Shown piece by piece: positions 1 to 53,987 of a stretch of DNA of 53,987 bases. Within the stretch, counting starts at the first letter, position 1, and every line of letters starts with the position of its first letter. The translations under genes were made by a program, and so were the position numbers. This DNA comes from Acidobacteriota bacterium (GTDB lineage Bacteria; Acidobacteriota; Terriglobia; Bryobacterales; Bryobacteraceae): assembly GCA_003223115.1 (NCBI GenBank), contig QHXW01000230.1, forward strand, positions 1-53,987. Direction: 5' to 3'. The notes beneath the pieces were generated by a model. That model did not search any database. It saw nothing but the letters and a program-made list of their open reading frames with translations, and was not told where the DNA came from.

Positions 1-526
1 ATACAAATGACTTCCTCGTGGGTTCGCGAATCTAGCAGGAACAGCGGCGCAATTGCGGTCGTGCTCATACGTATTGAGAGGCGAATAGACACAAAGCCAG
101 ATCCAGAGAACTGGGAGGCGGGCTGACGATGTCGGCGTTTCCGTTGTTCAGCATGAGCGCGACAATGAGATTGTACCACCAGACCGCTCAAAGGTCATCG
201 GTGCCGTCGACCGAGCAGTCGAAGGTGATCCGCCGTCGACAAACATCGACCGGACCATAATCCGCCGCGACATCGAACCTTGATGGATTCGCTTTCCCGC
301 GCAGGCTGATCCCAACTTCGCTTGCGCCGCGTCAGATAATGCGGGAAAACCGAACTGATCCGAGGCCAAATAGTGAGGAACGCAACAAGTAGTAACAGAA
401 CGTAATCGGCCGAATCCCTCGGCTGCCCCCGTCATCCCCAACCGATACGTCCATCATTCATTGGGACAAAACGCCTGTGGGTCTCGTAAATTCCAGCTGG
501 GCGAAGATGGCTACGCCGGATCCGAT
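1..526. other. No confident gene; left-edge accessory DNA
   Basis: I see no recognisable protein in either strand of this stretch. One minus-strand frame is open at 148-441 (97 codons), but its composition is low in acidic residues and shows no family motif, so it is not called. The stretch adjoins decayed integrase and duplicated ribbon-helix-helix material and is probably accessory DNA in decay. Confidence 0.4.
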
Positions 527-739
527 CTACTCCATTTCCTGGGCCAGCCGGTCGATAGTGGCGACGATGCGCTGCTCCGATTCATCAAAGATCGGTTTTC
601 TACTGGTGAGTTCATTCCCAAGGGCTGCGCGGATAAACGCGCTGGGGCTGGAGAATCCTTTTTCCCTGGCAGCGGCCTCCAGTTTCTGAGCCAGGTCCTT
701 AGTCAGTTTCATGCCTCGGTAGACAGTCAGGTTTGCCAT
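527..739 (-). CDS. Ribbon-helix-helix (CopG/Arc-like) small DNA-binding protein
   Basis: A 70-residue protein beginning MANLTVYRG, with a short beta strand followed by a helix rich in K/E (KLTKDLAQKLEAAAREKG) and a second helix (SPSAFIRAALGNEL). This is the strand-helix-helix layout of CopG/Arc-type repressors and mobilisation accessory proteins, which act as dimers on palindromic operators. The reading frame is open 60 codons further upstream, but the start at 739 is chosen because an AAGG-type ribosome site lies about 8 bases ahead and the fold begins there. No toxin partner is visible downstream. The last 20 residues (FDESEQRIVATIDRLAQEM) are predicted helical and could hold a partner-binding tail. 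The upstream leader is duplicated in inverted orientation at 1035-1074. Family assignment is moderate; target unknown. Confidence 0.6.
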   Translation of the reverse strand: MANLTVYRGMKLTKDLAQKLEAAAREKGFSSPSAFIRAALGNELTSRKPIFDESEQRIVATIDRLAQEME

Positions 740-748
740 GCGTTTGAT

Positions 749-788
749 CCCTTCACCTTGAAAGAAGTGGCAGAGGCTTTCCGTGACA
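749..788 (-). repeat. Inverted duplicated leader, left arm
   Basis: The 40 bases ahead of the ribbon-helix-helix gene, read on the minus strand, match 35 of 40 with the plus strand at 1035-1074. Both copies hold the same ribosome-binding stretch (AGGTGAAGGG) followed by an ATG. Confidence 0.7.
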
Positions 789-1034
789 GCTGGAACCAAA
801 AAATGTGGCGTTGAACAGGGGTTTAACGATGGCGCCGTTTGGTTGAACCGAGTAAGGTACTGAAGCAACGAAGCATAGGCACCAGAGCGACAGTAGCTGT
901 TTGCCACTTTATGTTCCACTACCCGTCTTTTGGCCCATTATTCCGCCCCGTTGCGGGTCAGCTTCGTTGGCATGCAGCAAAACGCCGCAATTTGCAACTG
1001 GTTCTCTTCGGCGCCATATTTTTCTTTTGGTGCC

Positions 1035-1074
1035 TGTCACGGACGGCCTTTACCACTTCTTTCTAGGTGAAGGG
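1035..1074 (+). repeat. Inverted duplicated leader, right arm
   Basis: This is the second copy of the leader at 749-788, facing the other way, with 5 mismatches in 40 bases. It carries the same AGGTGAAGGG ribosome site and leads into a decayed gene start at 1078. Confidence 0.7.
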
Positions 1075-1077
1075 CCA

Positions 1078-1149
1078 ATGAAGGTCCTCACGGTTAGGCG
1101 TGGGCACGATCGCAATAACAATTCCGGGACGAGTGGATCGTCGGGCTAG
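1078..1149 (+). pseudogene. Decayed second copy of the ribbon-helix-helix gene start
   Basis: An ATG four bases after the duplicated leader opens a 23-codon frame whose first residues, MKVLTVRRG, resemble MANLTVYRG of the intact gene at 527-739. After about nine residues similarity stops and the frame turns into a Ser/Gly/Asn run before a stop. I read this as the stump of a duplicated, inverted paralogue. The alternative, chance similarity, is unlikely because leader and start codon both match. Confidence 0.5.
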
Positions 1150-1351
1150 ACATTGGTCATATATTTGGCGAGTCGACAGAAACGACGGCCTGACGCTGCG
1201 ACGCGGTTTCTCGACGCAGCGACGGCAGCACCTACTGCATCCGAAGAGTGAACGTAAGTTTGCCGGCCACGGATAAAACATTTTCGGACATCACGGTGCG
1301 GGGTGCGGAGCGCCTCGGGATACAATTCCTCTATCGCCCGACTCCTCGGGC

Positions 1352-2560
1352 TTGGAGACGACGTGCGCGTTTCAGAATCCGAAATTGCAGCAGACGGCCG
1401 GGCACAACCCGCGGTGGTACATCCGTCCCTACGTGAAGCGGCTGTGCGCCGATGGCACGTTGAGAAGCGAAAAGGAGCGGATCTACCTCGGGGATTGTTC
1501 AGAAATGGGTAAGCGTCAGGCGATCACGGAAAAGAACAAAGTCATGGCGACGATCAACCGGGAGCGCTACGTGGTTCAGGCACAAATGCGCTTCGGCGAT
1601 TTCATCGACCACTACGAAAAACAGTTCGTCCTCCCGGAACACCACCTGGCGGCCAGCACGCAGGCGAAGGATCTCTCGCACCTCCGCGACCACATCCAGC
1701 CGGCGTTCCGCGATCTGATGATGGCCGAAGTGACGCCACAAAGGATCGATGCTTTCCTGGCGGAAAAAGCCAAGTCCGCCGGTGTGGACGCGAACGGCAA
1801 CGCCAGGCCTGGCCTGTCGTGGGCAGCAACGGTTAGACTTGCGAAACATCCTATGCGGAATGTTCACCCAAGCCCACCGATGGGGCTGGTGGACGGAACA
1901 TAACCCGGCGATGGATGCCACGGTAGGGCGCCGGCTACCGGCCCGCGAGAAGCGCAACGTGAGCGATGATCAGATCCGCGAGCTGTTCGGGGAGTTGCCC
2001 GAGGACGTGCGCACGATCCTTCAGATGTTCTTCACGCTGCGAATCAGCGAGATTTTCGGCCTGCAGGAAAAACACCTCGATTTCGCGGCTGAACTGATTC
2101 GGGTGCGGCAGCGCTACTACCTACCTACCGCGGCGACCTCGACGAGCTGAAGTCAGCCGACGCGCGCCGCGACATCCCGATGGGCGGCGATGGCGCACGC
2201 CCTTCGCCAGCGATGTGCCGGCGATCCGGAGCGGTTCGTCTTTAGCGTCATGACGAAGTTCGGCGAGAGCCGCGACGACCGCGACATCAACCAGCACTTC
2301 TTGCGGCCTGCGCGGCCAAGAGGCTTGGAATCTACTGGCCGGGGTTCGGCTTTCACCAGTTCCGGCGCCAGGCCATCACCGTTCTCGGATCGGATCCGAT
2401 GCAAGCGCAGAAGATCGCCGGCCACGCTCACGTGGACATGACGGGCGCCTACACGCTCGACGATCGCGACCGCGCCAGGGACGCGCAATCCGCGAGCATC
2501 AGGAGCGCATCCCGGGTGTGGTGCCGATCCGTCCAAAAGCTGCTTCAAATGGGCCAAAAC
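1352..2560 (+). pseudogene. Tyrosine recombinase/integrase, multiply frameshifted
   Basis: The pieces add up to a full phage-type integrase but in at least four reading-frame segments. Frame 2 (to about 1835) gives the N-terminal arm domain and the SAM-like core-binding domain (FGDFIDHYEKQFVLPEH). Frame 3 (about 1835-2120) continues with the first catalytic Arg (FTLRISEIFGLQ). Frame 2 (about 2120-2190) gives the beta-hairpin (YRGDLDELKSADARRDIPMG). Frame 3 runs to about 2310, and frame 2 again gives FHQFRRQAIT (HxxR), then GHAHVDMTGAY with the catalytic Tyr. All catalytic residues survive, so decay by indels is fairly recent. It faces the tRNA-Val fragment at 2626, as an integrase at the edge of its own element would. 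It cannot make an active enzyme as it stands. Confidence 0.8.
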
Positions 2561-2625
2561 GGGCCAAAGAGGCGGGAAACGTGGGGAAGCCCTAGGCTAG
2601 TGCACTTAAATCTTTTGCTTTTGTG

Positions 2626-2677
2626 TGGTGGGCCCGACAGAACTCGAATCTGTGACCTCTACCGTGTCAAGGTAGCG
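2626..2677 (-). repeat. Duplicated tRNA-Val 3' half (distal attachment site)
   Basis: These 52 bases are identical to 15550-15601, the 3' part of the tRNA-Val gene from the anticodon stem through CCA. Identity stops sharply on both sides. There is no 5' half, so this is not a functional tRNA. A perfect copy of a tRNA 3' end next to integrase genes is the usual signature of an attachment site left by site-specific integration. Confidence 0.9.
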
Positions 2678-2746
2678 GTCAGAACTCAGCCTATTGATTT
2701 TATTGGGTGATTTGGCCGCTTCTGACGGCTGAAAAGGAGGGTCAGA

Positions 2747-2770
2747 GCGCTTATCGCAGCGATATCGCAG
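2747..2770 (+). repeat. Arm-site-like direct repeat, left copy
   Basis: A 24-bp sequence found again, identical and in the same orientation, at 15485-15508. It lies 69 bases inside the distal tRNA repeat. It is built from an 11-base unit (ATCGCAGCGAT then ATCGCAGCGAG), so it is itself nearly tandem, and its centre GCGATATCGC is palindromic. In a circular form of the element the two copies would flank the attachment core, as integrase or excisionase arm sites do. Confidence 0.65.
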
Positions 2771-2779
2771 CGAGAAAAC

Positions 2780-4046
2780 TCAGTGGACACGGCGCACTCC
2801 TTTCCGGGGTTGAGGAGTCGCGGGACGCTCGCTCAGGGTTCGGTCCAGGGCTTCGATCGATTCGCGTACGCTGCGGGGAATCGGCTGCACATAGATATCA
2901 GCCGTCGTTTGCCGACCTCGCATGCCGCATCTGGGTCTGGATATCTTTCAGGTCGCCACCAGCCTCATTCGCCAGCGTCGCGAAGGTGCGGCGCATGATC
3001 TGGCAGTTAACCCGAATGCCCATCTTGTCCGCCACCGGCTTGAGCCTCCGGTTCACCCAGTTGTGATAGTCGAGCGGCATGATACTCGCTGAGGCGTCCA
3101 GTTCGCCGTTTTCAAGACGGCGCCGCCGCTTTCGCTCAGAGGGGAAGATCCAACCTGTGGGCGACGGATCACAGGAGACTTCCTTCAACTGGAGAAGGTC
3201 GCCGTAAAGTGACAGCGGCAGATAAATGGGCTTTCTGCTCTTCTTGGTCTTAGGTGGCTTCAGTTCACCACGAGAGTACGTGCGCTGAATGCGCAACGTC
3301 TGATCTGGCTGCAAGTCGTGCCACTGGAAGGCGAATGTCTCCCCTGCCCGAGGGCCGCAGCGGCTCAGCAGTTTGAAGATGATTTTGTCCCTACCCTCGA
3401 GCGCGTCTTCCAACCGCTGCACATCCCCGAACGGAACCGTGTACGTTTCGCGTTCGCGAGTATGCGGCAGCGTGAGCGTTTTTGTGGGATTCTCGGCCAC
3501 GAGCTTCTGCTCGACGGCCTCAGCGAACACAGCCTTGAGATAGATGCAGCAGCCGCTCACGGTATCGTGGCAAAGGCGGTCCGACATGCCATTCAGAAAT
3601 CGCTGCAGCCGCTTCTTATCGATGTCCGTGAGCAGTGCGGCCCCGAATTCGGAACACATCAGATTGAAGTAGTAGCTCAGCTTTTCGCGCGTAGCGTTGT
3701 TCCAGGCCGACCGGCGAACGGGGATGAATTCCTCATCGAGGAAGGACTGGAACGTTGGATCTTTGGCTTCGGAACTAGGAGCGCGCGCGCCGCGGATCAC
3801 CTCATCATGCTGCGCATCCCATCTGTTCTGTGCGGCGCCCTTGGTGGGAAGATCGCCCTTCGTCTTAAACCCGAGCACATGAGCACCTTGTTTGTACCGA
3901 AGAACACCATGCTGTCTCCGAACCTTCTGCGATAGCCTTGCTTTGCGTTGGCTTGGTGGCGATTGCGGTCCCCGGGCACCGAAAGGGAAAGCGCAACGGT
4001 GCGATACGGTCTTCTGTCCCTTGAACCCAGCGAGAATGAACGTCAT
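2780..4046 (-). pseudogene. Tyrosine recombinase A, catalytic Tyr lost by frameshift
   Basis: A phage-type integrase of about 420 residues if the frame is restored. It has an arm-domain-like N-terminus (GFKTKGDLPTKGAAQNRW), a core-binding helix bundle, then the catalytic fold: first Arg in CGPRAGETFAFQW, Lys region KTKKSRKPIYLP, MRRTFATLANEAGGD (Arg in place of the first His of HxxR) and MRHARS. The frame then stops at 2898. One base out of phase, the strand continues TTADIYVQPIPRSVRESIEA and on to a stop at 2780; the Tyr of DIYVQ is encoded at 2891-2893. The reading frame therefore breaks a few codons before the nucleophile. It ends about 100 bases from the distal attachment repeat, where an element's integrase normally sits. 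The N-terminal 40 residues are uncertain. A sequencing error is the main alternative. Confidence 0.75.
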
Positions 4047-4081
4047 GCCAGTTGATTGCTCCGCGCCGCGTTCGCGAAATT

Positions 4082-5047
4082 TCAGATAGCGATGCGCTCC
4101 ACCTCCTCGATGGAAATTTCATCATCGCGGCGATCATACAGCGCGGTAGTTTTCGAGCTGGCGTGTCCGGCGAGCTTCTGGGCCCGATCGATCGTGCCAC
4201 CGTTCTTCAGATACGCCGTGATGCCGGTAGCGCGGAAGGTGTGACAGCCAATGCGCCCGCCGATGCCGGCGTCTTCTGTCCGACGCCGGACCATGAGCCA
4301 GGCATCGACGCGCGTCATTGCGTGAGCGGTAAGCATGCGGGTACGGCCTTTCGCCGCCCGGAACAGCGGTCCCTGTTTATCCTCGGCGATTCCGGCTGCC
4401 TGTAAATAGTCGTCGATGTATTGCTCCAGTTTGTGATGGCAGGCGGCATCGATGATCTTACCGTTCTTTTCGTGCAGCCGGACGCGCCAGCGTTTTCCCC
4501 GCGAGTAGTAGTCCTCGACATTCATGCCGACGGCCGCGCTGACGCGGGCGAACGTGAACGTAAGCAGGCCGATAAGGGCGCGATCGCGCAGCCCCACTAC
4601 ATGGGACACGTCGATGGACTCTAGAAGGAGGCGTGCCTCCTCACAATCGAGCACCGGGGTGAGGCCTTTCGAGATCGAGTACCGCGGCCCTTTCACGGAG
4701 CTGGCCGGGTTCAGCTCCAATTGGTGGCCTTCCACCAGCCAGTCGAACAGCTCGCGGATGGCCGCCAGGTGCTGTTTGACGGTGGGCACCGAATAGCCCT
4801 CCTGCCGGAGCATTTCGCCGTAGCTGGCAACGTGGAGCGGCTGGACGCTGGCAATATCAGTAACGCCTCGCTGTTCGCACCAGGAGAGAAAATTCTTCAG
4901 AGCACGTGCGTACGCCTGGCGGGTATTGGAGTTCGAGATGTGGACAGTGAAGAATTCGGCGAAGCGGAGTAGCGTCCGCTTCCCTGCCCTTTCAATCAGC
5001 GCCGGCAGCGCGACTTCGGACGAGGGAACGATCAGTTGAGTGCTCAT
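4082..5047 (-). CDS. Tyrosine recombinase B (XerC/D-like)
   Basis: A 321-residue recombinase. The N-terminal SAM-like domain (residues about 25-110, SNSNTRQAYARALKNFLSWC) is followed by the catalytic domain with Arg in FTFARVSAAVGMNVEDY, a Lys in HEKNGKIID, HxxR in CHTFRATGITAYLKNGG, GHASSKTTALYDRR with the Tyr nucleophile: all key residues are present. The frame is open upstream, but the ATG at 5047 is chosen because the SD-like CGTGGAGGAAGC lies just ahead and the ATG overlaps the TGA of the VapC gene by 4 bases (ATGA), implying coupled translation. It lacks an arm-binding domain, so it resembles Xer-type or transposon-type recombinases rather than the phage type next to it. It could act on the element ends or on a site of its own; the sequence does not say. 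Confidence 0.85.
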   Translation of the reverse strand: MSTQLIVPSSEVALPALIERAGKRTLLRFAEFFTVHISNSNTRQAYARALKNFLSWCEQRGVTDIASVQPLHVASYGEMLRQEGYSVPTVKQHLAAIRELFDWLVEGHQLELNPASSVKGPRYSISKGLTPVLDCEEARLLLESIDVSHVVGLRDRALIGLLTFTFARVSAAVGMNVEDYYSRGKRWRVRLHEKNGKIIDAACHHKLEQYIDDYLQAAGIAEDKQGPLFRAAKGRTRMLTAHAMTRVDAWLMVRRRTEDAGIGGRIGCHTFRATGITAYLKNGGTIDRAQKLAGHASSKTTALYDRRDDEISIEEVERIAI

Positions 5048-5466
5048 GCTTCCTCCACGAGCGGCGCGCTCTCGGCCTGAGCCGCTTTGCGCAGATCGCC
5101 ATCGAGGGTGGCCAGCGGCAGCCCGGTGCGTTGGACCAGCGCCAAGTACGCGGCGTCGTAGGCCGTCAGCCGATGCTTTTCGGCGAGCGTCAGGATAGTA
5201 GGCCACTCGGCCGGATTGCTCGGCGGTTCGATCCGAATGGGAAGCGCGGCCAAGTCATCTATGAACTCGCTGACTTGGTCGGCGGTGACGCGGCCCCTGC
5301 GCCGAGCCATCAGCAGGGTATTGGCGACTTCGAGCGGCCAGTGCGCTGGCACCCGGACCTCTTCCCCGCCCTGAACCCGGTCGAGCAAAGCTTCAGTCCA
5401 GGGCGTGGCCTCATCTTCAAACTGCCACGGCAATGTGGCAGACGCGTCGATCACAAAGCCCGGCAT
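5044..5466 (-). CDS. vapC: VapC-like PIN-domain toxin (endoribonuclease)
   Basis: A 140-residue PIN-domain protein. The acidic site is seen in VIDASATLPW (Asp near residue 7), PLEVANTLL (Glu), YDAAYLALV (Asp) and LATLDGDL (Asp), the four-acid Mg-dependent RNase arrangement of VapC toxins, which cut tRNA or other RNA. Its ATG overlaps the antitoxin's TGA by one base (TGATG) and its own stop overlaps the recombinase start by four, so antitoxin, toxin and recombinase form one tightly coupled unit. Length is typical. Target RNA cannot be read from the sequence. Confidence 0.88.
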   Translation of the reverse strand: MPGFVIDASATLPWQFEDEATPWTEALLDRVQGGEEVRVPAHWPLEVANTLLMARRRGRVTADQVSEFIDDLAALPIRIEPPSNPAEWPTILTLAEKHRLTAYDAAYLALVQRTGLPLATLDGDLRKAAQAESAPLVEEA

Positions 5467-5717
5467 CAGTATCTATGGCCCGCGTGGATTAGGTCCTTGA
5501 TGCGGAGGCCGCCAAGGGTGACGCCTTTGCGCGACTCCCGGATGTGGGCGACGGCTTCAGCGGGGGTCTTTTTCCGCTGGGGGGCTGGCGGTTCCTTCTC
5601 GGTCAGGGTTTCGAGGGCGCGGGTGATGACTTCCTCGGGGGAGTGGTAGCGGCCGGAGCGGAGGTGAGCGGAGAGCAGCTCTTCGCCGTGTGAGTCGAGA
5701 GTCACATTCAGAGGCAT
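5466..5717 (-). CDS. Antitoxin of the VapC pair (ParD/RHH-like N-terminus)
   Basis: An 83-residue protein starting MPLNVTLDSHGEELLSAHL, then GRYHSPEEVITRALETL, the strand-helix-helix pattern of ParD-type ribbon-helix-helix antitoxins. A basic, proline-rich linker (PPAPQRKKTPAEA) leads to a tail, VAHIRESRKGVTLGG, that would wrap the toxin. An in-frame GTG lies five codons upstream; the ATG at 5717 is preferred because GAGTGGGG lies just before it. It would neutralise the PIN toxin and repress the operon through the palindrome at 5737-5766. Confidence 0.8.
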   Translation of the reverse strand: MPLNVTLDSHGEELLSAHLRSGRYHSPEEVITRALETLTEKEPPAPQRKKTPAEAVAHIRESRKGVTLGGLRIKDLIHAGHRY

Positions 5718-5736
5718 GCCCCACTCTATCACAATT

Positions 5737-5766
5737 AGCTAAACATAACGTCCTTTATGTTTAGCT
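5737..5766. promoter_or_regulatory. Perfect 11-bp palindrome, likely antitoxin operator
   Basis: AGCTAAACATA at 5737-5747 and its exact reverse complement TATGTTTAGCT at 5756-5766 are separated by 8 bases. It lies 20-50 bases ahead of the antitoxin start, in an AT-rich patch in an otherwise GC-rich region, where the promoter should be. Ribbon-helix-helix antitoxins repress their own operon at such sites. It could also form an RNA hairpin, but no T-run follows on either strand. Confidence 0.7.
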
Positions 5767-6245
5767 TTTCTGGATGAGAACATGCGTTTCTTCTCGCCCG
5801 ATTCTATGGGGAACGGTAGCGCAGTCTGAAATTCTCACGCAGCGGATGACACCCAGCCGACTGCGCTTTTACTCCGTCCCAAAAGCTGTTCCAACCAACC
5901 CGAAAAATGTTCTTGGCGCCGAAGTCGCAGGCAATCTTGCTGGTTACCTCTCAAAGCGTCAACCCAAGAAAAGTTCTTGGAGCTATCGGGCTCGGATCGC
6001 AATTGCGCCTGACCGAAAAAATGTTCGTCGTTCACGGCCGATTGAAGACTCGTCATAGGCGTGACAGAAGGTTGCACTTTCGACACGCCCGATGGAAGCA
6101 AACAAGAGCGAACGCAATTAGCATCTTGCGGGGAGGCGTTTGCAGCCCTTTTCGACACACTTCCGATAATCCCGTATGTGATGTGATGACCTCACGGCCT
6201 CGTGCTTCCCTCCTGCTTTGAAGCGTCAGCGCGCCAGAATACGTG
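5767..6245. other. Intergenic, no gene seen
   Basis: About 480 bases between the divergent toxin-antitoxin operon and the padR promoter. Frames are open on both strands (for example 5835-6158 minus), but none has a family motif or a good ribosome site. It may hold remnants; nothing is called. Confidence 0.4.
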
Positions 6246-6275
6246 TTGACAGTTTTTAGGGTACTAGTTTAGTCT
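6246..6275 (+). promoter_or_regulatory. Sigma-70-type promoter for padR-ADOP
   Basis: TTGACA at 6246-6251 and TAGTCT at 6270-6275 with an 18-base spacer, 28 bases ahead of the padR ATG. Around and after the -10 box lie TAGTTT (6265-6270) and AAACTA (6287-6292), an inverted pair that could be the PadR operator. Confidence 0.6.
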
Positions 6276-6302
6276 AGGCATAGATCAAACTAACGTACTC
6301 GG

Positions 6303-6644
6303 ATGGAACACACTCAACAACGCGATCTCTTCCCTGGGGCCCTGGAAATGATGGTGCTCCAGACCCTGCGCCGCGGACCTATGCACGGATATGCACTCGC
6401 TCAGGTCATCAAACGAAATTCAGGTGATCTCCTAGAGATCGAAGAAGGCTCGTTGTATCCAGCTTTGCAGCGGATGCTCAAGGCGGGCTGGCTGGCCGCC
6501 GAATTGGGCCTTTCGGCGCGAAACCGCCAGGTCCGGGTCTACAAAATCACCCCGGCAGGTCGTAAACAACTCGAACGGAAGGTATCGAGTTTCGACCGAA
6601 TGTTGAAGGGGATCGCGCGGGTAATGAGGCCGGCTGAATCATGA
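6303..6644 (+). CDS. PadR-family transcriptional regulator
   Basis: A 113-residue winged-helix regulator. It has the PadR signature: LFPGALEMMVLQTLRRGPMHGY (helix 1-2), the recognition region EIEEGSLYPALQRMLKAGWL, and the wing RQVRVYKITPAGRKQLE, ending in a short dimerisation helix. Its stop overlaps the start of the ADOP permease by four bases (ATGA), the standard pairing in Acidobacteria, so it very probably represses its own transporter operon in response to an unknown ligand. The ribosome site is weak and the promoter lies close, so the 5' leader is short. Confidence 0.92.
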   Translation: MEHTQQRDLFPGALEMMVLQTLRRGPMHGYALAQVIKRNSGDLLEIEEGSLYPALQRMLKAGWLAAELGLSARNRQVRVYKITPAGRKQLERKVSSFDRMLKGIARVMRPAES

Positions 6645-9280
6645 AACGGATTCTCAACTTCGTCCGTCGTCGCCAACTGGACCGCGAACTCGCTCAAGAA
6701 GTTGAATCGCATCTAGAGGAAAAGGTCGCCGACCTGATGGAAGCCGGGATTCCCGAACAGGAGGCCCGTCAGAAAGCGCATCGGGAGTTCGGGAACGCGG
6801 TGCTCTACGCGGAAATTAGCCGCGAAGTGTGGGAATGGGTCTGGCTGGAAACACTGTTACAGGACTTGCGCTTCGGCGCGCGGATGCTGCGCAAGAATCC
6901 AGGCTTTACTGTGGTTGCCGCGACCACACTGGCGCTCGGGATCGCTGTCAATACGACGATCTTCAGCGTGGTCAGCGGGTGGTTGCTCAAGAAGCCGCCG
7001 GTGGCAGACCCGGATCGCGTGGTTATGGTGGTTTCCAATAATGCGCGTCGAGCGTTGGAGCGGATGCAGGTGCCGGCGGTCGATTTTCTGGCGTGGAAGG
7101 ATGCGAACCACGTGTTCGAAAGTCTGGCTGCCGCTGAGGGTTATCGCGACTTCAGCCTCAAGGGAACTGGGGAGCCGGAGCGGCTGTCGGGGATGCGAGT
7201 TACCCCGAATTACTTCGGGACGCTTGGGGTATCGGCGTTGCTGGGGCGCACATTCTCGCCAGGTGAAGATCAACCGGGCCACGATCACGTTGTGGTGCTG
7301 ACCCACGGCCTTTGGCAGCGACGGTTTGCATCCTCCCCCCACGTGATTGGACAGACGATAGCGCTCGATGGCGAGAAATATGTAGTCATCGGCGTTATGC
7401 CGGCTTCCTTCCGGCAAATGGAGTTCCTGCCCCAGGTATGGACGCCGCTGGTTCTCCCTTTTCAAGAGCTGGGCCCGAAGGCACGCGACGACCGTTCGTT
7501 GGTGCTTTTCGCCCGGCTGAAACCAGGCATTGGACTGAGGCAAGCTCGCGCCGAAATGGCTACGCTGGCGCTCCGCGCAGAGCAAAGTTACCCGGCATCC
7601 GAGAGAGGCTGGGGCGCGGATGTCATGACACTTCAGGAGTACACGATACAGCAAGACCACGTTCGGGCGGGGCTGACGTTGTTGATGACCGCCGTGGCGC
7701 TGGTTCTCGTGATCGCCTGCGCGAACATCGCGAATCTGCTGCTGGCACGAGCTGCCAAACGCCAGCAGGAGATCGCCATCCGCACTGCGCTGGGCGCGGG
7801 GCGCATGCGTGTGATTCGCCAACTGCTGGTTGAGAGCCTGTTCATCGCGCTGATCGGTGGGGGCGTCGGCCTGGTTTTGGCTTACTGGGGTATTGATTTG
7901 CTGCGCAGCATGCTCACCTTCAATGACTATATCGCCACTATGGCCGGCGACGTCCAGCTCGATCAACGCGTGTTGGCCTTCACGTGCCTGGTTTCTCTGG
8001 GCACGGCGTTAGCATTCGGACTGGTGCCGGCCATTCGGGTCTCAGCCAGCGATCCGCAGAGCACGCTGCGGCAGGGAGGCCGGACGGGCGACCTCCGGCG
8101 CGGTGGGGGGCGCAACGTGCTGGTAGGGGGCGAAATCGCGCTGGCTGTGGTCCTGGTGACTGCCGCGGGTCTGGTCATCAAGGCTACAGCCGAGGAACTG
8201 GGCGGCGATTATGGCTATGATCCCGGGCAGGTGTTGACGGCCCGCATCTCGTTGACGAATGCCCGATATCATGACCCGGCACGCCAGATCGCTTTCTTTG
8301 AAAGGGTGATCGACAAGTTACGGGGGCTGCCGGGAATCGAGGCCGCTGCGGTTGCCAACAACGTGCCGTTCAACGCGGGCAGGCGAACCTTCAGCATCCA
8401 GAGTCAACCGGTTTTGCAGGCGGCGGAACGGGAGAGGGCCAGATACTTTGCCGTCAGTCCCGACTACTTCCGCGTCCTGCGGATTCCGCTGATCCAGGGG
8501 CGTGCCTTCCACAGGTCCGATCACGCGCGTGCCCCACGGGTGGCCATCATCAACCGCGTGTTTGCGGAACGCTTTTTTGCAGGGCAGAACGCAATAGGGC
8601 GCTACATCAGCATTGACCGCGGTGAACCGGCAGAGCCGGTATGGAGTGAGATCGTGGGAATTGCTGGCAACATCAAGGCTTCTTATAACCGGAAAGAAGA
8701 AGATGCGCAGATGTATGAGCCTTATGCGCAGGCTCCTTCAGGGGAGATGCAGATTGCGGTGCGCGCATTCGGCGATGCGAATCTGCCGGCGCCTGCATTG
8801 CGGAGTGCCGTATCGTTTGTCGATCCCGATCAGCCCGTCGGCAGAGCGCTTACAATCTCACGCTTGATCGATGAACAGGATGGTGGCGACTATGTGTTCG
8901 ACACTTTGCTTGGAATCTTTGGCGCCATGGCGCTGGCGCTGGCGGCGGTGGGGATATATGGTGTCATCGCGTACTCGGTGGCACAGCGAACGCATGAGAT
9001 CGGGATTCGCATGGCGCTGGGGGCGCACGGCGGCGATGTTCTCCGGTCGGTGATGGGCAAGGGGCTGCTGCTCGCGCTGGTGAGCGCGGTTCTCGGTCTG
9101 CTGGCCGCGGCACCTCTGCCCAAAGTCTTCGCGGCGACGCTCGAGGGATTCCGCGTCCACAGCTTGGCGATCTTCATCTGTGTCCCTTTGCTGTTGTTGT
9201 TTGTGGTACTGGCGGCGATCTACGTTCCGGCATCGCGCGCGGCGCGGATCGATCCGATGGAGGCGCTGCGGTACGAGTAA
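6641..9280 (+). CDS. ADOP-type ABC permease (MacB/FtsX family)
   Basis: An 879-residue membrane protein of the acidobacterial duplicated orphan permease type. Residues 1-70 form the family's soluble helical start (FVRRRQLDRELAQEVESHLE). A first membrane helix (GFTVVAATTLALGIAVNTTI) is followed by a MacB-like periplasmic domain, an FtsX core with three helices (around residues 345-450), a second periplasmic domain, and a second FtsX core near the C-terminus ending in the usual IDPMEALRYE. No ATP-binding subunit is nearby; members of this family are usually orphans and their substrates are unknown. Translation is coupled to padR through the ATGA overlap. Confidence 0.92.
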   Translation: MKRILNFVRRRQLDRELAQEVESHLEEKVADLMEAGIPEQEARQKAHREFGNAVLYAEISREVWEWVWLETLLQDLRFGARMLRKNPGFTVVAATTLALGIAVNTTIFSVVSGWLLKKPPVADPDRVVMVVSNNARRALERMQVPAVDFLAWKDANHVFESLAAAEGYRDFSLKGTGEPERLSGMRVTPNYFGTLGVSALLGRTFSPGEDQPGHDHVVVLTHGLWQRRFASSPHVIGQTIALDGEKYVVIGVMPASFRQMEFLPQVWTPLVLPFQELGPKARDDRSLVLFARLKPGIGLRQARAEMATLALRAEQSYPASERGWGADVMTLQEYTIQQDHVRAGLTLLMTAVALVLVIACANIANLLLARAAKRQQEIAIRTALGAGRMRVIRQLLVESLFIALIGGGVGLVLAYWGIDLLRSMLTFNDYIATMAGDVQLDQRVLAFTCLVSLGTALAFGLVPAIRVSASDPQSTLRQGGRTGDLRRGGGRNVLVGGEIALAVVLVTAAGLVIKATAEELGGDYGYDPGQVLTARISLTNARYHDPARQIAFFERVIDKLRGLPGIEAAAVANNVPFNAGRRTFSIQSQPVLQAAERERARYFAVSPDYFRVLRIPLIQGRAFHRSDHARAPRVAIINRVFAERFFAGQNAIGRYISIDRGEPAEPVWSEIVGIAGNIKASYNRKEEDAQMYEPYAQAPSGEMQIAVRAFGDANLPAPALRSAVSFVDPDQPVGRALTISRLIDEQDGGDYVFDTLLGIFGAMALALAAVGIYGVIAYSVAQRTHEIGIRMALGAHGGDVLRSVMGKGLLLALVSAVLGLLAAAPLPKVFAATLEGFRVHSLAIFICVPLLLLFVVLAAIYVPASRAARIDPMEALRYE

Positions 9281-9451
9281 GGTTTCCAGCGAAGGTGCCA
9301 AACGGATTGCCTTTCGGCATATTCAGACTCATTTTCTTACATGCCGACGATCCATCCGCTAAATGGGCCAACTTCACAGAATGTCGACCTCAAGTCGCCG
9401 GAGCCGGGTCCTACGCTGTGAGGAGACCCTGCGAGGTGTATGCTCGGACAT

Positions 9452-10102
9452 ATGCTCGTCTACCGTCCATGCCTGTATGTGTTTGCGGCATCGCTGGTGC
9501 TGGCGTACGGTCAGGTTCCCGAAGAGGCTTCACTGTCATTGCTCGTGCAGATAGTCGACCTATCAGGACCGCTGAACGGCCAGACAAGAGATACGTTTCT
9601 GAAGAGTTCCGGCTTATCCGGGGAGCAGTTACACATCGTGTCTGATGCCCTTAGCCTAGTCCTCATCTCCAATCTTGAACAAAGCGCGGCGAGAATACGA
9701 AACCGGCCGGGCGCCGATTTCACCGGTTGGGCAAAGTTTCATTCGCTCCTGCAATCGATCGAACAGCAGATGAAGGTTCACCGCGGTATCTGCAATAACA
9801 ACTCCGTCGTTTACACTTTCGGAACGCTCTTGAGGGGCAATAGCTCGATGACCGGGATTGCTGTTGCCGATGGCTTCTACCCGGCCGGGCAGGGGCACCT
9901 CTATGCCGAAGCGAACTTGAGAAGCCCCGGCGGTCGAGAAATTACCGCACGATCACCCGCCGGTTCGAATCGCATTCATGCGGCTGCCATCGTAGCTCTT
10001 CAAATCCAAGACGAGGATGGGACCTATCAAAGCAGCTATAACTTTGGGGAACTCTGCGGAGAAGACAAAGTTCCTCGAATCTACTCCGATCATCAGAATT
10101 GA
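9452..10102 (+). CDS. Secreted protein of unknown function
   Basis: A 216-residue protein with a hydrophobic leader (LVYRPCLYVFAASLVLAYGQ), suggesting export; the Cys is not in a clear lipobox. The mature part has no motif I recognise. Repeated aspects are a helical N-terminal half (SGEQLHIVSDALSLVLISNL) and a beta-rich second half with three Cys. A start four codons earlier at 9440 is equally possible. It lies 170 bases after the ADOP gene on the same strand and may be transcribed with it, but codon use and spacing do not decide this. Confidence 0.5.
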   Translation: MLVYRPCLYVFAASLVLAYGQVPEEASLSLLVQIVDLSGPLNGQTRDTFLKSSGLSGEQLHIVSDALSLVLISNLEQSAARIRNRPGADFTGWAKFHSLLQSIEQQMKVHRGICNNNSVVYTFGTLLRGNSSMTGIAVADGFYPAGQGHLYAEANLRSPGGREITARSPAGSNRIHAAAIVALQIQDEDGTYQSSYNFGELCGEDKVPRIYSDHQN

Positions 10103-10581
10103 GCGCATTTGAAAGTTCGTGCGTCGTCGCTGCCTTACGAGTTGCTTTCTGCTATGCAACAGTTAGTCCATTCTGGCCGGGTCCGTCCGACGTGCGTCCG
10201 GCTTTTCCAGCACTAATCAGGCATCATGATCCGGCTTTGTGGAAGTTACGCCCGCGCGGTGGCGTCACCCAAACCGTAGAGGTGAGGTTTTCCCCTACCG
10301 CTCGCAGCGTTTCAAAACGATTTCCTTTTGACATTCCGCTGAGTCGAACCTTTAGATTAGGCTGGAATTTGTTGGACTTGAATGCGTGCCAAAAGGGCTC
10401 GCACAGGGTTTCTGCAAATCGCTGAATGTGATTCGGCTCTTGCGACGGATCAAAACAACAAAAGGCGTTCTCGAGGACTGAATCCGGATTGTTGGACGGT
10501 AGCGTGGACGAGCCGACATTACCAATTGAGGTGGGTACTTCGGCACTTCTCCGATAAAACTATACGTCCAGATGAACGTTA

Positions 10582-10631
10582 TTTGGGCAAGGTTCCGCGA
10601 CCGGCATTTGGGCAAGTTTCCGTGACCGGCG
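10582..10631 (+). repeat. 25-bp tandem repeat, two copies
   Basis: Copy 1 (10582-10606) and copy 2 (10607-10631) share TTTGGGCAAG and TTCCG.GACCGGC with three mismatches in 25. Multiple internal repeats of this kind are known at the ends of IS21-type elements; no transposase is left here. Confidence 0.65.
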
Positions 10632-10638
10632 TTTCACG
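10621..10638 (+). repeat. 18-bp repeat flanking the kinase gene, left copy
   Basis: CGTGACCGGCGTTTCACG occurs here and again at 13672-13689, in the same orientation, on the far side of the kinase gene. Similarity continues weakly beyond it (GACTGAT against GAGTGAT). It suggests both flanks descend from one IS end. Confidence 0.65.
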
Positions 10639-10840
10639 AGACTGATCCGGATTACTGGACGGCAGGCCCGTTCGCGAAACGCCATCGGCCAAACGGTTCT
10701 GACACCCGCCCCGCTCGTTCTTGGACGTGGGCGGGACTTATGCTGTGCGTCGCAATCAGTTGCTTGCAACCCTTGCAACCCAAGCGCTGTACTCATTTCT
10801 CGCGGTCCGGCGTTAGAATGAGTAGCACAGCAAAACAGCA

Positions 10841-13549
10841 ATGCCTCTTTCCACCGGCATGCGTCTCGGCCCTTACGAGATTCTGTCTGTTCTCGGCGCC
10901 GGAGGAATGGGCGAGGTCTATCGCGCGAAAGACACACGCCTCGACCGCACCGTCGCGATCAAGATTCTGCCAGAACATCTCTCCAGTAATCCGCAACGGC
11001 GCGAACGCTTTGAGCGCGAAGCCAAGGCCATTTCAAGCCTGAGCCATCCGCACATTTGCCCCCTCTACGACGTCGGTCACCAGGATGGTATCGATTTTCT
11101 GGTGATGGAACATCTGGACGGCGAGACATTGGCACATCGGCTCAAGAAAGGATCACTGCCACCGGAGCACCTGCTCCAGTGTGGTATCCAGATCACAGAT
11201 GCGCTCGATACCGCACACAAGCATGGCGTGATTCACCGCGATCTCAAGCCTAGCAACATTATGCTCACGAAGACGGGCGCGAAGCTGCTTGATTTCGGAC
11301 TGGCAAAGGTGCGTGCGGCGGGGGCTGCCGCAGGCGTGACGGCGCTGCCCACCCAAACCACGCCGCTAACCGGAGAAGGAACGATTCTGGGTACCCTGCA
11401 ATACATGGCCCCGGAGCAACTGGAGGGCGCAGAGGCCGACGCGCGCACGGATATTTACGCGTTCGGCGCGATGCTGTATGAGATGGCCACGGGCCGCAAA
11501 GCGTTTGAGGGCAAGAGCTCGGCCAGCTTGATTGCAGCGATCATGCGTAACGAACCTGCTCCCGTCGCGCAGTTCCAGCCCGCGGGGTTCGAGGGTCTTG
11601 ACCATATCATTCGGCGGTGTCTGGCGAAGGATCCCGATCTGCGGTGGCAATCGGTATCGGACGTCAAGCTCGAACTACAGTGGGTCGCCGGGGAGAAATC
11701 CCGACGGCCGGTGCCTGCGTCTCCGCGCCGAGGCCGCAAACTCGGATGGACCGCGCTGGGCGTTTTAGCTGTCACTACTACAGCGGGACTAGGATTCTGG
11801 TTGGGCCACGCCAAGGTGCCTAAGCCGCCCGAACTGCGCCACCTCACGTATTCAGGTCACGACCTCAATCCCGCCGCCTCGCCCGACGGCCAAAGCGTGG
11901 CCTTCAGGTCCGACCGCGACGGTCGGCAGCGAATTTGGCTGAAGGAATTGGCCAGAGGGGACGAGGTGGCAATTACCGAGGGACCTAGCGACGATTTCCC
12001 AAGGTTTTCGCCCGACGGCTCGATGATTTTGTTCACGCGCTACGTCGCTGGCCGATCCGCTATCTACCGGGCCACGGTTCTCGGTGGAGATGCCCGCAGG
12101 TTGGTGGACGCGGCCGAACTCGCTGACTGGTCCCCGGACGGTCGCAGTATTGTGTATTTCCAAACCAAGACTAACGACCGAAGAACTATTCGGAGTATCG
12201 AGCTTGCCGGGGCGGACGGAGCTCACAAGCGGCAAATCGCGCGCATCGAAAACCAGGGGCTGGACTGCCTCCGCTGGTCACCGGACGGCCGCACCATCGC
12301 CGGGTCGTATCACAGTGGGATCTCCGGGCTGCCCGCTTCCATATACCTAGTCGGAGTTGACGGAACGAATCCTCGTTCGATCTCCGCGCCACATGGAGGC
12401 TCGCACATCTCCTCGATAGCCTGGGCCGGCACCGGTACGGAGATGATCTATTCTCAAAGTTTGGGGGTCCTGCCCAGCCTGGTGGGTCGGGCCCGGCTCA
12501 TCCGACAGAACGTTGCCTCGGGCGCTACCGAACAAGCTTTGTTAATGCCCTATGAGAGTTCTGGCGTGGATATTCTAGGGTCTGGCCGGCTGGTCTTTGA
12601 CGCCAGCTCTCCTCGTATGAGTTTGCGGGAGGTCCGGTTAACGCCCGGAGGGAACGCAATCGAAGGCCGCTCTCTTACTCGCAGCGGCGACGGATTCAAG
12701 TTGGTCCTGGATGACAATTTGCGGGCCTCCGCCACCGAACGCCGATGGCTTACTCGCGGTGACAGCAACGACTGGCAGCCTGTATATTCACCTGACGGTG
12801 AGTGGGTGATGTTTACCTCCAACCGGAGCGGCAACCTTGACCTGTGGGAAATTTCTCCGAAAACAGGTGTGCTACGGCGCATTACCGAAGACCCGTCAGA
12901 CGACTGGGATCCGGGCTTTACACCTGACGGTAAGATCATTTGGGGCTCAAACCGCACTGGCAACCTCGAGATCTGGACCGCCGATGCAGACGGCGCCAAC
13001 GCCCGCCAAGTTACCCATGACGGCGCCGATGCTGAGAATCCCACGGCGACACGCGACGGCTGGATCGTGTACTCTTCTGGCAATCCCGCCAAACAGGGTG
13101 TCTGGAAAATCCGGCAGGACGGTTCGAAGGCTACTCGCCTTTACGCCGGCCCGGTCAGCGTGACCGAAGTCTCGCCGAACGGGCAATATGCCGCTTACAG
13201 AGACCTGCTCAACGAGGGTGCTCTGGCCTTTCTTCGCGTCTCCGATGGTACAGCGGTGCCTTTCCAGGCGGGGGATGCAGCTCTTCGGTCTCGCTGGATG
13301 CTGGGCGGCCGCGCGATCGCATTCCTGAGGCAGCACGAGAGAGGAGTTTTCGTTCAGGACTTCGTCCCCGGACGCGATACTACCAGAACCCGCCGCAAGC
13401 TGCCTGGATCCGAGGTGGACATGACGATCGGCTCCTTCGGCATCTCTCCGGACGGCTCCCGCATGACGATCGCCTACGTGGAGGAACAGCACAGCCTCAT
13501 GACGGCGGAGCAGGTTCCCGGCGTGCTGCTCGAGCGCAGGGCGAGGTGA
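10841..13549 (+). CDS. Membrane Ser/Thr protein kinase with PD40/TolB propeller
   Basis: A 902-residue receptor-like kinase. Residues 10-280 are a Hanks-type kinase: glycine loop GAGGMGEVY (19-27), VAIK Lys at 41, catalytic HRDLKPSN (132-139), DFGLA (151-155), APEQL. A basic patch (PRRGRK, about 295-300) precedes one membrane helix (301-322, LGWTALGVLAVTTTAGLGFW). The outer part, about 330-900, is a WD40-like/PD40 propeller with repeated SPDG motifs (AASPDGQSVAF, RFSPDGSMILF, DWSPDGRSIV, RWSPDGRTIAG, VYSPDGEWVMF). It would phosphorylate cytoplasmic proteins in response to a ligand bound outside. This pattern is greatly expanded in Acidobacteria. It is flanked by IS-like repeats, so may have been moved as a unit. 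Confidence 0.93.
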   Translation: MPLSTGMRLGPYEILSVLGAGGMGEVYRAKDTRLDRTVAIKILPEHLSSNPQRRERFEREAKAISSLSHPHICPLYDVGHQDGIDFLVMEHLDGETLAHRLKKGSLPPEHLLQCGIQITDALDTAHKHGVIHRDLKPSNIMLTKTGAKLLDFGLAKVRAAGAAAGVTALPTQTTPLTGEGTILGTLQYMAPEQLEGAEADARTDIYAFGAMLYEMATGRKAFEGKSSASLIAAIMRNEPAPVAQFQPAGFEGLDHIIRRCLAKDPDLRWQSVSDVKLELQWVAGEKSRRPVPASPRRGRKLGWTALGVLAVTTTAGLGFWLGHAKVPKPPELRHLTYSGHDLNPAASPDGQSVAFRSDRDGRQRIWLKELARGDEVAITEGPSDDFPRFSPDGSMILFTRYVAGRSAIYRATVLGGDARRLVDAAELADWSPDGRSIVYFQTKTNDRRTIRSIELAGADGAHKRQIARIENQGLDCLRWSPDGRTIAGSYHSGISGLPASIYLVGVDGTNPRSISAPHGGSHISSIAWAGTGTEMIYSQSLGVLPSLVGRARLIRQNVASGATEQALLMPYESSGVDILGSGRLVFDASSPRMSLREVRLTPGGNAIEGRSLTRSGDGFKLVLDDNLRASATERRWLTRGDSNDWQPVYSPDGEWVMFTSNRSGNLDLWEISPKTGVLRRITEDPSDDWDPGFTPDGKIIWGSNRTGNLEIWTADADGANARQVTHDGADAENPTATRDGWIVYSSGNPAKQGVWKIRQDGSKATRLYAGPVSVTEVSPNGQYAAYRDLLNEGALAFLRVSDGTAVPFQAGDAALRSRWMLGGRAIAFLRQHERGVFVQDFVPGRDTTRTRRKLPGSEVDMTIGSFGISPDGSRMTIAYVEEQHSLMTAEQVPGVLLERRAR

Positions 13550-13671
13550 AATCGAGGGCTCGCTGCGTTGCGATCCCTCGATCACACCAACGGAAGCCGG
13601 TGATTAATCCCCATGTAATGAAGAGCCCGGCGGCTGCTTATGAACGATTGACGTTGTGCACCTTGTCCGGA

Positions 13672-13689
13672 CGTGACCGGCGTTTCACG
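13672..13689 (+). repeat. 18-bp repeat flanking the kinase gene, right copy
   Basis: Identical to 10621-10638. It lies 120 bases after the kinase stop codon. Confidence 0.65.
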
Positions 13690-13946
13690 GGAGTGATTCA
13701 TTCCGAACCGGCACTCCGCGGCAGCTTCATAACTACCCTAACACCCCCGATGTGAGGCGCCGTCCGTCGGGCGACCGGCAATCGACCAGCTTGACCGGTG
13801 CGCGCCAGGCGCGTCATTGCAACGCGGCCGTGTCGACAGTGAAGCCGGTTGGGTTCGCTTTACGTATGCGGCTTGCGCGCAGGGCAAGCTCGCGGGCTTC
13901 TCGCTTCCGATGGAGCGGAGGAGCTGGCGGGTTTCTTTTTTTGAGT

Positions 13947-14719
<773 letters not shown>

Positions 14720-14839
14720 GCCTGCGTGCCCCTCAACGCCAAGAGTTTTCTCTTGTCCGCCATTCGAACCGCAGGAGTTGTTTGCACCTGAAAAATGAGC
14801 ATGGATCTATTCAAACTCACTGCGGATCTGGATCGCGTT

Positions 14840-15154
14840 CTAGCGGACCGATTGATCGCTCCGGTTAATCACTTCATCCAGCAACCTTTCTGCTGTTTGG
14901 CGCTTCAGCGGCGGCGCAGCTGTTGCCATCGCGAGCGCGTGTCCTTTGGCAGTCGCCTCCCAGTGATCCTCCGTAGTTGTGACCAACCCTTCGGCCTCAA
15001 ATTTCCGGAGTAACCCGCGAGCGTCCTCCCGATCCCAACCGAGAAGATGGGTAATCGTGCGGGGCCTGATGATAAATCCTGCGGCCCTTCGCATGAATCG
15101 CCGAACGTCTGTTGCCGGAATCCCTGCGATTAATTGGTTCTTTTCGAGTCGCAT
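14840..15154 (-). CDS. Winged-helix protein, probably truncated (nucleotidyltransferase-associated domain)
   Basis: A 104-residue protein with a helix-turn-helix (RTITHLLGWDREDARGLLRKFEAEGLV) and a short wing (TTTEDHWEATAKGHALAMATA), then KRQTAERLLDEVINR before an early stop. I know this layout as the N-terminal part of longer predicted nucleotidyltransferases, where the helix is followed by a catalytic domain. That domain is absent here; the DNA just beyond shows only short frames. It may be a truncated gene or an independent small regulator. It lies beside the excisionase-like gene, on the same strand, 25 bases downstream of it. Confidence 0.5.
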   Translation of the reverse strand: MRLEKNQLIAGIPATDVRRFMRRAAGFIIRPRTITHLLGWDREDARGLLRKFEAEGLVTTTEDHWEATAKGHALAMATAAPPLKRQTAERLLDEVINRSDQSVR

Positions 15155-15179
15155 GTCATAAACCTTTCACCAACCGTCA

Positions 15180-15425
15180 TCACTTTGGAACAGCGGCCAG
15201 TCGAAGATCGGGAGTGAAGGTGTGGCTTCTACGCTGGGCCTGGCGAGTGATGAAGTCTTCCACTTCCTCCCGGCGGAAGCGCAACAGTTTTCCGATTCGC
15301 ACCGAAGCAATCCGGGGTTCCTTAGTGGTCGCGTGATCCTGTACCCAGTCGACCGACACATCGAGCCATGAAGCCACCTCTCGAGGCGTCAGCAGCTTTT
15401 CAGCGGGGAGGTATTTTGTTTCCAT
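15180..15425 (-). CDS. Excisionase-like MerR/Xis helix-turn-helix protein
   Basis: An 81-residue protein with the winged-helix signature of excisionase-family proteins: KLLTPREVASWLDVSVDWVQ, then a loop, IGKLLRFRREEVEDFITRQ. GAGGG lies a few bases ahead of the ATG. These small proteins bend attachment-site DNA and bias an integrase towards excision. Its position, 125 bases from the tRNA-Val attachment site and with an arm-like repeat in between, fits that role on the putative element. A general regulator of the same fold is the alternative. Confidence 0.8.
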   Translation of the reverse strand: METKYLPAEKLLTPREVASWLDVSVDWVQDHATTKEPRIASVRIGKLLRFRREEVEDFITRQAQRRSHTFTPDLRLAAVPK

Positions 15426-15484
15426 GCCCTCTTATAAACCAACGTCGAAATTTCGCCAAAAGTCTCGCCGGAATGAATGCCAGC

Positions 15485-15508
15485 GCGCTTATCGCAGCGA
15501 TATCGCAG
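15485..15508 (+). repeat. Arm-site-like direct repeat, right copy
   Basis: Identical to 2747-2770 over 24 bases, same orientation; 41 bases inside the tRNA-borne attachment repeat and ahead of the excisionase-like gene. Confidence 0.65.
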
Positions 15509-15549
15509 AGTGAGATTCTTGGGCCAATTTGCTAAGTGATTGAAAACAA

Positions 15550-15626
15550 TGGTGGGCCCGACAGAACTCGAATCTGTGACCTCTACCGTGTCAAGGTAGC
15601 GCTCTAACCAACTGAGCTACGGGCCC
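15550..15626 (-). tRNA. tRNA-Val (anticodon GAC)
   Basis: Read on the minus strand, a 7-bp acceptor stem pairs GGGCCCG with CGGGCCC, the D-arm GCTC..GAGC is present, the anticodon stem is CTACC/GGTAG with loop TTGACAC (anticodon GAC, Val), the T-arm is ACAGA/TCTGT with loop TTCGAGT, and CCA is encoded. It is 77 bases. The 3' 52 bases (15550-15601) are duplicated at 2626-2677. It is the probable integration site of the neighbouring element and remains intact. Confidence 0.97.
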
Positions 15627-15737
15627 AATCAAGGCGGGTATGCGGGAATTATAACATGCAGATTCGCCGGAACTTTCTGGCGTGAGTCGACGATTTTGCA
15701 CCCTGCGTCGACGCCGCGCTGTGGTAGAAACGTCAGA

Positions 15738-16526
15738 ATGCCTCTCGACTTCGCTGGAAAAACAGCCATCGTCACTGGCGGCGCAAATGGCATCGGACTT
15801 GCCGCGGCGCGCGTTCTGGCTGCCGGTGGCGCGAAGGTCTGGATTTTCGATCTGGAGCGCGAGCGCCCCGCCGAAGTTGCCGCTTCACTTAGGGGCCAAG
15901 CTTCGATTGTCGACGTCACCATCCGCGCCTCGATCGACGCCGCGTTTGAGAAGTCCGGGCCGCCGGACATCGTCGTGGCCAATGCCGGCATGGGTTTGCC
16001 TGCTACCTTCGACGCTACATCGATCGATCTCTGGAATCGCACTCTGGCCGTCAATCTCACCGGCATTTTTCTTACGGTGCAGGCGGCCGCAGCCCGTATG
16101 AAACCGCGTCGCCAGGGCGCCATCGTGATCACAGCATCCACGAATTCATTCGATGGCGAAGCTTCGCTGATCGCTTACAACGCGAGCAAGGCCGGCCTCC
16201 TGGGAATCCTGCATACCGCCGCGAACGAACTGGGCCCGTGGCAGATTCGGATCAACGCGGTTTGCCCGGGGCTGATCCGCACGCGCCTGACGGAGACCAG
16301 TTTCTCAAAACCGCAGGTCTTGAAGGAGTATTTTCGCGATATTCCGCTGGGTCGCGGAGGAGAACCGGAAGAAGTCGCTAACACGATTGCGTTTCTCGCA
16401 TCGGACCAGGCCTCGTACATCACCGGTGCGACGTTGTTCGTGGATGGTGGTCAGATGGCCGCGAAATTTGGTACATGGACCGATGAAACGGCGGAGTTTT
16501 CCGAAGGTCTCTGGAAGCTGCGTTAG
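15738..16526 (+). CDS. Short-chain dehydrogenase/reductase (SDR)
   Basis: A 262-residue classical SDR: cofactor loop TGGANGIG (13-20), NAG (82-84), catalytic Ser in ITASTNS and YNASK (Tyr147, Lys151), NAVCPGLIRT, and the C-terminal FVDGGQMA. An Asp in FDLERER after strand 2 suggests NAD rather than NADP. The ATG at 15738 is chosen over an upstream in-frame start because the fold begins at DFAGKTAIVTGG. Substrate is not readable. Its stop codon overlaps that of the convergent DUF72 gene. Confidence 0.9.
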   Translation: MPLDFAGKTAIVTGGANGIGLAAARVLAAGGAKVWIFDLERERPAEVAASLRGQASIVDVTIRASIDAAFEKSGPPDIVVANAGMGLPATFDATSIDLWNRTLAVNLTGIFLTVQAAAARMKPRRQGAIVITASTNSFDGEASLIAYNASKAGLLGILHTAANELGPWQIRINAVCPGLIRTRLTETSFSKPQVLKEYFRDIPLGRGGEPEEVANTIAFLASDQASYITGATLFVDGGQMAAKFGTWTDETAEFSEGLWKLR

Positions 16527-17488
16527 CCGGAAGTTCCGCCAGGATCGGTAATGGCAATGATGGTGGCGGGAGCGTTCCCTTCCAAACGATTGTTCACAAA
16601 AAGAAACGCCGTCACTTGCTTGTCCTGGGCGACGTGAATGAGCTCTCTCAACGACCGGCGCACATCCAGGTTCGCGTCCTTGATTTCGGAATAAGGCGAA
16701 AACAATTGCACCGCTTCTTCGTAACTGCGGCCCTGGCGCAGCAGCGCACGGCTCACAATAAAGTCGGCCGTGAATGATCCAGGAAGCATCATCTGGTAGC
16801 GCAGCTCCGGCATACGCGACCAGGCATTGAATACGTGCGCCACTTTATGGTTGCGCAGGCACGAGAAATAATCGTGCTCCAGGAAATCCGGATTCCGAAT
16901 CTCAACGGCGTAGCGGAATTCCGGCGGAACCTTAGCCAGGAACGGATCCAGCCGTTCGAGAAATTCACCGACGGTGGCGAAGCTCTTTTTCGAGAACGAG
17001 CCGAACTCGAAAATCAGCAGCGCCGTCTTATCGCGGTAAGGCTCGAGCGGGCGCAAAAGAGATTCCTTGAACAACTCAGCATCAAGAAACGATTCGTTAT
17101 CGGCGCCTGAGAGCGACGCATAACGCGCATGGGACGGGAACACTTTAGAGGTGATTTGTTCCGGAACTTTGAAGGCGAACCGAAATCCCTGGGGCGTTTG
17201 CGAAAACAGCTTGCGCCAGAATTCCTCCGTCGGGAATTGATAAAAAGCGAAATCGCCGCACACCGTGGGGAAGGTCTGAGCATACTCTGTCAGGCAGGTC
17301 GCGTTGAACAGTTTTTCCGAGAAGTGCCCGCGGGACAGGTAATTGCCGCGGGTATAGATCTGCCCGAGCCAGCCTTCGTACTTCCACGAACTACCGCCAA
17401 TGTAAATGTGCCCTGCGGCGAGTTCCGAAAGCCGGCGGGCAAGCGCGTCGCGGTCGAAAGTGGAAGGCTCGTCAAAGAGTGAGTCCAT
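16523..17488 (-). CDS. DUF72 (YecE-like) protein
   Basis: A 321-residue TIM-barrel-like protein of the DUF72 family: YIGGSSWKYEGWLGQIY near the start, TFPTVCGDFAFYQFP, FRFAFKVPEQIT, RYAVEIRNPDF, and FLFVNNRLEGNAPATI near the end all match the family's conserved blocks. Function is unknown; related proteins have been suggested to be nuclease-like. Stop codons of this gene and the SDR overlap (16523-16526). Confidence 0.9.
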   Translation of the reverse strand: MDSLFDEPSTFDRDALARRLSELAAGHIYIGGSSWKYEGWLGQIYTRGNYLSRGHFSEKLFNATCLTEYAQTFPTVCGDFAFYQFPTEEFWRKLFSQTPQGFRFAFKVPEQITSKVFPSHARYASLSGADNESFLDAELFKESLLRPLEPYRDKTALLIFEFGSFSKKSFATVGEFLERLDPFLAKVPPEFRYAVEIRNPDFLEHDYFSCLRNHKVAHVFNAWSRMPELRYQMMLPGSFTADFIVSRALLRQGRSYEEAVQLFSPYSEIKDANLDVRRSLRELIHVAQDKQVTAFLFVNNRLEGNAPATIIAITDPGGTSG

Positions 17489-17529
17489 GGAACCAAAGGT
17501 CCCGGCGGCTCGGTGTTAGCTCGGTCCCG

Positions 17530-19362
17530 CTACCATGCTCGCGCGGCGCGATAACCATAGGGGTCCGCACCGGCTTCGAGTACGCCGCCCGGCGTCAGGC
17601 GAATCAGCACGGGAGCAGCCCCGCTCGACCACCGCGACCGTGTGCCGATGCGATGGTGACGCTCGGCAAGCTCCGTCGCAACCGAAGAGGTGATGCGTTC
17701 ATCAAGGAGCAGATCTCCCGGACTCATGGAGTGATTGTCAAAACTTGAAACCAGGTGTCGCGTCTGAAAGCGTGGCGCCTCAACGGCCTGCTCGGCATTC
17801 ATGCCGAAGTCGAGCACATCCAAAAAAACCTGAATCAGCGACTGTTCCTGGTTATCGCCGCCCGGGGTTGAAAGTACCAGAAAAGGTTTGCCGCCCTTCA
17901 GCACCAGAGTCGGGCTCAGCGTCACACGGGGCCGTTTTCCGCCCGCCAGTTCGTTCGGGTGCCCCGGAATCAAAAGGAAACTCTGGGCGCGCTCGGTGAG
18001 CGGAATTCCTGTGTCGCCGGCGATCACCGAAGGTAGCCAGGAGCCGGAAGGAGTGGATGCGAACATCACGCCGTCCCTGTCCATGGCATCGACGCAAGTG
18101 GTGTCACGCGCCAGCAGAGCGTCATCAATCTTGAAGTGGGTCATCTCGGCTTCAGATGGATGCACCGGCGGATGCGCACCGATCTTGCCTGGCCGGAAGT
18201 CGATCGAAGCCAACGAGCCGATCAGTTTGCGCCGCTCCGCCGCGTATTCTTTCGAGAGCAGGCGCTCCGTGGGAATCTGCCCGAATTTCGGATCGCCGTA
18301 GTAGGTGTCCCGGTCAGCATAGGCCAGCTTCAAAGCCTCAACCAGCGTGTGCAGGTACTCGACCGAGTTCAAGCGCATGGAGCGGAGGTCGTATCCCTCC
18401 ACGATGTTCAAAGCTTCGATCAGCGCCGGCCCCTGGCTCCAGAAACCTGGTTTGTAGACCTCACATCCCTGAAACGTGGTGGAGACGGGATCTTCCGGCT
18501 GCAGATGGAATGCGGCCAAGTCGTCGTAGCGCAGCAGGCCATGATTTTCCCTGCTGAAGGCATCGATGCGGTGCGCAATGTCTCCCCGATAGAAATAATC
18601 ACGCACGGCGTCGATAGAGGCAGTACGGCTCAAGCCCGATTGCAGAGCTTTCTTCTCGGCCTGCACCATAGATCGCAGCGTCCGAGCCAAGTCCGGCTGC
18701 CGGAAAATTTCGCCCGGCGCGGGCACATGCCCTCCGGGGAGAAACAGGCGCATGGACGACGGCCATAACTCCAGATAACGTGCGCTGCGTTCGATAGAAC
18801 CAGAACGCGTCTCGTCGATCGCCATGCCGTCAGCCAATTCGATGGCAGGCTCAATCACTTCACTGAAGGATTTTGTGCCGTACTCGCGCAACGCCACCAG
18901 CTCGGCATCGACCATGCCGGGAACCAGGGCCGGTAGAATCCCCGCCACCGGAACCATGCCTTTCAGCCCGGACTTGTCGGGCGGCGAAATCAACTCGCCG
19001 GGTTCGAGGGGGCGATCGCGGAAAAATTCGGCCGTAGCCAGCTTGGGCATGGTGCCTACTCCGGCGATGGCGTGGACCTTTCCGTCACGCGTGCGAATCA
19101 GGATGGGAGCTTCCCCACCGAAACCGAAATGCGAGAACTCGGCGACCGCAGCGGCGAGCGTCGTGGCCACACCGGCGTCGACAGCGTTTCCACCGGCGTA
19201 GTACAACTTCATGCCCGCATCTACGGCATAATCGCTGCCTGCGGCCACGGCTCCTCTAGTCCCGCGAGCAGCGTGCCTGGCGGGGCGCTCGAATTCCCGG
19301 GCGCGCTGCGCGGGAGCCGCAACAGCCAACGTCAGCACAAAAAGCACCAGTCTGGTTCTCAT
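17530..19362 (-). CDS. ggt: Gamma-glutamyltransferase family protein, secreted
   Basis: A 610-residue precursor with a signal peptide (MRTRLVLFVLTLAVAAPAQ). The Ntn-hydrolase fold is seen in GGNAVDAGVATTLAAAV, FGFGGEAPILIR, and the processing site DTTCVDAMDRDG, where Thr421 would be the new N-terminus of the small subunit. RPRVTLSPTLV and STPGGDNQEQ follow as in the small subunit of the family. The usual TTH at the cleavage site is TTC here, which occurs in homologues of unclear substrate. It would act in the periplasm on gamma-glutamyl compounds. Stands alone. Confidence 0.88.
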   Translation of the reverse strand: MRTRLVLFVLTLAVAAPAQRAREFERPARHAARGTRGAVAAGSDYAVDAGMKLYYAGGNAVDAGVATTLAAAVAEFSHFGFGGEAPILIRTRDGKVHAIAGVGTMPKLATAEFFRDRPLEPGELISPPDKSGLKGMVPVAGILPALVPGMVDAELVALREYGTKSFSEVIEPAIELADGMAIDETRSGSIERSARYLELWPSSMRLFLPGGHVPAPGEIFRQPDLARTLRSMVQAEKKALQSGLSRTASIDAVRDYFYRGDIAHRIDAFSRENHGLLRYDDLAAFHLQPEDPVSTTFQGCEVYKPGFWSQGPALIEALNIVEGYDLRSMRLNSVEYLHTLVEALKLAYADRDTYYGDPKFGQIPTERLLSKEYAAERRKLIGSLASIDFRPGKIGAHPPVHPSEAEMTHFKIDDALLARDTTCVDAMDRDGVMFASTPSGSWLPSVIAGDTGIPLTERAQSFLLIPGHPNELAGGKRPRVTLSPTLVLKGGKPFLVLSTPGGDNQEQSLIQVFLDVLDFGMNAEQAVEAPRFQTRHLVSSFDNHSMSPGDLLLDERITSSVATELAERHHRIGTRSRWSSGAAPVLIRLTPGGVLEAGADPYGYRAARAW

Positions 19363-19499
19363 CTCAAAAGGCCCAAATTCATTCTACGGGATTTCGGCCT
19401 GTCCCGGAGCCAAATTGAATGGCAGCTCACCAGGAGGGACATCAACACACCACCGAAGACACAACGCTTTTCATTTCGCATTAAAATGACAGAGTTCTC

Positions 19500-19664
19500 A
19501 TGAAAGAACCAGAGCCGCCCGCGGAACCACGACCCACCGATCCGGAATCGGAACAAGAACCCATGCAGTATTGTCCGCTCTGTTCCACGCGGCTCATTTC
19601 GCGGAAGTGCAAGTTGATTTGCGAAAAATGCGGCTACTATCTGAGCTGCGCGGACTATTACTGA
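19500..19664 (+). CDS. Small zinc-ribbon protein, 54 residues
   Basis: A short frame running from the ATG at 19500 to TGA at 19662-19664. The first 22 residues are Pro/Glu-rich (MKEPEPPAEPRPTDPE); the rest is a compact zinc ribbon with CPLC and, 12 residues on, CEKCGYYLSC. Four to five Cys would bind one zinc ion. The gene has the strand and codon bias of its downstream neighbour, the DinB-like gene, 43 bases away. Function unknown. It is easily missed because of its size. Confidence 0.7.
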   Translation: MKEPEPPAEPRPTDPESEQEPMQYCPLCSTRLISRKCKLICEKCGYYLSCADYY

Positions 19665-19707
19665 ACTCGGAGTAAGCAGGCAGGAGCGTATCTTCTGCGT
19701 GCTGCAT

Positions 19708-20193
19708 ATGAGCACACTGGCTAACACTTTGGAAAGGTTTCGACGCGCCCCGGAACTACTTGCCGTGGTCTTGACCGGGGTTTATGGCGAGGAGATGGAC
19801 TTCACGCTCTCGCCCGGCAAATGGAGTATCCGGCAGATTATGGCGCACCTGGCTGATGGAGAATTGGTTGGCGCGCAACGCTTCCGGCAGGTGATCGCGG
19901 AAGAGAATCCCAAGCTCGGTGCTTTCGATCAGGACGCCTGGGCGCGTAATCTGGACTATGCGCGACGGCAACCGAAGCAGGCGCTCGATAGCTTCCGCCG
20001 CGTCCGGTCCGAAAATTACGATCTGCTGAAGGCGCTGCCGGAATCGGCATTCGATCGCACAGGTGTGCATTCGGAACGCGGCCCGTTGTCCCTGATGCAA
20101 TTGCTCGAGACTTATGCGGCTCACGCTGAAACTCATGCACGCCAGATGCAAACCATTCGAGACGAATATAAAAAAATCAAAGTGAAGAAGTGA
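19708..20193 (+). CDS. DinB-like four-helix protein
   Basis: A 161-residue DinB/YfiT-type bundle: KWSIRQIMAHLADGELVGAQR gives the first metal His, and AAHAETHARQM gives the second and third. Members are metal-dependent thiol transferases or of unknown role. The ATG at 19708 is preferred to one three codons upstream because of the TLANTLERF start typical of the family. Its stop lies 2 bases before the start of the M28 peptidase, so the two are co-transcribed. Confidence 0.85.
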   Translation: MSTLANTLERFRRAPELLAVVLTGVYGEEMDFTLSPGKWSIRQIMAHLADGELVGAQRFRQVIAEENPKLGAFDQDAWARNLDYARRQPKQALDSFRRVRSENYDLLKALPESAFDRTGVHSERGPLSLMQLLETYAAHAETHARQMQTIRDEYKKIKVKK

Positions 20194-20195
20194 AG

Positions 20196-21788
20196 ATGAA
20201 ATTACGCTGGTTAGCTGCCGCTGTTTTTGCGCTCACCCTTTTCGGCGCTGGTGATCACCTCTCGGAGGGCAAGCGCTGGTGGTCACACATCGTGTATCTG
20301 GCCGATGACAAGCTGGAGGGCCGGAACACTGGAAGCGAAGGTTACCACCAAGCCGCGGTTTATGTGGCGGGTGAGTTCGAGCGCGCCGGTCTCAAGCCGG
20401 CCGGGACTTCGGGCTATTTCCAGCCCGTGAAATTCAAGTCGCGGGAGGTCGTTGAAGATCAGTCCAGTCTGGCGCTGGTTCAAAACGGCGGCGAAGCCCA
20501 GCCGCTGGCTTTGGGTGAAGACGCCATGATCAGCATGCGCGTCGATCCCGCCGCACAGCTCAAAGCGCCCGTGGTCTTCGCCGGGTACGGGCTGACCGTG
20601 CCGGAAACGAAGTATGACGATTTCGTCGGACAGAATTTGCGCGGTAAAATCATCGCCTATATCAGCGGCGGACCGGCCTCCATTCCGGGACCATTGAGCT
20701 CTCATTACCAGTCAGCGGGCGAGCGCGGAAAATTTCTGGAGCGCGCGGGAGTAGGCGGTACCATCGTGATCATGAATCCGGCCGCCATGGACATTCCCTG
20801 GCCGCGCACCGCGCTCTCCCGCTTCCAGCCTTCCATGTCGCTCAATTATCGCGACCTCGACGAGACACACGGGCAGAAGCTTTCGGTGATCTGGAATCCG
20901 GCCCATCTGGATAAACTGCTGGCGGGTTCCGGGCACTCAGCCGAGGAAATTCTAGCGCTGGCCAAAGAGCGGAAGCCGCTGCCGCGCTTTCCCCTGCTGA
21001 TTTCGCTTAAATCGCAGGTGGCGGCGAAGCGTTCCGAGGTCGAATCGCCGAACGTCGTTGGGCTGCTGCCTGGTTCGGATCCTGAGCTCAAGGGCGAATA
21101 CGTGGTGCTTTCGGCGCATCTGGATCATCTCGGCGTCGGGCGCCCTATTAACGGCGACAGCATTTACAATGGCGCGATGGACGATGCTTCCGGTGTCGCG
21201 ACGCTATTGGATATCGCAGAGCGCATTCACCAGGGGAAACCCAAGTTGAGGCGCTCGCTTCTGTTCGTGGTGGTCACTGGTGAAGAAAAAGGCCTGCTGG
21301 GGTCGCGGTTCTACACTGCGCATCCGACAGTGGCAGCGGAAAAGATCGTGGCCGACCTGAACGTGGATATGTTGCTGCCGCTATTCCCATTGCGAATCCT
21401 GAGCGTGTACGGCCTGGATGAATCCGACCTGGGGAAGGACGTACGTGCAGTGGCCGAGCCGCTGGGAGTGCGGATACAGGGCGACCTCGAGCCGCAACGA
21501 AATATTTTCATCCGTAGCGACCAGTACAACTTTATTCGCAACGGCATTCCCTCGCTGGCTTTCAAAGTGGGCTACGAAAAAGGTTCGCCCGAGGAAGCTA
21601 TCGCCAAAAAATGGCTCACCGACCGCTATCATGCTCCGTCGGACGACATCCACCAGCCCGTTGATCTGAAAGCCGCCGCGGATTTCGATCGCATCATCCT
21701 AGATGTAGCCGAGACTGTGGCCAACCAGAGCGAACGTCCGCGCTGGAACCATGACAGTTTCTTCCGGCGCTTTGCTCATGCGGATTAA
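20196..21788 (+). CDS. M28-family Zn peptidase, exported
   Basis: About 530 residues with a signal peptide (MKLRWLAAAVFALTLFGAG). A PA-like insert (residues about 110-230) is followed by the M28 fold with zinc ligands: SAHLDHLG (His), MDDASGV (Asp), VVVTGEEKGLLGS (Glu pair), VDMLLP (Asp), and YHAPSDD (His). It would cleave amino acids from peptides in the periplasm. The ATG at 20196 has GAAGTGAAG before it; a GTG at 20190 is also in frame and would overlap the DinB stop. Confidence 0.9.
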   Translation: MKLRWLAAAVFALTLFGAGDHLSEGKRWWSHIVYLADDKLEGRNTGSEGYHQAAVYVAGEFERAGLKPAGTSGYFQPVKFKSREVVEDQSSLALVQNGGEAQPLALGEDAMISMRVDPAAQLKAPVVFAGYGLTVPETKYDDFVGQNLRGKIIAYISGGPASIPGPLSSHYQSAGERGKFLERAGVGGTIVIMNPAAMDIPWPRTALSRFQPSMSLNYRDLDETHGQKLSVIWNPAHLDKLLAGSGHSAEEILALAKERKPLPRFPLLISLKSQVAAKRSEVESPNVVGLLPGSDPELKGEYVVLSAHLDHLGVGRPINGDSIYNGAMDDASGVATLLDIAERIHQGKPKLRRSLLFVVVTGEEKGLLGSRFYTAHPTVAAEKIVADLNVDMLLPLFPLRILSVYGLDESDLGKDVRAVAEPLGVRIQGDLEPQRNIFIRSDQYNFIRNGIPSLAFKVGYEKGSPEEAIAKKWLTDRYHAPSDDIHQPVDLKAAADFDRIILDVAETVANQSERPRWNHDSFFRRFAHAD

Positions 21789-21791
21789 CAC

Positions 21792-22922
21792 GTGCGATCT
21801 TTGAATCCACCCAAACGCTTGCTCCTCGGCCCTGGCCCGAGTATGGTTGCGCCGCGCGTCTACGAGGCCATGTCGAAACCCATCGTCGGCTATCTCGATC
21901 CGTACTGTTTCCAGGTGATCGAGGAGATCCAGGACGAGTTGCGCAAGGTCTTCGGCACAAGAAACGAGATCACGTTTCCAATCTCCGGTACCGGAAGCGC
22001 CGGCATGGAGACGGCTGTAGCCAACTTCGCCGAGCCCGGTGAAAAATGCGCGGTCTTCGTGAACGGCTTTTTCTCCGAGCGCATCTGCGAAATGGCGAGA
22101 CGGCAGGGTGCGCAAGTTGTCCGGCTCGAAAAGCCCTGGGGCGAAGTGTTCAGCGACGCGGAAGCGCGTGAGTTCATTCACCGCGAAAAGCCACGCATAG
22201 TTGCGTACGTGCAGGCCGAAACCTCAACCGGCGCGTTTCAACCTGGCAATGCCATTTGCCAGGCGGCCCACGATGCGGATGCGCTGGTGATCGCGGATTG
22301 CGTGACGTCGCTCGGAGCCGCGCCGGTGGAAGTCGATGCGACCGGCATTGATATCGCTTACAGTTGTTCGCAAAAAGGCCTGAGCTGCCCGCCCGGCATT
22401 TCGCCCGCCACCGTTTCACCCCGTGCCTGGGAGCGGCTGGGGAAGCGCACGCGGCCAGTGCAATCCTGGTACCTGGACCTGAAACTTCTGGAGGGCTACT
22501 ACAAGGGCCACAAGTATCACCACACCGTACCCATTTCGATGCTCTACGCCGTGCACGAAGGCCTGGCTCTGATCGAGGAAGAAGGCCTTGAACAGCGTTT
22601 CGCGCGGCACCGGCGCAATCATCTGATGCTGGTTTCCGCGCTCGAAAAATTGGGACTCAGAATGCACGTTGACGAGGGTCATCGTCTGTGGATGCTGAAC
22701 ACGCCGCGCGTGCCTGAGGGTGTGGACGACGCGAAAGTGCGCAAGCGCTTACTGGATGAGTACGGCATCGAAATCCTGGGAGGCTTCGGCCCGTTGGCCG
22801 GGAAAGTTTTCCGCATCGGGTTGATGGGCTCGTCATCCACCGAGGAGAACGTGAAGCTGCTGATCGACGCGCTGGAGAAAGCTCTGGCGGCCGAGAGCGC
22901 GCAAGGGGTGGCGGAGAAGTGA
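21792..22922 (+). CDS. Class V aminotransferase (alanine-glyoxylate / serine-pyruvate type)
   Basis: A 376-residue PLP enzyme starting at GTG 21792, 3 bases after the peptidase stop. LLGPGPSMVAPRVYEAMS is the typical family start; FPISGTGSAGMETAVAN holds the PLP phosphate site; DCVTSLGAAPVEVD the Asp that contacts the ring; and YSCSQKGLSCPPG the Schiff-base Lys. Likely transfers the amino group of alanine or serine to glyoxylate or pyruvate. Substrate choice is not visible. Confidence 0.9.
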   Translation: MRSLNPPKRLLLGPGPSMVAPRVYEAMSKPIVGYLDPYCFQVIEEIQDELRKVFGTRNEITFPISGTGSAGMETAVANFAEPGEKCAVFVNGFFSERICEMARRQGAQVVRLEKPWGEVFSDAEAREFIHREKPRIVAYVQAETSTGAFQPGNAICQAAHDADALVIADCVTSLGAAPVEVDATGIDIAYSCSQKGLSCPPGISPATVSPRAWERLGKRTRPVQSWYLDLKLLEGYYKGHKYHHTVPISMLYAVHEGLALIEEEGLEQRFARHRRNHLMLVSALEKLGLRMHVDEGHRLWMLNTPRVPEGVDDAKVRKRLLDEYGIEILGGFGPLAGKVFRIGLMGSSSTEENVKLLIDALEKALAAESAQGVAEK

Positions 22923-22944
22923 AGTAACGTAGCGTAGCGTAGGC

Positions 22945-24231
<1,287 letters not shown>

Positions 24232-24327
24232 CTATGCTAGCGCACGGAACTCAGCGTGCTCGCGCAAAGCGCTAGTGAGACACCTGTAGCCCTGGAGTTC
24301 ACGGCGACGCGAAGCGCGGCGGCTCAG

Positions 24328-24471
24328 TTACTCTTCTTCTTCTTTTTCAACGGTGACGGGTTCGAGATCTTCAGCTTCGAAGATTTGGCGGCAATCCAGG
24401 CATTCGACATAGTCCACGCCGTCGCGTCTTGCGAGGATCTCGGTGCGGGTGTGCTGGCACGCGGTCTGCAT
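24328..24471 (-). CDS. Small Cys/His protein, 47 residues
   Basis: The frame runs from an ATG at 24471 to TAA at 24328-24330: MQTACQHTRTEILARRDG, then VECLDCRQIFEAEDLEP, ending in a run of Glu. A CxH and a CLDC pair could bind one zinc. The overlapping plus-strand frame (24256-24495) is a mirror image rich in Phe and Ala and is rejected. It sits between serS and hemB. Function unknown. Confidence 0.65.
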   Translation of the reverse strand: MQTACQHTRTEILARRDGVDYVECLDCRQIFEAEDLEPVTVEKEEEE

Positions 24472-24597
24472 AAAGCAATATGGGATTTATTCTAATGATG
24501 GTAAAGTCCTTGTCAAGGGGTTTTTCACCCGTTTTTCACCCGACGAGGGCCCCTTTTACACAACCCTTTTAGGTTTGGCCGGGTAAAATCCTAGCAG

Positions 24598-25569
24598 ATG
24601 CCCTTTCCTATTCACCGCATGCGCCGTCTGCGCTCGAGCGAGCCGCTACGCCGGCTGGTTCGCGAAACACGGCTTAGCCCGGCACAGTTCATTCTGCCAC
24701 TATTTGTGTGCCCGGGAGAGGGCGTCCGGCGGGAGATTAGCGCCATGCCCGGCCATGCGCAACTATCGATCGATAACGTCGTGCGGGAGTGCGAAGAAGC
24801 CAAAGCGCTGGAGATCGGCGGGGTCATTCTATTCGGCCTGCCCGAGTCCAAAGACGAGACGGCTTCGGGCGCTTACGCCGACGACGGCATCGTGCAGAGG
24901 GCGTTGCGAGCGATTAGACGACAGGCGCCGGGGCTGCTCCTTCTGACGGATGTTTGCAATTGTGAATACACCAGTCACGGTCATTGCGGCAAAGTCGTGG
25001 ACGGGGAGGTGGACAACGATCAGACTCTCGAGTGGCTCGCCAAAGCCGCCGTTTCCCATGCGCGTGCCGGCGCCGACATCGTCGCCCCATCAGACATGAT
25101 GGACGGCCGTGTGGCTGCCATCCGCAAGGCGCTTGACGCAAACGGGTTCTCGAACACGCCCATCCTCTCCTACGCGGCCAAGTTTGCGTCCGTCTTTTAC
25201 GGCCCATTCCGAGAAGCCGCCGAATCGACTCCCCAGTTCGGCGACCGGCGCAGCTACCAGATGGACCCGGCCAACGGCCGCGAGGCCATACGGGAAATCG
25301 AACTGGATCTCGAGGAAGGGGCCGACATGATCATGGTCAAACCCGCGATGCCGTATCTGGATCTGGTTTACCAGGCGCGGCAGCGTTTCGATGTTCCCTT
25401 GGGAGCCTACCAGGTGAGCGGCGAGTTCTCCATGATCATGGCCGCGGCGCGCAATGGTTGGATCGATTGCGAGCGCGCCATGATGGAGAGCCTCACTTCT
25501 ATCCGCCGCGCGGGCGCCGATTTCATGCTGACTTATTTCGCCAAGCCCGCGGCGCGTCTGCTGGGCTGA
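24598..25569 (+). CDS. hemB: Porphobilinogen synthase (delta-aminolevulinate dehydratase)
   Basis: A 323-residue enzyme that joins two 5-aminolevulinate molecules in haem synthesis. It keeps the zinc Cys triad [13 protein letters not shown] (Cys120, 122, 130) and both active-site Lys, in [15 protein letters not shown] (Lys195) and [12 protein letters not shown] (Lys248), so it is a Zn-type rather than Mg-only enzyme. Full length. Confidence 0.97.
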
Positions 25570-25884
25570 GCGCTGGCGGGAGTGCCGGCGCAATCGAGCC
25601 AAGAGCCGCGATTCATCTCGGGGCGAACTTACTTGACGCGCAGCAAGAAACATGCCGTTTCTTTGTGGCCTCCGAATCCTCGGCGGTTAATGTGCACTTC
25701 GTGTCCCGGGCGAGACCTCCCTGCAGCGGCTGACCGACGGCCATACGCAGTCCACCAGTGGGTCGAGCCGCGCCGTTTTGGCGTTTCCAACACCGTAGCA
25801 GATCAGCGCTTTCTCTCCCCGCGCTGGTCGCACGCACGCAACCGGACGAACTGTTCGGCATCCATTAGCTTAAGATCAATTCCT
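25570..25884. other. Intergenic, no gene called
   Basis: About 315 bases between hemB and the channel gene. Frames are open on several phases of both strands but none has a recognisable family. The sequence has a fairly even, structured look (several GC-rich inverted segments), so an RNA or a decayed gene cannot be excluded. Confidence 0.35.
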
Positions 25885-26826
25885 ATGAATAAGGCGACCT
25901 TTGATCCTGGGCTGACTCAACAATTCACCGGTGTGCTGCGGCGCGCCATCAACAAAGACGGTAGTTTCAACGTTCACCGCCGCGGCACTACCTGGCGGGA
26001 CATCAATCCATACCTGCACCTCATCGAGATCAGGTGGCCTACGTTTCTGTCGATCATCTTTCTTGCCTACCTCACCGCAAACACACTATTCGCTGTAGTT
26101 TATTTCTACATTGGGCCGGACCAATTGCAAGGCGCTGATGCGCCCACCGCATTCGGCCGCTTTCTGAAGGCTTTTTTTTTCAGCGCGCACACGCTGACCA
26201 CGGTGGGTTACGGCAGCATCTCGCCCAAGGGTACGACTGCTAACATCCTGGCGGCTCTCGAAGCGCTGAGCGGGTTGATGGGTTTCGCCATTGCTACCGG
26301 CCTTTTGTACGGCCGGTTTTCGAAACCGACCGCCAAAATCGGTTTCAGCGACACCATGCTGGTGGCGGCTTACCAGGACGGCACGAGCCTGCAATTCCGC
26401 GTGGTGAACCAACGCGACAACACACTGATGGAACTGGAGGCCAAAGTGCTTCTCATGACCGTGGAAGGCGCCCCGGGCCAGCTCACACGGAGATACGTGC
26501 CTCTGTATCTCGAGCGTCCCAGTGTTTACTTCTTTCCCTTGACCTGGACAGTGGTGCACCCGATTGATCCCGAGAGCCCGCTGTATGGCAAGACGGCCGA
26601 GGATCTGGCGTCGCTGCAGGCCGAGATCCTCATCCTGATCAAAGGCTTCGATGACACATTCAGCCAGACAGTTCACAAGCGGTATTCCTATCGCTACGAC
26701 GAAATCATCTGGGGCGCGCGTTTCACTCCGGCATTTCAGATCGACGATGACGGCGACATGGTTCTGGATGTGGACCGCGTGGGGGCGCTGGCCAAGGTAG
26801 GCGGGCAGGACCAGCTGAGTGCATGA
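25885..26826 (+). CDS. Inward-rectifier K+ channel (KirBac-like)
   Basis: A 313-residue channel. Two membrane helices (about 52-78 and 118-143) flank a pore loop with the K+ filter TVGYG (106-110). The C-terminal half is the beta-rich Kir domain (KIGFSDTMLVAAYQDGTSLQFRVVNQRDN). The frame is open 100 codons further upstream, but the ATG at 25885 gives the usual amphipathic slide-helix start. It would pass K+ across the inner membrane. The plus-strand sequence upstream shows no partner gene. Confidence 0.93.
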   Translation: MNKATFDPGLTQQFTGVLRRAINKDGSFNVHRRGTTWRDINPYLHLIEIRWPTFLSIIFLAYLTANTLFAVVYFYIGPDQLQGADAPTAFGRFLKAFFFSAHTLTTVGYGSISPKGTTANILAALEALSGLMGFAIATGLLYGRFSKPTAKIGFSDTMLVAAYQDGTSLQFRVVNQRDNTLMELEAKVLLMTVEGAPGQLTRRYVPLYLERPSVYFFPLTWTVVHPIDPESPLYGKTAEDLASLQAEILILIKGFDDTFSQTVHKRYSYRYDEIIWGARFTPAFQIDDDGDMVLDVDRVGALAKVGGQDQLSA

Positions 26827-27030
26827 CCCTGAGCGCGTGACGCGCGGATGCAGGCTGGAATCAACGGATTTTTCTGAACCACGACCGTGGGGAGTGGTCG
26901 GCGTGCGCTTTGAACATTTGATCCGGCGCAACGAAGCCTGTTAATTCTGTACAATACAACGGCCCTATTCAGATAACTTCCAGGGCAGTTTCCAGCACTC
27001 CGGCGCGCCTGTGATAAATTGAAATCTCCC

Positions 27031-27852
27031 ATGCAACCCAAGAAGAACCTGGTCGAGATGGAGGCTATTGCCAAGAAGCTGCGACGCGAAATCGTGGAGA
27101 TGATCGGCGCAGCCAAATCGGGTCATCCTGGCGGATCGCTCTCGGCGGTAGAAGTGCTTGTGACGCTGTATTTCGACGTCATGCGGCACGACCCGTCCAA
27201 TCCCAAGTGGCCTGACCGGGATCGTTTTATCCTGTCGAAGGGCCACGCCGCTCCGGTGCTTTACACCGTCATGGCCGAGTGCGGTTACGCGCCGGCCGAC
27301 AAACTGAACACTCTGCGCAAACTGGGTTCGGTGTATCAGGGCCATCCCGATGTCCGGTTTCTTCCGACTCTCGAGGCCTCAACCGGCTCCTTGGGAGAAG
27401 GCGTTTCACTCGGGCTGGGCATGGCCCTGGCGGCGCGGCTCAACCAGAGCCCTTCCCGCACCTATGTGATGCTTGGCGATGGCGAAGTTCAGGAAGGTCA
27501 GATCTGGGAAGGAGCGATGTTCGGCGCGTTTCACAAGATGGACAACCTCTGCGTGATCGTGGACTACAACGGCATTCAACTGGATGGCTTCGTGAAAGAC
27601 ATCATGGAGGTCGCTCCGCTCGCGGAAAAGTGGAAGGCTTTCGGCTGGCACACTATCGAGTTGGACGGACACAAGATCCCGGTGCTGCAGGCGGCTTTTA
27701 AAGAGGCCTCCAATACCAAAGGAAAGCCCACCGCAATCATCGCCCATACCATCAAGGGCAAAGGGGTCTCCTTCATGGAGAATAACCCCAAGTTCCACGG
27801 AACCGCGCCCACACCCGACGAGGTGCAGCGTGCTTTACAGGAGTTGCAATGA
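27031..27852 (+). CDS. Transketolase, N-terminal (TPP-binding) subunit
   Basis: A 273-residue protein matching the first half of transketolase: IGAAKSGHPGGSLSAVEVL (substrate His), SKGHAAPVLYTVMAECG, and the TPP motif MLGDGEVQEGQIWEGAMFGA ending in CVIVDYN. The start at 27031 is chosen over TTG 27019. It overlaps the second subunit by four bases (ATGA); the two would form one split enzyme of the pentose phosphate pathway. Confidence 0.92.
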   Translation: MQPKKNLVEMEAIAKKLRREIVEMIGAAKSGHPGGSLSAVEVLVTLYFDVMRHDPSNPKWPDRDRFILSKGHAAPVLYTVMAECGYAPADKLNTLRKLGSVYQGHPDVRFLPTLEASTGSLGEGVSLGLGMALAARLNQSPSRTYVMLGDGEVQEGQIWEGAMFGAFHKMDNLCVIVDYNGIQLDGFVKDIMEVAPLAEKWKAFGWHTIELDGHKIPVLQAAFKEASNTKGKPTAIIAHTIKGKGVSFMENNPKFHGTAPTPDEVQRALQELQ

Positions 27853-28817
27853 CGCCCAGCAGGACCAAGTTTGAATTGAAGCTCGGCATAGCCACGCGCG
27901 AGGCGTTCGGCAAGACGCTGGTCGACCTGGGCCGTGAAAACAAAGACATCGTGGTGTGCGATGCGGACCTCTCCAAATCCACCTACACATCTCTTTTCCA
28001 CAGCGAGTTTCCCGACCGCTTCGTCTCCTGCGGCATCGCCGAATCGAACATGGCCGCCATCGCCGGCGGGTTTGCCTATGCGGGCAAAATCCCCTTTATC
28101 GCCAGTTTTTCCTGCTTCGTGATGAACAAGGGCTTCGAACAGCTTCGCGTGGCTGTGGCGTATCCGAACCTGAACGTAAAAGTGGTCGGCACACACAGCG
28201 GCATTTCGATTGGCGAGGATGGACCTTCGCAAATGAGCGTTGAGGAGACCGGCCTGGCCTGTTCCCTGCCCGGCTTTACTGTGATTTCGCCGGCGGATGA
28301 AGTGGCTACCGCGGCGTTGGTGCGTGCAGCGGCGGCGCATGTGGGCCCCGTATTCATCCGTACCGGCCGCATGAAAGCGCCCATGGTCTACCCGGCAGAC
28401 CAGAAGTTTCAGATCGGCAAGTCGATCGTGCTGATCGAAGGCACCGACGTCACGATCATCGCCACGGGCCTTCTTATAGCGGAGGCGATCCGCGCACAGG
28501 AAAAGCTCGAAGCTGAAGGCATTTCGTCGCGCGTGATCGATATCCATACCGTGAAGCCGTTGGATCGCGAGGCCATCGAGCGCGCAGCCTCTGAAACCGG
28601 CGCTATCGTCTGTGCCGAGGAGCATCTGGTGGACGGCGGTCTGGGTGTGCGCGTGGCTCAAGTGGTTGCCGAGACGCAACCGTGTCCCATGGAGTTCGTC
28701 GGAATTCAAGACACTTATGCAGAGTCGGCTACGCCCGAGCAATTGCTCGACAAGTACGGACTGGTGGCGCGCGATATCATCAAGGCCGTTCATCGCTTGG
28801 TCGGCCGCAAAAAGTAA
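27849..28817 (+). CDS. Transketolase, C-terminal subunit
   Basis: A 322-residue protein with the pyrimidine-binding domain (SCGIAESNMAAIAGGFAYAG, the Glu that activates TPP) and the C-terminal domain (EEHLVDGGLGVRVAQV). Split transketolases are common in Archaea and some bacteria. Partner is the gene just upstream. Confidence 0.92.
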   Translation: MTPSRTKFELKLGIATREAFGKTLVDLGRENKDIVVCDADLSKSTYTSLFHSEFPDRFVSCGIAESNMAAIAGGFAYAGKIPFIASFSCFVMNKGFEQLRVAVAYPNLNVKVVGTHSGISIGEDGPSQMSVEETGLACSLPGFTVISPADEVATAALVRAAAAHVGPVFIRTGRMKAPMVYPADQKFQIGKSIVLIEGTDVTIIATGLLIAEAIRAQEKLEAEGISSRVIDIHTVKPLDREAIERAASETGAIVCAEEHLVDGGLGVRVAQVVAETQPCPMEFVGIQDTYAESATPEQLLDKYGLVARDIIKAVHRLVGRKK

Positions 28818-28898
28818 CGCCGCGACGGGCTGAATCGAACCGCTTGAATTGGCTTCCCATCCGAAGTTTCCTCCGTTGATGCCGGTACAATATCCCGA

Positions 28899-29684
28899 AT
28901 GAGCTTGATGTCGGAAATCCGCGGCTTCCCGGTTCCAAAGAAATCCGTGGCTATCTGGTGGCTGGGCCAGAACGGTTACATCTTCAAGACCAGCGGGGGC
29001 GCACTGCTCTCGACGGACATGTACCTGACCGATAGTTGCGCGCGTCTGGGGGCCGACGCGGGCTTGAATCTGGCCCGCCGCGTACCGGTTCTCATCCGCC
29101 CGGAAGAACTGGATGTGGACCTCTACGCCTGCACTCATAACCACATGGACCATACCGATCCCGAAACCATTCGCGGGCTGCGCAACAAAGACACCGCTCA
29201 GTTCATTGGACCGCATCCGAGCTGCGAGGTTTACCGGGCCGAATGCGTCGAAACCAGCCGCATCGTGCCTGCATGGCCGGCGTGCGAGATGGAATTTCGG
29301 GACATTCACATCCGGGGCGCGTTCGCGTTGCCCACCGACGACACGGATCTCAATCACATGGGCTATATCTTCCGTTTCAACCACGGCCCGACGGTCTACA
29401 TGACCGGTGACACCGACTACAACGAACTGCTGGCCTCCGCCGCCAAATATTCGCCTGATCTGGTGATTACTTGTATCAACGGCGGCTTTAATAATCTGTC
29501 GCATGATGAGGCAGCGGAATTAGTGGGCAAAATCAAACCCAAAGCCGCTATCCCGTGCCACTACGACATGTTTCCGGACAACTCTGTAGACCCCCGCCAG
29601 TTCCGTGCATCTCTCAAGATGCGTGCTCCCGAAACGAAATACCAGGAGCTCGAACACGGCAAACCGTTTGTGTATTCGGTATGA
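28899..29684 (+). CDS. Metallo-beta-lactamase-fold hydrolase (UlaG-like)
   Basis: A 261-residue protein with the metal motif THNHMDHTD (HxHxDH), TGDTDYNE (metal Asp), and AIPCHYDMF (last His), as in UlaG/L-ascorbate-6-phosphate lactonases. WWLGQNGYIFKT matches their start. Substrate unknown; a sugar lactone or phosphodiester is plausible next to transketolase, but this is inference. Confidence 0.85.
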   Translation: MSLMSEIRGFPVPKKSVAIWWLGQNGYIFKTSGGALLSTDMYLTDSCARLGADAGLNLARRVPVLIRPEELDVDLYACTHNHMDHTDPETIRGLRNKDTAQFIGPHPSCEVYRAECVETSRIVPAWPACEMEFRDIHIRGAFALPTDDTDLNHMGYIFRFNHGPTVYMTGDTDYNELLASAAKYSPDLVITCINGGFNNLSHDEAAELVGKIKPKAAIPCHYDMFPDNSVDPRQFRASLKMRAPETKYQELEHGKPFVYSV

Positions 29685-29690
29685 GGTCCG

Positions 29691-30893
29691 GTGCAGGACG
29701 CTGCTGAGGGCGTGAAACCCGCGGGCGATTCTGCCGCCCAGCGACGTGGACTGTGCGCGGCCTATGGTTTGATCGCGGTACTCCTGGCGCTCACGTGGCA
29801 ATATCTCGCGGTGCACTACAACTACGCGGGAAACTGGACTGCGCTATTCTGCACGGGCGCCAAGCTGTCGCAGCCTCCATCGCTCGCTTCCGAAAAAATC
29901 TACACGTTCGCAAATAGCCTGGGTTACGACGGCCAGTATTATCATTACGTGGCGCACGACCCGCTGCTGCTGCGCGGCCTTGACCACTATATCGATGCGC
30001 CTCGTCTTCGGTATCGCCGGATTCTGGTGCCTGGGCTCGCGTTTCTGGTGGCTTTCGGAAACTCTCGCTACATTGACGCCGCATTCATTGGCGTCAACCT
30101 GCTATTTCTGTTCGCGGGTGTCTATTGGATGAGCCGCTATTTCGCTCATTTTCGGTGGCCCCGGGCATGGGGCTTGCTGTTTCTTCTAGTGCCGGCCGTG
30201 GTGGTTTCTCTGGACCGGCTGACCGTGGATATGACTCTGAGCGCCCTCTCGCTGGGATTCGCACTTTATGCACTCGAAGGCAAATTCAGCAGGCTCTACG
30301 TGGTCTTTTTGCTGGCGCCGCTGGCGCGTGAAACGGGCTTGTTCCTGACCGCCGGTTATTGTCTGGCACAGCTCTCGGAACGGTCCATCAGGCATACTTT
30401 TCTTGCGGCAACCAGCGCTTTACCATCGCTCGGCTGGTACGCGTTCGTCGGCGCGAATACAGGCGGCTATGACGCGTCGCACTGGTTCACTCCGGTCCCT
30501 TTCGCGTTTCCCCTCGATCGCATGATTCATCCCGTGCACTACCCGTTCTCTGGCGCCGTGGCCTGGACAGCAACCGCGCTCGACGAGTTCGCGCTCGCCG
30601 GCATGTTACTGGCATTTGTACTCTCGTTCTGGCTGCTGAAGAAAAAATGGATCAAGCCTGTGCAGTTTGCGATCGTGCTTTTCGCGCTTAGCGGATTGAA
30701 TCTGGGGAAACCCTTTTGGGAGGAAGTCTATGCTTTCGACCGCGTGTTTTCACCACTGCTGGTGCTCATCGCGCTCCAAGTGTGTCCCTCGCGATCGTGG
30801 ATCCTGCTGGCGCCCGTCGCGATGAGTATTCCGCGCGTTGGTCTTCAAATCGGCAGGCAGGCGCTGCGCGTGGCTCGAGGCCTGTTCGGATAA
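29691..30893 (+). CDS. Polytopic membrane protein (glycosyltransferase-like) of unknown function
   Basis: A 400-residue protein starting at GTG 29691, six bases after the hydrolase stop. It has about nine to ten membrane helices (for example residues 25-43, 108-125, 130-147, 160-178). After helix 1 comes a soluble loop with YDGQYYHYVAHDP, the kind of first outer loop with acidic residues seen in GT-C-like mannosyltransferases. No canonical DxD is present. It ends 2 bases before the spermidine-synthase-like gene, so they are one transcription unit. Confidence 0.6.
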   Translation: MQDAAEGVKPAGDSAAQRRGLCAAYGLIAVLLALTWQYLAVHYNYAGNWTALFCTGAKLSQPPSLASEKIYTFANSLGYDGQYYHYVAHDPLLLRGLDHYIDAPRLRYRRILVPGLAFLVAFGNSRYIDAAFIGVNLLFLFAGVYWMSRYFAHFRWPRAWGLLFLLVPAVVVSLDRLTVDMTLSALSLGFALYALEGKFSRLYVVFLLAPLARETGLFLTAGYCLAQLSERSIRHTFLAATSALPSLGWYAFVGANTGGYDASHWFTPVPFAFPLDRMIHPVHYPFSGAVAWTATALDEFALAGMLLAFVLSFWLLKKKWIKPVQFAIVLFALSGLNLGKPFWEEVYAFDRVFSPLLVLIALQVCPSRSWILLAPVAMSIPRVGLQIGRQALRVARGLFG

Positions 30894-30895
30894 CC

Positions 30896-33316
30896 ATGGG
30901 CGCTAAGCAACTTCCGATCCCGTACGATAGTAGATTGCCTCAGGCTTCCGCGGCCCGGCCCGCAGTATTCCACTGGTCGCTGCTTTACCTTTGCGTGGCT
31001 CTGACCACCATGGCCACGCTCCTTCTGGAACTTTCCCTCACCCGCATCTTTTCGGTGGTGTTCTACTATCACTTCGCTTTTCTGGCGATTTCCATCGCAC
31101 TGTTCGGCCTGGGAGCAGGTGGAGTTTTTTCGTACGTGGTCGCTCGATGGAACGGAAATTTGTTCAACAAGCTGGGCCGGTTGAGCGCTCTCAACGCGCT
31201 GCTGCTGATCCTGGCGGTGCTGGTGGCGCTGGCCCAAGGTCAGGATCCGTCCCTTGGTTACCTGGCGCTGATTTATTTCGCCTCGGCTTTGCCCTTCTTC
31301 CTGTCAGGCACCATCGTGTCGCTGGCCGTTTCGGAAACCATAGAGCGCGTCAACCGCGTTTATTTCTTCGACCTGCTGGGCGCAGCGGGCGGTTGTCTCC
31401 TGCTGGTTCCACTGCTCAACTCTTTCGGAGGACCCAACGCCGCTATTGTGGCCGCCGTGATTTTTGCGGCCGCGGCTGGTATCTGGCACGCCGTCGGCGG
31501 ATCGATCGGCGGCCGCGTGGTCAGCGTCACCCTGGCTCTGGTGCTGTTTGGTTTGCTGCTGTTCAATGACCGCGATAATCTGATCGGCGTTCACTATGCC
31601 AAGGGCCAGAAGCTCGAGAGCGAAACGTACGTGAAGTGGAACAGCTTCTCACGCATTGCCATCGCTCCCTATAAGGGTTCAGGTGCGCCTACCATTTTCA
31701 TCGATGCGGACGCCTCAACCGGGATCGCGAATTTTGATTTCAATCACCTCTCGGAGCATGACCGGCATGATCTGCTTTACCAGGGTCCCGGCCTACCTTA
31801 TGCCGTCCGGCCCTCGGCCAAGACCCTGATCATCGGCCCCGGCGGTGGCTGGGATGTCGCCCGCGCGCTGGCTTCAGGCAGCCATGACATCACCGGCGTG
31901 GAAATCAACCCGATCATCGCTACCACCATCATGCAGAAGAAATTTCCACAATTGAGCCGGGGACTTTACCTCCGGCCGGATGTGCACATCGTGGTGGAAG
32001 ATGGACGCAGTTTCGTGCGTCGTAGCAATGAAAAATATCAGATCCTGCAGGCCACGCTGGTGGACACCTGGGCCTCTACCGCCGCGGGCGCATTCGCGCT
32101 GTCAGAAAACAATCTGTACACCACTGACGCGTTCACCGATTACCTGACGCACCTCACCGACGACGGCATCCTGGCATTCACGCGCTGGGGGTTTGAGCCG
32201 CCGCGCGAATCCTTGCGGCTTGTATCGCTCGCGATCAATGCCCTGCGTGGTCTTGGTGAAACGGTGCCCGCTGAACACATCATCGTCGGCCGCGAAGGCT
32301 CGAGCGCGGAGCTTGCCGGTTGGGGTGCGCGCGATACCATCCTGATTTCCCGGCGTCCTTTCAGCACGGATGACATCTCGAGGGCGCATGCCGTGCTGCG
32401 CGATGCGCATATGGAAGCGGTCTACTTGCCCGATGTCAATATTCCGAATCAGTTCACGGCCCTGTTGCGCAGCGCCTATCCGCTCGAGTATGAACGTGCT
32501 TATCCTTTCGACATTTCACCGGTTACCGATAACCGGCCGTTCTTTTTTTATACTGTGCAGCCCCGCGATATCTGGGAATTCGTGACCAAGGCATCGAATC
32601 GAAGCGCCGATTATAAGATCAACCGCGCCGTCCCGCTTTTGTTTGAGTTATTGAGTGTGAGTTTGGTGGCCACGCTCATCATTCTGATGCTGCCCCCGGT
32701 GGTGTTGAAAACGCGCCTGCCGCGGCAGAAACCGGTGATGGCATTCCTGCTGTACTTTTTGGCAATTGGCGCCGGATACATTCTGGTCGAGGTTGCTCTC
32801 ATTCAGAAATTCGTTCTGTTCCTCGGTCACCCTACTTACGCGCTTACTGTGGTCATTTTTTCGCTGCTGGTCTCGAGTGGATTGGGCAGTAATGCCAGCC
32901 GGCGCCTGGTAGGCAGTTCGCCCGGACGCTTGAACATCGCGCTGGGCCTGATCGCCGTGCTCGTAGCGCTGCTGGCGTTGGATGTTTCCATACTATTGCC
33001 GAAGCTGATCGTGCTGACGCTCTCCACAAAAATCGCCATCACCGTGGTGTTGATCTTCCCCGCTGGCTTCTTGATGGGCATCCCGTTTCCAACCGGCTTG
33101 GCGCGCCTGGAGCAGTGGGACAGCGCCTCGGTTCGCTGGGCCTGGTCGTTGAACGCCGCGGCTAGCGTACTGGGTTCGGTCGCAGCGCTGGTTTTTGCCA
33201 TTTACTTCGGCCTGATTCAGACGCTGCTCATTGGTGGAACTCTGTACCTTTTGGCCCTAGCGGCGGTAGCGCGCCGGCCGGCCGTAGGCGCCCAAACTCC
33301 TTTACACTTGAGTTAG
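30896..33316 (+). CDS. Membrane-fused spermidine-synthase-like protein
   Basis: An 806-residue protein. Residues about 20-230 hold six to seven membrane helices, residues about 250-590 a spermidine-synthase-like Rossmann domain, and residues about 600-800 another membrane block of six to seven helices. The nucleotide-binding loop is IIGPGGGWDVARA (from about residue 313), with the acidic VEINP after strand 2 and a later VEDGRSF motif. Such fusions are known in several bacteria but their product is not established. The ATG at 30896, 2 bases after the upstream gene, is chosen; an earlier start would overlap it by 180 bases. Confidence 0.75.
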   Translation: MGAKQLPIPYDSRLPQASAARPAVFHWSLLYLCVALTTMATLLLELSLTRIFSVVFYYHFAFLAISIALFGLGAGGVFSYVVARWNGNLFNKLGRLSALNALLLILAVLVALAQGQDPSLGYLALIYFASALPFFLSGTIVSLAVSETIERVNRVYFFDLLGAAGGCLLLVPLLNSFGGPNAAIVAAVIFAAAAGIWHAVGGSIGGRVVSVTLALVLFGLLLFNDRDNLIGVHYAKGQKLESETYVKWNSFSRIAIAPYKGSGAPTIFIDADASTGIANFDFNHLSEHDRHDLLYQGPGLPYAVRPSAKTLIIGPGGGWDVARALASGSHDITGVEINPIIATTIMQKKFPQLSRGLYLRPDVHIVVEDGRSFVRRSNEKYQILQATLVDTWASTAAGAFALSENNLYTTDAFTDYLTHLTDDGILAFTRWGFEPPRESLRLVSLAINALRGLGETVPAEHIIVGREGSSAELAGWGARDTILISRRPFSTDDISRAHAVLRDAHMEAVYLPDVNIPNQFTALLRSAYPLEYERAYPFDISPVTDNRPFFFYTVQPRDIWEFVTKASNRSADYKINRAVPLLFELLSVSLVATLIILMLPPVVLKTRLPRQKPVMAFLLYFLAIGAGYILVEVALIQKFVLFLGHPTYALTVVIFSLLVSSGLGSNASRRLVGSSPGRLNIALGLIAVLVALLALDVSILLPKLIVLTLSTKIAITVVLIFPAGFLMGIPFPTGLARLEQWDSASVRWAWSLNAAASVLGSVAALVFAIYFGLIQTLLIGGTLYLLALAAVARRPAVGAQTPLHLS

Positions 33317-33328
33317 GAGGACGCCCGG

Positions 33329-35431
33329 ATAGCGACCACGCCAACCAGCCCGGAACGCCCAGGGCGGCTGAACCTCGAGGGTCTGGATGCGGACGCACTG
33401 ATCCGCGCATTCCGGATCATGCACACCTCGCGCCGCCTGGACGATCGGGAGATCACGCTCAAGCGCCAGAACCGTATTTTTTTTCAAATCAGCGGTGCCG
33501 GACATGAAGCCATAGAAGTTGCCGCCGGCATGGCCCTACGGCCTGGTCACGATTGGGTCTACCCCTACTATCGCGATCGCGCGCTCTGCCTTACCCTGGG
33601 TATCACACCCTACGACATGATGCTGCAGGCTGTGGGCGCAGCCTCCGATCCCGCTTCGGGCGGCCGCCAGATGCCCTCGCACTGGGGCTCTCCCAAACTG
33701 AACATTGTCACGTCATCTTCGCCCACTGGCACGCAATACGTTCAAGCCGCGGGCTGCGCCGAAGCCAGCCGCTACCGTAAACCGAACACCGACGAGATCA
33801 CATTGGTGACCGGCGGCGATGGCTCGACTAGCGAAGGTGAATTCTGGGAAACGTTGAATATCGCCTGCATCCAGCGCCTGCCGCTTCTGTTTCTCATCGA
33901 AGACAACGGCTACGCGATTTCCGTTCCACTCGAGTGCCAGACCGCCGGTGGCAACATTAGCAAATTGGTATCCGGCTTTCCTGAGCTCTTTCGCCAGGAA
34001 GTGGATGGCACTGATTTTCTGGCTTCGTATCGCGTCATGCGCGAAGCCGTGGAGTACTGCCGGAACGGGCGCGGGCCGGCTCTGGTGCACGCACGCGTCG
34101 TGCGGCTCTATTCCCATTCGCTATCCGATGACGAGCGGTTGTACAAGACTCCAGCCGAGCGCAAGGCAGAGTCGGAGCGCGACCCTGTGATGAAGTTCCC
34201 CAAGTTCCTGGTGGATGAAGGCATCCTCGATCGTCAGGCGCTGCAACTGATCGTGCACGAAATTGACCAGGAAGTGCACGACGCGGCACAGGAGGCACTG
34301 CGCCAGGATCCGCCGTCACCTCAATCGGTGTTGCAGCATTTGTACTCGGAACGCGTCGATCCTACATCGGACGAATTTGCAGCGGCGCCGCATTTCACCG
34401 GCGAACCCAAGACCATGGTGGATTTGATCAACGCCACTTTGCGCGAAGAGATGCGGAGCAATTCCGACATCCTGGTCTTCGGCGAGGACGTGGCCGATTG
34501 CACGCGCGAGGAAAATCTCAACGACGTCAAAGGCAAAGGCGGAGTGTTCAAGGTCACCACCGGGCTGCAGATGGAGTTCGGCGCCCGCCGCGCCTTCAAT
34601 ACTTCGTTGGCTGAAGCCTCCATCGTGGGCCGCGCCATCGGCATGGCGACGCGCGGTCTGAAACCCGTTCCGGAAATACAATTCTTCGATTACATCTGGC
34701 CCGCGATGATGCAGATCCGCGATGAGCTGGCCACCATTCGCTGGCGCTCGAACGGCGGATTCTCGAGCCCCATTATCTTGCGCGTGCCCATCGGCGGCTA
34801 CTTGAATGGCGGCGCTATTTATCACAGCCAGTGCGGGGAGGTGGAGTTCACGCACATTCCCGGGCTCCGCGTGGTGATGCCTTCGAACGCTCTCGACGCC
34901 TGCGGTTTGCTGCGCACGGCGATACGCTGCGACGACCCGGTGCTTTTCCTCGAGCACAAGCGTCTCTATCGCGAGCCCTACAACCGCTCGCCGCACCCCG
35001 GCTCCGACTTCACCATTCCTTTCGGACGCGCCAAAGTCGTGAAGACCGGCCAGAACCTGACCATCATCACCTACGGAGCCGTCGTGCAGAAGTCGCTCCA
35101 GGCGGCGCTGCAAGTGGAACGTAGAGTGGCCGATGCCAACATCGAAGTTATCGATCTGCGCAGCCTCGCGCCCTATGACTGGGGAACCATCCGCGCGTCA
35201 GTGGAAAAAACCAGCCGCGTGCTCGTGGCACATGAGGACTGCGTGTCCTGGGGCTACGGTTCCGAGATTGCCGCACGCATCGCCGACGAGCTGTTCGATC
35301 GCCTCGACGCTCCAGTGCGCCGCGTCGGTGCGCTCGATACCTGGGTGGGATATCATCCGCGGTTGGAGAATGCCATCCTGCCGCAAATCGATGACATCGC
35401 AGACGCCGCCGAACGGCTCCTGGCTTACTAA
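33329..35431 (+). CDS. 2-Oxoacid dehydrogenase E1, alpha-beta fusion (start ATA or ATG 33419)
   Basis: About 700 residues: an E1 alpha half (TPP motif [20 protein letters not shown], then FLIEDN) fused to a beta half ([52 protein letters not shown]), as in branched-chain 2-oxoacid dehydrogenases. The only ATG near the start is 33419, but conserved helix residues ([19 protein letters not shown]) are coded before it. A strong ribosome site, TAGGAGG (33314-33320), lies eight bases ahead of ATA at 33329, giving [14 protein letters not shown] after the start. No other usual start codon lies between. ATA initiation, or a substitution of ATG, is therefore proposed. No E2 or E3 genes are nearby. Confidence 0.85.
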
Positions 35432-35435
35432 ACAA

Positions 35436-35520
35436 GTAGAATAGGCATGCTTGCCTGTGCTTTGTTTCGAAGTAAAATGAGCATTCCTGCCTGTGAGTAG
35501 AATAGGCATTCTTGCCTGTG
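35436..35520 (+). repeat. Three 24-bp palindromic repeats
   Basis: Copies at 35436-35459, 35472-35495 and 35497-35520 share the frame GTA.AAT.GGCAT..TTGCCTGTG with one to four differences. Each holds AGGCA..TTGCCT-type arms, so each can fold into a short hairpin. They lie between the E1 stop and the amidase start. I know similar short dispersed repeats from Solibacter-type genomes; here only this cluster is clear. Spacers of 12 and 1 bases and short length exclude CRISPR. Confidence 0.7.
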
Positions 35521-35543
35521 ATCCACCTTCAAATGGAAACCTT

Positions 35544-37157
35544 ATGAATCGCAGAACATTTCTGGGCGTTAGCGCGCTGGGCAGCCGTGCACTTGCGCTC
35601 ACAGCGCAATCAGAGGCGCCTTCCTCAAAGCCCGCCCCCGTCAAAGCATTTGAGCTTGACGAAATCACCATTAGCGAGCTCGCCGAGGGCATGCAGTCGG
35701 GCAAATACACAGCGCAATCCATTACTCAAAAATATCTGGAGCGGATTGAGGCGATCGATAAGCGCGGGCCGGGCCTCAACTCCGTCATCGAGATCAACCC
35801 CGACGCGCTGGCCCTCGCGGAGAAGCTCGATCAAGAACGTCGCGAGAGGCATGTGCGGGGCCCACTGCACGGCCTGCCTGTTCTGATCAAGGACAACATC
35901 GACACCGCCGACCGCATGATGACTACCGCGGGTTCGCTAGCTCTGGTGGGTTCCATCCCGAGGCGCGATGCTTTCGTTGCGCGCAGACTGCGCGAATCCG
36001 GCGCCGTGATCCTAGGCAAAACGAACCTGAGTGAGTGGGCGAATTTTCGCTCGGGCCACTCGATCAGCGGCTGGAGCGGCCGTGGGGGGCAGACACGCAA
36101 CCCCTATGCGCTCGATCGCAACCCGTGCGGCTCTAGTTCCGGATCGGGCGCGGCCGCCGCAGCCAACCTCTGCGCCGTGGCGGTTGGCACGGAGACCGAT
36201 GGTTCAGTGACCTGTCCTTCCTCGATCAACGGCCTGGTCGGGATTAAGCCCACGCTCGGCCTTGTCAGCCGCTCCGGAATTATTCCCATCGCGCACAGCC
36301 AGGATACCGCCGGGCCCATGACGCGAACAGTGGCCGATGCCGCTGTTCTGCTGAGCACCATGGCCGGTATCGACCCTGATGATTCCGTCACGAATGAGAG
36401 CGGCGGTCGCGCACAACCTGATTACACGAAATTTCTTGATCCCAATGGACTGCGCAGAGCCCGCATCGGTGTGGCACGCAAATATTTTGGTTTTAATGAG
36501 CAGGTCGATAAGCTCATGGCTGCAGCGCTCGACACCATGAAACGCCTGGGCGCCGAAATCATCGATCCGGCGGACATTCCAACCACCGGCAAATTTGGCG
36601 ACTCAGAAATGGAAGTGCTGCTCTACGAATTCAAAGCCGATCTGAACTCTTACCTCGAACGGCTAGGTCCGCAGGCGCCGGTGAAGTCCATGAAAGACAT
36701 CATCGACTTCAATGAGAAGCATGCCGCCCAAGAGCTGCCCTATTTCGGCCAAGACATCATGATCAAGTCGCAAAGCAAGGGGCCGCTCACCACTCCCGCA
36801 TACCTGAAAGCTTTGAAGAAGAATCACGAACTGTCCCGAAAAAAAGGCATCGATGCCGTCATGGCGGAGCACAAGCTTGACGTGCTGGTGGCCCCCACTG
36901 CGCCGCCGGCCTGGCTGATCGATCTCGCCACAGGTGACCACTCAGGCGGAGGCGATTTCACCGGGCCAGCGGCAATAGCCGGTTATCCGCACATCACCGT
37001 ACCAGCCGGCTATGTGTTCGGTCTGCCGGTCGGGATTTCCTTCGTCGGCAAAGCTTACTCTGAAAATGTGCTTATCCGACTGGCTTATGCTTTTGAGCAA
37101 GCCACGAAAGTTCGCAAGCCGCCGCGGTTCCTGAAGGGCGCTGACTTGCTGGCCTAG
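35544..37157 (+). CDS. Amidase-signature family hydrolase, Tat-exported
   Basis: A 537-residue amidase. MNRRTFLGVSALGSRALALT is a twin-arginine leader. The Ser-Ser-Lys triad is seen as Lys116 (LPVLIKDNID), cis-Ser in CGSSSGSGAAAA (about 197-199) and the nucleophile in TDGSVTCPSS (Ser221). It would hydrolyse an amide outside the cytoplasm; substrate unknown. An upstream in-frame start at 35493 lies inside the repeats and would destroy the leader. Confidence 0.9.
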   Translation: MNRRTFLGVSALGSRALALTAQSEAPSSKPAPVKAFELDEITISELAEGMQSGKYTAQSITQKYLERIEAIDKRGPGLNSVIEINPDALALAEKLDQERRERHVRGPLHGLPVLIKDNIDTADRMMTTAGSLALVGSIPRRDAFVARRLRESGAVILGKTNLSEWANFRSGHSISGWSGRGGQTRNPYALDRNPCGSSSGSGAAAAANLCAVAVGTETDGSVTCPSSINGLVGIKPTLGLVSRSGIIPIAHSQDTAGPMTRTVADAAVLLSTMAGIDPDDSVTNESGGRAQPDYTKFLDPNGLRRARIGVARKYFGFNEQVDKLMAAALDTMKRLGAEIIDPADIPTTGKFGDSEMEVLLYEFKADLNSYLERLGPQAPVKSMKDIIDFNEKHAAQELPYFGQDIMIKSQSKGPLTTPAYLKALKKNHELSRKKGIDAVMAEHKLDVLVAPTAPPAWLIDLATGDHSGGGDFTGPAAIAGYPHITVPAGYVFGLPVGISFVGKAYSENVLIRLAYAFEQATKVRKPPRFLKGADLLA

Positions 37158-37243
37158 ATCAATGACGGACGGCGGGTGCATCAATCCGGATTTCTGGCAT
37201 ACTTCAATTAGCCGAAAGGCATCGCGCCGGAGAAAGGGCTGTC

Positions 37244-37432
37244 ATAACAATCGACGAACGCCTGGAACGCCTCGCTGAACGGCATGAAGCCCTGATCAAC
37301 ACGGTCGAATTGACGGCTATCGAGAACGCGCACCGCGACAGACGCATGGGTGAAATCATGGAGGGCATCGTGCGGCTGTCGCCTGTCGCCGAGATTCGCG
37401 AGCAGTGCATCAGCCGGCTGGAAAGTGACTAA
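37244..37432 (+). CDS. Short Solibacter-type protein, ATA start (possibly decayed)
   Basis: A 62-residue helical protein reading ITIDERLERLAERHEALINT at its start. I recall many short acidobacterial proteins beginning MTIDERLE.L.ERHEAL; here the first codon is ATA rather than ATG, and no usual start codon lies in frame before it. GGAGAAAGG sits eight bases ahead. The later part (EQCISRLESD) has drifted from the family's common coiled-coil. It is either an ATA-started gene or a recent pseudogene. Function unknown. Confidence 0.45.
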   Translation: MTIDERLERLAERHEALINTVELTAIENAHRDRRMGEIMEGIVRLSPVAEIREQCISRLESD

Positions 37433-37539
37433 AGATCTTCGCAATCCCTGCAACACCGATTGTCGATAGCCCGCTGAGAATCACGCCGGCTCACACAGCA
37501 GTCGCAATTTTGATCTGCATGTATTAACTTAGTTACCGA

Positions 37540-39102
37540 GTGTCGAAACAGGTCTATGACGTCCTGATCGTCGGCTCCGGTGCTGCGGGAGGCACTCTCG
37601 CCGCGCACCTGGCAGCCAAAGGCGTCGATGTCGGCGTGATCGAGGGCGGTCCCAAGATCGATACCCGCACCGCGTTCAACACGCACTCCATGCCTTTTGA
37701 TTTTCCGAACCGGCACATTCCCACCATGCGTCCCGGCGTCTCCGGGTTTGAATCCGAGCGCAGCCGCGGGCTCGGCGGAAAAACCATGACCTGGAACGCC
37801 GTGGCTTGGCGCTTGAGCCATCGGGATTTTAAAGGCCGATCGATTGACGGCGCAGGCGAAGACTGGCCCATCGATTACAGCGATCTCGCGCCCTATTATG
37901 ACCAGATCGAGCGCGAGGTTGGCGTCTGCGGCAATCTCGATCATCTCGAAGATCTTCCAGACGGCATCTTCCTTCCACCCGTCCCCATGAAGTGCAGCGA
38001 CATGATCGTGAGGCGCGGCGCGCGAAAGTTGGGCGTCAAAGTCATACACGTTCGCAAGGCCACGCGCAGCATCGCATCACCGCTCCGGCCCGCGTGCCAT
38101 TTCTGCGGCAACTGCATGGCCGGATGCGACGTAGTGGCGAAATACAACTCCTACGATGTCCACATGCTGCCCGCGCTCAAGACCGGTCATCTGGATTTGT
38201 TTCCGAACTCGGTGGTACGCGAAGTCATGGTCTCGAGCGAGAACCGCGCCACCGGCGTCCGCTACGTCAATCGGGAAACTCGCGCGGAGGGAGAAGTGCG
38301 CGGCCGGTCCGTAGTAGTCGCCTGCGCCTGCGTGCAAAGCGTGGCACTGCTAATGATGTCCAAATCGCAGCGTTATCCTACGGGTCTCGCTAATTCGAGC
38401 GGCGAACTGGGCCGCAATTTCATTCCGCATTTCACCGGCGGCGTCGAGGTGTTCCTGAAAGATCTCATGGCGCAGCCCACCACCGACGATGAAGGCTTTC
38501 TCGACCACGCCTATGTTCCCTCGTTCATGCATACACGCAAGCGTGACTTCGCGCGCAGCTTCGGCGTTCAGTTCGGTTACCAGAATCGCCGCTCGGTAGG
38601 ATGGGCGCGCTCCATGCCCGGATTCGGTAAGGCGTACAAGCAATCGGTCAAGGACCGCTATCCCGCCTTTCTGGTCTTCTCCCCCTACGGAGAAATGTTG
38701 CCGAACAAACAGAGCTTCATCGATTTGGACCTGAATAAGCTCGACGCTTACGGGCTCCCCATGGCTCGCCGGCACGTGGCCTGGGGAGAAAACGATAGGA
38801 AGATTTTCCGGGAAATGACTCGCTGGTCGCGCGACATCTTGGAGGCCGCGGGCGCTGAATTTCAAAACGTGGACAATGAACCCGCCACCAACCATGAATT
38901 GGGCGGCTGCCGCATGGGCATAGACTCGCGCACATCCGTAGTCAACGCCGACTGCCGGACGCACGACGTGCCGAACCTCTACGTGGTGGACGGCAGCGTG
39001 TTTCCCTCAGCCTCGGAAAAAAATCCGACTCACACCATCATGGCGCTCGCGGCGCGTGTGGCTGACTACATCGTTGAAACTCTGCGCAAAGGAGAAATGT
39101 AA
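37540..39102 (+). CDS. GMC-family oxidoreductase (gluconate-2-dehydrogenase-like FAD subunit)
   Basis: A 520-residue FAD enzyme started by GTG 37540. VLIVGSGAAGGTLAAHLA binds FAD; GLGGKTMTWNAVAWRL is a GMC signature; CHFCGNCMAGCD is a cysteine cluster seen in this subfamily; the end reads VVDGSVFPSASEKNPTHTIMALA with the His/Asn pair. It is followed three bases on by a gluconate 2-dehydrogenase subunit 3-like gene. The membrane-bound enzymes of this kind oxidise sugars or sugar acids and pass electrons to a cytochrome c subunit, which is not found here. Confidence 0.88.
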   Translation: MSKQVYDVLIVGSGAAGGTLAAHLAAKGVDVGVIEGGPKIDTRTAFNTHSMPFDFPNRHIPTMRPGVSGFESERSRGLGGKTMTWNAVAWRLSHRDFKGRSIDGAGEDWPIDYSDLAPYYDQIEREVGVCGNLDHLEDLPDGIFLPPVPMKCSDMIVRRGARKLGVKVIHVRKATRSIASPLRPACHFCGNCMAGCDVVAKYNSYDVHMLPALKTGHLDLFPNSVVREVMVSSENRATGVRYVNRETRAEGEVRGRSVVVACACVQSVALLMMSKSQRYPTGLANSSGELGRNFIPHFTGGVEVFLKDLMAQPTTDDEGFLDHAYVPSFMHTRKRDFARSFGVQFGYQNRRSVGWARSMPGFGKAYKQSVKDRYPAFLVFSPYGEMLPNKQSFIDLDLNKLDAYGLPMARRHVAWGENDRKIFREMTRWSRDILEAAGAEFQNVDNEPATNHELGGCRMGIDSRTSVVNADCRTHDVPNLYVVDGSVFPSASEKNPTHTIMALAARVADYIVETLRKGEM

Positions 39103-39105
39103 CCA

Positions 39106-39693
39106 ATGGCGACCCGGCGAGATACGCTCAAAATCATCGGCGCGATCGGTTCGACCTGCGCCTTTCCCTTCTCCGCGAATGACCTTTACGGGCAGCAGGA
39201 GCACCATCACCACCCGCCAGCCTCGACACCGGTTCAGCCCGCCCGCGGTCCCTACAACCCAAAGTTCTTCACCACGCGCGAGTTTGAAACCGTTTCGCGC
39301 ATCGCCGATTTGATTATTCCTCCGACAGACACGCCAGGCGCCGTAGCCGCCGGTGTGCCCGAGTACATCGATTATGTAGTGAGCAACAACCGGCAGCATG
39401 AGAAGCCCATGCGCCAGGGAATCAAGTGGCTGCATCATCAGGCTCGCAAGCGTCACCATAAGCGGTTTGTCGAACTCGCCGAGGAGCAGCAGATCGAGCT
39501 GCTCGCGCCTCTCAGCGACGCCGTGGATCGCAACGAAATGAAGACTGAATGCCAGCGCTTCTTCCGCACCATCAAGAGCATGACCGCCGACGGCTACTAC
39601 ACTTCGCCCATCGGCTTGGTGCAAGAGTTGGGCTACAAGGGCAATACCGTTCTCGCGTCGTTTCCCGAGTGCGATCATCCCGAGCACCAGTAG
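39106..39693 (+). CDS. Gluconate 2-dehydrogenase subunit 3-like protein, exported
   Basis: A 195-residue protein with a Tat-like leader (MATRRDTLKIIGAIGSTCAF) and a His-rich segment (QEHHHHPP). The domain with FFTTREFETVSRIADLIIPPTD matches the small subunit of gluconate dehydrogenases, which helps export and assembly of the FAD subunit. It follows the GMC gene at a 3-base gap. Confidence 0.88.
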   Translation: MATRRDTLKIIGAIGSTCAFPFSANDLYGQQEHHHHPPASTPVQPARGPYNPKFFTTREFETVSRIADLIIPPTDTPGAVAAGVPEYIDYVVSNNRQHEKPMRQGIKWLHHQARKRHHKRFVELAEEQQIELLAPLSDAVDRNEMKTECQRFFRTIKSMTADGYYTSPIGLVQELGYKGNTVLASFPECDHPEHQ

Positions 39694-39746
39694 AATAGTC
39701 TGCGCCAACTGCAGGCAGGAACGCCGATTCCACGTATAATCTCAAC

Positions 39747-40946
39747 ATGCCTACGAATATTGGCCGCCGGGAACTTCTTCGCGGAGCCAGCGCTCTCACG
39801 GCGCTGTCGTATTCTCGCGTGATTGGCGCGAACGATAAGATTCAACTGGGCGTGATTGGCTGCGGCGAGCGCGGCCGCCACGATATGTCGCAGTTCCAGA
39901 TGAACTTGTCCGTCGCCGTGACGGCGGTCTGCGATATCTACGGCCAGCACATCGACAAAGCCCAGAAAGAGGCGCCGCACGCCAAGGGCTTCAGCGACCA
40001 TCGCAAACTCCTCGAGATGAAAGAGGTGGATGCGGTTCTGATCGCCACGCCCGACCACTGGCACGCTGCCACCGCCATTGATGCGCTCAGCTCCGGACGC
40101 GATGTGTACGTCGAAAAGCCCCTCACGCTCAAAATCGATGAAGGCCCGCCCATCGTCAAGGCCGCGCGCGTCAACGAACGCATCTGCCAGGTGGGCATGC
40201 AGCAACGTTCTGGCATTCATTACCTGCGCGCGAAGCGCGAGTATTTTGACAGCGGCCGCCTGGGCAAGATCACGTTGGCGCGCACGTGGTGGCACGGCAA
40301 CTCGTATCACCTCCGCAAGGCGCCCGACTATCTCCAGCAGAAGCCCTCAAATCTCGATTGGGCCCGTTATCTCGGACCGGTGAAGTGGCGCGATTACGAT
40401 CCGCAGCAGTATTGGAATTTCCGCGGGTATCTCGATTTCGGCGGCGGACAGGTTACAGATCTGTTCACGCACTGGATCGATGTGGTCCACATGTTTATGG
40501 GTCAGGAAATTCCCAAATCCGCGGCGGCCGCCGGCGGCATCTACAACTATAAGGACGGCCGCACCGCGCCCGACACCATCAACGTGCTGCTCGAATATCC
40601 GGCGGACTTTACCGCCACTTTCGAAGCCACACTGGTCCCCGGCATCAGGGGAGCGGCGGTCGAAATGTGCGGCACCGAAGGGCGGCTCTACATAGATCGC
40701 GAGCATTACGAATTCTACCCGGTTGGCAAGAATGCGCAACCGGAAATCGTGAAGGCCGAGCCGCATGACATGACGCTCGACCATGTCAATAATTTTCTCG
40801 ATTGCGTGCGTACGCGGAAACTTCCCAATGGCGACGTGCTCATCGGCCACCGCTCGGCGCAGGCCTCGCACCTGGGCAACATCGCTTACGTGGAGAAGCG
40901 CCGCATTGATTTCGACTCCCTGCGCGAAGAGATTTTGCCGTTCTAA
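39747..40946 (+). CDS. Gfo/Idh/MocA-family oxidoreductase, exported
   Basis: A 399-residue protein with a Tat-like leader (NIGRRELLRGASALTALSYS). LGVIGCGERGRHD binds NAD(P), EKPLTLKID is the family's Lys-Pro motif, and the beta-sheet domain follows (QYWNFRGYLDFGGGQVTDLFTHWIDVVHMF). Secreted members of this family are abundant in Acidobacteria and act on sugars. It lies 53 bases after the GMC unit and may share a pathway. Confidence 0.88.
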   Translation: MPTNIGRRELLRGASALTALSYSRVIGANDKIQLGVIGCGERGRHDMSQFQMNLSVAVTAVCDIYGQHIDKAQKEAPHAKGFSDHRKLLEMKEVDAVLIATPDHWHAATAIDALSSGRDVYVEKPLTLKIDEGPPIVKAARVNERICQVGMQQRSGIHYLRAKREYFDSGRLGKITLARTWWHGNSYHLRKAPDYLQQKPSNLDWARYLGPVKWRDYDPQQYWNFRGYLDFGGGQVTDLFTHWIDVVHMFMGQEIPKSAAAAGGIYNYKDGRTAPDTINVLLEYPADFTATFEATLVPGIRGAAVEMCGTEGRLYIDREHYEFYPVGKNAQPEIVKAEPHDMTLDHVNNFLDCVRTRKLPNGDVLIGHRSAQASHLGNIAYVEKRRIDFDSLREEILPF

Positions 40947-41039
40947 GGCCTTCGGCCGCAATGCAGGCGGGTCACGGATGCTATACTGTTGGGTGAAGTC
41001 CTGCTCGACTAATCACACAATTCTGGAGTATCTGGTCTC

Positions 41040-41597
41040 ATGATTGCCTCAACACAAATGCGTCCGGGAATGGTCATCAAATTCAACAACGATCTGTTTT
41101 CCATCTTCAGCGTGAATCACCGGACGCCCGGAAACCTGCGCGGGTTCGTACAGGCTAAAATGCGCAACCTGCGCAGCGGGACCATGATGGAGCACCGGTT
41201 TTCGTCGGAAGATCGCGTAGAGCGCGCCATGCTGGCTGAGCAGGAGATGGAGTATCTGTACGACGACGGCGAGTACTACTACTTCATGAACACCGAGAAT
41301 TACGAGCAGATGCACCTGATGAAGGACATCCTAGGTGACGGCGTCAGTTACCTGGTTCCGCAATTACGCGTCAAAGTCGAGTTCTACGAGGGCAAGCCCA
41401 TCAGCGTCGAGCTTCCGCCCACCGTGGACCTGACCGTGGTCGAGACCGAGCCTGGCATGAAAGGCGCGAGCGTCTCGAACGTCACCAAACCCGCCAAGAC
41501 CGAAACCGGCCTCGTGGTACAGGTGCCGCCGTTCATCGCCGAGGGCGAAAAAATCCGCGTGAATACCGCCGAAGGCACTTACCAGGAACGCGCCTAG
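41040..41597 (+). CDS. efp: Elongation factor P
   Basis: A 185-residue protein with three beta-barrel domains. It helps ribosomes through poly-proline. The tip loop of domain I reads [10 protein letters not shown]: where most bacteria have a modifiable Lys or Arg at position 32 (counting from this start) there is Asn, with Arg at 34. The rest, including [12 protein letters not shown] and the C-terminal [15 protein letters not shown], is canonical. An upstream leader gap of 90 bases separates it from the Gfo/Idh gene. Confidence 0.96.
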
Positions 41598-41665
41598 CAC
41601 TTGTGTCTGGCCGCGACCGTCAGCGAGCGGGTGTTGTTGTGACCGTGCTCCAACCTGCCCAATCT

Positions 41666-43003
41666 TCACTGCACCAGCGCCTTAAGTGCCCGCGCCAGGT
41701 CTTCCTGTTCTTCCTCGAATACTGTACGTAAATCTAGCACCAACCGGTCGTGGTCAATGCGCGCAATCACCGGCGGTTCTCCCAGCCGCAATTGCCGCTC
41801 GGCGGCCACAGGGTTCTGATGCTCCAGCACAATCAGGCACGTCGGAATGGATTGCTCAGGGGTTGAGCCGCCGCCGATCACGGAATGTCCCGGCTCGAGC
41901 CTGGCGTGGAGCGACGGCACTTGCTCCATCAGCCCCTCGGCCCTGCGGTGAATCTGCTCGGCGCTCGCACGGATCATTTCGAGCGCGGGAACGCGATCGA
42001 CCTGCTCGAGCACCACAGCCCGCAAGGTATTTTCGAGGACCTGATAAATCAGCTTGTCCAGCCTGAGCGCGCGGAACATGGGATTTCGCCGCAGCCGCCC
42101 GACAAGGTCAGGCCGGCCCGCGAGAATGCCTGCCTGTGGACCGCCCAGCAGCTTGTCGCCGCTGAATGAAACCAGATCGGCGCCGGCGCGCAGGCTGTCC
42201 TGGACCAGCGGCTCATTGATGCCCTGCGCCTTCAGGTCCACCACGCAGCCGCTGCCGAGATCTTCATACACCGGGATTCCGCGCTCTTTTCCCAAAGCCG
42301 CAATTTCCCGCAGCTCCGGCCGCGCCGTGAATCCCTGAATACGGAAATTGCTGGGATGTACGCGCAGCAACAGCCGCGTACGCTCGTTGATGGCGACGCG
42401 ATAGTCGTTGATGTGGGTCTTGTTGGTCGTGCCGATCTCGCGCAGAATAGCGCCCGAGCGCTGCATGACCTCGGGGATGCGGAAGCCGTCTCCGATCTCG
42501 ATCAGCTCGCCGCGCGATACGATCACTTCGTAGCCCGCTGCAAGTTCGTTGAGCGCCAGGTAAATAGCGGCGGCGTTATTGTTTACGGCAATTCCCGGCT
42601 GGCCGAGCAAGCGTTCGAGCAGTGCGCCCGCGTGCACGTCGCGCTTCCCGCGGTTGCCAGTCAACAGATCGTATTCGAGATTGGAATATCCCGGAATGGG
42701 CGTGAGAAGGCCCAAGGGAGCCCGTCCCAGATTGGTGTGCAGCACCACGCCCGTGGCGTTGATGACGCGGCGTAGCGAGGGGCGCGCCAGCGTTTCGAGC
42801 GCGTGCCTCACCTCCGCTTCGATCGCCGGCCCGTTCCCTCCGCCCTCTGTTGCGCCCGAGCGAATGTCCGTCCGGCGGGAGTTCAGCACCCGGCGCACCT
42901 CGGCCACCACCAGCTCATGCGGATAGCGCTCCACCACCGGGCCGAGGCGTTCCACCACGTCGTGTACGGAGGGTAAACCGCGCAGTTTTTCGGTCCCGGC
43001 CAC
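41666..43003 (-). CDS. selA: L-seryl-tRNA(Sec) selenium transferase
   Basis: A PLP enzyme of the selenocysteine pathway, about 445 residues from GTG 43003; the frame extends to 43111. RVINATGVVLHTNLGRAPL and SFSGDKLLGGPQAGIL (Schiff-base Lys) are decisive, as is TTNKTHINDYRVAI. The start is uncertain: 43003 (FVAGTEKLRGLPS) has no clear ribosome site, and a longer start would overlap the divergent AbrB gene. selB, selC and selD are not in this window. Confidence 0.93.
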   Translation of the reverse strand: MAGTEKLRGLPSVHDVVERLGPVVERYPHELVVAEVRRVLNSRRTDIRSGATEGGGNGPAIEAEVRHALETLARPSLRRVINATGVVLHTNLGRAPLGLLTPIPGYSNLEYDLLTGNRGKRDVHAGALLERLLGQPGIAVNNNAAAIYLALNELAAGYEVIVSRGELIEIGDGFRIPEVMQRSGAILREIGTTNKTHINDYRVAINERTRLLLRVHPSNFRIQGFTARPELREIAALGKERGIPVYEDLGSGCVVDLKAQGINEPLVQDSLRAGADLVSFSGDKLLGGPQAGILAGRPDLVGRLRRNPMFRALRLDKLIYQVLENTLRAVVLEQVDRVPALEMIRASAEQIHRRAEGLMEQVPSLHARLEPGHSVIGGGSTPEQSIPTCLIVLEHQNPVAAERQLRLGEPPVIARIDHDRLVLDLRTVFEEEQEDLARALKALVQ

Positions 43004-43085
43004 GAAATTGATGGTACTGGGATGCGCCGCTTCCCGTCCATTGCCAGCCGCTTTACAAAATGACAAAATGTAAAGGAGGCAGCAT

Positions 43086-43304
43086 ATGGCCGAGGCAAAA
43101 CTCTCGAGCAAGAATCAGATTGTCATCCCGCTCGAGGCCCGCAAAGCGCTGGGCCTGAAACCCGGCGACAAACTCCTCATCGTGCCGCGTGGCGAGACCC
43201 TGATTATCATGCGCAAGCCGAAGAATTATGCAAAAGCCATCATCGGCATGGCCAAGGATATGTATTCTCCCGATTATCTGGAACGCGAACGAGAAAGCTG
43301 GTAG
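43086..43304 (+). CDS. AbrB/MazE-like antitoxin
   Basis: A 72-residue SpoVT-AbrB swapped-hairpin protein: KLSSKNQIVIPLEARKALGL, GDKLLIVPRGETLIIMRKP, and an acidic tail for toxin binding. It overlaps the PIN toxin gene by one base (TAGTG). It would also repress the operon. Confidence 0.88.
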   Translation: MAEAKLSSKNQIVIPLEARKALGLKPGDKLLIVPRGETLIIMRKPKNYAKAIIGMAKDMYSPDYLERERESW

Positions 43305-43756
43305 TGAGCGCACACGTAATCGATGCCCTCCTCGAGCGGCACCGCAGCATCGCTTTAGATACCAGCGTCGTCATTCACGCGGTGGAGGGCCATCCGAAGT
43401 ATCTCGAGTTATCCCACCGGATTTTCCATTGGATACAGGCTCCCGCGGGCAAGGCCGTGACCTCCACGATCACGATGACAGAAGCGCTGGTGCGGCCGTA
43501 CCGTCTGATGGATATTGAAACCGTGGATAAGTTCTACGCATTGATGCTCACGTATCCGCACCTGGATTGGATTCAGCCGACGCTCGGCATCGCCGATAGA
43601 GCTGCACAGATGCGTGCGCAATACAACCTGCGAACGCCCGATGCGCTTCAGGCCTCTACCGCCGTCACGGCCGGCGCAACCGCACTGGTCTCGAACGACG
43701 CTATTTTCCGGCGCATTCCCGACCTCGAAGTCGCAATTCTTGATGAGATGCTATGA
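43304..43756 (+). CDS. vapC: VapC-like PIN-domain toxin
   Basis: A 150-residue PIN nuclease from GTG 43304. IALDTSVVIHAVEG, TMTEALVRPY and RTPDALQAST give the acidic site, and LVSNDAIFRRI the last Asp region. It is paired with the AbrB antitoxin just upstream. The pair lies divergent to selA in a 140-base space. Confidence 0.88.
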   Translation: MSAHVIDALLERHRSIALDTSVVIHAVEGHPKYLELSHRIFHWIQAPAGKAVTSTITMTEALVRPYRLMDIETVDKFYALMLTYPHLDWIQPTLGIADRAAQMRAQYNLRTPDALQASTAVTAGATALVSNDAIFRRIPDLEVAILDEML

Positions 43757-43788
43757 TAATCTTGACTGCTTCTGAGGTGAATCCCTGA

Positions 43789-45057
43789 TTGCCATTAGTC
43801 GATGGTTGCCGGCATGCGCTCGAAATCTCTGTCCCGTTGGAAACTGTGTCCAGCGAGACCGAGCGTGTGGTCAGCTCTTTTCAACAACGCGCTAAGCTCC
43901 CGGGTTTCCGTCCCGGTAAAGCTCCATCGGGCCTGATCCGAAAACAGTTCGAGGGCGACATCCGCCAGCAGGTGCTCGAGAACCTTGTTCCCAAGTATCT
44001 GCAGCAGGAACTCGAGAAAGAAGACCTGCACATGGTGGGCCAGCCCGATATCACCGAGGTGCACTTCGAGCACGGAGAACCGCTGCGGTTCAAGGCCGAA
44101 TTCGAAGTGCTGCCGGAGATCGAGCTGAAAGAGTACAAGGATCTCACCGTTCCCTATCAGGATCCGGAAATCCCCGATGACGATCTGAACAAGCGGCTCG
44201 AGGAGATTCGCGACCAGAAGGCCGAGTATGTCAATATCGATCCGCGTCCGGTCGCAGACGGCGATTTTGCCGTGCTGTCCATTCAAAGTGTTGCGGGCGT
44301 ACAGGGGGATCCGGTCCAACAGCAGGAAATGATGCTGCACGTCGGCGCCGAGGATACGCTCCCCGAGTTCACTAAAAATTTGCGCGGCATGTCTCCTGGA
44401 GAAGAAAAGGAGTTTGACGTCACTTATCCAGAGGATTATGGACAATCCAAGCTCGCCGGCCGCACCATCCGCTTTCACGTGCTGATCAAGGGCATTCGCA
44501 GAAAAGACCTTCCAGAGATCAATGACGAGTTCGCAAAGGATTTGGGTGATTTCCGCACAGTCGACGAGCTGCGTGAAGCTTTGCGCAAGACCATGACAGG
44601 CCAGAAGCAGATGGAGGCGCAGCGCGAGGCCAAGAACAAGCTGGTGGACACGGTGGTCGACCAGCACGATTTCCCGGTGCCCGAAGCCTTCATCGACCGG
44701 CAGATCCGCAACCGCGTGGAGCAGAGTCTACAATCGCTCGCCGCCGAGGGCGTGGACTCCAGCAAGATTCAGCTCGACTGGAAGAAGCTCAAGGACTCAC
44801 AACACGACAAAGCCCTGCGGGAAGTTAAGGCGTCGCTGCTTCTTTCAAAGATCGCCGAGCGCGAGGCCATTGACGCCACCCGCGATGAAGTGGACAAGGA
44901 AGTCGAACGCATCGCCAAGCAGCAGCGCGAGCCCTTCGCGGCCGTACGCCTGCGCTTCGAGAAAGACGGGACTTTAGGGCGGATCGCCTCCCATATCCAG
45001 ACGGAAAAGACCCTAAATTTTTTGTTCGAGCACGCCCGGAAAACCGCCGAAAGCTGA
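43789..45057 (+). CDS. tig: Trigger factor
   Basis: A 422-residue ribosome-associated chaperone. The ribosome-binding signature GFRPGKAPSGLIRKQF is present, the FKBP-like domain is around 150-245 (VADGDFAVLSIQSVAGVQG), and the C-terminal helical arms follow. The start is TTG 43789, with GAGGTGA eight bases ahead. It is followed 180 bases later by clpX. Confidence 0.95.
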   Translation: MPLVDGCRHALEISVPLETVSSETERVVSSFQQRAKLPGFRPGKAPSGLIRKQFEGDIRQQVLENLVPKYLQQELEKEDLHMVGQPDITEVHFEHGEPLRFKAEFEVLPEIELKEYKDLTVPYQDPEIPDDDLNKRLEEIRDQKAEYVNIDPRPVADGDFAVLSIQSVAGVQGDPVQQQEMMLHVGAEDTLPEFTKNLRGMSPGEEKEFDVTYPEDYGQSKLAGRTIRFHVLIKGIRRKDLPEINDEFAKDLGDFRTVDELREALRKTMTGQKQMEAQREAKNKLVDTVVDQHDFPVPEAFIDRQIRNRVEQSLQSLAAEGVDSSKIQLDWKKLKDSQHDKALREVKASLLLSKIAEREAIDATRDEVDKEVERIAKQQREPFAAVRLRFEKDGTLGRIASHIQTEKTLNFLFEHARKTAES

Positions 45058-45239
45058 ACCCTAGTCCGGGTAGGGAATTCCCCGTAACCCAAAGGTGTAA
45101 CAGAATTAATGCTATCCAAGGTTCAATTGCTTCCTGTCGCCTTTCAGGGCATAATAGGAATGGCATTTCCCATACGTGAACTGCGCCCCACTCGAAACAG
45201 GATCCGCGAGGCGCAACGGCTGCAAGAGGAGAAAAATGC

Positions 45240-46514
45240 GTGAAGCGTCCCGGATCGGATGAATCCCTGCGATGCTCTTTCTGTCATAAAAGCCAGGATG
45301 TAGTCGGAAAGCTGATCTCCTCCCCCAGCGATTACCCCCGCGCCTATATCTGCGACGAGTGCATTGCCGTCTGCAACTCCATTCTCGAAGACGACAAGGC
45401 CGAACAGCCATCGGCGACTCCGAACAAGATTCCAAAGCCTCTCGAAGTCAAAGAGTTTTTGGATCAGTACGTCATCGGCCAGGAGCCCTCGAAGAAAAAA
45501 CTGGCTGTCGCGGTTTACAACCACTGCAAACGCATCCACATGAACCGGATACGCAATAACGAAGTGGAACTGTCGAAATCCAACATCCTGCTGATTGGAC
45601 CTACCGGCACGGGCAAGACGCTGCTGGCGCAAACGCTGGCGCGCATTCTGGATGTTCCTTTCGCCATCGTGGACGCTACCACGCTGACCGAGGCCGGGTA
45701 CGTGGGCGAAGACGTCGAGAACATCATCCTGAAACTGCTGCAGGCGGCTGATGGCGACGTGCAGCGCTGCCAGCAGGGCATCATCTACATCGACGAAGTC
45801 GATAAGATCTGCCGCAAGGATGAAAATCCGTCCATCACGCGCGATGTGTCGGGCGAGGGCGTGCAGCAGGCGCTGCTGAAAATTCTGGAAGGCACCATTG
45901 CCAACGTTCCGCCGCAGGGCGGCCGCAAGCATCCGCATCAGGAATTTACACCGGTTGACACCACCAATATCCTGTTCATTTGCGGCGGAGCTTTTGTGGG
46001 CCTCGAGAAAGTGATTGGCAAGCGCGTGGGGAAAAAATCCATGGGCTTTCTGGCCGAGCAGGACAAGAGCCTGGTACGGTCCATGGCTCCCGGAAACCAG
46101 CATCGTGATATCGATTTGCTCGAGGAGGTGCAGCCCACCGATTTGATCAAGTTCGGTTTTATCCCCGAGTTCATCGGGCGCCTGCCGGTGATGGCGGTGC
46201 TGGAGGATCTGGACAAGCAGGCCCTGGTGCAGATCCTGACCAAACCCAAAAATGCGATCATCCGCCAATATCAGAAGCTGTTCGAGTTCGAGAATGTGCG
46301 CTTGAAATTCAGCGACGATGCGCTCGATGCCATCGCCGGACTAGCCATGGAACGCAAGGTGGGCGCGCGCGGCCTGCGCATGATCCTCGAAGATCTGATG
46401 CTCGATCTGATGTACTATTTGCCATCATATAAGAAGGTTCGAGAGTTCCAGGTCACCCGCGAAATGGTGCTTTCACAGAAAATCAGTCTTACATTATTAG
46501 AAAAGGCAGGTTAG
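45240..46514 (+). CDS. clpX: ATP-dependent Clp protease ATPase subunit ClpX
   Basis: A 424-residue unfoldase started by GTG 45240. The zinc-binding domain has Cys12, 15, 38 and 41 (CSFC...CDEC); Walker A GPTGTGKT (120-127), pore loop GYVGED, Walker [11 protein letters not shown], and RKHPHQE are present. It feeds substrates to ClpP, which is not between tig and clpX here. Confidence 0.97.
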
Positions 46515-46611
46515 TGGAAACGGAGAAGCCAAAAGGGCCGAGCGGTTCGCGGTTTCCGTTCTGAGCGTCTGATCTCTGAATCCTGGTCCCTGACGGCTGA
46601 CTCCATAAATC

Positions 46612-49029
46612 ATGCTTACTTCGAAAGAAAAATCCGACACCAGACGCTTACCGATGATGCCCATCCGGGATGTCGTCATCTTCCCGTATATGATGACGCC
46701 GTTCGTGGTGGGCCGCGAGTCGAGCGTGCGAGCCCTCGAAGAGGCCATGGCCGGCGACAAGAAGATTTTCCTGGCCACGCAGCACGACGCCTCCATCGAT
46801 GAGCCCAAGCCCAATGAGATTTATAGCGTCGGCACCATCGTCAACATCGTCCAGAGCCTGAAGCTGCCAGACGGCAATATCAAAGTATTGGTCGAAGGTG
46901 TGGAGCGCGCCAAGGTCGTCTCCATCACTGACGATGAAGGGTTTTTCCGCTCCACCGTGCGCACGGTCAGCTATAAAATCGAGGCCGGTCCTCAACTGGA
47001 AGCGCTGGTTAGCCGCGTCACCGGGCTGTTTGAGCAGTATGTAAAGCTCAGCCAGAACCTCAACTACGAAACCATGATCCAGGCCGTCCGGGTGGATGAC
47101 CCCGGCAAGCTGGCCGACACCGTGGGCGCCAACCTTCAGCTCACCATCGAGGAGAAACAGGAGCTGCTCGAAATTTTCGATCCGGTGGACCGGCTGACAC
47201 GCGTCGCCGAGATGCTGGACATCGAAATTGAAAAGCTCAATGTGGATCGCACCATTCAGGGCCGCGTCAAGCGCCAGATGGAGCGCGCGCAAAAAGAGTA
47301 CTACCTCAACGAGAAGATCAAGGCCATCCAGAAGGAACTGGGCCGCGGTGAAAAAAGCGAGATCGACGAGCTGAAGAAGCGCATCGAGCTGGCCGGCATG
47401 ACCAAAGATGCCTACGAGAAGGCCATGGCCGAGCTGAAGCGGCTGGAAAACATGCCGCCCATGTCGGCCGAATCCACTGTCTCCCGGAATTATCTCGACT
47501 GGCTGCTGGCGGTGCCGTGGAAGAAGCGCTCCAAGGAAATCCGCGAACTGAAGTACGCTGAAAAGGTCCTGGAATCGGACCACTACGGTCTCGAAAAGGT
47601 TAAAGAGCGTATTCTGGAATTTCTGGCGGTACGCCGGCTGGTGAAGAACCCCAGGGGCTCGATCCTGTGCTTTGTAGGGCCTCCGGGCGTCGGTAAAACG
47701 TCGCTCGGCATGTCCATCGCCAAGGCCACGGGCCGCAAGTTTGTCCGTCTGTCGCTCGGCGGCGTACGCGACGAGGCCGAGATCCGCGGGCACCGCCGTA
47801 CCTACATCGGTGCTCTCCCCGGCCAGATTATCCAGATGATGAAAAAGGCTGGCACGCGGAACCCGGTGTTCATGCTGGACGAAGTGGACAAAATGTCCAT
47901 GGATTTCCGCGGCGATCCGTCTTCGGCCCTGCTCGAAGTGCTCGATCCGGAACAGAACTACATGTTCATGGATCATTATCTGGACGTCGAGTACGACCTG
48001 AGCCAGGTGTTTTTTATCGCCACGGCCAACGTGCTGCACACCATTCCGCCAGCGCTGCAGGACCGCATGGAAGTGATTCGCTTGTCCGGTTACACGGAAT
48101 TCGAAAAGCTGGAAATCGCCAAGCGCTTCCTGGTGCCCAAACAGTTGGAGCAGACCGGTCTCGGTGCGAAACAAATCGAGTTCACTGATGCTGGACTGAA
48201 CGCCTTGGTTCAGTTCTACACGCGCGAAGCCGGCGTGCGGAACCTGGAACGCGAAATCGGCAATCTCTGCCGCAAGACAGCCCGCAAGGTCGTCAATCTG
48301 CAGAGCTCCGACGTCAAAGCGGAGATGGCTCTGGAAGTGATCGCGCCGGAAAAATTGGCGGATTTGCTGGGTCCGGCGAAGTTCCGCGATCTGACCGCGG
48401 ACAAGAAAAACGAAGTGGGCGCGGCCGTCGGTTTGGCGTGGACCGAGGTTGGAGGCCAGATCCTCACCACGGAAGCCACGTTGATGGAAGGCAAGGGCAA
48501 GCTGACCATCACGGGCAAGCTGGGCGATGTCATGCAAGAATCCGCTCAAGCCGCCATGAGTTATATCCGTTCACGCGCGCACCAGTTTGGCTTGCCGCGG
48601 GATTTCTACCGGAACCTGGACGTGCACTTGCACATTCCCGAAGGCGCCATTCCCAAGGACGGTCCGTCGGCGGGCATCACCATGGCCACCACCATCTGCA
48701 GCGCGCTCACCAGAATTGCAGTGCGCGGCGATGTGGCCATGACCGGTGAAATCACGTTGCGCGGGAAGGTATTGCCCATCGGAGGGTTGAAGGAAAAGCT
48801 GATGGCCGCTCACCGTCATGGCATCCTCGAGGTGATTGTCCCAGCCGACAATCAGAAGGATCTGCCGGACATTCCGGAGAATATCCGCAACGTAATGATC
48901 TTGCACTTCGTCGAATCCATGGATCAAGTGCTCAAGATCGCCCTGGAAAGTGAGATCGTGGCGCTTCCCATGCCTACGGGTGTAGAGGTGGCCCCGCAGC
49001 CCGCAGCCGAGGAAACCAGGGCGCACTAG
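46612..49029 (+). CDS. lon: Lon protease
   Basis: An 805-residue ATP-dependent protease: N-terminal substrate domain, Walker A GPPGVGKT (356-363), Walker [11 protein letters not shown], and the Ser-Lys dyad Ser686 ([10 protein letters not shown]) and Lys727 (GGLKEK). Full length. It is followed 25 bases later by engB. Confidence 0.97.
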
Positions 49030-49647
49030 CGGAATACGTATTCGGCGCCTGGACGTGGCGGTGAGGGGTTTGCCGCCCGCCGCGGTTTTTGCTAGGTTGA
49101 TAGCAGATTTCATTGTGAGTGCGGCTAAGCCGGATCAGTTCCCCTCTGACGGCTTGGCTGAAATCGCATTCTTAGGGAGAAGCAACGTCGGGAAGTCGAG
49201 CCTGATCAATTCACTGGTCGGGTCCGATAGACTGGCACACACCAGTAATATTCCGGGTCGCACGCGAACGATCAATTTTTATCGGGTGAATCAAGAAGAC
49301 GCCGCCGGCCGGAATGCATGTTACTTCGTGGATCTGCCTGGATACGGCTATGCAAAAGTCGCCCGGGAACAAGCTCAGGAGTGGAAGAAGCTCATTGAAA
49401 AATATTTGTTGAATCGAGCGGCTCTCAGGCTTTCTCTGTTGATCCTCGATGCCCGCCGGGGCTGGATGCCCATGGACCTGGAGCTGAAGCAATGGCTCGA
49501 GACGCATGACCGGCGATACCTGGTAATCGCCACTAAGATGGATAAACTCAATCAATCGGAACAGCAGCGAACCCTGGACGCGATCCGCAAGGATAGCCCA
49601 GAGCCGCTGGTGTGCTCGGCCACCACAGGCCGGGGAGTGAGGGAAAT

Positions 49648-51327
<1,680 letters not shown>

Positions 51328-51385
51328 CTCCCGCCGCCTTTCGCCCTCGCACTGCTTCGGCGTGGCGCGGGCCCTTGGCCTACCC

Positions 51386-51405
51386 TCTCGACACACATGT
51401 CGAGA
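51386..51405 (+). other. 7-bp hairpin between rho and the next gene
   Basis: TCTCGAC (51386-51392) and GTCGAGA (51399-51405) can pair around a 6-base loop. No T-run follows, so it is not a standard intrinsic terminator. Nothing else is seen in the 225-base space. Confidence 0.4.
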
Positions 51406-51552
51406 CCTGCTTCCGCGTATCATCTCGGCGTCTCGGCGTTGCTCCCATTTTCGTTTTGGGACGTCCATCCACAAAAATCTGCGGCTCCCCCTCTCGCTCC
51501 GAAGCCACCAATTGTGATCTAATGCCACTTCGGCGACTGGGAGGCAGCCTTC

Positions 51553-52629
51553 ATGAAACGTTTCGCCATCAGCGTCTTCTTCGTCCTCTTGCTTGGCATG
51601 GCCTGGATCTCGAGCAATGATGCCCGTTCGAATGCGCAGACCGCGGCCCATACCGGCGTCAGCGGCCAGGGAAAATTGCGCTTCCGGGTCCTCTACACCT
51701 TGGATCATCTCCCCGCCGAAGCACAGAAAGTGCTCACCGGCGCACATGGCGGTTTTGCCGTGGACACGCGGCCGGGCAAAGGCGAGACGTACTTTTCGCT
51801 CAAAGGCGCGGGAATCATCCAAATCAGCGGCGATCTGAAGAGCACCCGGCTTCTGGATACGGCCGCCGAGATGAAGAACACCAATCTGCATAACAGCACG
51901 ATCTGGTTTGCGCTGGATGGAACGCCCTACCTTTCGTTTCCCGGAAACGAATCGGCTGAAGTCTACACCACCACCCTCGATGGCAAGCTGGTTCACACCC
52001 TGCATGCTCCGGAGTGGAGCACGGAGTTGGGCAGCCCCATCGCCAACGACTATTTCAAGGGCGGCGGGAACTTCGTGCCCACCGACGTCGAGCAGTTGGA
52101 TGGTCTGTTATACATCACCACCGGTTACTCGAACCTCGATTTCGTGCTGACCGCCCGTATCCCCAGCTTCCATCCGCTTAGCGCCGTCTGGAATGATCTG
52201 GCGTTCGGCGGCAGAGGTACGGGCCCCGGCCAGTTCGGTACCGGCCACGGAATCACCGTGCCACCAGGAACCAAGCGGATTGAGGTTGCCGACCGGCCAA
52301 ATGCCGAAATCGACCGTTTCACCCGCTACGGCCAATATCTGTCCACGCTGCGCATGCCCCTCGGCTCTCTTCCCTGCGATATCGCTTACCTTGGAAAGTA
52401 CGCCATCGTGGGCGCACTCGATGGACCCGATCGCAGCAAAGGCGCGCCCATCTACATCCTGGAGAACGATCAGTTGGTCTCAACGATCATGCCCAAAGAG
52501 GATTTGGGTCTGGCGAATTTCAAACACGTCCACAATGCGGTACTGCGCGAGTATGGTGACAAGCTTTATGTCATCGCCCAGGCATGGAATCCGGGCGACT
52601 TCGCCATCCTGGAACAGGTTACGAACTGA
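51553..52629 (+). CDS. Secreted six-bladed beta-propeller protein, NHL-like
   Basis: A 358-residue precursor with a signal peptide (MKRFAISVFFVLLLGMAWIS). The mature part has repeated beta-blade pieces (GGRGTGPGQFGTGHGITV, IEVADRPNAEIDRFTRYGQY), the GPGQF and VADRPN motifs of NHL propellers. Likely binds or senses a ligand outside the cell. No partner is evident. Confidence 0.7.
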   Translation: MKRFAISVFFVLLLGMAWISSNDARSNAQTAAHTGVSGQGKLRFRVLYTLDHLPAEAQKVLTGAHGGFAVDTRPGKGETYFSLKGAGIIQISGDLKSTRLLDTAAEMKNTNLHNSTIWFALDGTPYLSFPGNESAEVYTTTLDGKLVHTLHAPEWSTELGSPIANDYFKGGGNFVPTDVEQLDGLLYITTGYSNLDFVLTARIPSFHPLSAVWNDLAFGGRGTGPGQFGTGHGITVPPGTKRIEVADRPNAEIDRFTRYGQYLSTLRMPLGSLPCDIAYLGKYAIVGALDGPDRSKGAPIYILENDQLVSTIMPKEDLGLANFKHVHNAVLREYGDKLYVIAQAWNPGDFAILEQVTN

Positions 52630-52658
52630 GGCGGCCGTTGGCGGCCGTTGTTCTCTCC

Positions 52659-52705
52659 TTGACAGCTTAGGAGAGTTGCGGTAGACTCCTTATTAACTTA
52701 GGAGT
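52659..52705 (+). promoter_or_regulatory. padR promoter with probable operator
   Basis: TTGACA (52659-52664) and TAGACT (52682-52687) with a 17-base spacer. ACTCCT (52685-52690) and AGGAGT (52700-52705) are inverted repeats over the -10 box and the ribosome site; CTTAGGAG occurs twice (52666-52673, 52697-52704). A PadR dimer bound here would block its own promoter. Confidence 0.7.
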
Positions 52706-52709
52706 GTAC

Positions 52710-53051
52710 ATGTCCGGCCAAGCCCAGCTTCTTCCCGGAACTCTCGATCTGCTCATTCTGAAAGCAGTTTCTCTCGGTCCTCTTCATGGCTACGGGGTTC
52801 TTTTGCGCATCGGTCAGATCTCCGAGCGAGCGTTGCTCATCGAGCAGGGGGCGCTCTATCCCGCGTTGTTTCGTCTGGTGCGGCAGGGCCTTCTGAAAGC
52901 AAGCTGGGGCACATCGGAGAACAATCGCCGCGCCAAATTCTACGAACTCACGGCTCTGGGGCGCAAACGTCTGCGAGAAGAAGCTGATGGGTGGAACCGG
53001 CTTGCCACGGCTATGGCTTCTGCCCTCGCCGCTCAACCGGAGGAAATATGA
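52710..53051 (+). CDS. PadR-family transcriptional regulator
   Basis: A 113-residue PadR protein: LLPGTLDLLILKAVSLGPLH, IEQGALYPALFRLVRQGLL, and the wing RRAKFYELTALGRKRLREE. It overlaps the ADOP gene start by four bases (ATGA), and a GTG two codons upstream is less likely because AGGAG is placed for the ATG. Confidence 0.92.
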   Translation: MSGQAQLLPGTLDLLILKAVSLGPLHGYGVLLRIGQISERALLIEQGALYPALFRLVRQGLLKASWGTSENNRRAKFYELTALGRKRLREEADGWNRLATAMASALAAQPEEI

Positions 53052-53596
53052 AACTGCTGGCCTATCTTCGTTCGCTCGCTGCTAGATTTTTTCATCGTTC
53101 TCAAATCGAGGACGACTTGGAAGAGGAGCTTCGCGCACACATTGAGCACCGCACGGATGATCTGAAACGTTCCGGCCTGGATCGTGCCGAGGCAGAACGC
53201 CGCGCGCACATCGAGTTCGGCGGCCATGAGCGGTTCAAAGAGGAATCCCGCGAAGCGCTCGGCGGCAATTTTATCGAGACCCTCATAAAGGATGTGCGCT
53301 TCAGTCTTCGCGTCTTGCGCAAGTCTCGCGGATTCACAATCGTCGCCGTTCTGACGCTGGCCTTGGCGATTGGCGCCAACGCCGTGGTTTTTAGTGTGCT
53401 GAACGCCCTGATCCTTCGCCCGCTGAACGTGCCCCGGGCGGAGAGCCTCTACACCATCGAGCACGGGAGCGATAAATCGCTCGTGCTATCGTATCCGGAC
53501 TATCTCGACCTCCGCGATCGCAACCGCAGCTTCGAGGGTCTGGCGGCTTACAACAACATTCACGTAGGACTGGACACGGGCGACGGTCCGTCCCGT
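53048..53596 (+). pseudogene. ADOP-type ABC permease, 5' part only
   Basis: Residues 1-183 of an ADOP permease: the soluble start (SQIEDDLEEELRAHIEHRTD), the first membrane helix (GFTIVAVLTLALAIGANAVV) and the start of the MacB-like periplasmic domain (GLDTGDGPSR). Similarity ends at about 53596 and the DNA continues as a transposase in the opposite direction. The rest of the permease is not in the window, so the gene is broken. Confidence 0.85.
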
Positions 53597-53987
53597 TCTC
53601 GGCGTGATACGCCGCCAGAGCTGCCGCCTCCACACTCCGTCTTTGGACCCCTGGAACCAGATCCGGAATCTGTTCCGCCAGCCTGCGCTGCAACACCTCC
53701 TCGCTCCAGTCCTGATGGAACGGCAACTGCCCCACTTGCTCTATCACCCGCTGCGATACGCCAAACTGGCGCAGCAAACCCAGAGCTTCCTCATTGAAGC
53801 GGAACACCCGCTCGCGCCCGTTACGCAGCACGTCGATTATGGTCAGCCGGTCCTTCCGGGCAGTAGCTGAAGTAAAGCCCCGTACAGCGGATTGCAGATG
53901 ACCTGGCAGTGCTGGTTTACGCCATTCACGCGCGTGCCAGTGTCATCTATGTGGTGCCACGCGCTTTCGCTGGGCGTGCTGGGTGTG
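53597..53987 (-). pseudogene. Transposase fragment, frameshifted
   Basis: On the minus strand the piece from the window edge reads WHHIDDTGTRVNG and CQVICNPLYG, then after a one-base shift near 53,880 RKDRLTIIDVLRNGRERVFRF, LGLLRQFGVSQRVIEQVG, and AAYHAENG just before the join with the permease. I recognise this as a DDE-type transposase related to IS66-like proteins, but do not assign a family. The reading stops in the middle of the protein at the join, so the copy is truncated as well as frameshifted. Confidence 0.7.

Follow-up and report, generated by a model that had tools for sequence, protein, structure and literature searches.

The DNA analysed here (the window) is a stretch of 53,987 nucleotides from a member of the Bryobacteraceae. 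It holds a 12.9 kb island that is probably an integrative element in a tRNA-Val gene, now about fixed, with cargo of mixed origin, in which the kinase gene would be a unit between recombination-like sites of some 28 bp. The features involved are listed in Table 1.

The events behind this arrangement may be pictured as follows. A tyrosine-integrase element would have integrated at the tRNA-Val(GAC) 3' end, beside what is left of an earlier element, leaving a 52-bp duplication. Because int1 appears broken, the element may by now be fixed or nearly so. Its cargo would come from different sources: the PadR-ADOP pair would belong to the genus by origin, a toxin-antitoxin pair is also aboard, and the kinase-propeller gene would make up a unit of its own, flanked on either side by a direct copy of the ~28-bp core.

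Table 1. Features of the island and its immediate surroundings, in window coordinates.
Feature	Position	Strand	Basis or remark
Tyrosine integrase remnant, three frames, outside island	1370..2479	+	Related to integrase at tRNA-Val half-copy in G001
attR, 52-bp copy of tRNA-Val positions 26-77	2626..2677	-	Exact repeat
Subterminal repeat, left (arm-type inferred)	2734..2775	+	Exact 19-mer at 2752-2770
int1, tyrosine integrase (Phage_integrase)	2898..4046	-	Pfam, PHROGs; frame ends before catalytic Tyr
int2, XerC/D-like tyrosine recombinase (Phage_integrase)	4082..5047	-	Open frame
PIN-domain (VapC-like) toxin candidate	5044..5466	-	PF01850
RHH/ParD-like antitoxin candidate	5466..5732	-	PF03693
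PadR-family regulator	6303..6644	+	PF03551
ADOP-type permease (MacB_PCD + FtsX)	6641..9280	+	Pfam; orthologues in both congeners
220-aa ORF, no family found	9440..10102	+	
Partial second copy of downstream arm D1, upstream of kinase unit	10464..10505	+	
Core repeat copy 1 (28 bp)	10621..10648	+	Then arm D1 to about 10676
Ser/Thr kinase + PD40 propeller	10841..13549	+	Pfam
Arm U2, common to C3 and C331 of own genome	13599..13671	+	
Core repeat copy 2	13672..13699	+	Same orientation as copy 1
Gene split between two frames	13947..14719	-	First fragment: squalene-hopene cyclases, weak
Small ORF, winged-helix-like at best	14840..15154	-	Pfam match below cut-off
Excisionase-like HTH protein	15180..15425	-	HTH_17; TIGR01764 above cut-off; PHROG 66
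Subterminal repeat, right (arm-type inferred)	15472..15513	+	Exact 19-mer at 15490-15508
Intact tRNA-Val(GAC)	15550..15626	-	ARAGORN, Rfam RF00005; its 15550-15601 = attL

The anatomy of the island and its repeats are seen directly. The two att copies, which enclose the island, show no mismatch over a length of exactly 52 bp. The one tRNA gene that ARAGORN reports for the window is tRNA-Val(gac). Just inside both island ends lies a 42-bp subterminal repeat, whose copies match at 35 of 42 positions. A preliminary description had reported the perfect repeat of the tRNA 3' end next to an intact tRNA, which the exact coordinates and ARAGORN confirm. It had also placed recombinases at one end of the island and an excisionase-like gene at the other, as is now borne out by Pfam, TIGR01764 and PHROG 66.

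That the repeat is a product of chance or duplication, and not an integration scar, is exceedingly improbable. The sole support for such an origin is that no fully conserved empty site has turned up. Chance is excluded, as a random sequence as long as the window should contain about 7e-23 exact repeats of 52 bp. The position of the integrase and xis at the island ends also argues against such an origin. An integration scar does fit: other half-copies of the tRNA, in unrelated surroundings, also run from the 3' end to near the anticodon stem.

Such half-copies of the same tRNA-Val are directly observed in at least 9 of 37 family genomes, the own genome included. The relatives' integrase loci can be compared in the same way. 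Outside the own genome int1 has 32 matches, of which 29 are given as loci in other family genomes. At 17 of these 29 loci a tRNA gene on the opposite strand lies no more than 450 bp away from the integrase match, measured from the 3' end of the match, and a xis homologue lies upstream of the integrase at 11. The closest of these loci, in another genus (G108), has xis (71%), int (46-48%) and tRNA-Val(CAC) together. The int1/xis pair is thus best assigned, from sequence, to a family whose members in the Bryobacteraceae lie next to tRNA 3' ends. In the window xis and int1 lie at opposite ends of the island; in all 11 relatives with both they are neighbours. At one locus (L106), a motif like the subterminal repeat was noticed by eye between int and tRNA-Val(CAC).

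An empty tRNA-Val site had been suggested as a check. In two genomes (G001 and G030) an SDR gene and tRNA-Val are adjacent without the window's island, and the 5' side of the tRNA is shared with the window. The 3' sides, of which 5 and 17 kb were fetched, have no similarity to the window, and none of the relatives examined showed a clean empty site with both of its sides conserved. The left flank in the window is itself a decayed integrase, and this broken second integrase directly adjoins the repeat copy at 2626. Taken together, the att and subterminal repeats, the integrase, the excisionase, the module in relatives and the differing tRNA occupancy uphold the integrative element of the preliminary description.

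With known tRNA-integrated islands this one shares the intact tRNA, a direct repeat of its 3' part, the integrase, the excisionase and the subterminal repeats, as well as a single tRNA that was apparently occupied in stacked fashion. It differs in that the cargo separates the integrase at one end from the excisionase at the other, that the integrase frame is broken, and that the scanned proteins lack conjugation and phage structural genes. Pfam scans of 12 element proteins gave no relaxase or conjugation genes. A comparison of 10 element proteins (ADOP and kinase left out) with PHROGs gave no phage structural genes; the matches were limited to integrase, excisionase/regulator and a single family whose function is not known.

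The island has the look of a decaying fossil: the int1 frame stops before the catalytic Tyr, and immediately beyond the island are the remains of an older, broken integrase. From this, int1 is presumably inactive; its continuation is visible by eye in another frame. int2 appears to have no role. The cyclase similarity of the split gene's first fragment (E 0.0058) is below cut-off. Both this frameshift and that of int1 could be assembly errors, the draft being in 594 contigs.

The cargo is less uniform than its location suggests. The preliminary description held that PadR-ADOP pairs and kinase-propeller receptors can be spread as cargo of such elements. In its plain form, this means one element with one cargo: both were aboard on arrival, and mobility has nothing to do with the repeats that surround the kinase. 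That is rather unlikely. Both genes do lie between the att repeats, and both families are numerous in the own genome (517 ADOP and 183 kinase candidates at first look). However, the ADOP permease has orthologues in both congeners (73% and 67%), while the kinase has no counterpart above cut-off in either, so their histories differ. The kinase is moreover the only cargo framed by a dispersed direct repeat. In one congener (G002), the ADOP orthologue sits inside a PadR-ADOP cluster. The orthologues in the two congeners point to capture from the host genus rather than spread into it. Cargo that is syntenic in genomes lacking the repeats had been named as counter-evidence, and the ADOP orthologues come close to that. 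The integrative element of the earlier interpretation therefore stands; the simple joint cargo is weakened.

Unexpectedly, the kinase gene is framed by a 26-bp direct repeat (24/26) and lies between the two ~28-bp core copies. With a model built without both copies, these score 45.2 and 44.2; the next best score in the window is -0.6, and the best of 8 shuffled windows reaches 7.9. This frame of dispersed direct repeats suggests that the kinase is a separate unit and not simply cargo of the tRNA element. It may have entered by recombination at the core, and one reading is that it is a unit nested in the island, placed at a recombination site of a kind not yet described, with a putative recombinase and putative movement. 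When kinase paralogues were compared at the nucleotide level for unit limits, coding similarity was patchy and the flanks were better conserved. A defence role was considered and not adopted: the match to the anti-phage kinase PD-T4-6 covers only the kinase domain (residues 1-295 or so), alongside many other kinase models.

Exact matches to the core in GTDB r220 are confined to Bryobacterales records. The core was also seen in an IMG/VR contig. A pattern search of the own genome finds it in 18 places, including 5 pairs within 5 kb, all on the same strand, where 0.17 pairs are expected by chance (P about 1e-6). Once the window's pair is left out, 4 pairs remain among 16 places (P about 1e-5). 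These figures replace a statistic based on 23 model hits with 6 pairs, because the second site on contig C187 came from a local scan and had then entered the model. Two of the 6 pairs have no sensor gene between them.

Across core sites, the flanks are directly observed to change independently at the site edges, and the edges of shared flanks are sharp. Two congeners share 5.3 kb at ~94% identity, and this similarity ends at core position +20; the G022/G112 comparison fits either insertion of a unit or rearrangement of larger DNA. Judged by these edges, the core acts as a recombination junction would, with exchange of the DNA on either side. A synteny test around two core-bounded units (C187, and C126 of G185) was uninformative, as their neighbours are not conserved.

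It is at least conceivable, and is put forward tentatively, that the Bryobacteraceae have an undescribed site-specific system, with a core of ~21-28 bp (CGTGACCGGCGTTTCMCRGGA plus the ATCC-like positions after it), that links exchangeable flanks and moves units of 2-4 kb, the window's kinase being one that was caught within a tRNA island. As part of the same proposal, these units would often carry sensor kinases, wHTH-propeller regulators and PadR-ADOP permeases.

The core might instead be a passive or regulatory intergenic repeat near kinases (REP-like, a promoter, a terminator or an ncRNA) and no recombination site, which is somewhat doubtful. It would agree with 60 of 66 core sites lying outside ORFs of at least 150 aa, with several cores lying 130-220 nt upstream of kinase genes, and with the numerous short repeats reported in part of an account of Candidatus Solibacter usitatus (PMC3174227). 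It does not explain why flanks switch independently at the core edges, or why the synteny of two congeners ends at +20. No Rfam match was found at the core sites examined. Over the 66 sites, the next downstream gene is on the core's strand at 36, on the other strand at 28, and not near at 2; a promoter was for this reason rejected as the main function. A structured RNA was likewise tried: Rfam gave no match at the window's core sites and weak chance matches elsewhere, and on nine other core-bearing sources only a tRNA matched.

Another possibility, an unlikely one, is that IS91-like elements or homologous recombination move the core-bounded units, and not a dedicated site-specific recombinase. 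An IS91-family transposase with a tyrosine recombinase does occur near cores in C168 (L094/L120) and C51 of G036 (L228), but these are the only two of the loci examined that have one. Direct repeats could recombine by homology; homologous recombination however rarely acts on 21-28 bp. The sharp ends of the shared flanks also argue against this reading.

For the proposed site-specific system, one candidate recombinase was the integrase beside a core on contig C711 of G001. It is 51% identical to one in G003 (C20), and its type is present in 8 of 10 core-bearing genomes versus 21 of 61 overall. It was not adopted because among 30 family loci, with fetched flanks of up to 1.5 kb, a core with at most 2 mismatches is near only one, that of G001 itself.

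Among known systems, integron cassettes (attC/IntI) are similar in that a gene is enclosed by a short site repeated in direct orientation, at which, as far as sequence tells, flanks are exchanged. They differ in that core-bounded units measure 2-4 kb and most core sites are single. In addition, the folding of upstream arms plus core is not better than that of shuffled sequences (z -0.01, -1.37, 0.56), and no attC-like fold better than shuffles was found in five stretches. None of 7 recombinases, among 10 proteins scanned, reaches the TIGR02249 cut-off for IntI; the IS91-associated recombinase passes NF040815, named 'XerA/integron integrase'. The pdif (XerC/XerD) modules also have genes between ~28-bp sites. 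Their sites are Xer sites and frequently switch orientation from one to the next, whereas the core pairs of the own genome are all direct.

For Candidatus Solibacter usitatus, abundant kinases, mostly less than 50% identical, have been described together with many integrases and short repeats (PMC3174227). The expansion of kinase paralogues, the integrases and the repeats are shared with the genome studied here; the available part of that account mentions no repeat on either side of kinase genes.

As a tRNA island the element is ordinary; its framed kinase is not. The kinase serves as a warning that genes carried by an island may also be mobile in a second way, independently of it. Should the core be a recombination site, there would be a concrete mechanism behind the abundance in soil Acidobacteria of receptor kinases and of ADOP permeases. 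The proposed Bryobacteraceae system would, if real, help explain the expansion of the kinase, propeller and ADOP families in Acidobacteria.

The tRNA-Val island is real. The preliminary description had reported a perfect direct repeat of the tRNA-Val 3' end, an intact tRNA beside it, and recombinases and an excisionase-like gene (xis) at opposite ends, and all of this holds. There is a single intact tRNA-Val(GAC) in the window, with a copy of its 3' part beginning 12,924 bp away. The two copies are identical over exactly 52 bp, tRNA positions 26 to 77. Between them lie the recombinases int1 and int2, a PIN/RHH pair, PadR, an ADOP-type permease, a 220-aa ORF, a kinase-propeller gene, a split cyclase-like gene, a small ORF and xis. 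A subterminal 42-bp repeat (35/42 identical, exact 19-mer within) is found just inside each end. The island is not distinguished by GC content (0.53-0.61 by part, versus 0.59 for the chromosome).

Coordinates of the features
Feature	Sequence	Position	Strand	Remark
Broken tyrosine integrase	window	1370-2479		relative of the G001 half-copy integrase
tRNA-Val 3' repeat, first copy	window	2626-2677
int1	window	2898-4046	minus	tyrosine recombinase
int2	window	4082-5047	minus	tyrosine recombinase
ADOP, first 135 bp	window	6641-6775		no nucleotide similarity to the congeners' gene
ADOP, remainder	window	6776-9276		nucleotide similarity to G002, to gene end
Core, first copy	window	10621-10648	plus
Kinase-propeller gene	window	10841-13549
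Core, second copy	window	13672-13699	plus
Cyclase-like gene	window	13947-14719		two frames, toward xis; cargo absent from the preliminary description
xis	window	15180-15425	minus
tRNA-Val 3' repeat, second copy	window	15550-15601
Second tRNA-Val(GAC) half-copy	L039, C121 of source genome	8533-8583		unlinked contig; perhaps far end of stacked elements
int1 fragment	L095, C386 of source genome	2152-2328		177 bp, matching part of int1 at 85% identity; remnant of a second int1 copy
Exact core in viral-class contig	L253, IMG/VR	5680-5700
Block between core and tRNA-Lys	L265	653-8154		about 92-95% identity, congeners
Block between core and tRNA-Lys	L266	552-7210		as above
Integrase family	L123	1296-2363		matches in 21/61 family genomes
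Integrase family	L121	3068-4009		11 source-genome matches, some fragments

The island is probably a fossil. int1 matches phage integrases (PHROG 1, E 1.2e-41). Its frame runs past the conserved HxxR/His region but stops short of the expected tyrosine, a residue that related integrases retain. int2 has an open frame and is XerC/D-like. Homologues of int1 occur in 30 of 150 family genomes searched, the source genome counted (E up to 1e-20). At the loci L060-L088, which hold 29 of the 32 matches outside the source genome, a tRNA gene is present in 17 and a xis homologue upstream of the integrase in 11, and contig ends may conceal more of both. The tRNA is Gly-CCC in 11 cases, Val-CAC in three, and Lys, Arg and Thr in one each, always on the opposite strand from the integrase match and past its 3' end. 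In genome G108 (C85), xis (71%), int (46-48%) and tRNA-Val(CAC) are direct neighbours, whereas the window has xis at one end of the island, int1 at the other and the cargo in the middle. A repeat resembling the window's subterminal repeat, read by eye, lies between that int and the tRNA.

The tRNA region was searched in 61 genomes, 37 of them in the family. Half-copies that begin at the tRNA 3' end, or close to it, occur in at least 9 of these 37, with identities of 87-100%. Among the matches listed these are the source genome (two, 2626 and C121:8533), G001, G007, G013, G014 (two), G019, G021, G026 and G027. Those of G001 (C260) and G019 are called whole tRNA genes by ARAGORN. In G001, a congener, an integrase is directed at the half-copy, the same as int1 in the window. 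Because a broken relative of that integrase lies left of 2626, the island was probably layered onto an earlier element at tRNA-Val. Where the tRNA and its neighbouring SDR gene occur together in G001 and G030, this island is absent from the fetched 3' sides (5 and 17 kb). No clean empty site was found at these two loci or among 26 flank stretches compared, since the window's left flank matches only the G001 integrase.

The preliminary description also proposed that ADOP and kinase genes can be spread as cargo of elements like this one. For ADOP this is not borne out. At E up to 1e-200, matches among 61 genomes are confined to the source genome and its congeners G002 (73%) and G001 (67%); for comparison, the SDR gene next to the tRNA has 76-77% identity in both. 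In G002 the orthologue sits behind PadR as the second of three ADOP genes; the 19-kb stretch contains no tRNA. The protein match to G002 spans residues 3-879, despite nucleotide similarity starting only 135 bp into the gene. This 5' part may reflect either a more diverged start or a chimera of ADOP paralogues. With a cut-off of E 1e-180, the kinase-propeller has a single match outside the source genome, at 51% in G039, a genome from another family. Given these distributions, the two cargo parts appear from sequence comparison to have separate histories. For the kinase the island account is incomplete, as the gene has a repeat frame of its own.

This frame is a 26-bp repeat, at 10621 and 13672, on both sides of the gene. 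The 18-nt centre of this core occurs at 18 places in the source genome at up to 2 mismatches, against 2 for a reversed control; some are probably there by chance. The places form five pairs spaced 1.8-4.1 kb, every one with both members in the same orientation, against an expectation of 0.17 (Poisson P 1e-6). Leaving out the window pair, from which the search began, 4 pairs remain (P 1e-5). Neither estimate takes account of clustering in mobile regions. A 33-nt model built from 13 source-genome places finds 23 sites in that genome (E up to 0.01), of which 10 were not in its input. A sixth pair is on C187, its second site coming from a local scan and included in the model.

What lies between paired cores varies: a kinase-propeller in the window, the same in two ORFs on C3, a kinase-TPR gene on C187, a wHTH-propeller and a 234-aa ORF on C168, a subtilase and a hydrolase-like ORF (below cut-off) on C386, and a 488-aa ORF without assignment on C81. 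Content is of sensor type in 4 of the 6. Elsewhere, same-strand cores enclose kinase and PD40 ORFs in G185 (C126; two mismatches in each) and a PadR-ADOP pair in G199 (C113; one and three). Stricter filtering leaves a core site (E up to 0.001) in 30 of 200 family genomes. The exact 21-mer is in seven stretches of GTDB r220 contigs (five titled Bryobacterales, one Candidatus Solibacter, one Solibacteraceae) and one IMG/VR contig, and records near the source genome may be missing from both collections.

By sequence comparison, the core looks like a recombination junction. Across 66 sites from 62 sources (source genome included; selected for matching the core at up to 3 mismatches), conservation is limited to about -3 to +27. 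Comparing 60-nt arms over 2,145 site pairs (identity thresholds 0.55 and 0.48), resemblance is left only in 14, right only in 34 and on both sides in 1; shuffled arms give 0 pairs at 0.55, and a stretch 150-209 nt downstream gives 3. BLAST on 71 sites shows 18 left-only matches, terminating between +18 and +29 with a mode of +20, and 48 right-only ones, beginning between -8 and +6 with a mode of 0; 7 others reach both sides, and another 2 span barely beyond the core. As in the arm comparison, sites from one genome are not independent. In a single case, G022 and G112 (one genus), a 5.3-kb alignment at about 94% identity stops at core +20 and no nucleotide similarity continues past it, while the block's opposite limit coincides with the end of a tRNA-Lys in both. 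For 36 sites the next gene downstream shares the core's strand and for 28 it does not, which is evidence against a promoter. Upstream arms plus core fold no better than shuffles.

In G001 (C711) a kinase gene is preceded by a core, and 98 bp from this core an integrase gene begins. This integrase was not adopted as the core's recombinase: among 30 loci of its family, only G001's own has a core (up to two mismatches) within flanks of up to 1.5 kb. Core neighbourhoods and the loci of that family yielded no recombinase tied to the core. IS91-family genes are near two units.

In the open-access literature, which leaves out most subscription journals and all preprints, none of the titles and abstract openings among the matches listed mentions a core-like site. 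Short repeats are numerous in Solibacter usitatus according to excerpts of one paper, which also describe candidate genomic islands carrying tRNAs and integrases, as well as kinase paralogues that mostly share less than 50% identity (PMC3174227). Prophages and mobile elements are reported for Acidobacteria in parts of another (PMC5900883). The repeat frame of the kinase is the more interesting feature here than the tRNA island.
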